DNA of 64,000 nt from Desulfobacula sp. (GTDB lineage Bacteria > Desulfobacterota > Desulfobacteria > Desulfobacterales > Desulfobacteraceae): the NCBI RefSeq assembly GCF_030145145.1, contig NZ_JAQYWD010000016.1, positions 1 through 64,000 of the forward strand, written 5' to 3'. The notes below the pieces were generated by a model. That model worked only from the letters and a program-made list of their open reading frames with translations, made no database searches and was not told where the DNA came from. Both the position numbers and the translations under genes were made by a program. Positions 1 to 64,000 of the stretch are shown here, piece after piece (position 1 is the stretch's first letter; every line of letters begins with the position of its first letter).

Positions 1-254
1 CAGATAAGATAAGAAAGCTGGGGCAGGATATTGGTATTAAAAACATTGTGATTCTGGGGAACAGGGTCAAATCTGAAGCAGACAAACAATTGATCCGGGA
101 CACGATGCCGGATTATGAAATTTTGGGATTTATGCCTGAAATGGATGAAATTATCAATTCAGACAGAACGGGTTTGCGCCCTTTTGACGATATCACCCAG
201 ATACCGGAAGAGCTAAAGGAAATCACAAAAAAATTAATGGCGCTATCTTCGTAA
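1..254 (+). CDS. CooC-like P-loop ATPase, C-terminal part (5' partial)
   Basis: The reading frame is open from base 3 to the stop at 252-254, so only the last ~83 residues of a longer protein are present. The fragment reads KIRKLGQDIGIKN, then VILGNRV, then YEILGFMPEMDEII, and ends in an acidic Pro/Glu tail. This pattern matches the C-terminal part of CooC/MinD-type ATPases, where NKV/NRV is the base-recognition loop. CooC proteins insert nickel into carbon monoxide dehydrogenase. The nucleotide-binding Walker A part lies outside the window, so the assignment rests on the tail only. It converges on the next gene with only 7 bases between stop codons. Confidence 0.6.
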   Translation, partial: DKIRKLGQDIGIKNIVILGNRVKSEADKQLIRDTMPDYEILGFMPEMDEIINSDRTGLRPFDDITQIPEELKEITKKLMALSS

Positions 255-261
255 AGTACCG

Positions 262-1299
262 CTATTGGGCTTCGAATGCAGCGATGGTCGTATCCAGCAT
301 TCGATTTGAGTACCCCCATTCATTATCAAACCAGACCTGGAGTTTGACCAGTCGTTTTCGACTGACCCGGGTCTGGTCAAGGTCAATGATCGAGGACCGG
401 GGATCATGATTGAAATCACAAGAAACCAGATGCTCGTCACTCACGCCAAGGATATCCTTTAATTCATTTTCCGAGGCGTGAATCAACGAATTGTTGACGA
501 TTTTGATGTCCGTGTCCGTCTTGACCAGGAGCGTAATATCCATGATGGATACATTGGTTGTGGGTACCCGGATGGCAAGGGTTTCAAATTTTCCTTCCAT
601 GGCCGGCAAAATTTTTGAAATCCCCTTTTCCAGGGCCGTATTCACTGGAATAATAGACTGAAGGGCTGATCGGGTTTTTCTCAGATCCGGATTGTACGCA
701 TCAATAACCGGTTGATCGTGCATGGCAGAATGAATGGTGGTAATGACCCCGCTTTCAATTCCAAGAACCTTGTCCAGCACATGAAGCACAGGAATGACAC
801 AATTGGTGGTGCAGGATGCATTTGAGAGGATGGCATGCTCTTTTTGCAAAATGTGATGATTAACCCCATATACGATGGTGGCATCCACGTCATCCACTGC
901 CGGTTGTGAGAAAATCACCTTTTTTGCTCCCGAAAGAAGATGCAGTTCAGCAGATTGTCTGTCATTATAAATGCCGGTGCAGTCAAGAACAATATCAACA
1001 TCCAGATCTTTCCATGGAAGGTTGACGATATTTTGCTCCTGAAATATTGTTATCCTGTCCTTGTCTATAATTAAGGCTGACGGTTCTTTTTTAACCGGGA
1101 AAGGAATCCTGCCATGGGTTGAATCATATTTAGTCAAGTGATAAATGGTGTCTGCATCCGCCATCTCATTGATGGCCACAAGCCGGATCTGGTCATAAAA
1201 TTTTTTAGATTCATACAAGGCTCTTGTAATACATCGCCCGATTCTACCATATCCGTTGATCGCAATATTAATTTTCATGTTTAAATCATCTTGACCCAT
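262..1299 (-). CDS. epd: Erythrose-4-phosphate / glyceraldehyde-3-phosphate dehydrogenase family
   Basis: This 345-residue protein has the complete GAPDH fold. It has an NAD-binding INGYGRIGR near residue 14, the catalytic SNASCTTNC with Cys163, the HSAMHDQ histidine segment, and a terminal WFDNEWGYSNRMLDT. HSAMHDQ and the NELADA/NEMADA-type early segment are more like E. coli Epd (D-erythrose-4-phosphate dehydrogenase, pyridoxal-phosphate route) than glycolytic GapA. Desulfobacterota members of this branch may nevertheless act as GAPDH. Start choice: ATG at 1299 has AGGA 13 bases upstream. An internal ATG at 1278 gives the family's usual N-terminus (MKINIAING) but has a weaker ribosome site. 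The gene stands alone on the minus strand. Confidence 0.8.
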   Translation of the reverse strand: MGQDDLNMKINIAINGYGRIGRCITRALYESKKFYDQIRLVAINEMADADTIYHLTKYDSTHGRIPFPVKKEPSALIIDKDRITIFQEQNIVNLPWKDLDVDIVLDCTGIYNDRQSAELHLLSGAKKVIFSQPAVDDVDATIVYGVNHHILQKEHAILSNASCTTNCVIPVLHVLDKVLGIESGVITTIHSAMHDQPVIDAYNPDLRKTRSALQSIIPVNTALEKGISKILPAMEGKFETLAIRVPTTNVSIMDITLLVKTDTDIKIVNNSLIHASENELKDILGVSDEHLVSCDFNHDPRSSIIDLDQTRVSRKRLVKLQVWFDNEWGYSNRMLDTTIAAFEAQ

Positions 1300-1394
1300 G
1301 TTGTTTTATTATCCTGAAATTATCTGTGCCTCTATACCATAAACCCATCTATAATTTAATGGTAAAATTGCCAGAAACGACCGAGTGGCTCTTT

Positions 1395-1574
1395 TTATTG
1401 TTTTTGGGAGGTTTTATGTTGGCGTTCTTTAGGGTCCCGACAGACCCGACAACGGTCATCAGAACAATGTTCGCAAGAATAGCAGTCGTGGCAGGGATGT
1501 TTTTTCAAGCAATTGTCCAGTTTTTCAGGCACATATAATGTCCCTGCTAATCCCGGTACTTTGACAAAAGGCAT
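1395..1574 (-). CDS. Small cysteine-rich protein, 59 aa
   Basis: This short minus-strand gene has an excellent ribosome site (AGGAGGGATTT directly before ATG at 1574). It encodes 59 residues starting MPFVKVPGLAGTLYVPE. After a 20-residue hydrophobic/Pro start come seven cysteines packed between residues 22 and 45, in the order C, HPC, HDC, YSC, EHC, RC, RVC. The tail is Lys/Gln rich. The Cys spacing suggests a zinc or Fe-S site. No named family is recognised. The longer plus-strand reading frame over the same bases has no ribosome site and is taken as its shadow. Confidence 0.65.
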   Translation of the reverse strand: MPFVKVPGLAGTLYVPEKLDNCLKKHPCHDCYSCEHCSDDRCRVCRDPKERQHKTSQKQ

Positions 1575-1742
1575 AAATCCCTCCTAAAAAATAAGGCTGC
1601 ACAATGGTTCTTATAATGTAAGAAGGAATGACACACAATCAAGCCACAAGTCCACAGAACCACAAGGTCTTTGCGTTTTGGCATGCAAAAACCCATCTGT
1701 GGCATAAAATGGTCACACCCCTTTTCCTGCGTGTAAAAAAAA

Positions 1743-1771
1743 TTGACATAAGATGGGACCCAATTTATGAT
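1743..1771 (+). promoter_or_regulatory. Sigma-70-type promoter
   Basis: TTGACA at 1743-1748 and TATGAT at 1766-1771 are separated by exactly 17 bases. The pair lies about 30 bases before the start of the next plus-strand gene, whose ribosome site is AGGAGGAGG. This is the clearest near-consensus promoter seen in the window. Confidence 0.65.
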
Positions 1772-1801
1772 GCAGAATATTAAAAGAGGAGGAGGAAAGG
1801 A

Positions 1802-2266
1802 ATGGAAGACTCAACCGCTTTAAAACGTATTGATCGATGCTCATTTGAAATTGGAATGATCAATTGTTTTGTGGAAATGGTGGCCTGTGGTGTAAAAAGA
1901 TTGGCCCTTAGCCCCCCTTTATCTCCAGAGGACTATGAACGGATCAAGCCCTGGTCTGAAAAAATAGTGGCCGGTTTTGGAATGAAATCCTGGTTGGAAA
2001 AGCGCTTGATCGCTACGGCGCTGCAGTCTGATGCATTTATTGCCGGCAAATGGGTGATATTATATTACAAAACAGACGATGTTTTAGACTCCTATAAAGC
2101 GTTAAAGGAAAAAAGGGCGCTCCTGGATACGGGTAAAGGCCCGGAACAACATGCGCTGACAGCCATATCCAGAGAATTTATGCAGTTGTTAAGCTATCCG
2201 GAACAGGTCATAGACGAAAAATTGTCCGGCAGGACTAAGGATCCGTTTATATTAATTCCTGATTGA
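1802..2266 (+). CDS. Conserved hypothetical protein, 154 aa
   Basis: The gene starts with ATG behind a very strong AGGAGGAGGAAAGG ribosome site and a near-consensus promoter. The product is a soluble, mostly helical protein with motifs SFEIGMINCFVEMVACGVKRLALS near the N-terminus and WVILYYKTDDVLDSYKAL in the middle. There is no signal peptide, membrane segment or metal motif. The family is not recognised. It seems to be a single-gene transcription unit: about 270 bases separate it from the following transporter operon. Confidence 0.7.
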   Translation: MEDSTALKRIDRCSFEIGMINCFVEMVACGVKRLALSPPLSPEDYERIKPWSEKIVAGFGMKSWLEKRLIATALQSDAFIAGKWVILYYKTDDVLDSYKALKEKRALLDTGKGPEQHALTAISREFMQLLSYPEQVIDEKLSGRTKDPFILIPD

Positions 2267-2538
2267 CCCTCTCGGTAAAAAAGGACTGGAAATAGTTGAC
2301 AAATTTGATTACATATATGACAAGAAATAAGGGGTCGATTGAAAATCACATCATCATTTGACCAACCCTTTTTGCAAAAAATGAAGACAACGCAACACAC
2401 CCGATAATACGTCTTGGAGAGCAGGCCACGGTGCCATTGCCGGACATGATGAAAAAAGCCCGATCAGGTTCATTTTCACAGGGCAAAAGATAAAATAGAT
2501 AAAGGGTATTCGTATTTTTATTTAACCAGGAGGAGGGT

Positions 2539-3696
2539 ATGATGAAAAGGGTTATGGCTTTATTGGTTTCTTTGTTTTTTTTGCTTTCAGGCCAGGCAGT
2601 GATGGCCAATGATGTATCAAAGGGACTCCATGTCGGAAATGCCGGTTCGTTTACCGGTGATGCGGCAGCGCCCTGTATGGAAATTTTCAATTCTTCCCAG
2701 TTGGCGGTGGATGAATGGAATGCCAGGGGAGGGATACAGGGTGTTCAAATCAAACATGTCATGGGGGATGATGCCCTTGATCCGGCCCAGGGAATCAATG
2801 TGGCAAGAAAATTTACCTCTGATGAATTGATGTACGGCGTTGTCGGGCCGCCGGTCAGCCATATTGCCCAGGCATCATTGAAAATCTATGGTCAAAGCAA
2901 TCTTGCCTGTATTACCACGGCTGCTTCAAAACCAGAGCTGACAGACTCCGGGTACAAGCATTTTTTCAGGGTAAATGCCAGAAACGATGCCCATGGATGG
3001 AATTGTGCCCTTTTCATTAAAAAAAACCTGAAGGCAAAGCGAGTGGCTATTTTAAACGAAAAAGTCGCCTATTGTGAAAACATGGCCCAACAAACCATCA
3101 AGGGTCTTAAAAAACTGGGCATTACCGATATTATGAATGATACCATTGTCGCCGGTTCAAAAGATTTTTCCGCTGTTCTTACAAAAGTAAAAGCCTATAA
3201 ACCGGATGTCCTCTTTTTTATCGCCACCACAGCTCCGGATCAGGCAATCGGTGTCAGACAGGCCAAAGAACTGGGAATAGAGGCTATTTTCTTTGGAACA
3301 GAAGGGGCACGGGATAAAAATGATTTTATCGCTGCATCAGAAGGGGCGGCCCAGGGGGCCTATGTGTATCATTTCAGCCCTGATATTTACTCCATTCCGG
3401 CAGCCTCAGCGTATATCAAAAGTTATGAAAAAAAATACGGTTCTTTGAGCGGGTTTGGTCCCCCTGCCTACGAAGCCATGAATATTCTGTTGACCGCCAT
3501 TGATCTGGCGGCAAAAGATGGGAACATTTCCCGTCCGGAAGTCATTTCCAACCTTTCTGCCATTGCGAACTACAATGGGATCCTGGGGTTTCCCGTCAGC
3601 TTTGATGAAAAAGGAGACCTTCTGGGTGGTGCCACCTATTTTTTCAAGGTGAACGGCAAGGAATTTGAACAGGTTGCCGTACTGACCGGTAAATAG
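2539..3696 (+). CDS. livK: Branched-chain amino acid-type ABC transporter substrate-binding protein
   Basis: This 385-residue periplasmic binding protein (type I fold, LivK/ANF-receptor family) begins with a signal peptide (MMKRVMALLVSLFFLLSG, cleavage after VMA). The mature part has the family landmarks GNAGSFTGDAA, the opening ligand lobe, and FGTEGARD and FGPPAYEAMN in the second lobe. It binds its ligand outside the membrane and hands it to the permeases encoded next. The ligand could be a branched-chain amino acid or an aromatic or short organic acid. The ribosome site AGGAGGAGGG is strong. It is the first gene of an operon that runs to 10621. A hairpin follows its stop codon. Confidence 0.88.
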   Translation: MMKRVMALLVSLFFLLSGQAVMANDVSKGLHVGNAGSFTGDAAAPCMEIFNSSQLAVDEWNARGGIQGVQIKHVMGDDALDPAQGINVARKFTSDELMYGVVGPPVSHIAQASLKIYGQSNLACITTAASKPELTDSGYKHFFRVNARNDAHGWNCALFIKKNLKAKRVAILNEKVAYCENMAQQTIKGLKKLGITDIMNDTIVAGSKDFSAVLTKVKAYKPDVLFFIATTAPDQAIGVRQAKELGIEAIFFGTEGARDKNDFIAASEGAAQGAYVYHFSPDIYSIPAASAYIKSYEKKYGSLSGFGPPAYEAMNILLTAIDLAAKDGNISRPEVISNLSAIANYNGILGFPVSFDEKGDLLGGATYFFKVNGKEFEQVAVLTGK

Positions 3697-3726
3697 CACC
3701 TCACTTTTAAAATAAAAGAAAGGGCA

Positions 3727-3768
3727 ATTCCAAAACAAGTGCCCGGAACATCTCACTTGTTTTGGAAT
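3727..3768 (+). promoter_or_regulatory. Perfect 15-bp intercistronic hairpin between livK and livH
   Basis: ATTCCAAAACAAGTG (3727-3741) is repeated as its exact reverse complement at 3754-3768, leaving a 12-base loop. There is no T-run after it, so it is not a standard terminator. Its right arm holds the GGA that is the only ribosome-site-like sequence before the livH ATG at 3777. It may protect the livK message end, damp livH translation, or both. Confidence 0.7.
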
Positions 3769-3776
3769 CAAATTCA

Positions 3777-4709
3777 ATGGAAGATATTTTTGGTCAGCTC
3801 TCCCAGCAGGCAATAAACGGTATTACCATCGGCGGGGTGTATGCACTGATTGCCATAGGATACACCATGGTTTACGGTGTGCTTTCCATGCTCAATTTTG
3901 CCCATGGTGAACTCTATATGATCGGTGGCTTTACCGGATGGTGGGTATTACAGATATTTTCAATCAACCATGTACCGGTTATGAACGCGGCCCTTTTAAT
4001 TTCCTTAATGATTGTTCTTTCAATGGCGGTCTCAGCTCTATTGGGGCTGGCCATTGAACGGATCGCCTACCGGCCGCTTCGGAAAGCACCAAGGATGAAC
4101 CTGCTATTAAGCTCCCTGGGTGTTTCAATTTTTATCCAGAATTTTATTTTATATTTTCAAGGTGCCAAAGTGAAGGTGTTTCACATCTCCCACCTGATAC
4201 CGGAAGGGATAAGAACATTTCATGTCGGTGGTGTTGTCATATCCTTCATGCGGATTATCGTGATACTGGCTTGTTTTTTTTTAATGGTGATACTCACCTT
4301 GATCATTAAAAAAACCAATATCGGAAAATCCATCCGGGCCACGGCCCAGGATATTGAAGCGGCTGCATTCATGGGAATTGATACAGATAAAATCATTGTC
4401 ATTGTCTTCTTAATCGGATCTGCTTTGGGTGGTGCGGCCGGCATACTGGTAAGCCTTCTGTTCACCCAGGTGGATTACTACGTAGGATTTCAGGCGGGAT
4501 TAAAGGGGTTCACCGCTGCGGTGCTGGGAGGAATCGGCAGTATTCCCGGTGCCATGGCCGGCGGACTGTTGCTGGGGATTTGTGAAGCCATGGCCGTCAC
4601 ATTCTTTCCCTCGGCGTATAAAGATGTCGTGGCATTTGCCATTCTGATAGCCGTCCTTATTTTCAGACCCCAGGGATTAATGGGAGAAAGAATACGTGAA
4701 AAGGTTTAA
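3777..4709 (+). CDS. livH: Liv-type ABC transporter permease LivH
   Basis: This integral membrane permease of ~310 residues belongs to the LivH family (BPD_transp_2). It opens with QQAINGITIGGVYALIAIGY, continues with the NFAHGELYMIGGF segment typical of LivH, and shows about eight to nine hydrophobic helices. The EAA-like cytoplasmic loop for ATPase contact is around RATAQDIEAAAFMGI. The ATG at 3777 is preferred. An upstream in-frame TTG at 3762 lies inside the hairpin. The stop overlaps the start of the next gene by 14 bases, so the two are translationally coupled. Confidence 0.87.
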   Translation: MEDIFGQLSQQAINGITIGGVYALIAIGYTMVYGVLSMLNFAHGELYMIGGFTGWWVLQIFSINHVPVMNAALLISLMIVLSMAVSALLGLAIERIAYRPLRKAPRMNLLLSSLGVSIFIQNFILYFQGAKVKVFHISHLIPEGIRTFHVGGVVISFMRIIVILACFFLMVILTLIIKKTNIGKSIRATAQDIEAAAFMGIDTDKIIVIVFLIGSALGGAAGILVSLLFTQVDYYVGFQAGLKGFTAAVLGGIGSIPGAMAGGLLLGICEAMAVTFFPSAYKDVVAFAILIAVLIFRPQGLMGERIREKV

Positions 4710-6570
4710 GCCCCGGATCAAGATAGGGCCCACGTCAGTCACGATTCTTTTCTTTGTGCTGTCCCTGGCGGTTATCCCGCGCCTGCTGCCCGACAACTAC
4801 TGGCAAAGTATTTTTTCCATCACCGGCGTGTATGTGATGCTGGCCCTGGGGCTGAATATTGTGGCCGGTTTTACGGGCCTTCTAGATCTTTCCTACATCG
4901 CCTTCTTCGGTATTGGCGGCTATACCTTCGCTTTTCTGTGTTCTGATCATTTTGGCATCCATCTTCCCTTTCTTCTGGCATTGCCGATTTGCGCCCTGAC
5001 GGCCATGGTATCCGGTTTTTTACTGGGCCTGACCAGCATTCGCCTGAAAGGGGATTACCTGGCCATTGTTACCCTGGCCTTTGCCCAGATTTTCAAACTG
5101 CTGCTGTTAAACCTTGATGCACCGATTAACATTACCGGTGGTGTGAACGGTATTTATGCCTTTGACCAGGTCACCCTGTTGTTTATTAACATTGTTACCC
5201 CGGAAAACTATTCGGTATTGATCTGGACCTGTGCACTGCTGGTTTTTCTGGTTTCCTTCAGACTTAAGGCATCCAGGATCGGAAGGGGATGGAATGCCAT
5301 ACGGGAAGATGAGCTGGCAGCCAATGCCATCGGTATCAACACCACCCGGATGAAACTCTACTCGTTTGCCACCGGTGCCATGATAGCCGGCTTTTCCGGT
5401 GCTGTTTTCGTCTCTTTCCAGGATTCTGTTTTCCCCAACAATTTTGATTTCCAGCAGCTGGTCATTGTCTACTGCATGGTCATTATCGGGGGACTGGGCA
5501 ATATTTACGGTGTCATTGCCGGTGCCGTGGTATTAAGTATTTTACCCGAAATCCTGCGGGAATATGGCGGGTTGAGAATGATGATATACGGGGTGGCTCT
5601 GGTCAGCATCATGGCCTTAAGACCCCAGGGGCTGTTTTCTGCCATTCCCGGGTTCACAAAATTGGTGAAGCGACCGGATAAAGATGAAACAGGAGAACTC
5701 CGGGCATCAACTGATCTGTATTATTCTCAAGACAAGGATGAAACAGATGTCAAAAGATATACCAAACAAGCGATTCCCCTGCTGGAAATCCAAAACCTGA
5801 CCCTGAATTTCGGCGGATTAACCGCTGTTGATAAGCTTGACTTTTGCCTGCATAAAAATGAAATTCTCAGCATTATCGGCCCGAACGGCGCAGGCAAAAG
5901 CACCTTGTTCAACATCATCTCAGGCATTTATCAAAGCGATCAGGGAAAGGTGATTTACAAGGACCTGGATATCTCCGCTTATAAGCCCCACCGTGTTGCA
6001 AAAGCAGGCATTGCTAGAACCTTTCAAAATTTAAGGCTTTTTAACGAGCTGTCCGTCATTGACAACATTAAGATAAGCCGATTCTGCAGGACAAAGGCCT
6101 TCTTTTTTTCAGCGATTTTTAATTTGAATTTAAACAAAACAGAAGAAAAAGAGACCCATGAAACAGCAAAAAAAATCCTTAAAATGTTTGGGCGAAGACT
6201 GACCGGATATCGATATGATCAAAAAGTATCCCAGCTTTCCTATGCCAATAGAAGACGGGTTGAAATTGCAAGGGCCATGGCCACAGGCCCTGAAATTCTC
6301 CTGCTTGACGAACCTTCTGCCGGCATGAATCCCCAGGAGACAGGGGAAATAACCGAATTTATAAAAGAATTACGGGACCGGTTCGGATATACCATTCTTG
6401 TGATTGAACACAAATTAAATCTGGTTAAAGCGGTTTCAGACCGGGTCATTGTTATGGACCACGGAGAAAAAATCTGTGAAGGGTCGTATGATGACGTCGC
6501 AAAAAATCCCATGGTGATTGAAGCGTATCTGGGGAAAAAGGGTAAAAGTGGAAACCAAACCAATTCTTGA
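4696..6570 (+). CDS. LivM-LivG fusion: Liv permease joined to ABC ATPase
   Basis: This single 624-residue protein combines two normally separate subunits. Residues ~1-325 are a LivM permease with hydrophobic helices and the motif GLTSIRLKGDYLAIVTLAFA. After a charged linker, residues ~355-620 form a LivG ATPase. The ATPase has Walker A GPNGAGKST, signature LSYANRRRVEIARA (a variant of LSYGQQRRLE), Walker B ILLLDEPSAGMNP and a terminal LivG helix. It starts at GTG 4696, inside the end of livH. Fusion fixes permease and ATPase stoichiometry. The reading frame is uninterrupted through the linker, so this is not a missed stop. Confidence 0.87.
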   Translation: MKRFKPRIKIGPTSVTILFFVLSLAVIPRLLPDNYWQSIFSITGVYVMLALGLNIVAGFTGLLDLSYIAFFGIGGYTFAFLCSDHFGIHLPFLLALPICALTAMVSGFLLGLTSIRLKGDYLAIVTLAFAQIFKLLLLNLDAPINITGGVNGIYAFDQVTLLFINIVTPENYSVLIWTCALLVFLVSFRLKASRIGRGWNAIREDELAANAIGINTTRMKLYSFATGAMIAGFSGAVFVSFQDSVFPNNFDFQQLVIVYCMVIIGGLGNIYGVIAGAVVLSILPEILREYGGLRMMIYGVALVSIMALRPQGLFSAIPGFTKLVKRPDKDETGELRASTDLYYSQDKDETDVKRYTKQAIPLLEIQNLTLNFGGLTAVDKLDFCLHKNEILSIIGPNGAGKSTLFNIISGIYQSDQGKVIYKDLDISAYKPHRVAKAGIARTFQNLRLFNELSVIDNIKISRFCRTKAFFFSAIFNLNLNKTEEKETHETAKKILKMFGRRLTGYRYDQKVSQLSYANRRRVEIARAMATGPEILLLDEPSAGMNPQETGEITEFIKELRDRFGYTILVIEHKLNLVKAVSDRVIVMDHGEKICEGSYDDVAKNPMVIEAYLGKKGKSGNQTNS

Positions 6571-7273
6571 ACTCAAACAGGTGAATGCCTGTTATGGTAA
6601 AATACAGGTGCTTTACAATATCAATATGCGTATCCTTCCAGGAGAACTCATCTGTCTTTTAGGGGGCAATGCCTCGGGAAAATCCACCACCTTGAAAACC
6701 ATACTGGGAATTGTCCGGCCCAGAGACGGTAGGGTTATTTTAAATGGTGAAACGATCAATAAAAAGCCGACCAATTATATTATCCGGAACGGGGTCTCCA
6801 TTGTTCCTGAAAACCGAAGGATCTTCCCCAGGATGACAGTCCTTGAAAATCTTGAAATCGGTGCCATGCACCGGAAGGATAAATCCCAGGTAAAACGGGA
6901 TATAGAGGCCATGTTTGAGCTGTTTCCCCGGTTGAAACAGAGAATCGGCCGGCAGGGTATGGTGCTTTCCGGTGGCGAGCAGCAGATGCTGGCCATGGCA
7001 AGGGCATTGTTGTCCAATCCGTCCGTATTACTGATGGATGAACCCTCCATGGGACTTTCGCCTGCCCTTGTGGACCAGCAGTTTGAAATCATAGAAAATA
7101 TCAATAAAAAAGGAACAACCATTCTCATGGTTGAGCAGAATGCAACAATGGCACTTTCCATTGCAGACCGGGGGTATGTGCTTCAAACCGGTGAAATTGT
7201 ACTGGATGACACTGCTGAAAACCTGTTACATCATTCAGGTATGCAGACCGCATATCTTGGTGGCGAACTTTAA
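6548..7273 (+). CDS. livF: Liv-type ABC transporter ATPase LivF
   Basis: This second ATPase (241 residues) powers the importer as partner of the LivG half. It has Walker A GGNASGKST, the Q-loop region SIVPENRRIFPRMTV, the full ABC signature LSGGEQQMLAMARA, Walker B VLLMDEPSMGLSP and the H-loop region TILMVEQNA. GTG at 6548 is preferred because it gives the normal LivF N-terminus and sits after GGGGAAAAAGGG. An earlier in-frame start at 6518 would add ten residues inside the end of the fusion gene. The start overlaps the previous coding region by 23 bases. Confidence 0.87.
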   Translation: METKPILELKQVNACYGKIQVLYNINMRILPGELICLLGGNASGKSTTLKTILGIVRPRDGRVILNGETINKKPTNYIIRNGVSIVPENRRIFPRMTVLENLEIGAMHRKDKSQVKRDIEAMFELFPRLKQRIGRQGMVLSGGEQQMLAMARALLSNPSVLLMDEPSMGLSPALVDQQFEIIENINKKGTTILMVEQNATMALSIADRGYVLQTGEIVLDDTAENLLHHSGMQTAYLGGEL

Positions 7274-7282
7274 GGGGCAAGC

Positions 7283-7561
7283 ATGTATAAATTAAAGATA
7301 AGTGTTGAAAGAATAGAGGGGTATTGCAATCAACCAATGCTCGTGGGAGATTATTTTTTTGTGGATGGCGGAAAGATAAAAATCCCTGACGGCAAGCATA
7401 TCTGCATGTGGGCGCTGCAAAGCATGATGCCGATTTTCCCCCTTCTGCAGCGCGGTAGCAGTGAAAAAGGGGACTGGACATCCAATGAAACCGGCCAGGT
7501 GTTTGTCTGTCCGGATCCAAAAGGAAAAGTACATTACAGAATTGAAAGGATATTAGACTGA
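7283..7561 (+). CDS. TIGR04076-family small protein
   Basis: This 92-residue protein carries the family pattern VERIEGYCNQPMLVGDYF, then KHICMWALQSMMPIFPLL and a terminal VFVCPDPKGKVHYRIER. TIGR04076 proteins are small, Cys-containing and of unknown function. They often sit beside ferredoxins and AOR-type oxidoreductases, as here. It begins nine bases after livF and its stop overlaps the next ATG, so it is part of the same transcript. A redox or metal-handling accessory role for the AOR module is inferred from position only. Confidence 0.75.
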   Translation: MYKLKISVERIEGYCNQPMLVGDYFFVDGGKIKIPDGKHICMWALQSMMPIFPLLQRGSSEKGDWTSNETGQVFVCPDPKGKVHYRIERILD

Positions 7562-8082
7562 TGCTGATCATTGATCCGAGTAAATGTTCCGGGTGCAGAA
7601 GATGCGAAACCCAGTGTTCTTTTTATCATTCAGGAAAAACAGGGCATTTTGGCGCCAGGATAAAAGTGGAGAAAATTGAAATAAAAGGGATTGATTTTCC
7701 AGTTGTCTGCCATCAATGCCAAGAGCATTATTGTACAGGCTGCCCCCAGAAAGCCATCTCCATTACCGACCGGGGCAGTATTGAAGTCTCCCCTACTCTT
7801 TGTAATCTTTGCGGCACATGCGAAACCCTGTGCCCCATCGGTGCCATAGAAATCTATAATGATATCCCCTATGTGTGTGATCTTTGCGGCGGCACCCCCC
7901 GGTGTGTGGATGCCTGTGAAATGGATGCCATTTCCTATGATCCGGAGATCAAGCAAACCCTATCCCTGAAGTCATTTAAAAAGCAAACAAAAAAAATGAC
8001 GCCGGCAATGAAAAGACATAAATATGCAAACCAGGCCACAGAAAAAATGAGAACCGACTGGTTAAAGGACAGGAGGGCGTAA
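7561..8082 (+). CDS. Polyferredoxin (4Fe-4S) partner of AOR
   Basis: This 173-residue iron-sulfur protein has several Cys clusters: CSGCRRCETQC at the N-terminus, CHQCQEHYCTGCP, CNLCGTCETLCP, and CDLCGGTPRCVDAC. These suffice for about four 4Fe-4S clusters. The layout is that of the HycB/AOR-associated electron-carrier family. The tail after residue ~140 is Lys rich. Its start and stop overlap both neighbours (ATG at 7561 in the previous stop region, stop next to the AOR ATG at 8082). It presumably shuttles electrons from the AOR enzyme to a ferredoxin or membrane acceptor. Confidence 0.85.
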   Translation: MLIIDPSKCSGCRRCETQCSFYHSGKTGHFGARIKVEKIEIKGIDFPVVCHQCQEHYCTGCPQKAISITDRGSIEVSPTLCNLCGTCETLCPIGAIEIYNDIPYVCDLCGGTPRCVDACEMDAISYDPEIKQTLSLKSFKKQTKKMTPAMKRHKYANQATEKMRTDWLKDRRA

Positions 8083-9896
8083 TGGTGCACGGGTATGGAG
8101 GACACATTTTAAGGGTAGACCTAAGTTCAGGCAGAATTCTGCGGGAAAAAACAGATCCCGACTTTATGCTGGACGTCATCGGCGGCCGTGGGCTTAATTC
8201 CCGTCGGCTGTATGATGAACTGAAACGGGACATTGATCCCCTTTCCGAAGAAAATATGCTGCTCATCGGTGTGGGGCCGGTCACGGGATCTTTGTTTTCC
8301 ACGTCAGCCTATATGACCATTTCCGGCAAATCTCCTTTGACGGGAATTCTTGGGGATTCGGCAGCCGGCGGTTTTTTTGGGCCGGAGATCAAATATGCCG
8401 GATATGACCAACTGATTTTTACGGGCAGATCTGACCGCTTGAGCTATGTCTATATCTGTGATGATCATGTGGAAATACGGGATGCCGCCCATTTAAAGGG
8501 CCAGGATATTTTCCAGACCACGGCCATCATCAGAAAAGAACTCAATGATAACAACTTACAGATTGCCGCCATCGGCCCTGCCGGTGAAAATCTTGTCAGA
8601 TATGCCATAGTGGCCTGCAATAATTCCCGGGTTTGCGGAAGAACCGGCATGGGATGCCTGTTTGGCTCAAAAAACCTGAAGGCCGTCGTTGTAAAAGGGA
8701 CCGGCATGGTCTCTGTGGCCGATCCCTTAACGTTCATGAAACTGTGCAAGGTCATGGACAACAGAATAATGACCCATCCGGAATTCCAGGACCGGCATGA
8801 CATGGGCTCCACCCTTTTAATGAATGCATTGAACGGACTGGGAATTTTACCGGTGAATCATTTTCAACGAGGCGTGGCACCCTATGTGGACAAGATCAGC
8901 GGCCAGACCCTGGCAAAACAGTATAAAACCAAAAACAAAGGGTGCTTTAACTGCAATATTAATTGTTCCCGATACTATGTCACCCCGGCGGTGGAAAGCG
9001 AAGGCCCGGAGTATGAAACCCTTTGCAGTTTTTCTTCCCGCATCGGCAACGACAACCTTGAATTCGCCCTTAAAATGAACCACTACCTGAACCGGATGGG
9101 CCTGGACTCCCTGAGTGCCGGAGAAACCATTGGCTGGGCAATGGAATGCGTTGAACGCGGTATTTTTAACAAAGACGATTTTGACGGCCTTGAGTTCACC
9201 TGGGGCAACCGAGAAACCATTGAAAAAATTCTGCAACTGATCATCCGGCAGGAGGGCATAGGCGCTGATTTTGCAAAGGGGACAAGGTATCTTGCCAACA
9301 AAATGGGGAAGGGCTCTGAAACATATGCCCTTCATGTCAAAGGCCTGGATATTATCTGTGGGGATCCCAGGGGGATCAAGGCCTTTGGCCTGACCTACGC
9401 CATTGCATCCCGGGGTGCCGATCATTTAAGAGCAGAACCCTTTTTCGAGTTGACTAACCGGTTTGATGAAGCCCGGAAACGATTTGGCACAAGGGATGCC
9501 GCAGACCGGCTATCAGACAATGGAAAAGCCATTCTTGTGGAATATACGGAACGGCAGGCATTGCTAACGGATTGCCTGACCATGTGCAAAAATGTGGGCC
9601 TGAGCATGGATATCCTGGATTTTGAAATGGCCGCAGCACTTTTAACCGCCGGGACCGGGCTAAAATTTGCAGAAGAGCGTGTCAACAAAGCGTTAAGAAA
9701 GACCATCACCCATGACCGATTAATGAACATTGATTTCGGCATCACCGCAAAAGATGACACCCTGCCCCATAGATTCACCCATGAGCCTTTATTGGAAGGG
9801 GCATCCAAAAACCAGGTCGTGCCGATTCATGACATGGTTGAAGATTATTATAAACTCAAGGGCTGGGATAAAAAAGGCGTACCGCAAAAACCATGA
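8082..9896 (+). CDS. Aldehyde:ferredoxin oxidoreductase family protein (tungsten/Mo bis-pterin)
   Basis: This 604-residue protein is of full family length. The N-terminal AOR domain has GGRGLNSRRLYDEL and a GVGPVTGSLFSTSA pterin-contact segment. The middle domain holds AAIGPAGENLVRYA and the RTGMGCLFGSKNLKA pterin loop. The 4Fe-4S ligands are CFNCNINC around residue 290 plus a later Cys in LTDCLTMCKN. AOR enzymes oxidise aldehydes to acids, or reduce acids or acyl groups, with ferredoxin. Its place after an amino/organic-acid importer and polyferredoxin suggests oxidation of an aldehyde derived from the imported acid. The substrate cannot be read from sequence. Confidence 0.87.
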   Translation: MVHGYGGHILRVDLSSGRILREKTDPDFMLDVIGGRGLNSRRLYDELKRDIDPLSEENMLLIGVGPVTGSLFSTSAYMTISGKSPLTGILGDSAAGGFFGPEIKYAGYDQLIFTGRSDRLSYVYICDDHVEIRDAAHLKGQDIFQTTAIIRKELNDNNLQIAAIGPAGENLVRYAIVACNNSRVCGRTGMGCLFGSKNLKAVVVKGTGMVSVADPLTFMKLCKVMDNRIMTHPEFQDRHDMGSTLLMNALNGLGILPVNHFQRGVAPYVDKISGQTLAKQYKTKNKGCFNCNINCSRYYVTPAVESEGPEYETLCSFSSRIGNDNLEFALKMNHYLNRMGLDSLSAGETIGWAMECVERGIFNKDDFDGLEFTWGNRETIEKILQLIIRQEGIGADFAKGTRYLANKMGKGSETYALHVKGLDIICGDPRGIKAFGLTYAIASRGADHLRAEPFFELTNRFDEARKRFGTRDAADRLSDNGKAILVEYTERQALLTDCLTMCKNVGLSMDILDFEMAAALLTAGTGLKFAEERVNKALRKTITHDRLMNIDFGITAKDDTLPHRFTHEPLLEGASKNQVVPIHDMVEDYYKLKGWDKKGVPQKP

Positions 9897-10621
9897 AGAA
9901 TATTGTATCCGGAGGACAAACCACCTATGGCCATCTGGTGGGCATTTTGATGAGCGACTCAACCATTCCAAGAATTCCCGGTGATCCGGGCCATGCCGGA
10001 ACCTTCCCTTTTCCGGTGGTCTATGAAGTCCTCAAGGGGTTTCCCTTTGAAGATCTTGTCAACCGGAAAAAAGATCATATTGATATTCTAATTGAACAGG
10101 CAAAGGCCCTTGAAAAAAAGGGTGTCAGCCTTATCGTCACGGACTGCGGTCTTTTTGGGCCGTTTCAGGAAGCGTTAAGGCACCATCTGGATGTCCCGTT
10201 TATCGGGTCAGCGTTGGATATGATACCTCTTTTGCAGCGATTTTTACCCGTTAACCAGCAGGTGGGGATCATCACCGGGGACACACGGATTTTAACAGCA
10301 GGCCATCTTAAGGCCTCGGGCATTGATCCGGAAACCGTTTTAATTGCCGGCATGGAAAACAGTTCAGAATTTAATCGAGTGGTGATTGAACGACAGCAAA
10401 CCCTGGATGTGGAAAAGATGCGAAAAGGTGCAGTGGATGCCGCCTTAAGCCTGTCCGGTAAAGGGTTGGGGGCCATTGTTCTCGAATGCACCAACCTCAT
10501 ATCCTTCCGGCGCGATATCCAGAACAAATTAAACGTACCGGTTTTCGACCTTGTAACGATGATCGATACCTTTATTTCCAGCATCAGGCCCCGGAACTTC
10601 CACTCCCCATCCATGCAATAG
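9893..10621 (+). CDS. Asp/Glu/hydantoin racemase superfamily protein
   Basis: This 242-residue protein has the two-cysteine pattern of the aspartate/glutamate racemase superfamily. The first Cys is in LIVTDCGLFGPFQ and the second in AIVLECTNLISFR. The superfamily also holds hydantoin racemase, maleate isomerase and arylmalonate decarboxylase, so the reaction (racemisation, isomerisation or decarboxylation next to a carboxylate) cannot be fixed. The start overlaps the AOR stop (ATGA), making it the last gene of the liv-AOR operon. Confidence 0.75.
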   Translation: MKNIVSGGQTTYGHLVGILMSDSTIPRIPGDPGHAGTFPFPVVYEVLKGFPFEDLVNRKKDHIDILIEQAKALEKKGVSLIVTDCGLFGPFQEALRHHLDVPFIGSALDMIPLLQRFLPVNQQVGIITGDTRILTAGHLKASGIDPETVLIAGMENSSEFNRVVIERQQTLDVEKMRKGAVDAALSLSGKGLGAIVLECTNLISFRRDIQNKLNVPVFDLVTMIDTFISSIRPRNFHSPSMQ

Positions 10622-10909
10622 GATCCTATACCATTGGATTCCGGAACCGTGTCGAAAAATAAAACAGCCGTGACTCCTCCTTGGAATCTTCCGGATGCAA
10701 TCCTTGCCAGGCATGAAGATCATGTTTTATATTGACCTTGATTGGTTGCCAAATAAAGGTACTATATTTAATGTAAATTTCACACGATATTAAAAATAAA
10801 GCATACCAAAATATTGATATAGCCCCCTCGTTTCTTCAGATAATCTATTAAATAACTCACCAAAATTCAAAGCGAATATTATAAAAGACAATAATACACC
10901 ACCCATTTA
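10622..10909. promoter_or_regulatory. Intergenic region with two partial GGTA-type boxes
   Basis: This AT-rich spacer separates the liv-AOR operon from the TRAP gene set. It holds AAAGGTACTATATTTAATG (10755-10773) and, on the minus strand, ATATTTTGGTATGC (10801-10814). Both resemble the TTTGGTA-n-n-ATATT motif repeated through the 10.7-22.5 kb block. No gene is seen. Confidence 0.35.
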
Positions 10910-10941
10910 TTTATTGACAATTTTGGTATAATATTCTAATT
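10910..10941 (+). promoter_or_regulatory. Putative promoter-operator of the TRAP genes
   Basis: A 32-base block matches, at 30 of 32 positions, the minus-strand block at 22307-22338 upstream of the Mo-hydroxylase genes. It contains TTGACA (10914-10919) and the core TTTTGGTATAATATTC (10921-10936). With TTGACA as -35, the core would fill the spacer, where a GntR-type repressor could block polymerase. It lies about 60 bases upstream of the DctQ start. Confidence 0.55.
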
Positions 10942-10999
10942 CTAAGTCGATTATTTTTAAAAATGTTAAAGACGCTGAATAGTGAAAGGTACGCCACGT

Positions 11000-11503
11000 A
11001 TGACTTTTTTTATCAAATTAGATCAATGGATTTCCACATTTGAAAATTTTATCGTCTCCACCAGTATGATTGTGACTGCCAGCTCACTGCTGCTTTCAGT
11101 GATCTGCAGACAATTGAATATTATAATGGCCGGTGGAGAAGAGGTTGCACTCTTTGCGATTGTCTGGATGACATTTCTGGGAACAGCGCTTTGTGCCCGA
11201 AAGGGGAACCATATTGTTATGTCGGCCGTTTTAGACAGCATCTCAACAAACAAAAAGAAAAAAGTGGTAACGGCAATATGCCTGTTTTCTGCGCTGTTTT
11301 GCTTCCTGCTATTCATATTCGGTACGCAGCTGACCTGGGATGTGTTTCAAAGAGGACAGGTAACACCGGCTCTCAGAGCACCGTTATGGTGTATGTATAT
11401 TTCTCTGCCAATAGGATTTTTCCTGACGGGTGTCTATTACCTGATGGGATTTTTCCATAATCTTACACGAAAAGAAATGTACATGGGGCTTGAAATCACT
11501 TGA
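11000..11503 (+). CDS. TRAP transporter small permease DctQ
   Basis: This ~167-residue membrane protein has four hydrophobic helices. It shows the DctQ landmarks: SVICRQLNIIMAGGEEVALFAIVWMTFLGTALCARKGNHI and a terminal LWCMYISLPIGFFLTGVYYL. DctQ pairs with DctM and a periplasmic DctP to import carboxylates using an ion gradient. ATG 11000 is preferred because AAAGG lies ten bases upstream. A GTG at 10982 is in frame but lacks a site. Its periplasmic partner is encoded 6 kb away on the other strand (17350-18360). Confidence 0.82.
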   Translation: MTFFIKLDQWISTFENFIVSTSMIVTASSLLLSVICRQLNIIMAGGEEVALFAIVWMTFLGTALCARKGNHIVMSAVLDSISTNKKKKVVTAICLFSALFCFLLFIFGTQLTWDVFQRGQVTPALRAPLWCMYISLPIGFFLTGVYYLMGFFHNLTRKEMYMGLEIT

Positions 11504-11625
11504 CAGCTTAAGCCCTTAAAGCAATTTAAACCGGCTCAAGTATTTAAAAATCAATGATAGAGATCATCGCCTAAACATGCTTTAAACAAAGTTGAATGAA
11601 TTTAAGATAGAAAGGTTGTAACAAA

Positions 11626-12906
11626 ATGGGTTCATACCTCGCAGTATCACTCGTTGTTCTTCTAATCGCTGGACTTCCAATGTTCATCGTCATGATGTTT
11701 CCCTGCATAACCTCTTTGTCCATTTTTTATCCTCACATCCCGCCAACCGTACTGATGCAGAGAATGATAGGCGGAATCAGTCCGTTTCCCCTGACAGCAG
11801 TGCCCTTGTTCATTTTTGCTGCCGATATTATGCTGGAAGGCCAAATGGCCAAACGGCTGACCGATTTTGCCGAGACATTGATCGGTCATTTTACCGGAGG
11901 TCTTGCCCACACAACGATATTGGCCTCTTTAATTTTTGGAGCCGTCTCCGGATCTACCCAGGCAACCGTTGCAGCGATCGGCTCCAACATGTATCCGTCC
12001 ATGTTAAAGCGCGGCTATAGCAAATCATTCACAACGGCCTTGATCGTCAATGCAAGTGATGTCTCCCAGCTAATCCCGCCAAGCATTTTCTTGATTGTAT
12101 ACGGCGTTGTTTCCGGGACTTCGATAGCAACCCTTTTTGCAGCAGGGATAGTACCCGGGATTTTTTTGGCCCTTGCCTTTATGACATACTCCTGGTATTG
12201 GGCAAAAAAAAACAATATCCCCAAAACAAAACGGGCCGACTGGGCACAACTAAAAGCGGCAACAATACATGCTGCCGGTCCACTGGGGTTTGTGGTCATT
12301 ATCATCGGCGGAATTTACTCCGGTTTGTTCAGTCCGACTGAAGCGGCAGCGATTGCCGTGGGATACAGTTTTGTTCTGGAATGTTTCCTCTACCGGTCTA
12401 TCAAAATAACGGATTTGGGATCCCTAGCGCTCAAATCCGGCACGACAACCGCTTTGGTATTTGTTCTGATCGGTGGATCAGAAGCGTTTGTGTGGATTCT
12501 GACCATCGCACAAATCCCCCTGCAGGTCACTCAATTCATTTTGGGTTTGAATCCCAGTCCTTTAATACTGCTTGTTCTCCTTAATATCACCTTTTTTATC
12601 GCTTTAATGTTTTTTAATCCTATTTCCGCCGTTCTCGTCATCACGCCCTTATTTTTACCTGTCACAAAAGCAATGGGGATCGACCCCGTTCATTTGGGTA
12701 TTTTAATCACCTTAAATGCTGCGATTGGATCTGCTACGCCTCCGTTCGGGGTGGATTTGTTTACTGCCTGTGCTATTTTCAGAATTCCGTTTAATATTGT
12801 TGTAAAAGGTATTTTCCCCTTTATCATTTCGGGAATACTGGTATTGATTTTACTGACGATATTCCCCGGGATCACACTCTTTCTGCCTCGATTGCTGGGA
12901 GTGTAA
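11626..12906 (+). CDS. TRAP transporter large permease DctM
   Basis: This 426-residue protein with about 12 hydrophobic segments is of the DctM/TRAP-T large-subunit family. Landmarks include PLTAVPLFIFAADIMLEG, FGAVSGSTQATVAAIGS, the SQLIPPSIFLIVYGVVSGTSI helix and AAIGSATPPFGVDLF near the end. It forms the transport channel with DctQ. A 122-base gap with no hairpin separates it from dctQ. The ribosome site is weak (GAAAGG twelve bases upstream). Confidence 0.85.
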   Translation: MGSYLAVSLVVLLIAGLPMFIVMMFPCITSLSIFYPHIPPTVLMQRMIGGISPFPLTAVPLFIFAADIMLEGQMAKRLTDFAETLIGHFTGGLAHTTILASLIFGAVSGSTQATVAAIGSNMYPSMLKRGYSKSFTTALIVNASDVSQLIPPSIFLIVYGVVSGTSIATLFAAGIVPGIFLALAFMTYSWYWAKKNNIPKTKRADWAQLKAATIHAAGPLGFVVIIIGGIYSGLFSPTEAAAIAVGYSFVLECFLYRSIKITDLGSLALKSGTTTALVFVLIGGSEAFVWILTIAQIPLQVTQFILGLNPSPLILLVLLNITFFIALMFFNPISAVLVITPLFLPVTKAMGIDPVHLGILITLNAAIGSATPPFGVDLFTACAIFRIPFNIVVKGIFPFIISGILVLILLTIFPGITLFLPRLLGV

Positions 12907-13320
12907 TGAGGGCTTAAAAATAACGGAAGCCTTTCAAAACAAGGGTCTAAAAATGGGAAATACCCGCATATGCAACCGCTTACACGTGACAAATTTGGTA
13001 GTATATTGGATCAAAATATCGAAAAGGTTAATTAAAAAATTACCGTCAATAGAAATCGTTTTTTAAAAATACCCCACGGGTGTAAACTGGGAACTTAACA
13101 TTTCGATACATCAGCCCAGCAATCATTTAGTTCATTCTTTTACAACCCGGCATGCACTTGCTTACCGATTTTTGCTCTTCAAAACAATAATTTTATCAAC
13201 ATGAAAAGAATCAGTATGGCTTTGCCTGACCTGAATTTGGTAGGATTTTACTTGACTTGTTTTGGGCGGAACAGTATTATTACGTTTAATATTCAGAGAA
13301 TTCACTAATCGAAAGTCATT
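12907..13320. promoter_or_regulatory. Regulator upstream region with two TTTGGTA boxes
   Basis: This non-coding stretch before the GntR gene carries AAATTTGGTAGTATATTG at 12991-13008 and AATTTGGTAGGATTTTA at 13234-13250, both on the plus strand. They match the motif found upstream of the TRAP, PreA-like and Mo-hydroxylase genes, suggesting autoregulation. No terminator or other gene was recognised. Confidence 0.45.
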
Positions 13321-14045
13321 ATGACTGATGATCAGAAAGAGGGCCAAATATTTTTAAACAAGCTCGAAATACAAGTGTTTATGCCAACATCGTAACCCAG
13401 ATCGAAGAGGCCATTGTCAGCGGGAAATTGTCTGCTGGAGAGAAACTGCCGTCTGAAAGGGATCTGATAAAAATATTTAATACCAGCCGGGGACCCATAC
13501 GGGAAGCGCTCAAAGCACTAGAACAAAAAAAACTGATCGAGATTAGAGCCGGTTCCGGCGGGGGGGCAACTGTTTGTCCTATGGGTACAGATCTGTTAAG
13601 AGAGACGCTGGGACTGCTGGTTCGCCATAGAATTGTTCCCGAAGCACACATGGCTGAATTTCGCGAAGTCATTGAAGGTCTGGCGGCATCTTTGGCCGCT
13701 GAAAGGATCAAGCCCGAACAGCTTGAGGTGCTTGTAAAAATGTGGGCAGAGTTAAGCGATCTGATTTCTGATGATAAACTGGAAGTTTTTTGGTCCAAAG
13801 AGAGACAATTGCACCGATTGCTTGCAAAAGCATCGGGGAACTTGATGTGTGAATGGGTTGTGGACACCATTAACCAGGAAATTTCATCCTATCAAAGTTT
13901 GTATCCTGTTCAACGCTCACGGGCTCAAGAAGCATTGGCAGACTGGTCCGCCATCATCAAGGCGCTTGAAAATTCCCAGTGCAACAGGGCATTATCGCTC
14001 ATCAAGGCCCATGTGGTCCGCTTCAGTCTTCTCGGAGAGACATAA
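13321..14045 (+). CDS. FadR-type GntR transcriptional regulator (needs -1 frameshift or rare start)
   Basis: The frame ending at 14045 encodes a GntR winged helix with QIEEAIVSGKL, then KLPSERDLIKIFNTSRGPIREALKALEQ, followed by an FCD ligand domain with metal-type histidines in QLHRLLAKASGN and IKAHVVRF. The helix-turn-helix begins well before the first ordinary start in that frame (TTG 13428, inside the domain). The only suitable ATG, 13321, is in the +1 frame and reads MTDDQKEGQIF before meeting T_TTA_AAC at 13353-13359. A -1 slip there enters the regulator frame at CAA 13359 and gives a normal 241-residue protein. Alternatives are an ATT start at 13350 behind AGAGGG, or an inactivating indel. 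It probably controls the surrounding 10.9-22.5 kb genes. Confidence 0.7.
13353..13359 (+). other. Candidate -1 frameshift heptamer T_TTA_AAC
   Basis: In the frame opened by ATG 13321 the codons run TTT TTA AAC, so the heptamer is in the correct phase for tandem slippage to TTT AAA. AGAGGG (13338-13343) lies nine bases upstream, like the stimulatory Shine-Dalgarno element of dnaX-type sites. No clear downstream hairpin is seen. Confidence 0.4.
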
Positions 14046-14193
14046 AAGGAGAATGGGTGTCAGTTATCACAGACGTGATCTGAGCTTTCATCAAAACGTT
14101 CAGCAATCCCCCCTCTCTTGACCAGACCAAACAAGATACAGCATCAATCTGGTGAACCAAACTCGACCCTAAAGAAATTTCAAGGAGAGATGT

Positions 14194-15468
14194 ATGCAGT
14201 CAAAATTAGAAAAACAGGTGATCGAAACCATTGATTCAAGAAAAGAAGAGATTTGTTCTTTCCTGCAAAAGCTGGTGATTTTTCCCAGCGTCACCGGTCA
14301 GGAAACGGAAATCCAGGACTTCATTTCTAATTACCTTAAAGACATGGGTCTTGAGGTTGACATGTGGGTACCCGATTTAGATACCCTTAAGGACCATCCC
14401 GCCTATGTAGCGCCCGACAAAAGCTACAAGAATCGACCCAATGTTGTCGGTATTCTGAAAGGAACGGGTCAAGGCCGCTCGCTTCTGTTTAACGGCCATG
14501 TTGACGTCATTCCAGAGGGACCGGAAGAAGCCTGGATAGACCCGCCATTCGGGGCCCTGATCAAGGATGGACGGCTTTATGGCAGAGGTGCATCAGATAT
14601 GAAAAGCGGGCTTGCAGCAATGACAATGGCCGTTGAAAGCCTTCTCCAAATGGGCCTGAAACCAAAGGGGGACGTAATCCTGGAATATGTCATGGACGAG
14701 GAACAAACCGGCAACGGCACTTTGGCAGCCGTGATGCGAGGCTATCGCGCAGATGCCGGGATTTGCTGTGAAACCAGCAGCATGCATGTTCAACCGGCCT
14801 GCCTCGGCAGGATCTGGTTTGAAATAGTGGTTCATGGCAAACCCGCGGGCATCCAAAGACGTTACGAAGGCGTTAGCGCTATTGAAAAGGGCCAGGAGAT
14901 TGTAAAGGCTGTCGCCAACCTTGAGGCGATTCGAATCAATGAACAGGAACATCCCCTTTACCCGGATAACTTGAGTTCGTTACCCTGCATGGTTTGTGTT
15001 TTTGAAGCAGGTTCTTTCCCCAGTGCGTTCCCGGATACCTGCCGCCTCAAGGGCAGTATTGCCAGTTTGCCCGGTGAAAAGACACCGCAAGTCAAGCAGG
15101 AATTTGTTGACCATGTTCAGGCATATTGCCAGACTGACCCATGGCTCAAGGCACACCCTCCTGAAATCAACTTTGTCGGTTACAGTGGTGATTCGGCCGA
15201 AATATCACCCGGACACCCCATCGTAAAGACCTTAACGGACACCTATCAGACCGTCACAGGTCAAACCCCTCCGGTGACCGGACGCCAGGGAGCAGCCGAT
15301 ATAAGGTATCTGATCAACTACGGACAGACGCCAACGGTTATCTTTGGACCCGGGTTAACCGAGCAAATGCACGCCAATAATGAATATGTGATTGTGGATG
15401 ATCTGATTACCGCAACAAAGATCATGGCCCTGGCCATAATGGAATGGTGCGGTGTGGACGCAGATTAA
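14194..15468 (+). CDS. M20-family metallo-amidohydrolase (ArgE/DapE/carbamoylase type)
   Basis: This 424-residue enzyme has the M20 zinc ligands. The first is in LLFNGHVDVIPEG and the bridging Asp in GRGASDMKSGLAA. The catalytic Glu pair is in VMDEEQTGNGTLA and a late His in TEQMHANNEYVIVDD. The dimerisation domain sits in the middle. The family includes acyl-amino-acid deacylases, ArgE, DapE and carbamoyl-amidohydrolases, all cleaving an amide next to a carboxylate. In this cluster it may open or trim a product of N-heterocycle breakdown. The ribosome site AAGGAGAG precedes ATG. It converges on the PreA-like gene across a terminator-like hairpin. Confidence 0.83.
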   Translation: MQSKLEKQVIETIDSRKEEICSFLQKLVIFPSVTGQETEIQDFISNYLKDMGLEVDMWVPDLDTLKDHPAYVAPDKSYKNRPNVVGILKGTGQGRSLLFNGHVDVIPEGPEEAWIDPPFGALIKDGRLYGRGASDMKSGLAAMTMAVESLLQMGLKPKGDVILEYVMDEEQTGNGTLAAVMRGYRADAGICCETSSMHVQPACLGRIWFEIVVHGKPAGIQRRYEGVSAIEKGQEIVKAVANLEAIRINEQEHPLYPDNLSSLPCMVCVFEAGSFPSAFPDTCRLKGSIASLPGEKTPQVKQEFVDHVQAYCQTDPWLKAHPPEINFVGYSGDSAEISPGHPIVKTLTDTYQTVTGQTPPVTGRQGAADIRYLINYGQTPTVIFGPGLTEQMHANNEYVIVDDLITATKIMALAIMEWCGVDAD

Positions 15469-15512
15469 GTTGCAGGGAAATCAAGTCTAACCCATCAAAA
15501 AATTCATGTTAC

Positions 15513-15557
15513 AAGAACCGCCTTCTGCCAGGTTATTTTAGGCTGAGGGCGGTTCTT
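15513..15557. terminator. Hairpin between convergent genes
   Basis: AAGAACCGCC (15513-15522) pairs with GGCGGTTCTT (15548-15557), with a further GCC/GGC pairing inside. It lies between the convergent M20 and PreA-like genes and could stop transcription from both sides. T-runs are short. Confidence 0.5.
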
Positions 15558-15633
15558 TGATGGTTAAAACAATTGTTTCCAACAGGGAACGCTTCGGCAC
15601 ATTAAGCACAAACTGAGCTTGGGATCATCGCCG

Positions 15634-16809
15634 TTACAATGTTGTCAACGTTAATGCTCCCTTGGGACATATCTCGATACACAGACCGCAACCGTCACAA
15701 TTCTCTCGTATGAGTGACATATTCGGATCGAATTTAATGGCCCCATAAAAGCAGACATTGCCGCACAACTCACACCCCCCCTTGGTCAGGTTGGAACAGG
15801 ATTCCGGATCAAGGGTTGCAAAAAGCGGGGGGTTTTGGGCCAATGCTTCAATGGTCTTAATATGGGGAAGCGCCTTTCCCCGAATCTTTTCCAGTGAATC
15901 AAGTCCCTCATCTTCCATATACTGACCAAGACCGTCAAGTATTTTTTGAAATTGTCCATACCCCTGCCACATGATGCTGGTACAAATCTGAACGGCGCTG
16001 GCACCCAGCATTATGTATTCGATGACATCTTCCCAGGATGTGACACCCCCCACCGCCTGAATGGGAATTTTCACGGCGCGCGCCACCTCTGAGACATGGC
16101 GCATAGTGATGGGCCGGATAGCAGGGCCACTGTAACCACCATACGCAGCCAGGCGGGGCAGGCCAGTCTTAATATCCACCCCGGCGAATGAGCGGACGGA
16201 GTTGGCAATCGTCAGCGTGTCGGCACCGGCTTCTTCTGCCGCAAGGGCCATGGGAACCATATTGTGAGATGTGGGTGTGAGCTTGATCCCCACGGGCAGA
16301 TCAACGGCGGCTTTGACCGCCTCGACCTGCCGTCGGCACATCTCCGGATCATTCCCCATCTGAAACCCCACTTTATCCGTGCCAAAGGGCATGGGGCAGG
16401 ACACGTTGATCTCGAACATGACAACTTTTCCAGTTGCGGCAACCTTCTTGGCGACTTCAGCGGTGTCGTTTGGATCCGGTTGCGCAACGATACTGGCGAT
16501 AACCACAGCATCGTTTTCAGTGGCCAAAACCAGTTCGCGCTCCAGCCATTCCTCCAGGCCCATGGTCGTATAGAGTTCAATATTTATCATGCCGATATTT
16601 TTTTTACCGTTCTTGACCAATTTCATGCGGCCGCAACGGGGATGTTTTGCCCAGGTGGCTGAAGGCCCCAGGGTTTTGGGCACGACTGCCCCAGCCCCGC
16701 CCTTCCATGCCTGACTTAACCGCTCCCCGTCCCATCCCGGTGTTGCAGAAGCCAATATCAAGGGGTTTCTAAATTTTACACCGGCAATGCTCACTTCCAG
16801 ATTTGCCAT
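15634..16809 (-). CDS. PreA-like dihydropyrimidine/dihydroorotate dehydrogenase with ferredoxin tail
   Basis: This 391-residue protein joins an FMN-binding DHOD barrel to a C-terminal bacterial ferredoxin domain. The barrel has FRNPLILASATPGWDG at the start, FEINVSCPMPFG with the catalytic-loop Cys, GIKLTPTSHN, and IQAVGGVTSWEDVIEYIMLGASAVQI for FMN phosphate. The tail has CELCGNVCFYGAI and CDGCGLCIEICPKGAL, enough for two 4Fe-4S clusters. This is the architecture of PreA, which reduces uracil or thymine with electrons from PreT. No PreT is seen nearby, so ferredoxin may donate directly. The ribosome site AAGGAG precedes ATG. Confidence 0.83.
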   Translation of the reverse strand: MANLEVSIAGVKFRNPLILASATPGWDGERLSQAWKGGAGAVVPKTLGPSATWAKHPRCGRMKLVKNGKKNIGMINIELYTTMGLEEWLERELVLATENDAVVIASIVAQPDPNDTAEVAKKVAATGKVVMFEINVSCPMPFGTDKVGFQMGNDPEMCRRQVEAVKAAVDLPVGIKLTPTSHNMVPMALAAEEAGADTLTIANSVRSFAGVDIKTGLPRLAAYGGYSGPAIRPITMRHVSEVARAVKIPIQAVGGVTSWEDVIEYIMLGASAVQICTSIMWQGYGQFQKILDGLGQYMEDEGLDSLEKIRGKALPHIKTIEALAQNPPLFATLDPESCSNLTKGGCELCGNVCFYGAIKFDPNMSLIRENCDGCGLCIEICPKGALTLTTL

Positions 16810-16862
16810 GTTACGTTCTCCTTCGTTTTTTAAAATTACTGAAATCCGCCGATTTAATTGTT

Positions 16863-16881
16863 ATTAATATAATACCAAAAT
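16863..16881 (-). promoter_or_regulatory. Putative GntR operator upstream of the PreA-like gene
   Basis: On the minus strand this reads ATTTTGGTATTATATTAAT, the shared motif, and lies about 55 bases before the PreA-like start. Its spacing fits the core promoter. Confidence 0.5.
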
Positions 16882-16999
16882 CTTTATTAATAATCTATCG
16901 TTTTTTTTGTGAATTATTTTTTTGCTTTAATTACAGGTATATATAAAAAGTAAAAATATTTCAAATCTAAAATATCTGTATAGCATGGCTAAATTATGT

Positions 17000-17017
17000 T
17001 ATAAATATCCTACCAAA
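17000..17017 (-). promoter_or_regulatory. Second TTTGGTA box upstream of the PreA-like gene
   Basis: On the minus strand this reads ATTTGGTAGGATATTTAT. The GGTAGG variant equals the one at 13234 before the regulator. It could be an auxiliary operator. Confidence 0.4.
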
Positions 17018-17349
17018 TGAGGGTCACTGAAAATTTTAATCCGTCCACAGGTTCCCTGTCAGAATCAAATGGCATGTTTGATGGCCCCTCAAACAGGGTA
17101 GAATGCTCAAAACGTAAGCTTGGGGATATTTTTTTCAGAAGAACGAATGGAATTCAGTTTTCTATACACAGGCACAGTCTGCACCCATTTTGAAGACAAG
17201 GAAGATTTGCCCCAGGATATATAGCGCCGCCCCCTATAGACCCAGGAATAAGACAACTACCGGCTGCAAAAAAAGGGGATCGATACAGTCAAAGGAATCC
17301 CTCCCCCTGTCAGCAGAGACAAGGGGAGGAAATCATATCATCCAAACCG

Positions 17350-18360
17350 CTATTTATTCATCTCTTTTTCAAAGGCGTCCACGACGTTTTTCCCACCGTC
17401 ACCGACCATTTTAATATAAATATCTTTTATCGGGCTCATTTTTTCCCTAAAGGCTTCGATTGCTGCAGGAGGAAGTGTTGTAACAGATGTTTTGGCATAA
17501 GCCCGGATCACATGTTCGTTTTCCTTATCCACTTCAAGATCGGCTTCTATTTGGTAAGGTATGGCATCTTTAGCCGAGCTGACAATCGCTTGCTGGATTG
17601 CTTCCGGCATTCCTTCAAAGAGCCTATTGTTAACAATAAATACAGATGTTAAATACGCATGATTACTCACGGCAATGTATTTCTGGACTTCATGAAACTT
17701 CATTTCGCCAATCGCCCAGAAGGGGTTCTCCTCACCGTCCACGGTACCCAGCTGTAACGCAGTATACACTTCGTGATAGTTAATCGGCACAGGCGTAGCA
17801 CCAACCAGTTTGTAGCTTTCCATGATCAGAGGAGACGCCATGGTACGGATTTTCTGTCCTTTAAAATCATCCGGCATGGCAATGGGCTTATTTGAGGTAA
17901 ACTGTTTGGGCGAATGGACCAGCACTTCCAGGGCTTTAACATCCCTTTTAGGAAAATAACTCTTGAGCGTTTCACCGGCAGGTCCGTTTACCAATTTTTC
18001 CATTTCATAAATATCTCCCGGGAAAAAGAACGGAATGGTAAAAACCTGGACCTCGGGAATGATTGTCGCAATGTGACCGGCAGGCAGCATCGCCATCTGA
18101 ATGGCACCACTCTGGACCATCTGTGCCTGATCAGCACCTGATCCCAATTCAGAATTGGGATGTATAGTGACATCAACGGCCCCATTGGTTCTTTCCGCAA
18201 CAAGTTCCTTGAATTTAAGGGCGGCAGCATGAGTTGAAATTGACGTAGGCTCCACATGACCCAGTGTCAATTTGTATTTAGGTGCAGAAAAAGCGCTGCC
18301 AGTAAAGATAAAACACCCAACAATGGACAAAATAACGGTTGAAAACAATACCTTCTTCAT
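17350..18360 (-). CDS. TRAP transporter substrate-binding protein DctP
   Basis: This 336-residue periplasmic protein of the DctP family has a signal peptide (MKKVLFSTVILSIVGCFIFTG, then SAFSA). Its mature part has LTLGHVEPTSISTHAAALKF, then NSELGSGADQAQMVQSGAIQM, and the conserved VYTALQLGTVDGEENPFW that contacts the ligand carboxylate. It should feed the DctQM permeases at 11.0-12.9 kb, which otherwise lack a binding protein. The ribosome site AGGAG is eight bases before ATG. It lies downstream of the Mo-hydroxylase genes on the same strand and may share their transcript. Confidence 0.87.
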   Translation of the reverse strand: MKKVLFSTVILSIVGCFIFTGSAFSAPKYKLTLGHVEPTSISTHAAALKFKELVAERTNGAVDVTIHPNSELGSGADQAQMVQSGAIQMAMLPAGHIATIIPEVQVFTIPFFFPGDIYEMEKLVNGPAGETLKSYFPKRDVKALEVLVHSPKQFTSNKPIAMPDDFKGQKIRTMASPLIMESYKLVGATPVPINYHEVYTALQLGTVDGEENPFWAIGEMKFHEVQKYIAVSNHAYLTSVFIVNNRLFEGMPEAIQQAIVSSAKDAIPYQIEADLEVDKENEHVIRAYAKTSVTTLPPAAIEAFREKMSPIKDIYIKMVGDGGKNVVDAFEKEMNK

Positions 18361-18474
18361 TTTTTGGACTCCTACTTTTAAAATTAAACTAAAACACAGT
18401 CTTTATATAATATATCGAGTTTAGAAATCCTACGCTGGAATTCAACCCGACCCGATGCCCACAAGTGCATTGAT

Positions 18475-18963
18475 TTATAAGCGACCGCCCGATTCAGAAC
18501 CTTTTGCCACCGCTTTAAAAATTTTGGTGTATCCGGTACATCGACAAAGATTGCCCGATAGGCCGACTTTAATTTCTTCGACAGTCGGATGGGTATTTTG
18601 ACGCAAAAGCGCCTCTGATGACATAATCATTCCCGGTGTGCAAAACCCGCACTGAACAGCACCCTCTTCAATAAAGGCTTTTTGTAATGGGTGTAGCGCG
18701 TGTTCATGCCCCATACCTTCAATGGTTTCGACGGTCTTGCCCTGGGCCTGCAGTGCCATGACCAGGCAGGAATCTACGGCACGGTCCTCCATGATCACCG
18801 TGCATAGTCCGCAATCTCCCTCTTCGCACCCTCGTTTGGTTCCTGTCAACCCAAGCGATTCTCTCAAAACCCGCAACAGGGTCCAGGATGGATCAACCAA
18901 GACTTCGGTTTCCCGGCCGTTGACTGTAAACGTGAGTTTTGTTTTCCCAATTGTTTCTGTCAT
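18475..18963 (-). CDS. Mo-hydroxylase [2Fe-2S] small subunit (NdhS/CoxS type)
   Basis: This ~162-residue protein carries two [2Fe-2S] clusters. The plant-type cluster has GCEEGDCGLCTV with a distal Cys in DSCLVMA. The helical-domain cluster has QCGFCTPGM and NLCRCTGYTKI. It passes electrons from the molybdenum site to the FAD subunit. ATG 18963 is chosen because GAGGAAAAGGG precedes it and the homologous N-terminus starts near there. An ATG five codons upstream is in frame. It is the last subunit gene of the set; DctP follows. Confidence 0.85.
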   Translation of the reverse strand: MTETIGKTKLTFTVNGRETEVLVDPSWTLLRVLRESLGLTGTKRGCEEGDCGLCTVIMEDRAVDSCLVMALQAQGKTVETIEGMGHEHALHPLQKAFIEEGAVQCGFCTPGMIMSSEALLRQNTHPTVEEIKVGLSGNLCRCTGYTKIFKAVAKGSESGGRL

Positions 18964-18990
18964 ATCCCTTTTCCTCATCTTGCTGCTGTT

Positions 18991-19860
18991 TTATTGGGGG
19001 TCTTCAGCCAGCACTCGCCACATGACCCGCTTAAATATATTCTTTAACACCGGTACCTTGTACTCACTGGACCAGCGGATTCCAGCCGTATTGACGACCA
19101 CTTCGACCAGTTTATCCGCCGCAGCCTGTATCAGAACCGGCGTTGGCTTCCGGCCCAACAGCATCGATTCCACATCGTTCATTCTCACTGCCACCGGCAT
19201 TACTGCCCCCGGTACAATACTTACCGCTGAAATAGTACCATTTGGATCCTGTCGTAAAGCGATCGATAGATTCAGTCGTGCCTTAGCCATGGCATTTCTT
19301 CGACCCAATTTTTCGAAACCGCTTTTCGTGCCCTGCACCGGTTTCTGAATCAGGATTCCGGTCAGGAGCTCATCTGATCTGATGCTGGTTTCGTATGCCG
19401 TGACCAAAACATCGGCTACAGACACCAAACGACGGCCGTCCTGTTTCGATTGAAGCTCCAATTGCCCATCTAATGCCACAATACCGGGTAAAACATCTGC
19501 ACAGGGTCCATTTGTGATGACATTGCCACCAATGGTTCCCCTGTTTCTGATCTGGGGACCACCGACTGAGGCGGCAGCATTCACCAAAAGAGGAAAAAAC
19601 CGGTTCAACGTCTCAGACTCGATCATTTCTGTAAAAGTAGTCGTGGCCCCGATTCTTACCTGATTATCGAGATCTTCAACGCCTTTGAGTTCACCAACCT
19701 CATTAATATTGAGCAGATAATCCGGGCGAATTTCTTCCTTTTTTAACATCGGGATCAAATCGGTACCCCCGGCAAGGGTTCTACATGTCTGCTTTCGATC
19801 AGCAATATATTTCAGGGCATCTTCCAAATAATTTGGTGAATAAAATTGAAAACTTTGCAT
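18991..19860 (-). CDS. Mo-hydroxylase FAD-binding subunit (NdhF/CoxM type)
   Basis: This 289-residue flavoprotein has the standard FAD motifs of the CoxM family: TLAGGTDLIPMLK, then GGPQIRNRGTIGGNV. A CO_deh_flav_C domain covers the last ~110 residues. It takes electrons from the Fe-S subunit and passes them to NAD or ferredoxin. It starts just two bases after the stop of the upstream Mo-subunit half, so translation is coupled. It has no Fe-S insertion and no extra NAD module, unlike its counterpart at 35.6 kb. Confidence 0.83.
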   Translation of the reverse strand: MQSFQFYSPNYLEDALKYIADRKQTCRTLAGGTDLIPMLKKEEIRPDYLLNINEVGELKGVEDLDNQVRIGATTTFTEMIESETLNRFFPLLVNAAASVGGPQIRNRGTIGGNVITNGPCADVLPGIVALDGQLELQSKQDGRRLVSVADVLVTAYETSIRSDELLTGILIQKPVQGTKSGFEKLGRRNAMAKARLNLSIALRQDPNGTISAVSIVPGAVMPVAVRMNDVESMLLGRKPTPVLIQAAADKLVEVVVNTAGIRWSSEYKVPVLKNIFKRVMWRVLAEDPQ

Positions 19861-19862
19861 CG

Positions 19863-20864
19863 TTAACTTTTATCCTTGTTGTTATTTTCTTGTTCCCGAA
19901 TCAAGCGGTGAAGGTTTTCCAGGTTGGCCGGCAGAGCCGTTACGCGAACCCCTACAGCATTGGCGATGGCATTTAAAATTGCCGGGGCTGTGGGAATCAG
20001 GGCAGGCTCACCAACACCCTTTGCACCATAAGGACCCTCCAGAGCCGGCACCTCGACAATATGAGATTCGATGACGGGCACATCCATGCTAGTGGGAACC
20101 ATGTATTCACTAAGGGTCGTGTTTTGCACAATACCTTTATTTATAAGAATCTGCTCTTCCAAAGCATAACCCAGACCCGTTGCTACCCCGCCCTCTATCT
20201 GGGCTTCAACATTTTTCGGATTAATGGCCTTGCCGACATCGTGTGCTGCCACCACGCGCAGGACCTCAATTTTTCCGGTTTCAGTGTCCACCTCTACCAC
20301 AGCAATCTGGCTGGCCCAGGCGTATGTGGAGTAGGCATCTCCCTGACCGGTTTCCGGGTCCACGTCCTTGGTAGTAATATCTTGCCAGGCAGTAGCAACC
20401 ACCGATCGGCCAGCCAGATGGGTCGCCTTAGCCAGGCGGGCAAAAGATATATTTTTTTCAGGATGCGACATTGAAAAAACCTGCCCATTGGCAAACATCA
20501 AATCCTGCATACCGAGTTTCTCTTCAGCGACCTCCCGCATGGTTTCCCTGACTTCAGTTGCTGCCTTCATCATGGCCTTGCCGGTCACATAGGTTACCCG
20601 ACTGGCGGAAGTAGGCCCTGCGTTTGGGGTGGTCAGTGTATCTGCAGTGATCAATTTTATCTCGGCATAGTCCACGCCCAGCTCTTCTGCAATAATCTGA
20701 CAAAAAATAGTGTCTGAACCCTGGCCGTAATCCACTTCGCCCGAGCGAACAATGACCGAACCATCCTCACAGATCTCCACCGTTGCAGCACCAATGTCCT
20801 GACGGGAAAAGCCGTAACCGATGCCATAAAACATGCTCCCGATGCCAATACCGCGCTTCTTCAA
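19863..20864 (-). CDS. Molybdopterin subunit, C-terminal half (NdhM-like)
   Basis: This ~333-residue protein equals the second Mo-cofactor domain (MoCoBD_2) of xanthine dehydrogenase-type large subunits. It has RGIGIGSMFYGIGYG, GEVDYGQGSDT, a TSASR loop, and the active-site glutamate motif GAKGVGEPAL. Start choice: TTG at 20864 overlaps the TGA of the N-terminal half (TTGA). GGGAGGA sits exactly six bases upstream. A GTG at 20879 has no ribosome site. The arrangement looks like an evolved two-subunit split rather than a frameshift. The split matches the NdhL/NdhM division of E. barkeri nicotinate dehydrogenase. Confidence 0.78.
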   Translation of the reverse strand: MKKRGIGIGSMFYGIGYGFSRQDIGAATVEICEDGSVIVRSGEVDYGQGSDTIFCQIIAEELGVDYAEIKLITADTLTTPNAGPTSASRVTYVTGKAMMKAATEVRETMREVAEEKLGMQDLMFANGQVFSMSHPEKNISFARLAKATHLAGRSVVATAWQDITTKDVDPETGQGDAYSTYAWASQIAVVEVDTETGKIEVLRVVAAHDVGKAINPKNVEAQIEGGVATGLGYALEEQILINKGIVQNTTLSEYMVPTSMDVPVIESHIVEVPALEGPYGAKGVGEPALIPTAPAILNAIANAVGVRVTALPANLENLHRLIREQENNNKDKS

Positions 20865-22156
20865 TCCAAGTCCTCCCACATATTTTTGAGTTCCGGGTCC
20901 TTCAAAACCACCTGTCGAAGGATTTCCAACGTGGGTTTAATCCCCACACTTTCGTCACACTTCTGCCCAGTGGCATTTGTTAAGCCCACATCCAAGGCAT
21001 TTATCAGTCTGAATCGCAACGGATTAATTCCCAGTTTCGAGGCCAGCCGATCTATTTGGGATTCGTGTGCCACGGCAGCCTGGGTCACGCCGAAACCGCG
21101 CATGGCACTGTTGAATGTATTATTGGTGTAAACGGAGTATGAATCCACTTTCAAATTGGGAATATAATAGGGGCCGGAAAGGTGAATGCCGCATTTTTTG
21201 ACCACAAATGCCCCCAGCCCAATATAGGGGCCACTATCACCGTAAACCCTGCCTTCCATGGCACAAAGCTTTCCTTCTTTGGTGGCACCCCATCGGCTCC
21301 AGATTTCGATCGGATGCCGTTTGCTCTGGGATACAAGGGATTCCTCACGGCTCATCACCAGTCGCACCGGCCTTTTTGTGGCCATTGCCAGCAGGGCCAG
21401 ATGCACCTCTACTGTCACATCGTCCTTGCCGCCAAAGGCACCGCCTGTGACAGCTTTAATTACCCGAACCTGGTTTTCCCTGATGCCCAGCACCATGGCT
21501 ACCTGACGTCGGTCCCGAAATGGACACTGGTTTGCACTCTGTATGACCAGCATCCCGGTTTCATCGATGTGAGCTACCCCTGATTCGGTTTCCATATAGA
21601 CGTGATCCACTGTTTGGGTTGTGTAGGTTTCTTCCACGATCACGTCGGCTTTGCGGAAGCCTTCCTGGATGTTTCCTTTTCGCGTTTTGCTGTGAAGGAT
21701 TAAGTTCTCCCGTTCATCATGAACCCGATCCGCCCCCTCTGCCAGTGCCTCATGGAGATCTGAAACAACCGGCAACAATCGATATTTGACTTTAATGGCC
21801 TTGATTGCTTCAGCAGCTATCTCTTCGGTTTCCGCAGCCACCAGTGCTACCGGATCTCCGGCATACCGGACTTTGTCTTCTGCTAAAGCATAATGGTCGG
21901 CAAATGCAATGCCATAACGGTTGATTCCCGGTACATCCCTGGCTGTTAATACACAGGCCACTCCACCCATTGCCCGGGCCGAAGAGACATCCAGTTCCTC
22001 AATCACCGCATGTGGCACCCCCGCACGCAACACCTTGCCATAAAGCATATTGGACATTTTAATATCTTCAGCGTATCTCGCTGTTCCTAAAACTTTGCTC
22101 AAGGCATCGACCTTGGGTACAGATTTGCCTACACAACTAAATTCATCTATATTCAT
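20861..22156 (-). CDS. Molybdopterin subunit, N-terminal half (NdhL-like)
   Basis: This ~431-residue protein has the a/b-hammerhead domain (GTARYAEDIKM, then YAGDPVALVAAET) and the first Mo-cofactor domain (MoCoBD_1), with ITGGAFGGKD-type AVTGGAFGGKDDV and AMRGFGVTQAAVAHE. It ends at the domain boundary with KNMWEDLD, where normal large subunits run on. Together with the next gene the length is about 760 residues, the usual size of one large subunit. ATG 22156 is preferred over the upstream in-frame start at 22219 because it gives the family N-terminus, with AAGGGA ten bases upstream. It is the first gene of the Mo-hydroxylase set. Confidence 0.82.
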   Translation of the reverse strand: MNIDEFSCVGKSVPKVDALSKVLGTARYAEDIKMSNMLYGKVLRAGVPHAVIEELDVSSARAMGGVACVLTARDVPGINRYGIAFADHYALAEDKVRYAGDPVALVAAETEEIAAEAIKAIKVKYRLLPVVSDLHEALAEGADRVHDERENLILHSKTRKGNIQEGFRKADVIVEETYTTQTVDHVYMETESGVAHIDETGMLVIQSANQCPFRDRRQVAMVLGIRENQVRVIKAVTGGAFGGKDDVTVEVHLALLAMATKRPVRLVMSREESLVSQSKRHPIEIWSRWGATKEGKLCAMEGRVYGDSGPYIGLGAFVVKKCGIHLSGPYYIPNLKVDSYSVYTNNTFNSAMRGFGVTQAAVAHESQIDRLASKLGINPLRFRLINALDVGLTNATGQKCDESVGIKPTLEILRQVVLKDPELKNMWEDLD

Positions 22157-22504
22157 AGCTTTAAAATCCCTTTTACTCTCACAAGCATGTCTTCTTGGAA
22201 GGACTTGCAGTCCCTGCATGCATCTTCTGGAACATAAGAAAACAGTCCATTTTTTTGGAGACCCATTATAAGGTCACCATTTTAAAATGATTCGGCAATG
22301 ACAGAAAATTAAAATATTATACCAAGATTGTCAATAAAAAATATCAATCCTGTTATAGTCTACTTGTTTTTTTTATATTATTTATAACATTTTCAATTAT
22401 TTAAGTGATTATGAACACTATTTTTAAAATATTTTTGGTACCTTTTATTTTTTGATAACAAGCAAATCAACATCAAATATAATACCATATCAATTTTCCC
22501 AAAC
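22157..22504. other. AT-rich control region between divergent transcription units
   Basis: This long AT-rich stretch lies upstream of the Mo-hydroxylase genes. Besides the strong operator-like block at 22307-22338 it holds TTTTTGGTACCTTTTA (22433-22448, plus) and, on the minus strand, GATATGGTATTATATTTG (22474-22491). Three related boxes within 190 bases suggest cooperative repressor binding. Confidence 0.4.
22307..22338 (-). promoter_or_regulatory. Putative promoter-operator of the Mo-hydroxylase genes
   Basis: On the minus strand this 32-base block is identical at 30 positions to the block at 10910-10941 before dctQ. It contains TTGACA and TTGGTATAATATT. It lies about 150 bases upstream of the NdhL-like ATG. 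Confidence 0.55.
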
Positions 22505-22837
22505 CGTCTCCCAGACGATGCAAGCATTGATCAGATTTTTAACGGCCATACCCAGGCAATCCAGTGGGTAACAGGCAAAGGATCAACTGGGTTATGGACA
22601 TTTCAAAAATTTCAATGGAAAGGGGAAAAATTTTTATACTTGTTGACACCGGGCCCAATGGGTGTATGTTAGAAAAAATAATATTGCGAATGGGAAAAAA
22701 TCATTGATATGGACATACCCATTAAGAGTTTCTCTACCCGAGTGGTTACCGGCGACCCTGTCCGTAAAAGCCAGGGAATGATGATCCGATTATCCGGTCG
22801 ACCCGATAAAGTGATTGAGGAGACCCCCCCGGCATGA
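22505..22837 (+). pseudogene. Coding-like debris ending in a 42-codon frame coupled to the MFS gene
   Basis: From about 22508 a plus-strand frame reads protein-like sequence (LPDDASIDQIFNGH, then WVTGKGSTGLWTF, then TPGPMGV) and stops at a TAG near 22672. A second frame (22682-22837) reads CEWEKIIDMDIPIKSF, then TRVVTGDPVRKSQGMMIRLSGRP, and its TGA overlaps the MFS ATG (ATGA). No start with a ribosome site is seen for either. They may be pieces of one broken gene. The family is not recognised. Confidence 0.3.
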
Positions 22838-24057
22838 CAATTTCTTTGAGCAAAGAACCCATGAACTATGGCAAGGTCATTACAACCACCTGTTTCAGTA
22901 TCCAGGCGATTGGGGTGGGTGTTTATGTCTCCTATGGTGTGTTTTTCAACCCGCTGATGGATGAATTCGGCTGGTCCAGAGCGTCGCTTTCCGGGGCCTC
23001 TTCCCTGGCCTTTTTTATCACGGGACTGTTTGGCATCCTCATTGGCCGGCTCAATGACAATTTCGGTCCCAGGATTTTGATGGGCATTTCCGCCGTTTTT
23101 TTCGGCCTGGGACTCTGTCTTATGTCTCAGGTCAGCACCCTGTTCCAGCTCTACCTTGTTTTTGGCCTGATCTTTGGCATAGGACTCAGTTCTGTTGATG
23201 TTATTGCCCTGTCCACCATTGCCAGGTGGTTTGCCCTGAAACGGGGCAAAATGACCGGTATCGTCAAGATGGGTACCGGGGCCGGGCAATTCACATTTCC
23301 CATCCTGGCCAGTTTTCTCATTGCAGGTTTTGGGTGGAAGCATGCCTTTATCATCATGGGATTTTCTGCCTTGATCCTTCTGCTGATCATTGCCCAATTT
23401 CTTCGACGGGATCCAGACTCTTTTTATCACCCATCCGCCGGCACGCCAAGGGAACTGACAAAATCCCAAAACCAGGGATTTTCCTTTTCCAGGGCCTGGA
23501 AAACCCCTGAATTATGGATAATTTGTCTGGTAAATCTGCTGTTGGTATATTGCCTGATGAGTATCATCATGCACATCGTTCCCCATACCAGAGACATTGG
23601 TATTTCCCCCCACAAGGCAGCGAGTGTGCTGTCCACTATCGGGGCTGTGAGCATTGTGGGCCGGTTTATTTCCGGTATCGCCATTGACCGCACAGGCAGC
23701 AAACAAATCATGCGGATTTGTTTCGGATTCCTGCTCATCAGCCTGCTATGGCTGCCAAAGGCCGATGCCCTGTGGAAACTCTACGGGTTTGCCTGCATTT
23801 ATGGCATTGCCCATGGTGGTTTCTTCACCGCGATTTCCCCCATTATGGTGGAATTATTCGGCATCCGGGCCCATGGCTCTCTGTTTGGGGTGGTGGCTTG
23901 TTTCGGGGCCACGGGCGGCGCCTTAGGCCCCATATGCACCGGATATCTGTTTGACAGGACCCACAACTATACGGCTGCTTTCTGGTTAATATTGATCATC
24001 AGCTGTATTTCCTTTGGGCTTCTGCTATGCTTAAGGACCCGGCCCAGGGCAGCCTAG
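22834..24057 (+). CDS. Major facilitator superfamily transporter
   Basis: This 407-residue protein has about 12 hydrophobic helices. The MFS loop after helix 2 is GRLNDNFGPRILMGISA, and the matching loop after helix 8 is GIAIDRTGSKQIM. The opening helix segment VGVYVSYGVFFNPLMDEFGWSRASLSGA is characteristic of monocarboxylate/oxalate-formate (OFA-like) carriers, so an organic acid is the likely substrate. GAGGAG lies twelve bases before ATG. It diverges from the Mo-hydroxylase genes and could belong to the same regulon. That is inferred from position only. Confidence 0.82.
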   Translation: MTISLSKEPMNYGKVITTTCFSIQAIGVGVYVSYGVFFNPLMDEFGWSRASLSGASSLAFFITGLFGILIGRLNDNFGPRILMGISAVFFGLGLCLMSQVSTLFQLYLVFGLIFGIGLSSVDVIALSTIARWFALKRGKMTGIVKMGTGAGQFTFPILASFLIAGFGWKHAFIIMGFSALILLLIIAQFLRRDPDSFYHPSAGTPRELTKSQNQGFSFSRAWKTPELWIICLVNLLLVYCLMSIIMHIVPHTRDIGISPHKAASVLSTIGAVSIVGRFISGIAIDRTGSKQIMRICFGFLLISLLWLPKADALWKLYGFACIYGIAHGGFFTAISPIMVELFGIRAHGSLFGVVACFGATGGALGPICTGYLFDRTHNYTAAFWLILIISCISFGLLLCLRTRPRAA

Positions 24058-24085
24058 ATAAATTTCGCAGCCGCGGGCTCCGGGC

Positions 24086-24412
24086 TTAAGCCTCTGGACG
24101 AAATTGTGGCGGAATGCCACCCACAATCGGTTCATAATACCGATAAACGGTTTTTTCCCCCAGCAATTCATCCACCTGGCGCTGAATGGCCATGCGTTCT
24201 TCACTGTGCATCCATTTGTTCCAGTCCTCAAGCAAATGCCAGGTGCTCATGATTAGAAATTCTCCTTCACAGTCTAAACAACTGAAGGTCTGATCCGTTA
24301 AAAACCCAGGCTGGACCGCTGCCAGAGATCTGAGCTGAACGATCAAGGGTGCCAATCGACTTACCATATGCTCATCTTTTATGGTTCGTTTGATAATAAT
24401 CGTAACTGCCAT
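24086..24412 (-). CDS. Antibiotic-biosynthesis-monooxygenase (ABM) fold protein
   Basis: This ~108-residue protein has the dimeric alpha-beta barrel pattern of the ABM/YgiN family: MAVTIIIKRTIKDE first strand, LRSLAAVQPGFLTDQTF, and IMSTWHLLEDWNKWMHSEERM. Members act as cofactor-free quinol monooxygenases, haem-degrading enzymes or stress proteins, and the exact role is open. ATG 24412 follows AGGAGGACATT and is preferred to an in-frame start 19 codons upstream. It ends just after the convergent MFS gene. Confidence 0.72.
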   Translation of the reverse strand: MAVTIIIKRTIKDEHMVSRLAPLIVQLRSLAAVQPGFLTDQTFSCLDCEGEFLIMSTWHLLEDWNKWMHSEERMAIQRQVDELLGEKTVYRYYEPIVGGIPPQFRPEA

Positions 24413-24736
24413 AATGTCCTCCTTTTTTAAACAATTATTGCCTGACAAAAAAAATGTGGCACAAACCACAACTCAAACAATCGAAAGAAATTGATTTTGA
24501 AAGAATTAAGAACTCAGTTTCACGATGGCGAAATTCTGTTTTTACAGTATCAATTTATCTGATCTGTTGTCAATCGGCAATCAACTTTCCCAGCATTTCT
24601 CATTATGGTTTAAATCATTGAACAGGGTCACCCATAACAAAATAATTCCCGTGGAACTTATATACACAGATTCTCTATCAATCAAACAAGGATAGCAAGA
24701 TATTAAGGACGACTATGGGCGGTTGTTTTTCCAGAA
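24413..24736. other. Intergenic, nothing recognised
   Basis: This AT-rich stretch between two minus-strand genes shows no open frame with a ribosome site, no clear hairpin and no repeat. Confidence 0.5.
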
Positions 24737-26962
24737 TCAGAGATTGTCTATGATCGTGTTAAAGGTTGCACTCGGCCGCATGGCCTGTTCCATTTTATCC
24801 CGATTGGGTCGATAATACCCGTCAATGTCAACCGGTTGTCCCTGGGCATCGGTGAGCTCTTTTATAATCACCGGTTCACTGGCTTCCAGTTGTTCAGCCA
24901 CCATCGCAAACCGCTTTTGAATCTCTGCAGGGCTGGTTGGCCCGGCCAGGGCCTGGGCCCAATAAAGGGCAAGATAAAACTGGCTGCCCCGGGTATCCAG
25001 TTCATTCACATTGCGGGACGGGGACTTTTCATTTTCCAGGAATTTGCCAATGGCCTGGTCAAGGGTCTGGGCATACAATTGCGCCTGTTGATTGTTATAG
25101 GTTGCGGCGATATGCTCAAACGACGGCACAAGGGCACAGAATTCACCCAGGGAATCCCAGCGCAAATGTCCTTCCTGTAAAAATTGCTGAACGTGTTTGG
25201 GAGCCGACCCGCCGGCACCGGTCTCAAAAAGCCCCCCCCCATTCATGAGGGGAACAATGGATAACATTTTGGCACTGGTGCCCAACTCAAGGATCGGAAA
25301 CAAATCCGTGAGATAGTCCCTCAGGACATTTCCGGTGACTGAAATGGTGTCCTCGCCCTTCCGGATCCTTTCCAGGGAAAATGTCATGGCCGCCTCGGGA
25401 TGAAGAATGCGAATGTCCAGCCCGTTGGTGTCGTGCTCCGGCAGATACGCATTCACTTTGGCAATGATCCGAGCGTCATGGGCCCTGTTTTCATCCAGCC
25501 AGAAAATGGTCGGCGTATGGGTTTGCCGTGCCCTGTTAACCGCGAGTTTGACCCAGTCCCGAACCGGTTCGTCTTTGGTCTGGCACGACCGGAAGATATC
25601 ACCCTGTGCCACTGCCTGTTCCATGAGAACCGTTCCGGAATCATCAATGATACGAACGGTACCGCCGGCCGTCATCTCAAAAGTCTTGTCATGGGAACCG
25701 TATTCTTCGGCCTTCTGGGCCATCAGCCCGACATTTGAAACACTGCCCATGGTGGCCGGATCAAAGGCCCCGTTCTTTGTGCAATCCTCCACAACCACCT
25801 GATATATTGTTGCATAGCATCTGTCAGGCACCATGGCGATGGTATCCTGCAGCTGACCATCGGGCCCCCACATTCTGCCGCCATCGCGGATAAACACCGG
25901 TATGGAGGCATCAACAATCACACTATTGGGGACATGCAGGTTGGTGATACCATTGCCCGAGTCCACCATGGCCACCTTACAATTGGTTTGATACACGGCC
26001 ATGATATCCGCCTCAATGGCCGTTCGTTGGGCTTCAGGCAGGTCCTGAATCCTGGCATACACTTCCCCCAGGCCATTGTTGACATTTACACCGAGCCGGT
26101 CCAGGGTGTCTGCATGTTTCTGGAAAACATCTCTGTAAAAAACAGACACGCAATGTCCAAACAGGATCGGATCAGATACCTTCATCATGGTTGCTTTAAG
26201 ATGAAGGGAAAGCAGCAGGTCCTCTTGTTTGGCCAGCCGAATCTGTTCGGCATAAAACCGGCGCAGGGCCTGAACATTCAGAACCGCGGCATCCAGCACT
26301 TCCCCCGCAAGAAGGGCAATGCCGTGTTTCAGAACCATGATGCTTCCGTCGGTATCGATATGTTCGATGCGAACGCTGCAATCATTGTCAACGGTGATTG
26401 ATTTTTCACTGGCATAAAAATCTCCGTCTGCCATATGGGCGATGCGGGACCGGGAATCAGCGGGCCAGTCTTTCATGAGCTGATGGGGATTTTTTTTGCC
26501 GAATAGTTTTACAGCAGCGGGTGCTCTTCTGTCGGAATTTCCTTCTCGGAGAACAGGATTTACCGCACTGCCAAGTAATGTTGCAAAACGTGACTGCAGT
26601 TCTTTTTCTGTCTCTGTCCGGGGCGCTTCAGGATAATCCGGGATATCATACCCCTTATCCTGCAGTTCCTTGATGGCGGCTTTGAGCTGGGGGATGGAGG
26701 CGCTGATATTCGGCAGCTTGATAATGTTTGTTTTCGGTTGTCTGGCCAGTTCGCCCAGTTCCCTCAGGTGGTCGGGAAGTTTCTGGTCCGCAGTGAGATT
26801 TTCCGAGAAATGGCTGATAATCCTCCCGGCAAATGAGATGTCCTTTTTTTCAAAAACAATTCCAGACCCCTTTGTATATGCCTGAAGGACAGGTAGCAGG
26901 GACAAGGTCGCCAGTGCCGGGGCCTCATCAATCTCAGTATAAATAATTTTTTGACTTGTCAT
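24737..26962 (-). CDS. icd: Monomeric NADP-dependent isocitrate dehydrogenase
   Basis: This 741-residue enzyme is the exact size of the monomeric IDH class (~740 residues), unrelated in length to the dimeric type. Landmarks are [15 protein letters not shown] at the start, [19 protein letters not shown] for isocitrate and phosphate contacts, [17 protein letters not shown], and the metal-binding [23 protein letters not shown] region. It converts isocitrate to 2-oxoglutarate with NADP, serving the citric acid cycle. It is a stand-alone gene. The homologous enzyme is known from Desulfobacter-type sulfate reducers that oxidise acetate by the citric acid cycle. Confidence 0.92.
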
Positions 26963-27175
26963 ATTTTTCCCTCACCGTTAAACGTCTGTATAAAAATTCA
27001 AAAAGAGCATTAGCACATACGCCCAGGGATTACAAATCGCATCAGCAATTCTTATTATAAAACCCAATAGGCCCGGACAATGTTCAGGTTTTGGTCAAAA
27101 GCACAATACCACAAACCTGACCCGGGTTAGTGATAGCCATAATGAAAATGGCTGCGTATTTGATGATGCACAATA

Positions 27176-28534
27176 TTAATCTTGGCCTTTTCCGCCGCCG
27201 TGGCCGCGTCTGCTGTCACCGCCTGAACGATTTTTCCTGGGGGAGTCATCGCCCATGCCTGGTCGGCTGACCCGGCCGCCCTTGCTTGATGGGTCTCCCC
27301 TTCTGCCATCTTCGACCCGGTTGAAGGCATTGTCGGGGCGCCTTTGCGGCTGTTCGTACTCAACCTGTTTCTGACCTTGCCTTTCCGGGTTGACCCGTTG
27401 CTGCATCTGCCCGTCGCGGTTGACTTGTTCCCTTCCCTGTCTTTCCGGTTTGATCCGTGTCTGACCCTGCCGGTCACCTGGGGTCCGCTCCTGCTTGTCC
27501 CGTTGGATCCTTGTCTGTTTTCCTCGGTCGCGGTCAACTGATTCCCTTGGCTGTCGTTCCCGGTTAATTCTTGTCCGGTCGTCACCGCGCCGATGGAGAT
27601 CCAACGTTTTGGGTTCATTAAAATCACGGGTATTGTGTCTGAAATCCCGGGAGCGATTGGGGTGTTGTCCGTATTTCTTTGCGGTAACCTTGTCACGGTA
27701 GACAACGCCCCGCCGGTGAATGGGAGCGTGCTGCCAGCGGCCGGGCCTTGCTCTCCATCGGTCGTGCCTGACAAATCTTGGTCGTTTATGCACATCAATA
27801 TAAATATAGCGGTGGGGCCAATCAAAATAGCTCCAGGAACCAAAACTGAAACCAAAATAAAAGCCGGGCCAGTATGAGATGCCGATGCCCATGCTGACGC
27901 CCGGCGGTCCCCAGTAATGGGGCCGATAGGCGGGATACCACCACGGACCATAGATAAGGACGGGGTCATAGTATGGCACATGGATAATCCTGGAATCTGC
28001 CGGTTTGATGATGATTGTCTCCTTTTCGACAATGACCTTTTGATTATCGTTGGTGGTAAGGTTTCCCTGGGCATAGGCCTTGGCCCGCAGTTCCTGAACC
28101 ATGTCCATAACCTCAGCCTCCTGGGCAAGAAAGGCGTTGCCGAGGTTGGTGGTCTCAGTGATCCGCTCGCTCATCAGGGCAAAAATTGACGGAAAATGAC
28201 AGACCGCCTTTATGCTGGGGTCCCAGTCCTTGTCCAAAAGCGCTGTATTAAGAGCCTCACCCTTTAGCCCCGGATTCTTCCTGATCCAGCGGTTGGCCTC
28301 AATCACTTCAATGGGATAGGTTGATGCCATCAGGACCTGGGACAGGAGCGCATCGGGATACAGGGCGATGGGTGCCAGCATCTGTGCCAGTTCCTCTTGG
28401 CTATATGTTTCAGACGACTCCGGAGAGCTGCTGTCCTGGGCGTGGACCTGCCTCAGCGGCAAGACAAAACAAAAGATAAGAACAACCAGGATGAATAATC
28501 CAGGGACCGGATGATAGATGGTCGTTGTCTTCAT
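27176..28534 (-). CDS. DUF3300 envelope protein with Arg/Gln-rich repeat tail
   Basis: This ~452-residue secreted protein has a signal peptide (LFILVVLIFCFVLPL, then VHA). A DUF3300 domain follows with SQEELAQMLAPIALYPDALLSQVLMAST and YPIEVIEANRW. A Tyr/Trp/Pro-rich stretch then covers VPYYDPVLIYGPWWYPAYRPHYWG. The last ~170 residues are low complexity, rich in Arg, Gln, Gly and Asp, with imperfect repeats of the type ERQGREQVNRDGQ. ATG 28534 is chosen because GAGGAGGTAGTC precedes it. A longer in-frame start lacks a site. The function of the family is unknown. It looks like a periplasmic or outer-envelope protein. Confidence 0.78.
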   Translation of the reverse strand: MKTTTIYHPVPGLFILVVLIFCFVLPLRQVHAQDSSSPESSETYSQEELAQMLAPIALYPDALLSQVLMASTYPIEVIEANRWIRKNPGLKGEALNTALLDKDWDPSIKAVCHFPSIFALMSERITETTNLGNAFLAQEAEVMDMVQELRAKAYAQGNLTTNDNQKVIVEKETIIIKPADSRIIHVPYYDPVLIYGPWWYPAYRPHYWGPPGVSMGIGISYWPGFYFGFSFGSWSYFDWPHRYIYIDVHKRPRFVRHDRWRARPGRWQHAPIHRRGVVYRDKVTAKKYGQHPNRSRDFRHNTRDFNEPKTLDLHRRGDDRTRINRERQPRESVDRDRGKQTRIQRDKQERTPGDRQGQTRIKPERQGREQVNRDGQMQQRVNPERQGQKQVEYEQPQRRPDNAFNRVEDGRRGDPSSKGGRVSRPGMGDDSPRKNRSGGDSRRGHGGGKGQD

Positions 28535-28718
28535 GACTACCTCCTCAAAAGCCCGGGTCCTGCGGCATGATGTTGCTCCTGCTAACGGCGGTGACATCGA
28601 AACCGCTTTGGGACCCCGGTAAAAAAACATGGACAGAATATATTCTACCCTAATTATATGGAAAAAAATATAAGCATAAAATGTTCCCAAAGCAATAAAA
28701 ATAAGAATTACGAAATTA

Positions 28719-28825
28719 CGGGGACACCATATAATTACGGGTAATTACGGGAACACCATACTTATCTCTGACCACCTTTTTCAAAATTAAGTATGATGTC
28801 TCCGGAACTCTATGATGTCCCCGTA
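28719..28825. repeat. Palindromic dispersed repeat, copy 1 (nested form)
   Basis: The inner unit runs from GGGAACACCATACTTA (28749-28764) to TTAAGTATGATGTCTCC (28788-28804). An outer pair, GGGGACACCATA (28720-28731) and TATGATGTCCCC (28811-28822), encloses it. This suggests one copy inserted into, or duplicated within, another. See the other copies at 41.06, 42.44, 45.87 and 47.06 kb. Confidence 0.75.
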
Positions 28826-28964
28826 GCTCCAACCCCCTGAACCGGTATCTGAAAAACACAATTGTTATGTGCCACATTGTGTAGTATGCTGCCTTAAATA
28901 TTATGCCTGACACTTAAAGCGTGTCACATCGTTAAACCGGTCATGATGAAAGGGAGTGAAACAT

Positions 28965-30686
28965 TTGAAAATAAAGGGAAAATTCGTCACTTTAGTTGTT
29001 CTTAGCGTATTGGTTATGGGAATCATCACCGGTTGCGTCACCATTTACGCGTTTAAGGACCGGGGGCAGAAAGAAATCCTGTCCGCAAAGCAGATGCTGT
29101 CAGAAGGTAAAAACGAAAAGCTGAAAGACCTGGTTCAAAGTGTCTGCTCCATTGTTGAAAATATCGACTCCCAAGAGGATGCCATAAAAATCGTTCGGTC
29201 GATCCGGTATGGAGAAGACAACAAAGGATATCTCTGGATTAACAATACAGATACGCCTTTTCCCAAAATGATCATGCATCCGATTGCCCCTCAACTGGAA
29301 GGAAAAGTGCTGGATAATCCAGCATATAATTGTGCCATGGGCAGGAAACAAAATTTATTTATTGCCATGGTCGAGGTGGTCTCAAAAGAAGGCAGCGGTT
29401 TTGTGCCGTATGACTGGCCAAAGCCGGGGATAAAAGATCAGGTCTTTCCAAAATCGTCTTATGTTAAACTGGTGAAAAAATGGAATTGGATCATTGGTTC
29501 TGGTGTATATATCGATAATATTGACAGGATAATGGCTGAAAAAAAAAGGGCTATCCAATCTCATATAAACCGTCAAATCTGGAAACTGGTTATTTTTATA
29601 ATGGTTATTTGTGCTGCGATAATTGTCATTACCGCCTTCTTTTCCAATAAATTTACCGGGCCGCTTAATAACGCCGGTGCCATGGTGAAGGATTTTGCCG
29701 AAGGTGAAGCAGATCTCACCAAGCGCCTGGACGTAATATCCACTGATGAAGTTGGCAATCTTTCAAAATGGTTTAATGTGCTTGTTCAAAAACTCCAGGG
29801 CATTATTGCCGACATATCCGGGAATTCAGAAAAGCTCAACCGCTCATCCGGTGAACTTTTAACCATTTCCAGAGACATGTCTGACGGGGCAGATCAACTG
29901 TCTGAAAAATCTGATACAGTTGCGGTGGCAGCGGATATGATGAGTTCCAATCTGTCATCGGTCGCTGCAGCAGCAGAACAAACTTCAATCAATCTCAGCA
30001 TGGTCTCTGCTGCGGCGGAAGAGATGACTGCAACGATTAATGAGATTGCTAAAAATACTGGACAAACACGTGTCACAAGCAATCAGGCGGTCGTCCGGAC
30101 AAAAAAAGCATCCGATAATATTGATACGTTGAGTATGTCTGCCCTTGAGATTGGAAAGGTTGTGGAAACGATTAATGAGATCTCAAAGCAGACCAACTTA
30201 CTTGCGCTAAACGCCACCATTGAAGCGGCACGTGCAGGTGAGGCCGGTAAAGGCTTTGCTGTTGTGGCCAGCGAAATCAAGGATCTGGCAAGGCAGACGG
30301 CGGAAGCAACCCTGGAAATTAAAGAAAAAATCGATAGCATTCAAAATTCCACACAGGAGACGGTATCTGAAGTTGAAGAGATCACTATTGCCATCAATAG
30401 CGTCAATGAAATGATAGACATGGTTGCAGCAGCCGTTGAAGAACAGTCTGCAACCACTAAAGAAATTGCGGGCAATGTTACCAGTGCCGCCCTGGGGATT
30501 CAGGAAGTGACGGATAATGTGAGCCAGAGTTCACATGTTGCAAAGGAAATTGCAAAAAATATTGCCGATTTTAACCAGGCCGCCACTAAGATGTCCGGCA
30601 ACTGCGCACAGATCAACACCTGTGCCGGTGAGTTAAGCCAGTTGTCAAAGGAATTAAAAACCACCATGGATCAATTTAAGATATAA
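28965..30686 (+). CDS. Methyl-accepting chemotaxis protein with Cache sensor
   Basis: This ~573-residue chemoreceptor has a first membrane helix ([21 protein letters not shown]) and a periplasmic single-Cache domain with the motif [12 protein letters not shown] and a [14 protein letters not shown] end. A second helix ([18 protein letters not shown]) precedes a HAMP domain. The long signalling coiled coil has the conserved hairpin tip [37 protein letters not shown] 28965 is preferred: AGGGAG lies eight bases upstream, whereas GTG 28956 overlaps that site. A short inverted repeat TGACAC/GTGTCA (28908-28926) precedes it. The ligand is unknown; Cache domains of this kind often bind small carboxylates. 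Confidence 0.87.
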
Positions 30687-30899
30687 TTCCACAATTCCCA
30701 CTACAACTTCTCTGCCGGTTTTCGGCGCGGTTTTAAATTTTTGTAGCAGGTCGTTTATGGAGAATAAAAATTCAAAAGAATTGCATACACCAAAAATTAT
30801 TGATACTTTTCAAAATTGCAGCACTTGATTCGATTTTTAAAACCTGGAAGAATGAAGAAAACCTGACCGGAACAATTTGATATATTGTTGAGAAATGTC

Positions 30900-32531
30900 A
30901 TGAAGCTTATATTGATTGGAGTTAGAAACGAGGATGAAAAAAAAATAAAGACCAGTATTCAGCACTTTTTTCCAGGAATATTTAAAATTTTATCCTTAAA
31001 ACCACTTGAAAAAAAGCCGCTCATAGAAGCAGATATTAATTATGAAAGCAGTCATTTGATTCTCATGGATGACCAGGTGCTGCCAAAAAATTATAGCGAA
31101 GCCAGTCAGCAGATTCGGGACCTGGTTAAACCTTTTCATGCCTCAATGATCCTTCTGGTTGATAAAAAAATGAAATCCAGTTCAAAAAAAATGATCCAGG
31201 AGGGGGGGGCAGAATTTCTTGTTAAGCCGTTAGAAAAAATGGCAATCATATCACGGGTGAACACATTCCTGCGCCTGCTCAAAGAGAAGAAAAAAAGAAA
31301 AGCCTCTGAAAATCGGTTTTTTCAGGTGGTTGAGAATATGCCCATTATCTTTGCGGATTATACAGACGGCATTGATGCGGTTTATGCAAATAAACTGGGC
31401 AGCCAGATCTGGGGAATGAGCCATGATGAGGTGATGAACCCGCCTTCCAAATGGACGGAATCCATCCATCCGGATGACAAGGACTGGGTAATGGCGGCGA
31501 TTGGTAATTTAAAAAAGGATAATTTATACATCCAATACAGGATCATCCGGCCGGACGGGCAATTAAGGTGGATTGATGATTCTTTCATACCTGTCTTTGA
31601 TCATCATGGAAACAGAATACGGGTTTTCGGGTTTGGACAGGATATCACCAAACGCAAACTTGCAGAACATTCCTTAAAGAAAAGTGATGAACACTTGAGG
31701 TCCTTGATGGAGACTGCAACTGATTTCGCCATTTATCGGCTAATGTTTGATAAAAAAGACCCGTTTCATCCGGAGATTATTTTTGCCAGTCCGTCAATTA
31801 TGGATATCCTGGGAGCCACGGAAAACGGTCTGGATGTCTGGCTGAATACATTGCATACAGAGGATGCTGAAAGAATAAGGCAGACATTAAGGAAAAAACC
31901 GGTTCCCCGGAAAATGGAAGAAACGGTCCGGGTTTTTCACCCGGAACGCCAGGAATGGCTTTGGGTTCAAATCATAGAAAACCATTTGACAGACGAAAAA
32001 GGAAATTTGACGTATTCAAATGGTATTATGTTTGATGTCACTGACCGGGTTAAGGCATCCAGCACAATAAAAAAAAGGGATTTGCAACTGGCAAGGCAGA
32101 CCGCAAAACTGCAGAAACTCAATGATGCACTGTCCATACTGCTGGAACATCAGGAAAAAAAACTTAAGGATATGCAGCATAATATGTCTGAAAGCCTTGA
32201 TAAACTGGTTGTTCCTTATCTTCAGGATCTGTCGGTTACAGAACTGGATCAGAACCAACAGACCTTTGTGGATATCATTTCATCCAATCTGATCAATATC
32301 ACTTCCTCTTTTATTAAAACCATGTCATCCTGGAAGAACAGGTTGTCACCCACAGAAATAAGGGTGGCAGACCTGGTAAAAAACGGAAAAAATACCAAGG
32401 AGATCGCAGAATTGTTTAACGTATCTCCGGCAGCAATTTCGTTTCACCGCAACAACATCCGGTCCAAATTGGAAATCACCAATGAAAAAGTCAACCTGGC
32501 ATCTTATCTTCAAAACCTGGGAAGGGATTAA
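30900..32531 (+). CDS. Receiver-like/PAS/PAS regulator with LuxR-type HTH
   Basis: This ~543-residue cytosolic protein begins with a receiver-like domain (residues ~1-125). It contains HLILMDDQVLPKN near the usual phospho-Asp and FLVKPLE for the conserved Lys. Two PAS domains follow: RFFQVVENMPIIFADYTDG to GFGQDITKRKLAE, and a second ending in FDVTDRVKASS. After a coiled coil comes a C-terminal LuxR helix-turn-helix, RLSPTEIRVADLVKNGKNTKEIAELFNVS, then RNNIRSKLEI. There is no kinase domain, so it probably binds DNA directly in response to a partner or ligand. The start is uncertain: ATG 30900 or TTG 30885, neither with a strong ribosome site. Confidence 0.8.
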   Translation: MKLILIGVRNEDEKKIKTSIQHFFPGIFKILSLKPLEKKPLIEADINYESSHLILMDDQVLPKNYSEASQQIRDLVKPFHASMILLVDKKMKSSSKKMIQEGGAEFLVKPLEKMAIISRVNTFLRLLKEKKKRKASENRFFQVVENMPIIFADYTDGIDAVYANKLGSQIWGMSHDEVMNPPSKWTESIHPDDKDWVMAAIGNLKKDNLYIQYRIIRPDGQLRWIDDSFIPVFDHHGNRIRVFGFGQDITKRKLAEHSLKKSDEHLRSLMETATDFAIYRLMFDKKDPFHPEIIFASPSIMDILGATENGLDVWLNTLHTEDAERIRQTLRKKPVPRKMEETVRVFHPERQEWLWVQIIENHLTDEKGNLTYSNGIMFDVTDRVKASSTIKKRDLQLARQTAKLQKLNDALSILLEHQEKKLKDMQHNMSESLDKLVVPYLQDLSVTELDQNQQTFVDIISSNLINITSSFIKTMSSWKNRLSPTEIRVADLVKNGKNTKEIAELFNVSPAAISFHRNNIRSKLEITNEKVNLASYLQNLGRD

Positions 32532-32750
32532 TCCACGTTTCAAGGCTTTTATTCTGGTCAGGATGGGGTTTCTTTGCTCGGGACCGGAATGTTATCTTAA
32601 ACAAGGTCGACATGATGAAAACAAGGACGATATTGATAGGTTAACCCTGTTAATCCCCTAATAATCTTCTCATATTTCATTTCCTACATTCCTTTGTTAA
32701 ACATTTTATTATCCAGTTACAACGATATGCAGTTATCAAAGGAGAATTCG

Positions 32751-33251
32751 ATGAAGAATGGACAGGGTACAATAAAAATTACGATTAACGGGGCGTTGCA
32801 CGAATTAATGATTGGCCGGGACATTGAGCCGTCTGAGACCCTTTCTTATTTGCTCAGGGAAAAACTGGGGCTTACCGGGGTAAAAATAGCCTGTGACCAG
32901 GGTGCCTGCGGCGCCTGTACTGTTTTGCTGGATGGCAAAGCCGTTTTATCCTGCATGATCCTGGCCATGGCGGCAGACGGCCGTGAAGTGGTCACAGTGG
33001 AGGGACTGGGGGATAATGATCCGGTCATTCAGGCATTTGCTGAACAGTCTGAACCCGGGTATGGAACGGCAATGCAGTGCGGATTCTGTACGCCCGGATT
33101 TGTCATGGCAACAAAATCACTGCTGAATGAAAATCCCAGTCCGGATCTTGATGAAATAAAACTTGGCCTGTCCGGTAACTTGTGCCGATGCGGATGTTAT
33201 CCTGCTGTTGCCCGTGCTGTAGAGCGGGTGGTGAATCAGGGGGTCGAATAA
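32751..33251 (+). CDS. Mo-hydroxylase [2Fe-2S] small subunit, second operon
   Basis: This 166-residue protein binds two [2Fe-2S] clusters. One uses CDQGACGACTV plus the distal Cys in LSCMILAMA, the other QCGFCTPGFVM and NLCRCGCYPAVA. ATG 32751 follows AAAGGAG, eight bases upstream. A longer in-frame start at 32694 has no site. It opens an operon with the large subunit and an unusual flavoprotein, followed by a TRAP transporter. It is clearly paralogous to the 18.5 kb subunit but not closely similar. Confidence 0.87.
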   Translation: MKNGQGTIKITINGALHELMIGRDIEPSETLSYLLREKLGLTGVKIACDQGACGACTVLLDGKAVLSCMILAMAADGREVVTVEGLGDNDPVIQAFAEQSEPGYGTAMQCGFCTPGFVMATKSLLNENPSPDLDEIKLGLSGNLCRCGCYPAVARAVERVVNQGVE

Positions 33252-35651
33252 ATGAGCAGACAATTTGAGCCCAGAAAGCCGAGACAATTTGTCGGGTCCT
33301 ACCGGCCGAAAATAGAAGGCTATCAAAAGGCTTCCGGTTCGAGTGAATTCCTGGACGATATCGCTTCAGGACTTCGTTTCCCGGGAATGCTTCATGCCAA
33401 GGTATTACGGTCCCCCTTTCCCCATGCAATCATAAAAAACCTTGATACAAGTGCTGCCGAAAAAATGCCGGGTGTTCATGTCGTGCTTCGGTATGATGAT
33501 CCGGAAATTGAAGCACTCAAGCCGACGACCAATTCATGGACAAGCTTTAATACAGCGGCCTATGACACCATGTATTATCCAAATTACAGAGACAGGAAAG
33601 TGCTGGGTGCCAAAGCGCACTATTCAGGGGACCAGGTGGGAGCGGTTGTTGCGGCTGAAACCGAAGAAATCGCTTATGACGCATTGAAATCCATGAAAGT
33701 GCAATGGGAAGAGCTTGCCTTTGAATTAGACCCGAAAGAGGCCATGAAGAAGGGTGCGCCCGTTATTCATCCGGAAATTGATCCCAAGTCCAATATTCTT
33801 CCCTGTGAAGAATTATGCGGGCCGGATGTTTTTCGCGTTCGTGGAGACTTAGACAATGCCTTTGCCAATGCCGACGAAATTGTTGAAGTACAGTCTGATT
33901 ATCATTTTGCAGATCAGGGGTGTCTGGATACCCGGGGATGTCTCTTAAACTGGCACAAAGATGAACTTACCTGTTGGACAAATCTGTACCAAGCGGACCA
34001 GACAAGGATGTACATTGCCCAGATGCTGGATATGAAATTACACAAGGTAAGGGTGATCTGCCCATATATCGGCGGCAGTTTCGGCCGGTCAAATACGGGG
34101 GATCAAAGTTATTATATCTTTACCGCCATTGCTGCGCAAAGGGCAAAAAGACCCGTAAAATACAAACATACCCGGCAGGAGGATTTCCACGACACAAGGA
34201 ATGCCATAGAATGGACCTTGAAGATGTCCGCAACAAAGGACGGAAGTATTACAGGGTGTTATTTTAATGGTATTGGTGATGCAGGTGCTTATTCCGAACA
34301 TACCATTGCTGCATTAAAATTCATGACCGGCTTTGAAATGGATGAATGCCTTTTACACCATATCCCCAATATGAAAATGGAAGGATATGGTGTTTATACC
34401 AACAAAATTCCCAGCGGCTGTAAAAGAGGGATCGGGAACAATCAGCTAAATATGGCCCTGTTTATTGCTGTGGAGCTGATGGCAGAAAAACTGGGTATGG
34501 ACCCCATTGACCTGGCCATTAAAAATTTCAGCCATGAATGGGAGCCCCCCCCAAATAAAAGCGTGACAGCAGTGCTTCGGGAGGGCGCCCAAAGAATCGG
34601 CTGGGAAAAACGACTGCCCACGAACCAGGGCCCTTTGATTGATGGCAGGTGCAAAAAAGGGTTTGGTTTTTCCCTGCATGACGGATGGCATACCGCCTGG
34701 CAGGAAGAACCAAGGGGTATGGTACAGCTTGGTCTCAGGCTTAATCCTGATCTGAGTGTTATTCTGGATGCACCCATGGCAGAGACAGGCTGCGGATCAA
34801 ATTCATGCGCTGTATGGGCCTGTGCCGACCATCTTGGTTTTCTCGGCATTACGCCTGAAGATATCAAATGGGTTGAAAAAGCAGATACCGAAACCGGCCT
34901 GAAAGACATGGTTCAGACAGACAGTTCAGTATCCTATCTTCATGCTGAATTAATGCCCGAGGCAGCGGCAAAATTAAAAATTAAAATCCTGGCCATGGCG
35001 GCAAAAAAGTTTGAACAATCAATTGAAAATATGGATATTGAAAATGGCCGGGTGTTTGTACGCTCCGATCCAGACAAAAACATGTCGATCAAAGAATTGT
35101 TATGGAACGAAACATTGGTGCCCATACCGGTAATGGTTGAAAAGCTGACCCCCCTTGACAAGACCGGTGTCCCTTATGAAGCCACGTTTGCAGAGGTGGA
35201 TGTCGATATTGAACTGGGTAGAATACATGTAAAAAAAATTGTGCAGTTGAATGACTGCGGGACGGTTATGTACGCCACCGGGGCCGAGGCCCAGCTTATC
35301 GGCGGCCAGGCCATGGCGCTGGGGGAAGCGCTTACCGAGGAGATTGTCTATGACAAAACAACCGGTATCCCGTTGAATTTTAACTGGGTGGATTACCTTA
35401 TCCCCACCATGCTGGATATGCCCGATATCGAACCTGTGGCCATGGAAGTGTGGGAAGGTGCCGGGGAATATGGTGCCTGCGGAATCGGTGAGTCTGTCAC
35501 CACCTGTACGGCCAGGGCCATTGCCAATGCCGTATATAATGCCACCGGAGCCCGGGTTGACGCAACACCCTTTAAGCCGGAAAAGGTTCTGGCAGCACTT
35601 GATGCCGTTGATCGGGCAGGATGCGCTCAAAAAGAGGAGGTGGGAAATTGA
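33252..35651 (+). CDS. Mo-hydroxylase large (molybdopterin) subunit, second operon
   Basis: This unsplit 799-residue large subunit has the hammerhead domain (SGDQVGAVVAAETEEIAYDAL), then MoCoBD_1 with IGGSFGRSNTGDQS in place of the usual GGAFGGK, and MoCoBD_2 with GCGSNSCAVWACADH. The active-site glutamate lies in YGACGIGESVTTCTA. The substitutions around the Mo site point to a subfamily other than xanthine or CO dehydrogenase. The substrate is unknown, presumably an N-heterocycle, aromatic acyl-CoA or aldehyde. It follows the small subunit with no gap. Its TGA is overlapped by the next start. Confidence 0.85.
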   Translation: MSRQFEPRKPRQFVGSYRPKIEGYQKASGSSEFLDDIASGLRFPGMLHAKVLRSPFPHAIIKNLDTSAAEKMPGVHVVLRYDDPEIEALKPTTNSWTSFNTAAYDTMYYPNYRDRKVLGAKAHYSGDQVGAVVAAETEEIAYDALKSMKVQWEELAFELDPKEAMKKGAPVIHPEIDPKSNILPCEELCGPDVFRVRGDLDNAFANADEIVEVQSDYHFADQGCLDTRGCLLNWHKDELTCWTNLYQADQTRMYIAQMLDMKLHKVRVICPYIGGSFGRSNTGDQSYYIFTAIAAQRAKRPVKYKHTRQEDFHDTRNAIEWTLKMSATKDGSITGCYFNGIGDAGAYSEHTIAALKFMTGFEMDECLLHHIPNMKMEGYGVYTNKIPSGCKRGIGNNQLNMALFIAVELMAEKLGMDPIDLAIKNFSHEWEPPPNKSVTAVLREGAQRIGWEKRLPTNQGPLIDGRCKKGFGFSLHDGWHTAWQEEPRGMVQLGLRLNPDLSVILDAPMAETGCGSNSCAVWACADHLGFLGITPEDIKWVEKADTETGLKDMVQTDSSVSYLHAELMPEAAAKLKIKILAMAAKKFEQSIENMDIENGRVFVRSDPDKNMSIKELLWNETLVPIPVMVEKLTPLDKTGVPYEATFAEVDVDIELGRIHVKKIVQLNDCGTVMYATGAEAQLIGGQAMALGEALTEEIVYDKTTGIPLNFNWVDYLIPTMLDMPDIEPVAMEVWEGAGEYGACGIGESVTTCTARAIANAVYNATGARVDATPFKPEKVLAALDAVDRAGCAQKEEVGN

Positions 35652-37999
35652 AACACTTTGGATATGTTAAAACAACGTCTTTGACCGAGGCCGCTGCCAT
35701 TCTTTCCGAATATGGCGACAAGGCAAGACCTGTCGCCGGTGGAACCGACATTTACGGCGGCCTTAAAGCGGCCATCCACCCCCAGTATCCCCAGGCGGTT
35801 GTGGACCTGAAGACCATTGATGGACTTGCCTATATAGAAGAAAGAAATCAGAATCTGGTATTGGGCGGCATGACCCTGATATGCGACATTGAAAAAAGTC
35901 AGGTCATTAAGGCCAAATTTCCCCTTCTGGCTGATGCAGCCCGGTCTGTGGCCTCCCCCCAGATCAGGAACAGTGGTACGGTGGCCGGAAATATCTGCCA
36001 GGAACCCAGGTGCTGGTATTATCGCCATCCGGACAATACCTTTAATTGTATCCGCAAAGGCGGCAATTATTGTAATGCTCTCCATGGTGATAACCGGTAT
36101 CATTCCATCTTTGGGTCCATGCGGGTGGAAAAGACGGCCTGCTCATCTGCCTGTCCTGCCGGAACTGAGATTCCGGCTTACATGGAGATGATCCGGATGG
36201 GAAAATTAGATGAGGCAGCGGCGATTCTGCTGGCAAAGAACCCCATGCCGGCGGTTACGGGCCGGGTCTGCCCCCACTTTTGTGAGGACAACTGCAGCCG
36301 CTCCCGGGTGGATGAAACGGTTTCCGTAAGGGGGGTGGAACGGTTTTTAGGCGACTATATCCTTGAAAACCATACCCGGACAATGGCAGGCCCAATCGAG
36401 TCAACAGGTAAAGCTGTTGCCGTGGTCGGGTCCGGTCCGTCGGGCCTTTCAGCGGCATATTACCTGAGATGTGCCGGTCACAAAGTAGTGGTTTTTGACA
36501 AAATGGATAAGCCCGGAGGAATGCTGCGATATGCGATCCCTGATTTCCGGCTGCCGGAAAAAATAATGGATCAACTGACGTCTGCCTTTGTGGATATGGG
36601 GATTGAGTTCAAACAACAGACTGAAATCGGTAAGGACCTGCCAATTGAGGAATTGAAGAATAAATTTGATGCCCTTTATCTTGCCGGCGGGACCTGGGCG
36701 GCACCCAGCATTGGTATTAAAGGAGAGGACCACACCGTGTCCGGGCTGGATTTCCTGGTGATGCCGGATTCTGAAAAATCTCAAATGCTGGGTAACCATA
36801 CCATTGTTATCGGTGGTGGAAACGTGGCAGTGGATGCAGCGGTCAGCGCCAAACGGCTGGGAGCAGACACCGTAACCATGATCTGTCTTGAAAAAAGAGA
36901 GGAAATGCCGGCTCATCACCAGGAGATTGAACAGGCCATCCAAGAGGGGATAACGCTGCTGACCTCCTGGGGGCCTTCAAGCGTTGGTGTTGAAGGCAGC
37001 AGGGTCACCCGCATTGATCTTGTGGCATGTACATCGGTTTTTGATCAGGAGAAGCGGTTTGCACCGATTTTTAATACGGACAAACAAAAAAATTTAAAAG
37101 CAGATATGGTTATCATTGCTGTTGGTCAGCAACCGGATGCGGCTTTTCTGGACACAAGCATTAAAACTGACAACGGTTTTATTATTTCAGATCCAGATAC
37201 CCGGCAAACCAGTGTCAAAGGAATCTACGCCGGTGGTGACGGTGCAGACGGGCCGGCCACTGTTGTCAGTGCTGTGGCAGCTGGACAAAAGGCAGCCCGG
37301 TCAATACATCAATACCTTGGATGTGCCGATAAAAATGCCGGGAATGAAAAAAAATTAATGAACCCGTTTAATCCTTCCTGTCTCGACAATTCTTTTGGAG
37401 AAAAAGGAATCTTAAAGCCGGTGGAAAACCGGGAAATGGCATTGGAAGACCTTGGCGGTCTCAGCCTGGAACAGGTATCAAGGGAAGCTGCCCGCTGCAT
37501 GAACTGCGGCTGTGTGGCCGTATCGCCTTCTGACCTTGCCCCGGTTCTTGTCGCCCTTGATGCCGTGATGATTACCACACAACGGACTATTCCGGCAGAA
37601 GCATTTTTTACAGCAGGGGTCATGACCTCGACCATACTTGAAAACAATGAACTGGTATCTTCTGTTGTTATCCCTTTTCAGGACAATATCAAGACCGCAT
37701 ATATGAAATTCAGAATCAGGAATGCCATAGATTTTCCCATTGCCGGCGTCGCCGTGGTATTGAAAATAGTCGATGGCCGTATTGAAAAAGCAAGAATTGT
37801 TCTGGGAGCCGCTGCGCCCGTACCCATGCGGGTAAGAAAAGCGGAAATGATGCTGGAGGGAAATTCCGTCAAAAATGTAAAAGCAGCAGAAGCGGCCAGT
37901 CTGGCTGTGGAAGGGGTTGTCCTGCTGGCACACAATGGGTATAAACAAAAAATAATTAAGGCAATGGTTAAACGGACAATCCTGTCCTCAATTTTATAG
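35648..37999 (+). CDS. Mo-hydroxylase FAD subunit with an inserted GltD-like NAD(P)/FAD module
   Basis: This 783-residue composite flavoprotein has residues ~1-156 as the FAD_binding_5 domain (ARPVAGGTDIYGG, ASPQIRNSGTVAGNICQEPRCWYYR). Four cysteines there (C117, C122, C134, C142) suggest a 4Fe-4S cluster like that of 4-hydroxybenzoyl-CoA reductase beta. Residues ~158-622 are a GltD-type module. It has an Fe-S helical domain (CSSACPAGTEIPAYM, RVCPHFCEDNCSR), an FAD Rossmann motif AVVGSGPSGLSAAYYL, an NAD(P) Rossmann motif VIGGGNVAVDAAVSA, and IYAGGDGADGPATVVSA. Residues ~623-783 resume the FAD subunit with CO_deh_flav_C. TTG 35648 follows GAGGAGG and overlaps the previous TGA (TTGA). Confidence 0.83.
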   Translation: MKHFGYVKTTSLTEAAAILSEYGDKARPVAGGTDIYGGLKAAIHPQYPQAVVDLKTIDGLAYIEERNQNLVLGGMTLICDIEKSQVIKAKFPLLADAARSVASPQIRNSGTVAGNICQEPRCWYYRHPDNTFNCIRKGGNYCNALHGDNRYHSIFGSMRVEKTACSSACPAGTEIPAYMEMIRMGKLDEAAAILLAKNPMPAVTGRVCPHFCEDNCSRSRVDETVSVRGVERFLGDYILENHTRTMAGPIESTGKAVAVVGSGPSGLSAAYYLRCAGHKVVVFDKMDKPGGMLRYAIPDFRLPEKIMDQLTSAFVDMGIEFKQQTEIGKDLPIEELKNKFDALYLAGGTWAAPSIGIKGEDHTVSGLDFLVMPDSEKSQMLGNHTIVIGGGNVAVDAAVSAKRLGADTVTMICLEKREEMPAHHQEIEQAIQEGITLLTSWGPSSVGVEGSRVTRIDLVACTSVFDQEKRFAPIFNTDKQKNLKADMVIIAVGQQPDAAFLDTSIKTDNGFIISDPDTRQTSVKGIYAGGDGADGPATVVSAVAAGQKAARSIHQYLGCADKNAGNEKKLMNPFNPSCLDNSFGEKGILKPVENREMALEDLGGLSLEQVSREAARCMNCGCVAVSPSDLAPVLVALDAVMITTQRTIPAEAFFTAGVMTSTILENNELVSSVVIPFQDNIKTAYMKFRIRNAIDFPIAGVAVVLKIVDGRIEKARIVLGAAAPVPMRVRKAEMMLEGNSVKNVKAAEAASLAVEGVVLLAHNGYKQKIIKAMVKRTILSSIL

Positions 38000-38035
38000 C
38001 AGGCAATATATAAAATATATCAAAGGAGAAGGAAA

Positions 38036-39040
38036 ATGAAAAAAACTGGATTTGTTTCAGCAGTCGTTGTTGCATTATTGTTTTTATTCGGTCAACTCAC
38101 GGTTTTTGCCGGAGAAATCAAATGGAAAGCCCAGACCAGCTTCCCCCCCATGGATTCAGGGACTGTTCATCAGGCACAGGGCATGGTTAAAGTTACCAAT
38201 GAGGCCCTAAAGGGAAAACTGGCCACAACTTTTTTTCAGGTCGGGCAGATTGTACCGGAAGCAGAGATGGGTGCGGCTTTATCCCATGGCGTGTTTGATG
38301 CCGCATACATGCCGCCCATGGCACGAACTGAAGCCGGAAATATTGCCTTCGGACTGCCGTTTTCATGGGACAGTTTTGATGATGTAATTGAATTTTACTA
38401 TGATTACGGATTCCTTGACTGGTTTAGAAAGCATGAAGAAAAATACAATATTTTTGTGGGCTGCCCCCTTCCCTGGGGACCTGTGACCCTGTTCTCGAAT
38501 TTTCCCGTGAATAAGCTGGAAGATTACAAAGGAAAAAAGATTTGGGCCTGGGGCCTTATGGCCGCGGTCGTAGAGGCGTTTGGAGCAAAACCGGTGATGT
38601 TTGACCCGGGTGAAGTTTACATGGCATTGAAACTGGGAACCATTGACGGTGTCCTGTGGGGACCTGCTGAACTGGAAACCGTAAAAATAAAAGAAGTTAT
38701 CAAATATATCAGTCTGCCGGCTATCCTTGATCCTCTTGTGTTTGACTGGTCCATAAATATGGATTCATGGAAAAAACTATCCCCTGACACACAACAAACG
38801 TACGTAAAAGTCATGAAGGAAAATATTCGTCCCATGTATGACAGAATCGCCATAGAAAATAACATTGGGTTTAAAAAGGCAGAAGAATATGGGGTAAAAA
38901 CCATCCATTTAAGTCCTGAAGAAGCAATACGGCTGAAAAAAGTGGCCCGGGAGACCTGGGACGTTCAAGCAGCCAAAAATCCAGCCAATGCAGAGGCGGT
39001 TGCCATGCTTCGAAAATTCCTTGAGGAAAAGGGAAAATAA
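38036..39040 (+). CDS. TRAP transporter substrate-binding protein DctP, second system
   Basis: This 334-residue periplasmic binding protein begins with a signal peptide (MKKTGFVSAVVVALLFLFG, then LTVFA). It belongs to the DctP family, with FQVGQIVPEAEMGAALSHGVFDAAYMPP and VYMALKLGTIDGVLWGPAEL, the ligand-contact segment. The lysine/arginine anchor region lies in GKKIWAWGLMAAVVEAFGAKPV, which is atypical and resembles binding proteins for larger or aromatic acids. The ribosome site AAAGGAGAAGG is strong. It follows the Mo-hydroxylase genes by 36 bases, so substrate uptake and oxidation are probably co-transcribed. Confidence 0.87.
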   Translation: MKKTGFVSAVVVALLFLFGQLTVFAGEIKWKAQTSFPPMDSGTVHQAQGMVKVTNEALKGKLATTFFQVGQIVPEAEMGAALSHGVFDAAYMPPMARTEAGNIAFGLPFSWDSFDDVIEFYYDYGFLDWFRKHEEKYNIFVGCPLPWGPVTLFSNFPVNKLEDYKGKKIWAWGLMAAVVEAFGAKPVMFDPGEVYMALKLGTIDGVLWGPAELETVKIKEVIKYISLPAILDPLVFDWSINMDSWKKLSPDTQQTYVKVMKENIRPMYDRIAIENNIGFKKAEEYGVKTIHLSPEEAIRLKKVARETWDVQAAKNPANAEAVAMLRKFLEEKGK

Positions 39041-39056
39041 TCAACGAAAACACTGC

Positions 39057-39094
39057 AGCAGCCGTCCTCCCCTGAATAGGGGAGGATGGCTGCT
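39057..39094 (+). promoter_or_regulatory. Strong intercistronic hairpin after dctP
   Basis: AGCAGCC-G-TCCTCCCC (39057-39072) pairs with GGGGAGGA-T-GGCTGCT (39079-39094) through a 6-base loop. This gives a 16-bp stem with one G.T pair and high GC content. It lies 16 bases after the dctP stop and has no T-run, so it is more likely a 3' stabiliser or partial attenuator than a terminator. Confidence 0.7.
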
Positions 39095-39174
39095 CATGTT
39101 GACAATGGATCAAACATCATGGGATACGGTTTAACCGTAATAATTTAAATCGGATTCTCAAGGAGAGCGGCTAA

Positions 39175-39702
39175 ATGATTTTCGTAAAACAAATGATCGG
39201 CATTATTAACACCCTGAACGAAAAAATCGGGCAGGTGTTATGTTTTTCTCTGGTTATTATCATGCTCATTCAAGTTATGGATGTTATTTTAAGGTATGTT
39301 TTTAACAATCCGACCATTTGGGCCATGGATACCAATATCATGTTGTTTACAGGGGCAAGCATGCTGGCAGGCGCATATGCCCTGTTACATGATACCCATG
39401 TCCGCCTGGATATTTTTCACAGGAACCTGCGCTCCAGACCCAAGGCGATCCTGGATATGATAACCGGTCTTTTGGCCATGACAGCCATCTGTTTTGTCAT
39501 CTGGAAAGGCTCTGAAAGTTTTTTATGGGCCCTGAAAATGAATCAGCACAGCCACTCCCACTGGGCGCCGCCATTGTGGCCTGTAAAACTCTGCCTTCCA
39601 TTGGGAGGGGTGTTTTTGCTCCTTCAGTTTATTTCACGCTGGCTGACACAGCTTATATCGCTGTTAGAACCTGAACAGAAAAGAAAGGAATCTTTGAAAT
39701 GA
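39175..39702 (+). CDS. TRAP transporter small permease DctQ, second system
   Basis: This 175-residue protein with four hydrophobic helices has the DctQ pattern. QVMDVILRYVFNNPTIWAMDTNIMLFTGASMLAGAYALLHDTHVRLDI is the core, and a terminal helix follows PLWPVKLCLPLGGVFLLLQF. AAGGAGAG lies nine bases before ATG. It works with the DctM encoded next (overlapping ATGA) and the DctP before it. Confidence 0.85.
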   Translation: MIFVKQMIGIINTLNEKIGQVLCFSLVIIMLIQVMDVILRYVFNNPTIWAMDTNIMLFTGASMLAGAYALLHDTHVRLDIFHRNLRSRPKAILDMITGLLAMTAICFVIWKGSESFLWALKMNQHSHSHWAPPLWPVKLCLPLGGVFLLLQFISRWLTQLISLLEPEQKRKESLK

Positions 39703-41009
39703 GTATCGGTCTGATTACGCTCCTGCTTTTTGCCTGCCTGTTTACCCTGCTGCTTCTCGGACTTCAGGTTTCTTTTGCCCTGCTGGTGACCGGCATTATT
39801 TTCACGATTGTGTTGTGGGGACCTTCTCATCTTTTTGTCCTTGCATCATCCATGCAGGGCGCTTTGAGTACCGAGGTCTATATTGCGATCCCTTTGTTTA
39901 TTCTCATGGGAAATATCCTTGCCCATACCGGGATTGCCGATGAACTGTTCCATGCCCTTTATCTCTGGACAGGACGATTAAAAGGGGGGTTGGCCATGGG
40001 AACCGTCGCTGCGGGAACCATCCTGGCAGCCATGTGCGGGTCCAGTGAAGCCGGAACTCTGACCGTCGGCCTGATGGCCCTGCCGGCAATGCTCAAAAGG
40101 GGATATGATCCCCGTATTGCCATTGGCTCAATTGCATCCGGGGGGCTCCTGGGGTTCTTGATTCCTCCAAGTATTATTGCCATTGTATATGCCGGGATAT
40201 CAGGTGTGTCCATCGGCAAAATTTATTTTGCCTCCCTGATTCCCGGTGTATTGCTGGCGTCATTGTATATCCTTTATATTGGAATCCGTTCATGGCTCAA
40301 CCCTGAATTATGCCCTTCCATCCCTGAAGAAGAAGCCCCAAAATGGAATGAAAAGCTGGCAGCACTGGGTAAAATCATCCTGCCGCTTTTGATCATCGTC
40401 ATTGTAATGGGGGGCATATACGGCGGCATCACCACACCCACAGAGGCATCCGGTATGGGAGCGGCTTCTGCATTTATCGTGGCGATCTTAAAAAGGCGCC
40501 TTACGTTCAAGGCTGCCTATGGGGCCATCATTGAAACGTTTAAGCTTCTGGGGATGATCGGCTGGATTATCATGTGCGTTACGGTTTTTTCAAATGTTTA
40601 CAATGCCCTTGGCGCACCAACCATTATCAATGAAATGATCAGCTATTTTCCAACCGGCGGGTTTGGTGTTATTATTTTTATGCAATTGTCCATATTTTTA
40701 CTGGGCACATTTATGGATGATTTTGCCCTTCTTTTTTTGACCATGCCCATATTTGTACCGATTATCATCTTTCTTGGGTTTGATCCTGTCTGGTTTGGCG
40801 TAATGATTCTGATCAATATGCAATGCGCTTTATTAACACCACCCTATGGATTTAATCTTTTTTACATGCGGGCCATAACGCCGCCGGAGATTGACACAAT
40901 GACCATATACAGAGGGGTTTTGCCCTTTATTGGCCTCCAGGTTGTGTGTCTTATCCTGGTGATGCTGTTTCCTCAAATTGCCCTGTGGCTGCCCTCAATA
41001 CTAACTTAA
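39699..41009 (+). CDS. TRAP transporter large permease DctM, second system
   Basis: This 436-residue polytopic protein of the DctM family has VYIAIPLFILMGNILAHTGIA, then AAMCGSSEAGTLTVG, the IASGGLLGFLIPPSIIAIVYAGISG helix, and NMQCALLTPPYGFNLFYMRA near the end. It forms the ion-coupled channel with DctQ. The start overlaps dctQ by four bases. It ends the operon that began at 32751. Confidence 0.87.
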   Translation: MSIGLITLLLFACLFTLLLLGLQVSFALLVTGIIFTIVLWGPSHLFVLASSMQGALSTEVYIAIPLFILMGNILAHTGIADELFHALYLWTGRLKGGLAMGTVAAGTILAAMCGSSEAGTLTVGLMALPAMLKRGYDPRIAIGSIASGGLLGFLIPPSIIAIVYAGISGVSIGKIYFASLIPGVLLASLYILYIGIRSWLNPELCPSIPEEEAPKWNEKLAALGKIILPLLIIVIVMGGIYGGITTPTEASGMGAASAFIVAILKRRLTFKAAYGAIIETFKLLGMIGWIIMCVTVFSNVYNALGAPTIINEMISYFPTGGFGVIIFMQLSIFLLGTFMDDFALLFLTMPIFVPIIIFLGFDPVWFGVMILINMQCALLTPPYGFNLFYMRAITPPEIDTMTIYRGVLPFIGLQVVCLILVMLFPQIALWLPSILT

Positions 41010-41055
41010 GCTGCTGCTTATTTCTGGCGCGATGTCACTTTTGAATTCCCCAAAT

Positions 41056-41118
41056 TCCGGGGACACCATATTTATCTCTGACCGCATTCTTCAGAATTAA
41101 GTATGGTGTCCCCGGAAC
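41056..41118. repeat. Palindromic dispersed repeat, copy 2
   Basis: The left arm CCGGGGACACCATATTTA and right arm TTAAGTATGGTGTCCCCGG enclose a ~23-base loop with TCTCTGACCGCATTCTTCAG. This is the best-preserved simple copy. It lies between the convergent DctM and ABM genes. Confidence 0.8.
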
Positions 41119-41141
41119 TACGGAACTAAAAAATCTGTTCA

Positions 41142-41447
41142 CTATACTTCTTCCAGCACTTTGACAGACATTTTTTCAACAAGCGTCTTTGTCTTTTCCC
41201 TGTATACAAGCATATGGGGTGAGGATAGATGTGCCATTAAATCCTCTAAGCTGTTCCATTTTTCGATGATTGTGACAACATCACTATTCAACTCCTGAGG
41301 GGGCAAGCCTGTAGGGACGTCAATGGTCGGCACATACTCAATACATCCCTTTTCTTCAAGAACCTTTGGAATATTGGATTTAAAAATTTCAACAAAACTG
41401 GACAATTGTCCTTCCTTTATTTGTATGGATGCAATTACATTTATCAT
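41142..41447 (-). CDS. ABM-fold (YgiN-like) monooxygenase family protein
   Basis: This 101-residue protein of the antibiotic-biosynthesis-monooxygenase superfamily has a first strand MINVIASIQIKEGQ, then VLEEKGCIEYVPTIDV, and VVTIIEKWNSLEDLMAHLSSPHM with the family's E-x-W and SxxH segments. It is probably a small quinol- or quinone-related oxygen-stress enzyme; the substrate is unknown. GAGGAG lies nine bases before ATG. It follows a hypothetical gene on the same strand with 16 bases between. Confidence 0.75.
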   Translation of the reverse strand: MINVIASIQIKEGQLSSFVEIFKSNIPKVLEEKGCIEYVPTIDVPTGLPPQELNSDVVTIIEKWNSLEDLMAHLSSPHMLVYREKTKTLVEKMSVKVLEEV

Positions 41448-41463
41448 TTCATCATCTCCTCAA

Positions 41464-41688
41464 TTATTTTTTTATATCTTTCAACTGGTTTTTCAAAATT
41501 TCCATTACATTGTTGCCGCTTTTTTTTGCAATCATATGGGCATCATTCACAATTTTTTCTGCATGTGCAGAGATTGCTGCCTCATCGGGTAAAGCAGTGC
41601 CGTCTGTTTCATATTTCCAGACAAGAAGTTTTTTAGCAAAAGCAACCTGCTGTTTCCGGATAAATCCATTCTTTCCAAAAATAGCCAT
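41464..41688 (-). CDS. Hypothetical protein, 74 aa
   Basis: This small soluble protein starts MAIFGKNGFIRKQQVAFAKKLL. A WKYETDGTALPDEAAI segment follows, then a charged, helical tail. ATG 41688 is chosen because GGGAG lies about ten bases upstream; another ATG six codons earlier is in frame. No family is recognised. It is likely co-transcribed with the ABM-fold gene downstream. Confidence 0.55.
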   Translation of the reverse strand: MAIFGKNGFIRKQQVAFAKKLLVWKYETDGTALPDEAAISAHAEKIVNDAHMIAKKSGNNVMEILKNQLKDIKK

Positions 41689-41737
41689 TAACCCATGTCT
41701 CCCCATAAGAGCAATTTAAAATCTGATTGGTTTCAGC

Positions 41738-42277
41738 CTATTTGCCGACCATACGTTTAATCATATCAGCCGGGTTGTCTGCCCGCAGTATCACATTCCG
41801 GTGAGGGACTTTCAGGAACCCTTCCCGTTCCGCATTGTCCAGCAGGGCATCCAGGGGTGCATAATAATTATTTACATCCAGAAGCCCGAAGGGTTTGGAA
41901 TGGAACCCCAATAGAGACAGGGTATATATTTCAAAAAATTCCTCAAACGTACCGACACCGCCCGGAAGGGCCACAAACCCGTCAGACAGTTCCGCCATAA
42001 GCGCCTTTCTTTCGTGCATGGTGGATACAACGTGAAGTTTTGTCAGGCCGGGATGAAAAATTTCTTTATCCCGTAAAGCCTTGACAGTAACGCCGACCAC
42101 CTTACCGCCCGATTCCAGGACACTGTCTGCAAGCAGTTTCATGAGGCCTTTATTTGAGCCGCCATATACGCATGTAAGACCGCATGCGGCCAATTCTTTT
42201 CCCATTTTTCTGGCTGCCCGGGCATAAACCTGTTCAGCGCCCGGGTTGGAGCCTAAGAAGATACAAATAGAATGCAT
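41738..42277 (-). CDS. LOG / TIGR00730-family nucleotide phosphoribohydrolase
   Basis: This 179-residue Rossmann protein has the family signature PGGVGTFEEFFEIYTLSLLG and an early GSNPGAEQVYARAA and TCVYGGSNKGLMKLL. LOG proteins release the base from a nucleoside 5'-monophosphate (AMP or cytokinin ribotides). In bacteria without plant hosts the role is probably nucleotide housekeeping. ATG 42277 follows TTTGGAG and fits the family start (MHSICIFLGSNPG). Confidence 0.85.
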   Translation of the reverse strand: MHSICIFLGSNPGAEQVYARAARKMGKELAACGLTCVYGGSNKGLMKLLADSVLESGGKVVGVTVKALRDKEIFHPGLTKLHVVSTMHERKALMAELSDGFVALPGGVGTFEEFFEIYTLSLLGFHSKPFGLLDVNNYYAPLDALLDNAEREGFLKVPHRNVILRADNPADMIKRMVGK

Positions 42278-42439
42278 AATTTTCTCCAAAGTGTGATTTC
42301 AAATAAAATGAATTCTTTTATTTCCTCAGGTTCTTTTATCATAAAAAATGATGATTCGATAATAGATACTGCCAGCTCACGGAATAAATAACCGGTAATC
42401 ACCTGGATATCCGTTCAATGGTGCTTCTCAAAAGCCTTT

Positions 42440-42514
42440 GGATTTTGGTGACACCTTACTTATCTCTAACCGCATTATTCAGAATTAAGTAAGGTGTTCC
42501 CAAAACACCAAAAC
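42440..42514. repeat. Palindromic dispersed repeat, copy 3 (compensatory arms)
   Basis: The left arm GGTGACACCTTACTTA and right arm TAAGTAAGGTGTTCC have both changed ACCATA/TATGGT to ACCTTA/TAAGGT, preserving pairing. A flanking pair GGATTTTGGTG / CACCAAAACC extends the palindrome. It lies just after the P5C dehydrogenase stop. Confidence 0.75.
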
Positions 42515-44143
42515 CTATTCCGCCATAAAAGGATATTCATGCCTCACTGGCGGCACAAAGGTTTCTTTGATGGCCCGGGGAGAGGCCCAGCGCAGCAGGT
42601 TGAGCTGGCTGCCGGCCTTATCATTGGTCCCGCTTTTACGCCCCCCTCCAAAGGGTTGCTGGCCCACCACAGCACCTGTGGGCTTGTCATTGATATAAAA
42701 ATTGCCGGCAGAATGGGTCAGGCGTTGTGTCATGTGGGCAATGGCCTGCCGGTCCTGGGCAAAAACAGCCCCGGTCAATGCATAGGCCGAGGTTGTGTCC
42801 AGGATGGTAAGGGTCTGGTCCAGTGCCTTGTCATCATAGACATATACCGTCAGCACCGGCCCGAAAATTTCTTCCACCATGGATTCATAATAGGGATCCT
42901 GTGCCAGGATCACGGTGGGCTCAATAAAATATCCCCGGGACTTGTCCCGATCTCCCCCGGCAATGATATCTGCCTTGTCCGAAGCCTCAGCCCGCCTGAT
43001 GAATCCGTCAATGGTATCAAAGGCCTTTTCGTCAATGACCGCATTTAAAAAAGGCGTATAGGACAGGACACTGCCAGATTTGATCTGTGAAACCTGGGCG
43101 GTCAATTTTTCCTGGAAAACCTCCCATTTGGACTGGGGCACATAAAGCCTGGAACAGGCAGAACATTTCTGACCCTGGTATTCAAAGGCTCCCCGGATGG
43201 CGGCCGTCACCACCGCATCCATATCTGCCGACGGGTGCATGAAAATATAATCCTTGCCCCCGGTTTCCCCCACGATGCGGGGATAGGATTTATAGCGGGC
43301 AATATTCTCTCCGGCTTTCTGCCACAGGGTCTGGAACACACGGGTAGAACCGGTAAAATGGATACCGGCAAGATCCTTGTGGTTCAGGACAATCTTGCCG
43401 GTGGCTGACCCGCTGCCCGGGATAAAATTAATCACCCCGTCGGGCAATCCTGCTTCCATGAAAATCTCCATGAGATAAAAGCCTGAAAGAACCGCTGTGG
43501 ACGCTGGTTTCCACACGATGGTATTGCCCATCATGGCAGGTGCCGTGCACAAATTTCCGGCAATGGCCGTAAAATTAAAGGGAGTCAGGGCAAAAACAAA
43601 TCCTTCCAACGGCCGATACTCCGTCCTGTTCCATATCCCTCGATCAGAAATGGGCTGGTTGCCATAAATCTCTTCCATGAAATGTACATTGAACCTTAAA
43701 AAATCAACCAGTTCACAGGTAGCATCAATCTCAGCCTGGAAGGCATTCTTGGACTGATTGAGCATGGTGGCCGCATTGATCTTATGGGTATATTTCCGGG
43801 AAATAAGATCTGCGGCCTTGAGAAAAATAGCGGCCCGATCCTGCCAGGCCATGGCTTCCCAGGCAGGTTTGGCAGCAAGAGCCGCATCAATGGCCAAAAG
43901 AATTTCTTTATCACAAGCCTTGCTGAAAGTGCCGAGAACATGACCATGGTCATGGGGGCAGCGGGCAACACCGGTATCCTTGGTATGGATCTTCCGGCCG
44001 TTGATGATCAAGGGGATTTCCAGGGTCATCTCCATCTGCCGCGCCAGTTCTTTGTCCAGAAGTTCTCGCTCCGGGCTACCCGGTAAAAAGGTCTTGATGG
44101 GTTCGTTATAGGCTGCCGGTAATTTGAATATGCTGTTGTTCAT
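42515..44143 (-). CDS. 1-pyrroline-5-carboxylate (L-glutamate gamma-semialdehyde) dehydrogenase
   Basis: This 542-residue aldehyde dehydrogenase is of the long P5CDH (ALDH4-like) subfamily. It has the NAD-site GIHFTGSTRVFQTLW, the catalytic Glu in IVGETGGKDYIF, and the catalytic Cys in EYQGQKCSACSRLYV. The opening FKLPAAYNEPIKTFLPGSPER is typical of this group. It oxidises glutamate semialdehyde to glutamate in proline or ornithine breakdown. No proline dehydrogenase lies beside it. ATG 44143 follows GGAGAAAAACA. It sits 50 bases after another aldehyde dehydrogenase on the same strand. Confidence 0.85.
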   Translation of the reverse strand: MNNSIFKLPAAYNEPIKTFLPGSPERELLDKELARQMEMTLEIPLIINGRKIHTKDTGVARCPHDHGHVLGTFSKACDKEILLAIDAALAAKPAWEAMAWQDRAAIFLKAADLISRKYTHKINAATMLNQSKNAFQAEIDATCELVDFLRFNVHFMEEIYGNQPISDRGIWNRTEYRPLEGFVFALTPFNFTAIAGNLCTAPAMMGNTIVWKPASTAVLSGFYLMEIFMEAGLPDGVINFIPGSGSATGKIVLNHKDLAGIHFTGSTRVFQTLWQKAGENIARYKSYPRIVGETGGKDYIFMHPSADMDAVVTAAIRGAFEYQGQKCSACSRLYVPQSKWEVFQEKLTAQVSQIKSGSVLSYTPFLNAVIDEKAFDTIDGFIRRAEASDKADIIAGGDRDKSRGYFIEPTVILAQDPYYESMVEEIFGPVLTVYVYDDKALDQTLTILDTTSAYALTGAVFAQDRQAIAHMTQRLTHSAGNFYINDKPTGAVVGQQPFGGGRKSGTNDKAGSQLNLLRWASPRAIKETFVPPVRHEYPFMAE

Positions 44144-44193
44144 TGTTTTTCTCCATTGCTTTTTCCATTGTCTATCCAATATCTATCCGATGT

Positions 44194-45744
44194 CTATCCA
44201 ATGTCAAATTCTATGCCCTGGGCCAGGGGAAGATCACGGCCCCAGTTAATGGTATTGGTCTGACGTCTCATGTAGACCCTCCAGGCATCGGACCCGGATT
44301 CCCGGCCCCCGCCGGTCTCCTTTTCGCCGCCAAAGGCCCCGCCGATCTCAGCCCCGGAGGTCCCGATATTGACATTGGCAATGCCGCAGTCTGATCCTTT
44401 GTGGGATAAAAACTGCTCCTGGGCGTACATGGACCCGGTAAAGATGGCGCTGGAAAGTCCCTGGGGCACCTGATTATGCAGTTCAATGGCCTGATCCAGG
44501 GAATCATAGTCAATGATATAAAGAATAGGGGCAAAGGTCTCCTGCTGGACAACGGGATAATCATTTTTGACCGCCACAATGGCAGGGGTTACATAGAAAC
44601 CTGTTTCAAACCCTTCAATGGTGACCGGACCGCCGCCATAAAGGATCTGCCCCCCTTGTTCCTGCGCAGCCTTCAGGGCCTGGTCCATGTTGGCAACGGC
44701 CTCGGCATCAATGAGGGGTCCCATCAAGGTTTTTTCATCCATGGGGTTACCGATTCGGACCTGCTTGTAGGCATCAATTAACCGGGCAAGAAAAACCTCT
44801 CTTACCGAGGACTGGACAATGATCCGCCGGGTGGAGGTACATCGCTGGCCGGCAGTGCCCACGGCCCCGAAAAGTGTTGCCCGGATGGCCATGTCCATGT
44901 CGGCATCTTCGGTGACAATAATGGCATTGTTCCCCCCCAATTCCAACAGGGTGCGTCCCAGTCGCTCCCCCACAATGGCCCCCACCCGTTTGCCCATGAC
45001 CGTACTGCCCGTTGCGGAAATCAAAGGAATTCTGGGATCATTGAGCATGGGCATTCCCACATCCTGTCTTGAACCGATGATCAGGTTAAACACCCCATCA
45101 GCCCCGTATTTATCCACCACCGGCGCAATAATGTTCTGGATGGCAATGGCGGTCAAAGGTGTTTTTGAACTGGGTTTAAACAGGCAGACATCCCCACATA
45201 CCGCTGCCACCAGGGCATTCCATGCCCAGACAGCACAGGGGAAATTAAAGGCAGTGATAATTCCCACCACCCCCAGGGGATGCCATTGTTCATACATCCG
45301 ATGCAAGGGCCGTTCACTGTGCATGGCCAACCCATAGAGCTGCCGACTCAACCCCACAGCAAAATCAGCAATATCAATCATCTCCTGGACCTCGCCCAGT
45401 CCTTCTGCCTTTATTTTCCCGTTTTCAAGGGCGATCAGGGTGCCCAGGGCCTCTTTTTTTTCCCGGAGTTGATTCCCGATTTCCCGGACCATCTCCCCCC
45501 TTTTAGGCGCCGGCATCATTTTATAGGAGGCAAATGCTGTGATGGCCTTTTCCATGAGAATATCATAGGCCCCGGCATCTGCCAGGGCAACCCTTGCAAT
45601 GGGCTGACCGTCTATGGGAGAGTAACTGACAAGCTCCTGGCCTTTGGTCGTAATCCAGCCGTTGATGCTGCCGGTTGTGGCACCCTTATTCACCGTCTCT
45701 ATCCCCAGTGTTTGCAAAATTTTATTTATTTTTTTCTTTTCCAT
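44194..45744 (-). CDS. ALDH7-type aldehyde dehydrogenase (aminoadipate-semialdehyde type)
   Basis: This 516-residue aldehyde dehydrogenase most resembles the antiquitin/ALDH7 branch. It has WHPLGVVGIITAFNFPCAVWAWN, ISATGSTVMGKRVG, the catalytic Glu in LLELGGNNAIIV, the Cys in GTAGQRCTSTRR and a terminal GGAFGGEKETGGGRESGSDAWR. In lysine catabolism this branch oxidises 2-aminoadipate semialdehyde, alias the P6C ring form. With the neighbouring P5CDH, the pair would handle the cyclic semialdehydes from both lysine and proline/ornithine. Its ATG at 45744 is preceded by AGGAGGAATTCC. Confidence 0.82.
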   Translation of the reverse strand: MEKKKINKILQTLGIETVNKGATTGSINGWITTKGQELVSYSPIDGQPIARVALADAGAYDILMEKAITAFASYKMMPAPKRGEMVREIGNQLREKKEALGTLIALENGKIKAEGLGEVQEMIDIADFAVGLSRQLYGLAMHSERPLHRMYEQWHPLGVVGIITAFNFPCAVWAWNALVAAVCGDVCLFKPSSKTPLTAIAIQNIIAPVVDKYGADGVFNLIIGSRQDVGMPMLNDPRIPLISATGSTVMGKRVGAIVGERLGRTLLELGGNNAIIVTEDADMDMAIRATLFGAVGTAGQRCTSTRRIIVQSSVREVFLARLIDAYKQVRIGNPMDEKTLMGPLIDAEAVANMDQALKAAQEQGGQILYGGGPVTIEGFETGFYVTPAIVAVKNDYPVVQQETFAPILYIIDYDSLDQAIELHNQVPQGLSSAIFTGSMYAQEQFLSHKGSDCGIANVNIGTSGAEIGGAFGGEKETGGGRESGSDAWRVYMRRQTNTINWGRDLPLAQGIEFDIG

Positions 45745-45867
45745 GGAATTCCTCCTGATTGAGTAACGGCAATATTAAAAATATAGGTCATCCTCATAAT
45801 ATAAACCCTGGGGGTATAAAGTAAAATTCATAATATTCAGACCTCGTGATAAATTGCATTTTAGCAA

Positions 45868-45946
45868 TTACGAGGACACAATTACGGTGAACAATTACGG
45901 TGACACCATACTTATCTCTAACCGCATTATTCAGAATTAAGTAAGA
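45868..45946. repeat. Palindromic dispersed repeat, copy 4 (right arm truncated)
   Basis: The left side carries tandem AATTACGG-n-GA-n-AC units and GGTGACACCATACTTA. The loop is intact, but the right arm breaks off within TTAAGTAAGATG. The break coincides with the end of a helicase gene fragment. A similar tandem AATTACGG tail occurs in copy 1. Confidence 0.7.
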
Positions 45947-46217
45947 TGAAAGATGTAGGCCTTGGCATGGAGACGTGTCTGCCGGGTATTGAACGAGACC
46001 CGTACACCTGTGTTGAGAAGGGAGAGCATGAATTCTATGGCCACCCTGATCTTTTTCAATGGATTTATAGGCCGAGAATATGAGTTCATTGTACACGGCA
46101 ATCTGTTTTACAAGCTTGTCACGGTCTTTGATCCGTACCAGGATGCCGGCGAGGTAGTGTTCCATGTAGCGGGCCAGTATGCTGTGGCTTTCTTCGGTGT
46201 CCACCCGGGTGGTAATG
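45946..46217 (-). pseudogene. Fragment of a PLD/DEAH-helicase (DUF3427 type) gene
   Basis: Read on the minus strand, the first part (ITTRVDTEESHSILARYMEHYLAGIL, then KSIEKDQGG) closely matches the N-terminus of the helicase pseudogene at 48.1-49.4 kb. After a frame change the rest reads VAIEFMLSLLNTGVRVSFNT and RQTRLHAKAYIFH. That is the start of the phospholipase-D-like domain of these helicases, with the HxK catalytic pair as HAK. It stops at the edge of repeat copy 4. The larger pseudogene has lost this PLD part, so the fragment derives from a more complete ancestor. Confidence 0.7.
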
Positions 46218-46235
46218 ATGTTAGGTATTTTCCTT

Positions 46236-46997
46236 TTAAAGCCATACAGCCCAGTCACCGTAGTCAAATGTTCCGCTGCCATGATGCAATTTACCTTCAG
46301 TTTGCAACTGCCGAAATGCGTCCCGCATTCTGCCCAAGATCTCAGGTTGAATATTCAATGTGTGATGTGCCGGGGACAACTGCTTCACCGGCAGTGCGGA
46401 CACCCGCTCCAGAGAGTTGAGGTACGCCACTGGATCGGTGGACGGAAAATAGGCAAATAACGTATCTTTATAAACCAAGTCACCGGTAAAAAGGTAACCG
46501 CGCTCCTTTTCCCAAAAACACATATGCCCCGGCGAATGGCCGGGCGTATGAATTATTTGAACAAAACGATCTCCAATATTAATCATTTCATTATCCTTCA
46601 GCACTCTTGCCGGCTTACCCTGAAAGAATTCGTATTTGTTTACATCATAACCTTTCGGCAGGTCACAGCGGTCAACGACCATGCCTTTAATCTGCGCCAT
46701 CGTCAGAGGAAATTCTCCGTTAAGCCAATTCAGTTCATCCTCATGGGCATAAAAGTCTGGAAAGTATTTATGACCGCCAATATGATCCCAGTGAATGTGA
46801 GTAGCTACTGCGGTAACCGGTTTGTCAGTTAATTTCATGACTTCTTTATAAATATTACAGATGCCAAGCCCGGTATCAATCAGCAAACTATGTTTAGAAC
46901 CATTCAAGAGATAACAATGCGTTTCCTCCCAGTGGCGGTACTCGCTTATAATAAAAGTTTCCTTGTCGATTTGATCTATTGTAAACCAATCATTCAT
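46236..46997 (-). CDS. Metallo-beta-lactamase fold hydrolase
   Basis: This 253-residue MBL-fold enzyme has the zinc motif THIHWDHIGGH, further ligands in IIHTPGHSPGHMCF and LFTGDLVYKD, and a final His in LSPAHHTLN. These make a binuclear metal site typical of glyoxalase-II/lactonase-like hydrolases. The substrate is not predictable. Its stop codon lies about 20 bases from the helicase-fragment junction, so the gene is intact but at the edge of the rearranged area. Confidence 0.8.
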   Translation of the reverse strand: MNDWFTIDQIDKETFIISEYRHWEETHCYLLNGSKHSLLIDTGLGICNIYKEVMKLTDKPVTAVATHIHWDHIGGHKYFPDFYAHEDELNWLNGEFPLTMAQIKGMVVDRCDLPKGYDVNKYEFFQGKPARVLKDNEMINIGDRFVQIIHTPGHSPGHMCFWEKERGYLFTGDLVYKDTLFAYFPSTDPVAYLNSLERVSALPVKQLSPAHHTLNIQPEILGRMRDAFRQLQTEGKLHHGSGTFDYGDWAVWL

Positions 46998-47062
46998 TTG
47001 ACTTCATCTTCAATTTTTATTTTTAAATTTCGTTTGGCTCTTTATTTAGCGCCTATGTGCCT

Positions 47063-47129
47063 AATTACAGGAACACCATATTTATCTCTATCTGCATTAT
47101 TCAGAATTAAATAAGGCGTCCCCAGAACT
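47063..47129. repeat. Palindromic dispersed repeat, copy 5
   Basis: The left arm TTACAGGAACACCATATTTA and right arm TTAAATAAGGCGTCCCCAG flank the usual loop (TCTCTATCTGCATTATTCAG). It lies between the MBL gene and the pRiA4b ORF-3-like gene. Confidence 0.72.
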
Positions 47130-47166
47130 CAGAACTCCAGAACTCCCAAATCCAGCGTCCATTATT

Positions 47167-47796
47167 TCATGTTCCATTTTGGGAAAATGCAATTTTCCAC
47201 CGCTGTTTTGGATTATCGAAACGAATCTTATCACAAAGGAATTCATCAGGATCATAGGGATAATAATTCTTTGCATGCCCTTTAAGCCATTCGACATACT
47301 CTTCAAATTCATCATGGTCAGGGTTTTGCAAAATATCAATAACCCGGTAATAACCGTCAACACTTCCACAGTCTTCTGGGGGACAAGCGCGTTCACCAGC
47401 CAAGCATATCGGATATTTAGTGCCTTTTGTTTTGAGAAGTATCGCTTCAAATAAGACCTCGTGGAACCACCCATCACCGAAATCATATTCGTATTCAGCA
47501 ATCTGCCCGGGTTCAGTAAAATGATCAACAATTGGAACTTTCCAACCAGGAATTATCTCATCACCATCCCAATCATCTGCAGGAATACCGATTTCAATGA
47601 ATTTTCTTTTATGTTTTGGACGTATGCGAAATGCGTGCAAATGATAATCCAACCATCCCATCGCGTCTTGAATGGCTACATGAAGGTCCCAGAAACTATA
47701 TTTAGCCGGCACCTGTATTCTTCTCCAAATACACGGTTCTATTTCGGAAAGAGAAATCTTAAATTGATAAACCAGATGGTTTTTGTTTTTACTCAT
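47167..47796 (-). CDS. Plasmid pRiA4b ORF-3-like family protein
   Basis: This 209-residue protein matches the pRiA4b ORF-3 domain: VYQFKISLSEIEPCIWRRIQV, then FWDLHVAIQDAMGWLDYHLHAF, YEYDFGDGWFHEV, and CLAGERACPPEDCGSVDGYY. The domain is common on plasmids and islands and its role is unknown. ATG 47796 follows AAGGGG and replaces a much longer in-frame start that would run through the Fic remnant. It is part of the mobile-looking segment between 45.8 and 64 kb. Confidence 0.8.
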   Translation of the reverse strand: MSKNKNHLVYQFKISLSEIEPCIWRRIQVPAKYSFWDLHVAIQDAMGWLDYHLHAFRIRPKHKRKFIEIGIPADDWDGDEIIPGWKVPIVDHFTEPGQIAEYEYDFGDGWFHEVLFEAILLKTKGTKYPICLAGERACPPEDCGSVDGYYRVIDILQNPDHDEFEEYVEWLKGHAKNYYPYDPDEFLCDKIRFDNPKQRWKIAFSQNGT

Positions 47797-47798
47797 GT

Positions 47799-48029
47799 CT
47801 ATTCCCCTTGGGCCAACGCCGCAAACCGGCGGGCCTGATATAGTGTCAGCCTTGTCCCCTCGATATGTGTTGTGTGATGAACTTTTTTGAGCAAGGCCTG
47901 GTTTCCCATTTCCCGAACCCAATCATCGGAAAGACGAGCAGCTTCCAGGAAACCCCTTGCCCGTTCAACCTGAGTTATGGCCGTTGTTATTTGGGTGATT
48001 ATGGTGAATTTTGGGTTAAATGGGTTCAT
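47799..48029 (-). pseudogene. Fic-family protein, N-terminal stub
   Basis: A 76-residue frame reads [14 protein letters not shown], then [14 protein letters not shown] and [20 protein letters not shown]. This is the N-terminal segment of Fic proteins that precedes the Fic domain and carries the inhibitory-helix-like HIEGT motif. It stops before the catalytic HPFxxGNG part, which is absent downstream. No plausible ribosome site or continuation is present, so it is a remnant. Confidence 0.6.
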
Positions 48030-48141
48030 GAGTATCTCTATATCATATGCCGGTAAAATATCAAATCTTCAATCTTTGAGGTTGCCAGGCGGTTTCAAGC
48101 CTGACATTTTTAGCATAGGCTAAGATAAAAAGGAACTTGGA

Positions 48142-49381
48142 TCATCCCACAGCCAAGCGCCGGGTAGTCCGGATCAATCGTGCCGACATGGGATATTTCA
48201 AACGCCACACAATGGACATGGGCCGATTCTCCGTGTGATGGACATAGGTTGCCGGCCCAAGGAAATAATAGGGGCAGGCAAGCGAGTTGAACCTTTTCTG
48301 TTCCCTCACAAACAGCAATATCTGATGACCCTGTTTCTCGTGGTGGATGTATCGCTGCCCCGTGGTGAAACTCATCCACCACAATATAGTCAAAAAAATC
48401 CGGTGGTACCTGGTCCCAAAGCGCTCTTGCGTTGAGGGTCTGCACCGAGACAAAGAGTTGCTCCAGATGGTCAGGCCTGTGGTTGCCCACCCACAACTCT
48501 CCAAAGTTGTTGTCCCGTAAAATATTTCGAAACACCCACCGGGATTGAACAAGTATCTCCTCCCGATGGGCCACAAAAAGTATTCGCGTTTGTTGGGGAC
48601 GGTCAAAGGAGTGTTTGAAATCAAAGGCCGCAATGATGGTCTTGCCCGTGCCTGTGGCTGCCACCACCAAATTTCTGCACCGATGGTGCAACGCTCTTTC
48701 CGCTTTCAGGGTGTCCAGAATTTCCTGTTGATAGGTATAGGGGACAATATTGAAAAAGGAGAGTTCTTGATCTGCTGTGAATGCCCCACCTCCCCGTTCC
48801 TGGTTCAGGGCTCGGTCCAGGCGCGGCAAAGATTCCAGGGAGACGGGTTCGAACTCCCGGGAGCGCAGATAGGTCTCAAAGGTGGCATTGATCTTTTCCC
48901 AGAGATGTCCTGATTCCTGCTGGCACAATTTTACATTCCACTCCAGACCATCGGCATGAAGCATTTCCTGCTTGAGCTGGGAGACCAGGGAGGGATCACC
49001 AGATGTGGCCGTGAGTAATGCCCCCACGGACAGCGGTGTTTCCGGCCTGGGGGAATTGGTAAGGGCTGGATCAAGGACTTGCAGCAGACGTCTGCCATCT
49101 ATATCAATGTGTCCATGGCCATCCTGATCTTTTTCAATGGATTTACAGGCCGAGGAGATGAGTTTATTGCACACGGTAATCTGTTTTGCAAGCTTGTCAC
49201 GGCCTTTGACCCGGGCCAGGATGCCGGCGAGGTAGTGTTCCATATAGCGGGCCAGGATGCCGTGGCTTTCTTCGGTGTCCACCCGGGTGGTGATGCTTTG
49301 GAGCCCATTATCCAGTTTGTCCAGTTCCTGCTTCAGCGCCTGGGTGATCAGTTGTTCGTATAATCCGGGTTGGATGGCCAT
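48142..49381 (-). pseudogene. DEAH helicase with DUF3427 tail, internally deleted
   Basis: The frame starting at ATG 49381 encodes the N-terminal domain of PLD-type DEAD/DEAH helicases. It jumps directly from LKQEMLHAD to GLEWNVKLCQQ, so the expected PLD domain is missing. Helicase motifs I (VVAATGTGKTIIAAF) and II (IVVDEFHHGAA) follow. At about 48345 the second helicase domain is lost and the frame changes. Another frame then continues to a stop at 48142 with the DUF3427 end (GHQILLFVREQKRF, YYFLGPATYVHH, RPMSIVWRLKYPM). Both gene ends are kept while the middle parts are deleted. It cannot make a working helicase. Confidence 0.75.
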
Positions 49382-49535
49382 GAGTTAATTTCCTGAAATA
49401 TTCTGTACAATATATTCCGTTTATGAACATAAACATCTACGGCTTGCAGCCGTCAACATGTTTTTGTTAGATTTGAGGAAACTTAAAAAAGTATCTTCAT
49501 TGAAAATAAAAATTTTACAACGACTTAAAAAGCGG

Positions 49536-50113
49536 CTAACAGAAAATTAGAAATACGTGATATAGAGTAATGGGTCTCTTTTCTGTACTTCGATGATGTT
49601 TTGAACGAAAACAATGGCCAAGCTCACTAATGATTGTAATATTTGTCCAGTTACCATCCGAGCAAACTTGAATTATTCCAGGCTCTTTTTCGAATTTCTT
49701 TTGAGCCTTTTCAGCCCAAGATTTAGGAGTACCCGATTGAACATAACCAATCATTCCGGCCTCAAGGTTGTCACGAGCATAGTTTTCTGAAAGAAATTCT
49801 CCAAGACCTGCTGAGCCGAGATATTTACCAATCGGATGGGTGTTGGAACAAAGACGTTTGGCTTCAAAGGGGTAACGGTGACGAGGACCGTGACAGACCC
49901 ACTCAAATTCAATATCAATTCTCTTTCGTCTCTTACCTCTTCGACCTGGTTCATTAATCATTGGGTCTTCATGGACAGCAAAAGAACTTACCCATGGTGG
50001 AGATTCTCTGTCTTCAAGTATTTCATTGATCTTTCTTACAATTTCCCCGGTAATATCCTCTTCCTCCAGATCTCTCTATTTTGAATGCTATTCGCCCCAA
50101 AATCATATTTCAT
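49536..50113 (-). pseudogene. PD-(D/E)xK-like nuclease gene with a 2-base frameshift
   Basis: The main frame (stop at 49536) encodes a basic protein with KRIDIEFEWVCHG and RYPFEAKRL, a D...E-x-K layout typical of PD-(D/E)xK nucleases. GKYLGSAGLGEFLSENYA and GMIGYVQSGTPKSWAEKA follow. It stays open upstream to about 50085 with no start. In the next frame ATG 50113 reads MKYDFGANSIQNRE and would join if one GA unit of the AGAGAGA at ~50070-50077 were removed. This looks like a slippage mutation near the start. It diverges from the drmA operon. Restriction-like activity is inferred from the motif only. Confidence 0.55.
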
Positions 50114-50423
50114 TTGAATTGATTAGTAACAAATATCTATAATTCCTATAAAGCGATATTAAACTTAAATGATATGGAGTAATCGATACGCAAATAGTTA
50201 AAATTTTATACATCTGCCGTATTCATTTTAAAGGGTATCAGTTGTAGCAAATTCATGCAGGACAGAACCTGCTGACTGTTAATTTCTGAAATTTCCTTGA
50301 CCAATTACAATACGATGCTGTATGGATTTGTGTGATTAAAAATGACTATTTCATTTTTCAAGTTAACCGGTCGCAAATGAGGGCTTCTGTTCTTTAGCAT
50401 GATAAAGAACATTGATTATTCTT
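50114..50423. promoter_or_regulatory. Divergent spacer upstream of the DrmA operon
   Basis: This 310-base AT-rich spacer separates the broken nuclease gene from the drmA-like gene and must hold the promoter of the five-gene operon. No near-consensus sigma-70 pair or operator palindrome could be singled out. The drmA start lacks a good ribosome site. Confidence 0.4.
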
Positions 50424-53400
50424 ATGTTCGAAAACACATTCACTAAAGCAAGACAAGACATACACGACTGGATTAAGCGATGCCTTGTGGGCCCTTTTTA
50501 TGACGCTGACGAACAATTAAATGAAATACGACCCTCGCTCCTGTATTCCTGCGGCATATTGTACGGGCATATGGAAGACCCGGACAATGACGTATTCGCA
50601 ACCGATGATGAGGATGAAGATGAACTGCCCGTGTTTGGCGTGGAGGAGGGCCCTGCCCCAGCCAATAGTGCCAAAAAAGCATCTTCCATCTGTCGGTATC
50701 GACCGCCTTCAGCCGTGGGACTCAGCTTTTTTGTTGACAAAGAGATTACCCTGGACGTCATTCTCAAAGCGGCCAGATATACCAACAAGACCGGAAACAT
50801 CTGGAAACGCTACCCGTTGCCCGATGACACACCGGATCATCAGGACATCATCACCCTGAAACCGCCGGAGAATGACCAGCAGTTTGATGATACGGTTCCC
50901 ATACCGATTCTGCACCATACAGACCTTGAACAGGACCATAAGCCGTCTGCCAGACTCCATGTAAAATGGCGGCCCTATCCCACGGCAGCGCCTGACGGGT
51001 ATATTGTGACGATTTCTGTTGTCAACACGGCGGTTGCCCGAAGAATTGACCCGAGAGAATGGGAGAAAACCCATCTGTTCCAATTGTCTTTTGAGTGTCA
51101 TGTTCAGGCCGGACAGGTCCGTCCCTATCCGGGAAATGAAATTGATACCATGGCCCGGGAAGACAAAGAATTTGAATTGCTTTACGCTGACAAGACCGTT
51201 TATGCCATCGGACATGGGGTTTCCCCGGACTGGTCGGAAAAAAATGGCAGCGTCACCTCAATTACCGCATCTTTTATTCCCGCCTATGAAGTGCCGTTGA
51301 TGAAGACAGAGGTCCCTGAAATTGACAGCAAGGCCCTTCAATTGTCGCGCCTTGCGCAAATTCAGCAGCATCCGGACACCATCCAGAAAAGGTTGACTGG
51401 TTTTACAAAAACCTATGAGAACTGGGTAGACGACCTCTGGAAGGCATCCATATGCCTGTCCCCGGAGCAGCGGACGGTTGCCGGCACCATGCTAAAACGG
51501 CTTGAAAAAACAGCGGACAGAATGAACCAGGGAATCATTTGCCTGAAAGACCCCATGGTGGCCCGGGCCTTTGCCTTTGCCCATGACGCCATGCTGGCCT
51601 ATATGAAAACGCGCAAGGTAGAAAACCCCCTGTGGCGCCCGTTTCAGCTGGGGTTTCTCCTGCAGACCCTGCCCTCGTTAATCGATGAAAACAATCCGGA
51701 CCGGGACCTGGTGGATCTGCTGTGGTTCCAGACCGGCGGCGGAAAAACAGAAGCCTATCTGGCCATCATCGCCTTTCTGGTGACCCACCGACGCATGCGG
51801 TTTCCCGGGACCGGAGCCGGAACCACCGTGATCATGCGATATACCTTAAGGCTTTTGACCATACAGCAATTTCAGCGGGCATCCATTGTCATGTGCGCCC
51901 TTGAGCTCCTGCGCCGGAAAAACCCCCAGGTGCTGGGGTCAGAACCCATAACCGCCGGGTTGTGGGTGGGGGGCGCCAGTTCCCCCAACCGGTTTAAAGA
52001 TGCCCGGAACATACTGGATGATGCCTTACAAAGCCATGGCGCAGGCCTTGAGAAACTGGTTGTCACAGACTGTCCCTGGTGCGGGGAACGACTCGCCTTA
52101 GACCAAAATCCGGCGAAATCGGGATTTGTCTCAAATCAAGGACAGTTTCATTTTTGCTGTACCAATCGCCGCTGTGATTTTGGGGGCAGCGACAACCCGG
52201 TGCTGCCGGTGAATGTGGTGGATGAACACCTGTATACCCATCCGCCCACCCTGCTGCTGGCCACCATTGACAAATTTGCCATGTTTGCCTGGAATACGGA
52301 TACCACGATTTTTCTGGGCAACGCCTCCCGGGGAAAAGGCCCGTTTCGGCCGCCGGATTTGATCATCCAGGATGAACTGCACCTCATCGCAGGAGAGCTT
52401 GGCACCATTGCCGGGGTATATGAAGCCGGGTTTGATACGGTCTTGAAACTCAAAGACCACTCCCCCAAATATATTGCCTCCACGGCCACCATCCGCAATG
52501 CCAGGGAACAGGTAAAAAAACTCTATGCCCGGGAGGTGAGCATTTTCCCGTCACCGGGACTCAACTGGAGCGATTCTTTTTTTGCCCGGGTGGACAGGGA
52601 AAAACCGGGCCGCTTATACCTGGGCTATTATTCTCCGGGATTTAAACGGACGGAATCCTTTGCCCCTTTGGGTGCGGCCCTCTTGTTATCGCCGTCCCTG
52701 TGGAATGATGCCGATGAAAGCATCCAGGATGCCTGGTGGACCCTGGTGGCCTATCATGGCAGTTTGAGAGGACTTGGCATCACCCATAATTTAATTGGGG
52801 ATGATGTCAGAAAATACCTGGAATTGTTTGTCCGCCGATTGCTGGATGGCGAACAGGGTCGAACCGATGCCCTGGCCCGGGGATTTAATGCGTTCTGTAA
52901 AAAGTTTAAGGTCTCCAGGAATGAGGACGACTGGGAAAGAAAGATAATTGACGGGTTTTTAACCCACAGGCGGCTCTACACGGAAAGCGGTATTGCGGAA
53001 TTGACCAGCAATCGAAACGCCAATGAAATCAGGCGATACCTGGGGGATCTGGAGATCCCGTATTCCGGGGAAAACAATCAGGCCATTTCCGTTCTTTTGT
53101 GCACCAATATGGTGTCGGTGGGGTTGGATATCTCCCGGCTGGGATTAATGGTCATCAATGGCCAGCCCTTTACAACCGGCGAATATATCCAGGCCGGCAG
53201 CCGGGTGGGACGAAACAATGTTCCCGGCATTGTGGTGGCCCATTATTTCCGCAATCATGCCCGGGATATGTCCCATTTTGAAAATTTTAAAGCCTATCAT
53301 CAATCTTTTTACCGGTTTGTTGAACCCACCAGTTTAACCCCGTTTTCATCCCCGGCCCGGAAAAGGGCCCTGCATGCAGCCCTGGTCATTGTCATGCGCC

Positions 53401-53756
53401 ATGGGGCCGGTCTCCTGGGGAACCATATGGCGGACCGCATCAATCTTAAAGATGACAAGATCCAGCATGCGGCTGCCTGCTTTGCCCAGCGCTGCAGGCT
53501 GGCATCACCGGATAAGGGGGATAAAACCCAGGCCCACATTGACAATTTATTGTATGAGTGGCAGGACATGAGCGGCGGCGATGGACTGTTCAAGGAAAAA
53601 CTCCAGTATCAAAGCCATTCAAAGGACAGCAAACCCTTGTTAAAACGGCACAATGAGAAAAAAATGGACCGCCCGGATGATGACAGCTGGGTGACCCTGC
53701 AATCCATGCGGCAGGTGGATGATGAATGCGGGATTCGGTTTATGGGGCCCCGGTAA
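50424..53756 (+). CDS. drmA: DrmA-like SF2 helicase (DISARM core)
   Basis: This 1110-residue protein has a ~400-residue N-terminal region with no motif, then Walker A WFQTGGGKTEAY (~residue 433). A zinc-finger pair follows: CPWCGERL (~551) and CCTNRRC (~578). Then come DEAD-like motif II IIQDELHLIAGELG (~649), motif III ASTATIRNA (~686), and motifs V/VI MVSVGLDISRLG and QAGSRVGR (~922). Order, size and the zinc insertion match DrmA, the helicase of the DISARM anti-phage system. It should form a DNA-binding pair with the DrmB-like protein encoded 24 bases downstream. ATG 50424 is used; a TTG four codons earlier is possible. Confidence 0.8.
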   Translation: MFENTFTKARQDIHDWIKRCLVGPFYDADEQLNEIRPSLLYSCGILYGHMEDPDNDVFATDDEDEDELPVFGVEEGPAPANSAKKASSICRYRPPSAVGLSFFVDKEITLDVILKAARYTNKTGNIWKRYPLPDDTPDHQDIITLKPPENDQQFDDTVPIPILHHTDLEQDHKPSARLHVKWRPYPTAAPDGYIVTISVVNTAVARRIDPREWEKTHLFQLSFECHVQAGQVRPYPGNEIDTMAREDKEFELLYADKTVYAIGHGVSPDWSEKNGSVTSITASFIPAYEVPLMKTEVPEIDSKALQLSRLAQIQQHPDTIQKRLTGFTKTYENWVDDLWKASICLSPEQRTVAGTMLKRLEKTADRMNQGIICLKDPMVARAFAFAHDAMLAYMKTRKVENPLWRPFQLGFLLQTLPSLIDENNPDRDLVDLLWFQTGGGKTEAYLAIIAFLVTHRRMRFPGTGAGTTVIMRYTLRLLTIQQFQRASIVMCALELLRRKNPQVLGSEPITAGLWVGGASSPNRFKDARNILDDALQSHGAGLEKLVVTDCPWCGERLALDQNPAKSGFVSNQGQFHFCCTNRRCDFGGSDNPVLPVNVVDEHLYTHPPTLLLATIDKFAMFAWNTDTTIFLGNASRGKGPFRPPDLIIQDELHLIAGELGTIAGVYEAGFDTVLKLKDHSPKYIASTATIRNAREQVKKLYAREVSIFPSPGLNWSDSFFARVDREKPGRLYLGYYSPGFKRTESFAPLGAALLLSPSLWNDADESIQDAWWTLVAYHGSLRGLGITHNLIGDDVRKYLELFVRRLLDGEQGRTDALARGFNAFCKKFKVSRNEDDWERKIIDGFLTHRRLYTESGIAELTSNRNANEIRRYLGDLEIPYSGENNQAISVLLCTNMVSVGLDISRLGLMVINGQPFTTGEYIQAGSRVGRNNVPGIVVAHYFRNHARDMSHFENFKAYHQSFYRFVEPTSLTPFSSPARKRALHAALVIVMRHGAGLLGNHMADRINLKDDKIQHAAACFAQRCRLASPDKGDKTQAHIDNLLYEWQDMSGGDGLFKEKLQYQSHSKDSKPLLKRHNEKKMDRPDDDSWVTLQSMRQVDDECGIRFMGPR

Positions 53757-53780
53757 TGGTTATTTCAGGCAGGCAATGGA

Positions 53781-55640
53781 ATGGATAAGACCACCATCAC
53801 AGTAGGGCAGACCAAAACCATTGGCATGTGCTCGGTGGGGGCAATCTGCCGGGCCGGCAGCGAATGCTTTGTGCCCTGCGACATCCGTTTCTGGACCGAC
53901 AGACAGGGAAATCCTCTGGGACAGCCCATCTCCATCGTGCGGGAACATTTAAAGATCTGGCTCAAACACAAAGGGTTTCAAGATGTTGAGCTGTTAAAAC
54001 CCCCGACCCTGACCCAGGTGAACAACAAACGCCTGGGCAATCGCATCCCGGCCGTGCGGTTTCCGTCCTGGATGGTGTGCCAGCGCTGTGGCCGGCTCCA
54101 TTACCTGCCCTGGCTGGGAAAAAAAATCGACTCCGTGGAAGCGTTGACGTGTGATGCAACATCTTCAGGGAAAAGCTGTAATGGTAAACTTGAATTTGTC
54201 ACCTGGGTCCTGGTATCGGGTGAAGGCTATCTGGATGATCTGCCCTGGGCAGACATGGCCCATTATGACGAAAAAGCGAATAGACATTGCAGTGCCAAAG
54301 ATCACCTGATCTTGTCCAGAGATCCCCAGGGCCGGTTGACCCTTAGATGTAAGGCCTGTGGGTCTCCCCCCTACAATTTAAGCGGCCTGAGAAATAAAGA
54401 CTTTTTCGTCAACCGGATCCAGACCATGCGCAGCCAGCCATGGCTGCTGGAAAGAAAACCCATAGAGTCTGACCCGCCCGTGGCCATGCCCTTAACCGAT
54501 GCCCGTATCCATTTTTCAGACATTGCTTCAGCATTGGATATTCCGCCGGAATCCCGGATCAATGAACGCGATATCCGGGCAAAAATCAGACAGCATGATG
54601 ATTATCCCGTGGTCAAAGACCTGGGAGCCCGTGACACAAGACAGATAAAACGCCTGCTCAAGAAAATGGCCCGACAGTTTCACCTCACCGGGGATGAGGT
54701 GAAAAAAGCCCTAACGGATCTCAAGGCGGGATGGCCCCACTATGGAACCCCAACCGGTGCGGTCACCAGTGAAAATGAGATGCTGGCAGCAGAGTATAAG
54801 GCCATCTGCACTGAGTACAAAGACATCCAGGAACATGAACGCTTTATCACCGATCATCAGACCGCTCAATGGAAGGATTACCTTGAATCCACGGACATGA
54901 CCGAAAAAAACGCGACCATTGGCAGTGCCATTGAACGATTAATTATCATCAACCGATTAAGGGAAATCCAGGTGTTCTGCGGATTTACCCGGCAGGTGGG
55001 CACACAGGGGGCGTTGATCGGCCCTGCCCTGGGCGAAGAAACCACCTGGCTTCCCGCGTGTGAACTCTATGGGGAAGGCATCTTCTTCTCCCTGGATGAA
55101 AAAAAGCTGAAGGCATGGGAAGCAGATCCCTTGTGTATTGAACGCTCAACGATATTGGAAAAAAGGCTTAAAACCTCGGGGTTTGTTAAACGACAGGTGA
55201 CCGTCTCTGCCCGGTTCATTCTTTTACATACCCTGGCCCACCAGATCATAAGGGAACTGGAATTTACCTCCGGTTATCCCATATCGTCCATAAAAGAAAA
55301 AATCTTTTGCAGTGACGCTATGAATGGTATTCTCATCTATGTGGCCGTTCCCAATAAAATGGGCTCGCTGGGGGGATTGAGTGAACATGGACAGCCCGAC
55401 AGTTTTTTTAAACTGTGGATTAAGGCCATGGCAAAAGCCGAACACTGCACCTATGATCCCATCTGTGCCGAGCATGAGGGACAGGGCCCTGACCAGTTAA
55501 ACCGGGCCGCCTGCCATGGCTGTTCCCTGTTACCGGAGGTCAGCTGCATCTATAACAACTGCCTCCTGGACCGGCAGTTTATCATGGGCGCCGGCGGCCA
55601 CCACATGACAGGATTTATTCCTTTTATACAGAACATTTAG
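53781..55640 (+). CDS. drmB: DrmB-like DUF1998 protein (DISARM core)
   Basis: This 619-residue protein has the DUF1998 domain at its C-terminus: FILLHTLAHQIIRELEF (~482), SIKEKIFCSD, GILIYVAVPNKMGSLGGLSE, and a final Cys set (C..DPIC, AACHGCSLLPEVSC, NNCLLDR, ~553-597). N-terminal zinc ribbons are CQRCGRLHYLPW and RCKACGSPPYNL. DUF1998 next to a DrmA-type helicase defines DISARM cores. In the known system DrmAB loads on free 5' DNA ends. Here a long helical region (~270-440) separates the two parts. AGG lies nine bases before ATG. Confidence 0.8.
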   Translation: MDKTTITVGQTKTIGMCSVGAICRAGSECFVPCDIRFWTDRQGNPLGQPISIVREHLKIWLKHKGFQDVELLKPPTLTQVNNKRLGNRIPAVRFPSWMVCQRCGRLHYLPWLGKKIDSVEALTCDATSSGKSCNGKLEFVTWVLVSGEGYLDDLPWADMAHYDEKANRHCSAKDHLILSRDPQGRLTLRCKACGSPPYNLSGLRNKDFFVNRIQTMRSQPWLLERKPIESDPPVAMPLTDARIHFSDIASALDIPPESRINERDIRAKIRQHDDYPVVKDLGARDTRQIKRLLKKMARQFHLTGDEVKKALTDLKAGWPHYGTPTGAVTSENEMLAAEYKAICTEYKDIQEHERFITDHQTAQWKDYLESTDMTEKNATIGSAIERLIIINRLREIQVFCGFTRQVGTQGALIGPALGEETTWLPACELYGEGIFFSLDEKKLKAWEADPLCIERSTILEKRLKTSGFVKRQVTVSARFILLHTLAHQIIRELEFTSGYPISSIKEKIFCSDAMNGILIYVAVPNKMGSLGGLSEHGQPDSFFKLWIKAMAKAEHCTYDPICAEHEGQGPDQLNRAACHGCSLLPEVSCIYNNCLLDRQFIMGAGGHHMTGFIPFIQNI

Positions 55641-55655
55641 GCTGAAAGTGATGCC

Positions 55656-56798
55656 ATGAAAAAGGATTTCCGGCTTCCCACATACGAAGAATTGAGTAAA
55701 GAACAGGACAGGGTTCTGCGGCGAACGCAATTAAAAAACCGGTCCATTGTTTATGGGGCCCCCGGCACAGGCAAAACCGTCATCTTTCTTATTCTGGCCG
55801 ACCGGTTAAACCGGAACAAACAAGCGTGTCTGTGTCTTTTGTACAATCGAATTCTGGAAAAAATGTCCCACAGCCTGGCCGATGATATTAACATCAAAAC
55901 CTGGCACTCCTGGTTCTGGCATTTTTTCCTTCGTCAGTTCAACCATACCCCGCCGGAGATTAAAAAATTTGAATATGACTGGGACGGGGTCATGGATCGG
56001 GTGGACCAAGCCGATCCGGACGTTGATACCCATACGTTTTTGTTAATTGATGAGGGACAGGATATGCCCCCCGGGTTCTATGAATTCATGGATGAAACCT
56101 TTCAACATATCATTGTCTCGGCTGATGAAAACCAGCAGCTGGCTGACATGAATTCATCCATCAAGCAGATCAGAGAACGGTTGGATATTCAACCGGACCA
56201 CTGCTTTTTACTGACTAAAAATTATCGAAATACCCGGCAAATCGCTCTTTTAGCCGAACACTTTTATTGCGCCACCACTGCTGATCCCCCAAAGCTGCCG
56301 GAAAAAAACGGTGAAATCCCCTTGCTGGTCGAATATACGGATTTAGCAATCATGATCCAGCGTATCGCCCTTCGGCACAAAACCCATCCGGATCATTTGA
56401 TCGGGATTCTGGCACCCAACAACACGGTCAGGGCAAATTACTTCGATCAACTGGCGCAACTGGGGATTTTTTCCCTGTACACCTATGCAAACCAGTTGGG
56501 CAACAAAAACAAACCCATTGCCTTTGACCGGGGCGGTATTGTTGTGATCAATTCAAAAAGTGCAAAGGGCCTGGAATTTGACGATGTTTTCATTGTTGAA
56601 CTAGACAAATTTCTCCTGGCGGGTCCCCGGGATGAACGATTCAGAAAAGAGATGTATGTGTTGATTTCCAGGGCCAGGGAACGCCTTTTTTTCCTGATGG
56701 ATGCCACCCTCCCCGGCACCATCACTAAAAAAATCCTGGATGAATTCCCGGACGATACGCGGGTATTAAAAACATGGCAGCAACACCAAGAGGAGTAA
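55656..56798 (+). CDS. Compact UvrD-like SF1 helicase/ATPase
   Basis: This 380-residue protein has SF1 motifs in order: Q-like EELSKEQDRVL, Walker A YGAPGTGKTVIF (~36), Walker B LLIDEGQDMPPGF (~131), motif III-like VSADENQQL, motif IV LTKNYRNTRQIA (~189), motif V SKSAKGLEFDDVFIVE (~300) and motif VI VLISRARERLFFL (~335). It is half the size of UvrD and lacks the usual 2B insertion, resembling the NERD-associated helicases. It follows drmB by 15 bases. It could unwind ends or act as a sensor ATPase with DrmAB; that role is inferred. Confidence 0.8.
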   Translation: MKKDFRLPTYEELSKEQDRVLRRTQLKNRSIVYGAPGTGKTVIFLILADRLNRNKQACLCLLYNRILEKMSHSLADDINIKTWHSWFWHFFLRQFNHTPPEIKKFEYDWDGVMDRVDQADPDVDTHTFLLIDEGQDMPPGFYEFMDETFQHIIVSADENQQLADMNSSIKQIRERLDIQPDHCFLLTKNYRNTRQIALLAEHFYCATTADPPKLPEKNGEIPLLVEYTDLAIMIQRIALRHKTHPDHLIGILAPNNTVRANYFDQLAQLGIFSLYTYANQLGNKNKPIAFDRGGIVVINSKSAKGLEFDDVFIVELDKFLLAGPRDERFRKEMYVLISRARERLFFLMDATLPGTITKKILDEFPDDTRVLKTWQQHQEE

Positions 56799-56802
56799 AT
56801 GG

Positions 56803-58407
56803 ATGGCAAAACCTGATTCAAAACCGTTTTTAATGGCCACGAACACGGAAAATTTAAAAAGTATCCTCACCACCAGCCTCATTCGTCCCATGGAAGGATA
56901 TCGAAAATATTACAAGGATTTTTGTTCGTTTTCTCCGGGCTTTATCCCGCTGTTTATCGGTTCCATACCGGCCAAACACCTTTCGGTGTGTCAGGAAGAA
57001 ACAGATATGGATGTTGTCATCCTTTCCCTTGACTTGTCCCGGGAAAAATTAAGCGCCCTGGTGAAAGACCCCGTGGAGGGTAAAGACCCGCTGGAGGAAA
57101 AAAACCCGGCAGGCATCTTTTTTTTCCAAGGGGTGATACCGGTTACCGCCATTCAACACATTTATTTTAAATCAAAAAAAGAAAAAGACCGGTTTCTGGA
57201 TTTCCGGTATGCCCATTTTCATCCCACGGATTTCAGCCTGAAAGTAAACGCAAAGGCATTTCGTCAAACCACCATTGACGGAGACATCTTTCATGAAAAC
57301 CCGGGGCTTGATGCCTTTACATCCCCACCGCCCTTTGCAGAAAAAACCGTCCCATGTACCGCAGACTTTCTGGAGGCTGATGCCCGGGGCGGGGTTCTTT
57401 CCCTGCTGTCAGCCTCCCTGCCGCCCTTGCCCGAGGCCGGAAAGCTCATCACTGCAGCGGTTCATGAATTGCCATCCGCATCGGTTGATCTGGCGGTATT
57501 ACCCGAACAGATCAAGACCCTTCATCACTGGATCTGGAAACAGCCGGCAGCCACCGACGATGTTGACGGGATATTGTTGTGGCACCTGCTGAACCTCTTG
57601 TCTGCCTGTGATCCCCACCAGGGCATGACAGCGTCTGTTTTTTTACATGGATTACACGAAGAATTTAAACGAAGCCCGGATTTCCGGCAGGCCCCTAAAA
57701 GCCCTTATGCAGACCTGATCCAGAAGCTGGAAAAAAGATTTCAGGAAATTTCAACCAGTGTTGAAGGCATCACTGACCCGGTCATTTTTTTCCAGGACAA
57801 CGGCATTGCATCCAATGTAATGAAAGGCCTGTTGCTTTTTTTATTGTATCCCAAAGATATCTATGACTTTCCGGATAATAAGGAGATGATGAAAGAATGG
57901 GGCATAACCCCCCCCATTCACTTGTTTGCCACCATTTTATACGCGGCCTGGCAGGGATGGACGCGGTTGGATGAAGGCATCTGCTGCCGGGACAAGCCCC
58001 ATGTTTCTGCTGTGTGTAATTTCATGGCAGACTGGCACAATCAATTTTATGCCGGGCATTCCTATGGCTTTTCTCCTGGAGGCACTTTCAAGGTGACGGG
58101 ACAATGCAGCCCCTGGGAAAAAACAATGCTGCTGACCCTGCCCTGGAAGGCCCATCACAAACTGGGAAAATGTGCCCTTCAATTGGCAAAAACAAGGGAC
58201 TGGCCTTGTCTTCACTGGGATATCACCGCCCCCAAAGAAAAACTGTCAGATCTGCACTATACAAGAGAGGGCGGATTAAAATTGAAGCTCATTGGAAACG
58301 TCGTGTTCAAGGAATCCATTGATATCCCTCTCTTCAAGACCCTATTGGAAGCCACAGAATTGACGGATGATGAAAAAAAGCACTTTGACATGCTCTATAC
58401 GGCCTGA
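56803..58407 (+). CDS. Unknown protein of the DrmAB-associated operon, 534 aa
   Basis: This large soluble protein belongs to no family I recognise. Its N-terminal ~130 residues are alpha/beta with SPGFIPLFIGSIPAKHLS and MDVVILSLDLSREKL. There follow FFQGVIPVTAIQHIYFKSKKEKDRFLDF, a Pro/Ala-rich middle (PPLPEAGKL) and a mixed C-terminal half with WHNQFYAGHSYGFSPGG and LGKCALQLAKTRDWPCLHWD. No Walker, nuclease, PLD or transmembrane motif is visible. It begins four bases after the helicase stop (GAGGAG site) and ends 16 bases before the next gene's preferred start, so it is co-translated with the two helicases. A structural or sensor role is possible. Confidence 0.75.
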   Translation: MAKPDSKPFLMATNTENLKSILTTSLIRPMEGYRKYYKDFCSFSPGFIPLFIGSIPAKHLSVCQEETDMDVVILSLDLSREKLSALVKDPVEGKDPLEEKNPAGIFFFQGVIPVTAIQHIYFKSKKEKDRFLDFRYAHFHPTDFSLKVNAKAFRQTTIDGDIFHENPGLDAFTSPPPFAEKTVPCTADFLEADARGGVLSLLSASLPPLPEAGKLITAAVHELPSASVDLAVLPEQIKTLHHWIWKQPAATDDVDGILLWHLLNLLSACDPHQGMTASVFLHGLHEEFKRSPDFRQAPKSPYADLIQKLEKRFQEISTSVEGITDPVIFFQDNGIASNVMKGLLLFLLYPKDIYDFPDNKEMMKEWGITPPIHLFATILYAAWQGWTRLDEGICCRDKPHVSAVCNFMADWHNQFYAGHSYGFSPGGTFKVTGQCSPWEKTMLLTLPWKAHHKLGKCALQLAKTRDWPCLHWDITAPKEKLSDLHYTREGGLKLKLIGNVVFKESIDIPLFKTLLEATELTDDEKKHFDMLYTA

Positions 58408-58423
58408 AGGATATGTCAACCCC

Positions 58424-60001
58424 ATGAGAATGTTACCCTGCCAACCCTATGACAATAACAGCACAGCCGAACTTCAGGTCTTTGAAAAATTTTCACAGTT
58501 CCCCTCCCTGGACAAGACATCCGTGTGTTTCCATTCCTTAAATGTGCCCCGCCATATCAAACAACGGTTTGGCGAAGCTGATTTTGTGCTGTTAAGCAGG
58601 TATGGCCTTTTTGTTTTTGAGGTCAAAGGCGGGTCCGTCTCCCGGGACAAGGAGGGACTCTGGCATTTCAGGGATAAAAAAGGGATTGACCATACCAGCA
58701 GAAGAAGTCCTTTTGTCCAGGCAAACGATGCCCTGCACTCCATTAAAAATGATTTGGGAAACCAGTTGGGTCACCCGTTGATCACCCGTATGTGCATCGG
58801 ATATGGGGTTATTTTCCCGGATTGCGCCCTGGATCTGGAAACCCTTGAATGGGACCCAAAAACCCTGTTGGATGCCGCTGCGTTTGATTGCTTTGATGCC
58901 TGGCTGAAGGCCCTTATCCGCTACTGGATATCCCTTGACCGGCGGAAAACCGCAACCCGTCTTAGTGATGAGGAGATACAGCAGATTGAAGCCTATCTTC
59001 GCCCGGAATTTGAAACCCTTGCTTGCCTGTCTGCTCAATTAGACACGATCCATGACCGGATGTGCAGATTAACCCACGACCAGTTCCGTTTACTGGATGT
59101 GGCCCAGGCCAATGACAGGGTCATGTGCAGCGGGGGAGCAGGTACCGGGAAAACCTTGATGGCGGCAGAACTGTGTCGAAGGGCTGCGCAATCTCATAAC
59201 ACGGTTCTGTTTGTATGCAAATCCGTGTGGCTTGAACGATATCTGCATGCCCGGCTTAGAAAACCCAACCTATTGGTTTCAACCATTGATCAACTGGAAC
59301 TGAAGGCCCAACAAAACCGGATTAAATCCTTTGATCGGCTCATCGTGGATGAGGGCCAGGACCTCTTTAATTTTGACGATCTGGCAACACTGGCATCCTT
59401 TTTAAACGGGTCTTTTTCCACCGGTTGCTGGACAATTTTTCATGACATCAACCATCAATCCGGCATTTGGGGGTGTTATCAAAAACAAGCCCTGGACTCC
59501 CTGTTAAAGATGAATCCTGTGTGCATTCCACTGCGAAAAAACTGCCGGAATACCACACCGATTTTAAAAAAAATCCAGGCCCTCACGCAATATGATATCG
59601 GCGATACCGGCACAGGACATGGACCTGAGGTAGTCATCCATCCGAGCCATGGCCATCCTGAGCGTGAACTTGCCCGGGAGTTGAACCGCCTGGTGACCCG
59701 GGAAGGGGTTGCCCTGGGCGATATTACTATTTTATCCCCTGTCCCGTTTAAGGTGTCCTGTGCCGCCCTTCTGAATAAAGCATCCCGCAGCAACATCCAG
59801 GTGCTGGATGAAAATTCAATTCAAGATATTTTTTTGATCCCTAAAATTTCCTATGCCCGGATACACGAATTCAAGGGTCTTGAAAACAAGTGTATCCTCC
59901 TTGTGGATCTTGATCATCATTACCAGGATGAAAAATATCTGCCCCTGTTATATGTGGGGATGAGCCGTGCCATGGCAAGTCTTTCCCTGATTTTATCATA
60001 A
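58424..60001 (+). CDS. NERD nuclease-UvrD-like helicase fusion
   Basis: This ~525-residue protein has an N-terminal NERD domain: TAELQVFEKFSQ, then FGEADFVLLSRYGLFVFEVKGG with the D...E-x-K nuclease-like triad near residue 66, and PFVQANDALHSIKN. From residue ~220 it is an SF1 helicase: CSGGAGTGKTLMA (~237), LIVDEGQDLFNF (~308), PLRKNCRNTTPIL (~371), ARIHEFKGLENKCILLVDLDH (~481 on) and LLYVGMSRAM (~510). It thus carries a candidate DNA-cutting module, absent from the other operon members. ATG 58424 follows AAGGA. An earlier in-frame ATG (58367) lies inside the previous gene. Confidence 0.8.
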   Translation: MRMLPCQPYDNNSTAELQVFEKFSQFPSLDKTSVCFHSLNVPRHIKQRFGEADFVLLSRYGLFVFEVKGGSVSRDKEGLWHFRDKKGIDHTSRRSPFVQANDALHSIKNDLGNQLGHPLITRMCIGYGVIFPDCALDLETLEWDPKTLLDAAAFDCFDAWLKALIRYWISLDRRKTATRLSDEEIQQIEAYLRPEFETLACLSAQLDTIHDRMCRLTHDQFRLLDVAQANDRVMCSGGAGTGKTLMAAELCRRAAQSHNTVLFVCKSVWLERYLHARLRKPNLLVSTIDQLELKAQQNRIKSFDRLIVDEGQDLFNFDDLATLASFLNGSFSTGCWTIFHDINHQSGIWGCYQKQALDSLLKMNPVCIPLRKNCRNTTPILKKIQALTQYDIGDTGTGHGPEVVIHPSHGHPERELARELNRLVTREGVALGDITILSPVPFKVSCAALLNKASRSNIQVLDENSIQDIFLIPKISYARIHEFKGLENKCILLVDLDHHYQDEKYLPLLYVGMSRAMASLSLILS

Positions 60002-60053
60002 AAACTTTATAGCTGTGTGGTTAGCTTTTAGCCATTAGCAGTTCGCTAAAACC

Positions 60054-60297
60054 CTAACCTGTGATCAGGACAAAGGTTTTGCAATATTTTTTCAGCAACG
60101 CTTCAAGTTCGTGTCTGTTCTCATCACTGCTGTTAATGTTGAAACGCAGCATGCCGTCAGCTGTTTGGGCATGGTTCAGGAGAAGGGAATAGAGATTTAC
60201 CATTCTGACAAGGGAGAAATAATTTCCCTGCCGCCGGACCGAAATAAGATGTTTTCCCGACGCTTTAATTTTACCTTCTTTGTTGGTGCCAAGGGAT
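60054..60297 (-). pseudogene. C-terminal gene remnant (possibly DUF4956-like)
   Basis: On the minus strand an open frame without a start reads KIKASGKHLISVRR, then FSLVRMVNLYSLLLNHAQ, and MLRFNINSSDENRHELEALLKKYCKTF. It ends at TAG 60054. The end pattern recalls DUF4956 proteins, which often neighbour VTC and CotH genes; a CotH-like remnant lies directly beside it. No ribosome site is present. Confidence 0.3.
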
Positions 60298-60317
60298 GAA
60301 GAAATGTAGAGAATTCC

Positions 60318-60521
60318 TTGCTGGATTTTTCAAACATTGAAATCGGCAGTTGGCCACTGATCGAAAAGATATATGCCGATACAATTTACAAAGAACAATA
60401 TGACAGGTATGTCGCAGAGGTCATTGAAAATGCCTTTAACACCAATACCATTCAGGCCCTCTATGACAAATATTCGGCCTTGGTAGAGCCTTATGCTACA
60501 ACAGAAAGATTCAAATTTTGA
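60318..60521 (+). pseudogene. CotH-like protein, C-terminal remnant
   Basis: A 67-residue frame reads NIEIGSWPLIEKIYADTIYKEQYDRYVAEVIENAF, then IQALYDKYSALVEPYATTE. This is the helical end segment of CotH-kinase family proteins (pattern L..I..vPEY..QY...v......F). The kinase core is missing upstream and no ribosome site exists. It is taken as a truncated leftover. Confidence 0.45.
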
Positions 60522-60592
60522 TTCTGGATAAAAACAACTGAAAAACGAGAAATTGATTCCATCGGCCTTCAAATACCTGCTGAAATTCAGGC

Positions 60593-61177
60593 TTAATTTC
60601 CCCTTGACCGAAACGTGACCAGATAGTTGTATTGACCCATATCGGCCGTTTTTTCTCGTTCAAACCCATGCCCGGTAACCATTTTTTCAACCTCCCCTTC
60701 AGACAGCCGAATCTTCATGGGCGGACCAGGAGGTCCTTCAATTTTCTTGAACTCAACAACAGCAAGACATCCACCGGGTTTTAATATGCGATGGATTTGT
60801 TTTAAAACTGCATCGGCCTTGTTAATTTCTTCAAAATCGTGGAGGACTGTGGCCATCAGACAGACATCAACGCTGTCATCATCAATATCCATTTCCTGTG
60901 TCCCATCCAGCAAAAGGGTTTTGATATTGGTGATGTCCCTGGCTTCAATCTCCTGGTCTAAAAGGCCAATTCCCTCCTGCCAGAAGTCCACAGCATAAAC
61001 CAGTCCCTGATCACCAATAATCCCGGACAGGAACATGGAATAAAGCCCCCTGCCACAGGCCAGATCAAGGACAACGAATCCAGGTTTCACCGGCAGAATG
61101 TCTGCCAGGGTCTTTGTGTTTATTAATTCAAAACTACTCTTACCCGCGCCCTTGGGATGCTTATGTGTATCATTCAT
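60593..61177 (-). CDS. Class I SAM-dependent methyltransferase
   Basis: This ~194-residue methyltransferase has motif I FVVLDLACGRGLYSMFLSG, the acidic end of strand 2 in VYAVDFWQEGI, SVDVCLMATVLHDFEE as motif II/III and ILKPGGCLAVVEFKK. It belongs to the Methyltransf_11/UbiE-like group, which acts on small molecules. Nothing marks it as a DNA methylase (no DPPY or NPPY). ATG 61177 follows GGGAG and gives a normal start; a much longer in-frame start is unlikely. It sits outside the DrmAB operon on the other strand. Confidence 0.82.
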   Translation of the reverse strand: MNDTHKHPKGAGKSSFELINTKTLADILPVKPGFVVLDLACGRGLYSMFLSGIIGDQGLVYAVDFWQEGIGLLDQEIEARDITNIKTLLLDGTQEMDIDDDSVDVCLMATVLHDFEEINKADAVLKQIHRILKPGGCLAVVEFKKIEGPPGPPMKIRLSEGEVEKMVTGHGFEREKTADMGQYNYLVTFRSRGN

Positions 61178-61448
61178 GGTGCTGCTCCCATCATGGTCGG
61201 TCAGGACCGTTTCTTGTTTTGATTGACGTCTGCGTTCTTTACAGGCACAATCCCTGTGATTTTTTATATAGCGGATCCAGGATGGATTGTACATTGCCAT
61301 GGCAATTAAATGTGGCAGGCACAAATAAAGTTTACAAATTTCACACCTTTTTCACATTCTTTTCACGACCATTCACACCCGCAACGCTATGGTCCCCCCG
61401 TGATTGACAAACAAAGCGACTCCGTGTCTGCTAACAGAGGAAATGCAA

Positions 61449-61562
61449 ATGACCATTAAGTCCATTAAGGGGTGTATTGGTTGCGGAACCTGCGTCAAAA
61501 CCTGCCCATGGGATACAAGGCCTGGCGGGTTTTCCATCTTTTTTCCCTTGAAGTTTATGTGA
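61449..61562 (+). pseudogene. Ferredoxin N-terminal fragment, 37 codons
   Basis: A short frame with a fair ribosome site (GAGG) reads MTIKSIKGCIGCGTCVKTCP, a complete 4Fe-4S CxxCxxCxxxCP motif. It then runs into WDTRPGGFSIFF and a stop. Normal relatives continue with a second cluster. It is likely a truncated ferredoxin gene, though a single-cluster mini-protein cannot be excluded. Confidence 0.45.
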
Positions 61563-61642
61563 TCTTCTGGCATTTCGCCCTTTTCAATAAATCCATCTTG
61601 GTTAATTTTTATTTTACTGCTCCTTTTTTATATTGTTCCAAT

Positions 61643-61664
61643 TTGGATGTATGGTAACATCCAA
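61643..61664. promoter_or_regulatory. Short perfect inverted repeat
   Basis: TTGGATGT (61643-61650) and ACATCCAA (61657-61664) form a perfect 8-bp inverted repeat with a 6-base spacer, in an AT-rich gap downstream of the ferredoxin fragment. It could be an operator or a weak hairpin; there is no T-run. Confidence 0.3.
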
Positions 61665-61803
61665 TTATGTGAACCAGGTGATCAAAATATGTGGACAAAT
61701 AGAGGATTGCCCAGGAAAACTTGAACCTGTTTTTGTTTTTGTTTAATAATATGGCAGCAGGAGACGTGCTGATTATTATAAATGACATCATTTTGGGTTA
61801 TAC

Positions 61804-63021
61804 TTACTCGTATCGCATCGCCTCTATTGGGTTAAGTGCTGAAGCCTTTTTTGCAGGATAGTAACCGAAGAAAATTCCTACTGCCGCAGTAAATCCAACG
61901 CTGATGATGATCATGGATGGTTCCACAATCACTTGAGTCCCCATGGTTTTGCCCAATCCAAAAGCGATCCCGATCCCGGTCAAGACCCCGATGATTCCGC
62001 CTGAAAGGCTGAGTATGACCGCTTCGATCAGGAACTGAATCAAAATATCTGAGCTCCTGGCACCGACTGCAATGAGGATACCTATTTCCCGGGTCCTTTC
62101 GGTTACGGAAACCAGCATGATATTCATAATGCCGATACCCCCGACCAGCAGGGAAACACAGGCGACGGCACTGAGCAGCATGGTAAGGGTGCCGGTAACC
62201 TGGGTGGCCATGCTGACAATTTCAGCCTGATCCCGTATTTCAAAATCATCATCACCACCGGTTGCGATGCGATGGTTTTTTCTGAGAATACTGGTGATCT
62301 CTGCCTTTGCCTGGTCCATGGCCGATTCTGAAGTGGCACTGGCCATGATGTCATGCACGGTTTTGCCGTCACTCATTCGATAAAGGGCGGTTGTAGATGG
62401 AACAAAAACAATATCATCCTGATCATTTCCCGTGGAGGATTGGCCTTTTTCAGCGAGAACGCCTATGACTTTAAAGGGGATGGCACCGATACGGATACGG
62501 GACCCCACGGGATTTTGACCGGGAAAAAGCTCATCCACAATCGTTTGCCCGAGTACCGCAACCTTGGCCTTCACCTTCATATCTCTCTTATTAAAAAATG
62601 ATCCCTGGGCTAGCTCATAGTTGCGAATCATGGGATAGGTGGTATTTACACCTTGAATGGTTGAATTCCAGTTGGCGTTACCGGCAATGATTTGGGATGA
62701 AATCTTAATGAGTGGCGAAACATATTGGATATGTTCAGCAGATTTAGCGAGCGTCGTAACATCATCCATGGACAGGGCACTTTTACTACCGGCTCCCCCC
62801 TTCACTCCGTGGGCATTGGTACTGCCCGGTCTAACCATAATCAGATTCGTTCCAAGGGAACTGATCTCTGATTCAATATCTGCCTGGGACCCTTTTCCCA
62901 AGGATAAGAGTGCGATAACAGAAGCCAAACCGATAATGATTCCTAACATAGTAAGCAGGCTTCTCATTCTGTTCCTGGTTATGCTTCTAAGGGCACTGAT
63001 AACAAACTGTCTTAATTTCAT
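61804..63021 (-). CDS. MacB/FtsX-type ABC transporter permease
   Basis: This ~405-residue permease has one N-terminal membrane helix (MRSLLTMLGIIIGLASVIALLSLGKGS), a large periplasmic MacB-PCD domain (SSLGTNLIMVRPGS to GGDDDFEIRDQ) and three C-terminal helices. The FtsX loop is GIMNIMLVSVTERTREIGILIAVGARSSDIL. MacB-type proteins move substrates across the envelope mechanically, not through a channel. It lacks a fused ATPase. No separate ATPase or MacA gene is seen; upstream lies a spacer and then an integrase. ATG 63021 follows GGAG; a 50-codon in-frame extension is doubtful. Confidence 0.82.
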   Translation of the reverse strand: MKLRQFVISALRSITRNRMRSLLTMLGIIIGLASVIALLSLGKGSQADIESEISSLGTNLIMVRPGSTNAHGVKGGAGSKSALSMDDVTTLAKSAEHIQYVSPLIKISSQIIAGNANWNSTIQGVNTTYPMIRNYELAQGSFFNKRDMKVKAKVAVLGQTIVDELFPGQNPVGSRIRIGAIPFKVIGVLAEKGQSSTGNDQDDIVFVPSTTALYRMSDGKTVHDIMASATSESAMDQAKAEITSILRKNHRIATGGDDDFEIRDQAEIVSMATQVTGTLTMLLSAVACVSLLVGGIGIMNIMLVSVTERTREIGILIAVGARSSDILIQFLIEAVILSLSGGIIGVLTGIGIAFGLGKTMGTQVIVEPSMIIISVGFTAAVGIFFGYYPAKKASALNPIEAMRYE

Positions 63022-63474
63022 AATAGGGCTCTCCATTTCATATATGGGGCTTGGTCCTTCCATGAGAAGGCTTATGTCAAGAGCTAATTCGTTCACGAAT
63101 TCACCTTTTTTGTCCGCCCAACAAGTCTCGACCATCACGCTTCCATCCGCACTCTTTTGTGGGGCTGCCAATTGCCCCGGTACATATTAATATCCGTGGG
63201 CAGGAGCTGCTATCTAACTTACGCAATTTTAAAATGTTAATGGCGACTAACTATTGCATAGAACCAATCGCAGTCTCCTGGATGAGACGTTGGAAACTTT
63301 TATCAAGTTGCACCATTCCCCTGTTGCTATTTTATTCAGCAGTGATATCATTTTACTGCTGGCTCGGAGGATAGGGCATATTCCGTTTTTTGATGTATTC
63401 CGATAATTTTTCAAATCATGCTGGGAACGTAAGACAACTCAATTATGTCCCCAGCGATATATCGGGATATTGTT
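63022..63474. other. Spacer between permease and integrase, with a palindrome
   Basis: This 450-base spacer contains a perfect AATTCGT-TC-ACGAATT palindrome (63086-63101), which could be a regulator site for the permease gene. It could also include the integrase attachment region, but no tRNA end or direct repeat was recognised. No gene is supported. Confidence 0.35.
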
Positions 63475-64000
63475 TTAGCCCAATCCAAGCAGGCGCTTGA
63501 TCATTTCCTCGTTGCCGTCCCATGTAGCCTCTTCAGCTTCCGGACTAACTGAGCCGGTCACAGCCGATGCTCTATCAATGGCTTTGCGCTTCATCTCGTT
63601 GTCTGCACGGGCATAGATCAATGTGGTCATCGGATTGTTATGACCCAGAAACTGAGCGAGTAATTCTAGAGGCATTCCTGCCTGATACAGAAGCATGGCA
63701 CGCGTTTTTCTGATCAAGTGCGGGTGAACACAATCAGGGACTTCTGAGCACTCAGCTTTTGCAGAATTGCCGTATTTTCTGACAAACCTGGCCACATTGT
63801 CGTCAGACATCTGCCCCTTGTTACCATGCCTAATCGTATAGAACATGGGAACAAATCCGTCTTTTTGGGAATGGAAAGTTTTCGTATATCTGTGAAAATG
63901 CTGAATGGTATCATCGCTAATCGGGACACTTCTCGGTTTGTTCCCTTTCCCTAACAAATAGACAACTTTTCCTACCGGATCAAAATCACAAAACCGCATG
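63475..64000 (-). CDS. Tyrosine recombinase/phage-type integrase, C-terminal part (partial)
   Basis: The frame runs off the right edge of the window, so the N-terminus is missing. Visible are the core-binding/catalytic segments LLGKGNKPRSVPISDD, HPHLIRKTRAMLLYQAGMPLELLAQFLGHNNPMTTLIYARAD, which contain the R-x-x-R/K, H-x-x-H/GH and catalytic Tyr of XerC/D-like recombinases. It may mobilise the adjoining island of decayed and defence genes. Confidence 0.85.
   Translation of the reverse strand, partial: MRFCDFDPVGKVVYLLGKGNKPRSVPISDDTIQHFHRYTKTFHSQKDGFVPMFYTIRHGNKGQMSDDNVARFVRKYGNSAKAECSEVPDCVHPHLIRKTRAMLLYQAGMPLELLAQFLGHNNPMTTLIYARADNEMKRKAIDRASAVTGSVSPEAEEATWDGNEEMIKRLLGLG

Follow-up and report, generated by a model that had tools for sequence, protein, structure and literature searches.

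DISARM systems with DrmD are placed in class 1 and those with DrmE in class 2. According to the Serratia work (PMC9142583), DrmC is dispensable for DISARM and often missing, the recruitment of other PLD nucleases has been proposed, and restriction extends to phages that have no methylation target sites. The same work describes a base contact of the Serratia DrmA through valine V1296, put forward as a sensor of methylation, and an ATPase activity of the Serratia DrmAB that 5mC lowers rather than raises. As DrmC is often missing, its absence from a locus does not by itself exclude DISARM. TALON also pairs a YprA-family helicase with a NERD nuclease, in this case together with TPR-CSD and TBP genes and with an inactive RNase H fold joined to the YprA protein (PMC12458937). 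The locus described here has a DrmA gene followed by a DrmB gene, as in DISARM, with motor residues, the base-contact valine and cysteines retained, but is a five-gene operon that lacks DrmC, a methylase, DrmD and DrmE and has three other fixed partners. We infer that it encodes a new variant of DrmAB (YprA-family) immunity.

Layout and conservation of the operon

The window analysed is a stretch of 64,000 nucleotides from Desulfobacula sp. (GCF_030145145.1, contig NZ_JAQYWD010000016.1, positions 1-64,000, forward strand), in which the operon occupies positions 50424-60001. Its features are:

50276..50395, + strand: leader with a promoter-like block, conserved with congener G050, function inferred
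50424..53756, + strand: gene A, DrmA-like YprA-family SF2 helicase (PADLOC, PDB 7s9v_A, NCBIfam, motifs)
53781..55640, + strand: gene B, DrmB-family protein with invariant cysteines (NCBIfam, PDB 7s9v_B, cysteines)
55656..56798, + strand: gene C (hel3), compact SF1 UvrD/HelD-like helicase of 380 aa (profile against PDB, motifs)
56803..58407, + strand: gene D, 534 aa, predicted N-terminal ADP-ribosyltransferase (DarT-like) fold (AF2 models, Foldseek, Pfam 2CompART)
58424..60001, + strand: gene E, fusion of a NERD (PD-(D/E)xK) nuclease with an SF1 helicase (Pfam NERD, PADLOC RTasNERD-Hel, residues)

Five plus-strand ORFs are present, at 50412-53756 (A), 53781-55640 (B), 55656-56798 (C), 56803-58407 (D) and 58367-60001 (E). 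The gene A ORF opens with a TTG at 50412, and the ATG chosen in the first-pass annotation is at 50424. The gene E ORF opens at 58367 and, as its homologues start at the equivalent of an internal ATG at 58424 (alignment A2), the spacings from A to E are 24, 15, 4 and 16 bases, consistent with the 4-24 bases originally noted. The similarity of the cassette to that of G050 stops at 50276 and 59998, and the leader block occurs a second time in G050, ahead of drmB. The leader was not flagged by a simple consensus promoter scan; promoter scans returned 3 sites per region, where shuffled sequence averaged 2.8 and 1.6, and none of the regions scanned yielded a terminator.

Relatives were retrieved with the gene E profile alone and the best 80 of 163 were examined. 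Removal of 16 loci cut by contig ends left 64 with enough DNA, including pairs from a single record or genome (L115/L116; L102/L124). All five families are present on one strand in 62 of the 64, in the order A-B-C-D-E at 57 loci and E-A-B-C-D at 5, and with all five kept in order so regularly the grouping cannot be attributed to chance. The first-pass annotation had proposed such co-occurrence as a check, and had regarded a lack of conservation of the last three genes with drmAB as grounds for refutation; the same 62 loci meet the former, and the latter was not borne out. Individual loci vary: L050 has no intact gene E, the gene at the D position in L128 is without the ADP-ribosyltransferase part by profile, L130 has a natural DrmA-DrmB fusion, which is counted in favour of one system, and L165 and L166 keep A-B-C with no recognisable D or E adjoining. 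Judged by the names in the sequence records, relatives among the best 80 of 163 span nine phyla, and one carrier locus is on a Deinococcus plasmid. Within the class, 9 of 389 genomes have gene D, with DrmA at the same locus in all 9; three marginal DrmA genomes of 23 were set aside in this survey (G068, G157, G160; E 5e-4 to 6e-4). Across the phylum (395 genomes), the gene D profile recovered nothing beyond the window and a single match at 8.4e-4, and a scan of genome contigs with the gene D protein alone gave 39 pattern-matching stretches, none confirmed as a relative. A discrete, patchy, cross-phylum cassette of this kind is counted, by inference, as support for a single anti-phage system.

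The DrmAB pair, its helicase partners and the missing DISARM genes

Identification of A as DrmA-like and of B as DrmB-like, suggested at first reading, is borne out by PADLOC (DrmA, 4e-197; DrmB, 1.7e-55) and by matches to PDB 7s9v_A (DrmA, 5.6e-133) and 7s9v_B (1.3e-40). Gene B, in which the cysteines are invariant among aligned homologues, exceeds the NCBIfam DrmB_fam cut-off (291.4 bits against 240), but gene A falls below that for DISARM_DrmAS (813 bits against 950). In a tree, DrmA proteins of the five-gene loci group in a single clade that excludes three DISARM references as well as the DrmA of a second kind of NERD-helicase/DrmAB locus, here given the unpublished label type B; the 30 A-B-C-D-E rows were picked at random from those at hand, with the window kept, and among the tree rows are loci whose gene call is incomplete or broken (L050, L083, L092, L102). 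A valine aligns with Serratia V1296 in 69 of 69 DrmA sequences, a count that supersedes 49 of 61 from a stricter regex, and across the family the motor residues and those of the NERD active site hardly vary.

The compact UvrD-like helicase and the NERD-UvrD fusion of the original description are likewise recognised. Gene C has GajB as its best PADLOC match (1.8e-11, SF1/UvrD-like) and by profile matches a HelD-type helicase (2.5e-17) and PcrA (1.7e-14) in PDB; its helicase motif residues are present in 67 of 67 aligned sequences. The likeness to GajB is weak and, as no GajA match is present among the five genes (PADLOC), the operon differs from Gabija. Gene E matches Pfam NERD (1.2e-10) and, over nearly its full length, PADLOC RTasNERD-Hel (1.7e-48), with the nuclease and main helicase residues in 80 of 80. 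It thus shares the NERD plus SF1 helicase layout of RTasNERD-Hel, but no reverse transcriptase was recognised among the five genes (PADLOC, Pfam).

The five genes of the window include no recognised DrmC, DrmM, DrmD, DrmE or DNA methylase (PADLOC, Pfam), and none was recognised beside them. Among the matches listed, models for DrmC, DrmM, DrmD, DrmE or a methylase each hit at most one of the 122 nearest neighbours (E 1e-5; alignment set A5; 122 of 124 neighbours, at least 120 aa); 25 neighbour families were listed, and single-member families beyond these are not covered by this negative. The reported absence of these genes from the operon stands, and the discovery of DISARM genes just outside most related loci, which would have overturned the original proposal, did not follow among the matches listed. 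A motif scan of 439 flanking ORFs identified one methylase-like gene and no 5mC methylase, and at L048/L093 an N6_N4 methylase gene lies ~100 bp upstream of drmA. The methyltransferase-like gene closest to the operon in the window lies at 60593-61324 on the minus strand and is matched by models for UbiE and for methyltransferases in general; a type IV-like gene adjoins the operon. Defence-type genes among the 122 neighbours are MzaA (4), pAgo (2), type IV enzymes (mREase_IV models, 2), PglZ (1) and AbiEii (1), with no background comparison. Somewhere in the genome, adenine-type methylase families (Eco57I, N6_N4) are present in all ten carriers surveyed and PLDc_2 in nine; G050, a genome in one contig, gives no PLDc_2 match, and a C5-methylase is unmatched in five of the ten genomes, the window's own included. 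A methylase acting in trans is not excluded, given these adenine-type families and the proposed role of the Serratia valine as a methylation sensor.

The type B loci (L051-L056) have a NERD-helicase gene directly ahead of drmA-drmB but no recognised hel3 or gene D; they include cytosine-methylase models (L052, L054), MzaE (L052), a methyl-directed REase (L051) and a type IV REase (L055, in which E is partial and A runs to the contig end). In contrast to TALON, the five genes have no TPR-CSD, TBP or inactive-RNase H YprA match (Pfam) and the NERD domain is fused to a helicase. ARMADA (PMC12458937) similarly combines a YprA-family helicase with, in type II, a GajB-like helicase, but the five genes are without a recognised BrxHII helicase, PglX-like methylase or RelE fusion. 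PbeABCD, described in a paper that cites DrmC, was ruled out as it combines a PLD-helicase and an SMC-like ATPase with two small proteins. NERD is mentioned in a BREX survey and a Dnd survey, with DISARM and DUF1998 absent from their main texts. No published description of the five-gene system was found in the literature searched and no PADLOC or NCBIfam model covers gene D; the system looks undescribed.

The predicted fold of gene D

The first-pass annotation listed gene D as an unknown protein of 534 aa; the ORF is real, but the protein is no longer wholly unknown. As modelled by AF2, it has an ADP-ribosyltransferase-like fold in residues ~1-150, nearest to DarT, followed by a region that is largely helical apart from a small beta-sheet towards its end; the enzymatic activity of gene D is unknown. 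For two models, DarT was the best Foldseek match (probability 1.00; best E 3.6e-3 and 1.5e-3), with all matches at E > 0.001 and TM-scores on the target of ~0.4-0.5. The window's gene D has no Pfam or PADLOC match, and Pfam DarT matched none of 62 members of the family. Pfam 2CompART matched 12 of the 62 at E up to 1, the best (L106, 1.8e-5) reaching 25.4 of 27 bits, just below the cut-off; a 2CompART search that matched nowhere, controls included, carries no information on absence. Aligned by hhalign with a DarT set built here, gene D scored 0.4-0.6% probability versus 0.1-0.6% for control families, and only the place of the alignment, at a T..N..L motif, agrees with the fold match. T13 (T or S) and N17 are conserved in 76 of 76, spaced as DarT T15 and N19, the NAD-ribose contacts with which we compare them. 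Equivalents of DarT R51 and E160 could not be placed and the catalytic residues remain unassigned. Alignment A4 comprised the window with 61 of 66 listed gene D relatives, and alignment A8 the window with 57 relatives. DarTG differs in that the five genes include no macrodomain gene and that the gene D fold is fused to a helical part within a DrmAB operon. A 517-aa gene of the type B loci was ruled out as a gene D relative (probability 0.3%).

A likeness of the helical half to ADP-ribosylglycohydrolases is hinted at much more weakly. For the second model, the 50 Foldseek hits listed include four such structures (2yzw, 3g9d_B, 7l9h_B, 5zqy), at probabilities of 0.09-0.23 and E of 1.2-3.6, with cytochrome P450s ranked alike; none is among the 50 listed for the first model. 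Hhalign set this half on a conserved ADP-ribosylglycohydrolase stretch at 0.43% probability. If true, the likeness would make gene D a writer-eraser fusion.

Interpretation and alternatives

We assign a probability of roughly two-thirds to the reading that the five genes form a single system of the DrmAB/YprA branch, directed against phage (or mobile DNA); the defence function is inferred and there are no phage data. By analogy with the solved Serratia DrmAB, the DrmAB pair would be sensor and motor, loading onto DNA that carries a free 5' single strand, and an invader would then be distinguished from the host by DNA structure with no operon methylase needed. Judged from intact motifs, the gene E NERD-helicase probably replaces DrmC as the DNA-cutting step, and hel3 may be an accessory translocase. 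Gene D, which retains a T...N pair spaced as in DarT, would add an NAD-linked step; it could modify DNA or a partner protein, or be an NAD-binding switch. A fuller, methylase-free scheme has gene D drawing on NAD for the ADP-ribosylation of DNA (or a partner) at DrmAB-opened ends, after which the NERD-helicase destroys the DNA; this scheme is tentative and more probably wrong than right.

Absence of an operon methylase is also what would be expected if the system were type IV-like and attacked phage DNA carrying modifications (methylated or hypermodified), as a self methylase would then be harmful. The conserved valine, through which Serratia DrmA contacts a base, the adjoining type IV-like gene and the mREase_IV models in 2 of 122 neighbours fit this, but adenine-type methylase families are present in 10 of 10 carrier genomes and 5mC lowers the Serratia ATPase (PMC9142583), and we consider it unlikely. 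Those same methylase families, with PLDc_2 in 9 of 10 carriers, the retained DrmAB core and its putative methylation-sensing valine, and the frequent absence of DrmC with proposed recruitment of other PLD nucleases (PMC9142583), would suit a reduced DISARM that borrows methylases and a PLD nuclease encoded elsewhere, with genes C-E as accessories. Genes C-E are, however, kept as strictly as drmAB, the DrmA clade is separate from the three references, and C5-methylase and PLDc_2 are unmatched in 5 of 10 carriers and in G050, respectively, so this too is quite unlikely.

Loci in which A-B-C stand with neither D nor E recognisable beside them (L165, L166) raise the possibility of two adjoining systems that travel together, DrmAB-hel3 and an ADP-ribosyltransferase plus NERD-helicase pair. 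This is very unlikely, as the permuted loci place E ahead of A and D after C with all five together, and the type B loci keep E-A-B without a recognised D (with L055 incomplete as noted), which ties gene E to A-B and not to D. Some YprA-family helicases act in repair (PMC12458937), and a DNA-repair operon (MrfAB/YprA-like) rather than immunity has been considered, but its closest relatives are DISARM-type DrmA proteins and its spread is patchy, cassette-like and cross-phylum with some defence-gene neighbours (again without a background comparison), making a repair role highly improbable.

For a single DrmAB-based immunity system, the gene D reading would, if true, join DISARM-type sensing with DarT-type chemistry and tie DrmAB immunity to the ADP-ribosyltransferase fold, a link not found in the literature searched. 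Both the effector of DISARM and its rule for separating self from non-self are unsettled, and a widespread DrmAB operon that encodes a nuclease-helicase of its own and lacks an operon methylase permits a direct test of sensing by structure alone.

Gene content and boundaries of the operon

Working from the sequence alone, the first-pass annotation had described a five-gene DrmAB operon without drmC or a methylase as a candidate anti-phage system, and all five of its ORFs were recovered on the + strand, with positions unchanged. The operon and two neighbouring features are as follows.

50424-60001, + strand: operon of five genes, DrmA-like (A), DrmB-like (B), hel3 (C), a 534-aa protein (D) and a NERD-helicase (E)
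48110-49381, - strand: 423-aa ORF matching a type IV methyl-directed restriction enzyme (8e-46, model positions 146-349 of 945), perhaps a fragment of such a gene
63475-63999, - strand: phage-integrase domain at the right edge of the window, near the cassette

Gene A matches the PADLOC (2023 release) DrmA model (4e-197) and the solved DrmA 7s9v_A (5.6e-133), but scores 813 bits against NCBIfam DISARM_DrmAS, under the cut-off of 950, and is therefore not a DISARM DrmA by that curated standard. Gene B has a PADLOC match, matches 7s9v_B (1.3e-40) and exceeds the cut-off of NCBIfam DrmB_fam. Gene C encodes a compact SF1 helicase closest to HelD, PcrA and UvrD; in gene E, an SF1 helicase lies C-terminal to a NERD nuclease domain (PADLOC, Pfam). 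Gene D, searched as a single sequence, matches nothing in Pfam, PADLOC or NCBIfam.

Relative to the congener G050, a one-contig genome, the operon is a discrete cassette: nucleotide similarity of 77-79% extends over window positions 50276-59998 and ends at both points, in a comparison covering ~3.4 kb of congener flank per side. In the congener, ~1.36 kb that includes a 284-aa opposite-strand ORF is inserted between drmA and drmB, and the 120-bp leader found 5′ of drmA is present twice, before drmA and before drmB, an arrangement suggesting that each part has retained its own promoter. A simple promoter scan did not flag this leader.

Linkage of the five genes and the DrmA clade

Linkage was sampled by searching GTDB genomes with the gene E profile alone, scoring the five family profiles over six frames of the best 80 of 163 relatives and then checking gene order. 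Sixteen of the 80 loci are cut by contig ends; the other 64 have enough sequence on the relevant side, and in 62 of these the five families are complete and lie on a single strand, with gaps of at most 647 bases between adjacent matches. The order is A-B-C-D-E in 57 and E-A-B-C-D in 5 (Hymenobacter, Mycolicibacter, two Actinoplanes and Nocardioides). The two exceptions are a locus in Psychrobacter sp. I-STPA10 with DrmA and DrmB fused in a single 1717-aa protein (L130:2097-7250), and one in Pseudidiomarina halophila with a 394-aa protein at the D position whose match to the profile is confined to a portion of the C-terminal half (L128:8820-10004) and in which the profile picks up no ADP-ribosyltransferase (ART) part. 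By record title, the carriers are for the most part metagenome-assembled genomes, from Desulfobacterota, Pseudomonadota, Lentisphaerota, Verrucomicrobiota, Planctomycetota, Acidobacteriota, Bacteroidota, Campylobacterota and Actinomycetota. A Deinococcus gobiensis plasmid also has E-A-B-C-D, with gene D at 78 bits, under NCBI names that include 'helicase-related protein' and 'AAA family ATPase'. OY282353.1 (L102 and L124) and JAJDYI01 (L115 and L116) each hold the operon twice within a single chromosome or assembly.

In the family alignments, the DrmA Walker A lysine (68/69), the D, E and H of motif II and both motif VI arginines (all 69/69) are conserved, as is the valine aligned to Serratia V1296 (69/69). 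DrmB has eleven cysteines in 69/69 and C193 in 67/69. In hel3, K40, D132, E133, K304 and R339 are present in 67/67, and gene E retains E35, E70, D72, E85, K87 and Q118, together with helicase residues K262, D328, E329 and R534, in 80/80. These motifs suggest that the operon encodes three functional motors, two of SF1 and one of SF2, and a functional PD-(D/E)xK nuclease.

A DrmA search of 389 genomes of the class identified 23, three of them marginal. The full set of five genes occurs in nine of the remaining 20, one of these being the window; nine have other layouts, one (L046) is cut by a contig end and one (L050) has no intact gene E. Gene D was detected in 9 of the 389, always in the same locus as DrmA. 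With other layouts at nine of the 20 DrmA loci, genes C and D are not implied by DrmA in general; they are implied by the operon's own DrmA clade. A second recurrent DrmAB layout (L052, L053, L056) consists of two genes of unknown kind, of 567 to 615 and 517 to 519 aa, then the NERD-helicase, drmA, drmB and further genes, which in L052 (1159-15198) match MzaE and DrmMII. Variants have a methyl-directed REase (L051), a cytosine methylase (L054) or a type IV REase (L055).

A tree of 49 DrmA proteins was rooted on three DISARM references from plasmids (L167, drmA-DUF1998-drmC; L168, drmD-methylase-drmA; L170, methylase and drmA). In it, all 30 rows with the order A-B-C-D-E group as a single clade (SH-aLRT 100), adjoined by those with E-A-B-C-D and with A-B-C; the references fall outside, as does the L051-L056 type. 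As the method was quick, the branches long and the references only three, the tree shows that the groups are separate without fixing their exact placement.

A viral collection (IMG/VR) contains a distant set that runs, in this order, hel3-like gene (865 aa), DrmA, DrmB, NERD-helicase and a 915-aa gene (L143), and three contigs in which a NERD-helicase relative lies directly 3′ of a gene of 1907 aa (L140), 1593 aa (L141) or 544 aa (L142).

DISARM partners and methylases

Known DISARM classes combine drmC and a DNA methylase with drmD or drmE. No PADLOC model for DrmC, DrmM, DrmD, DrmE or a methylase matched two or more of the 122 nearest neighbours with a length of 120 aa or more (E 1e-5). The 25 families listed take in all those with two or more matches and include MzaA, PDC candidates, DEDDh, type IV enzymes, pAgo-type and PbeA models; PglZ and AbiEii match one neighbour each. 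A further 133 families, not listed, match at most one, and single methylases may hide among them. A motif scan of 439 flanking ORFs within 5 kb found no 5mC methylase, one methylase-like ORF (L093) and HKD-type motifs in nine, at no fixed place. The one clear methylase neighbour seen is an exception, an N6_N4 methylase ~100 bp upstream of drmA in Desulfobacter latus (L048/L093, also G021:C17:2917-3615). Ten carrier genomes, including one without gene E (G110), were scanned for methylases and PLDc_2. All ten have Eco57I and N6_N4 families, five have a C5 methylase, with no match in the window's own genome, and nine have PLDc_2, with no match in G050.

Gene D and a possible mechanism

The AlphaFold2 model of the window's gene D (62 rows, pLDDT 79, pTM 0.78) has the ART DarT as its six best PDB matches (E 3.6e-3 to 4.9e-2, probability 1.00, TM on target 0.40-0.52), ahead of a tRNA 2′-phosphotransferase. 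A model of the L106 homologue (58 rows, pLDDT 92.8, pTM 0.92) again matches DarT best (1.5e-3), plus that phosphotransferase; of the 50 matches listed, no other exceeds a probability of 0.23. Neither model has a match at E <0.001. Independently of the models, 12 of 62 members have a match to Pfam 2CompART, an ART domain, at E <=1; the window's protein has none. The best match (1.8e-5, residues 8-145) spans nearly the whole domain, just below the curated cut-off, and most of those listed are weaker (7.5e-4 to 0.08). In a viral library, the four best matches include three proteins of Bacillus phage G (E 7.5e-3 to 0.2), a phage from which at least ten ARTs are reported (PMC9503650).

Conservation peaks at residues 26-50, then at 1-25 and 376-400. 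N14, N17 and D39 are invariant (76/76), position 13 is T or S in 76/76, and T13 and N17 are spaced like DarT T15 and N19, which contact the adenosine ribose of NAD (PMC9967889). hhalign aligns the two pairs, though at a probability that does not exceed that of controls. No counterparts of DarT R51 and E160 could be placed, so that ART activity is no more than a possibility.

No description of the five-gene set turned up among the papers listed by full-text searches of the open-licence literature; the nearest published work is the YprA-family survey PMC12458937, whose supplementary tables might list the set unnamed. Gene content, linkage and motifs are observed and the folds are established as predictions; the mechanism that follows is inferred. 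In Serratia, according to PMC9142583, a trigger loop holds DrmAB off, loading occurs on 5′ overhangs and 5mC lowers the ATPase. By analogy, the operon's DrmAB, with a shorter DrmA in which a trigger loop is only presumed, may act similarly; self DNA might then be spared either through its structure alone or through methylation supplied from elsewhere. Gene D may contribute an NAD-dependent modification or switch, and DrmAB would bring in the NERD-helicase or pass DNA to it, with hel3 in a presumed assisting role.
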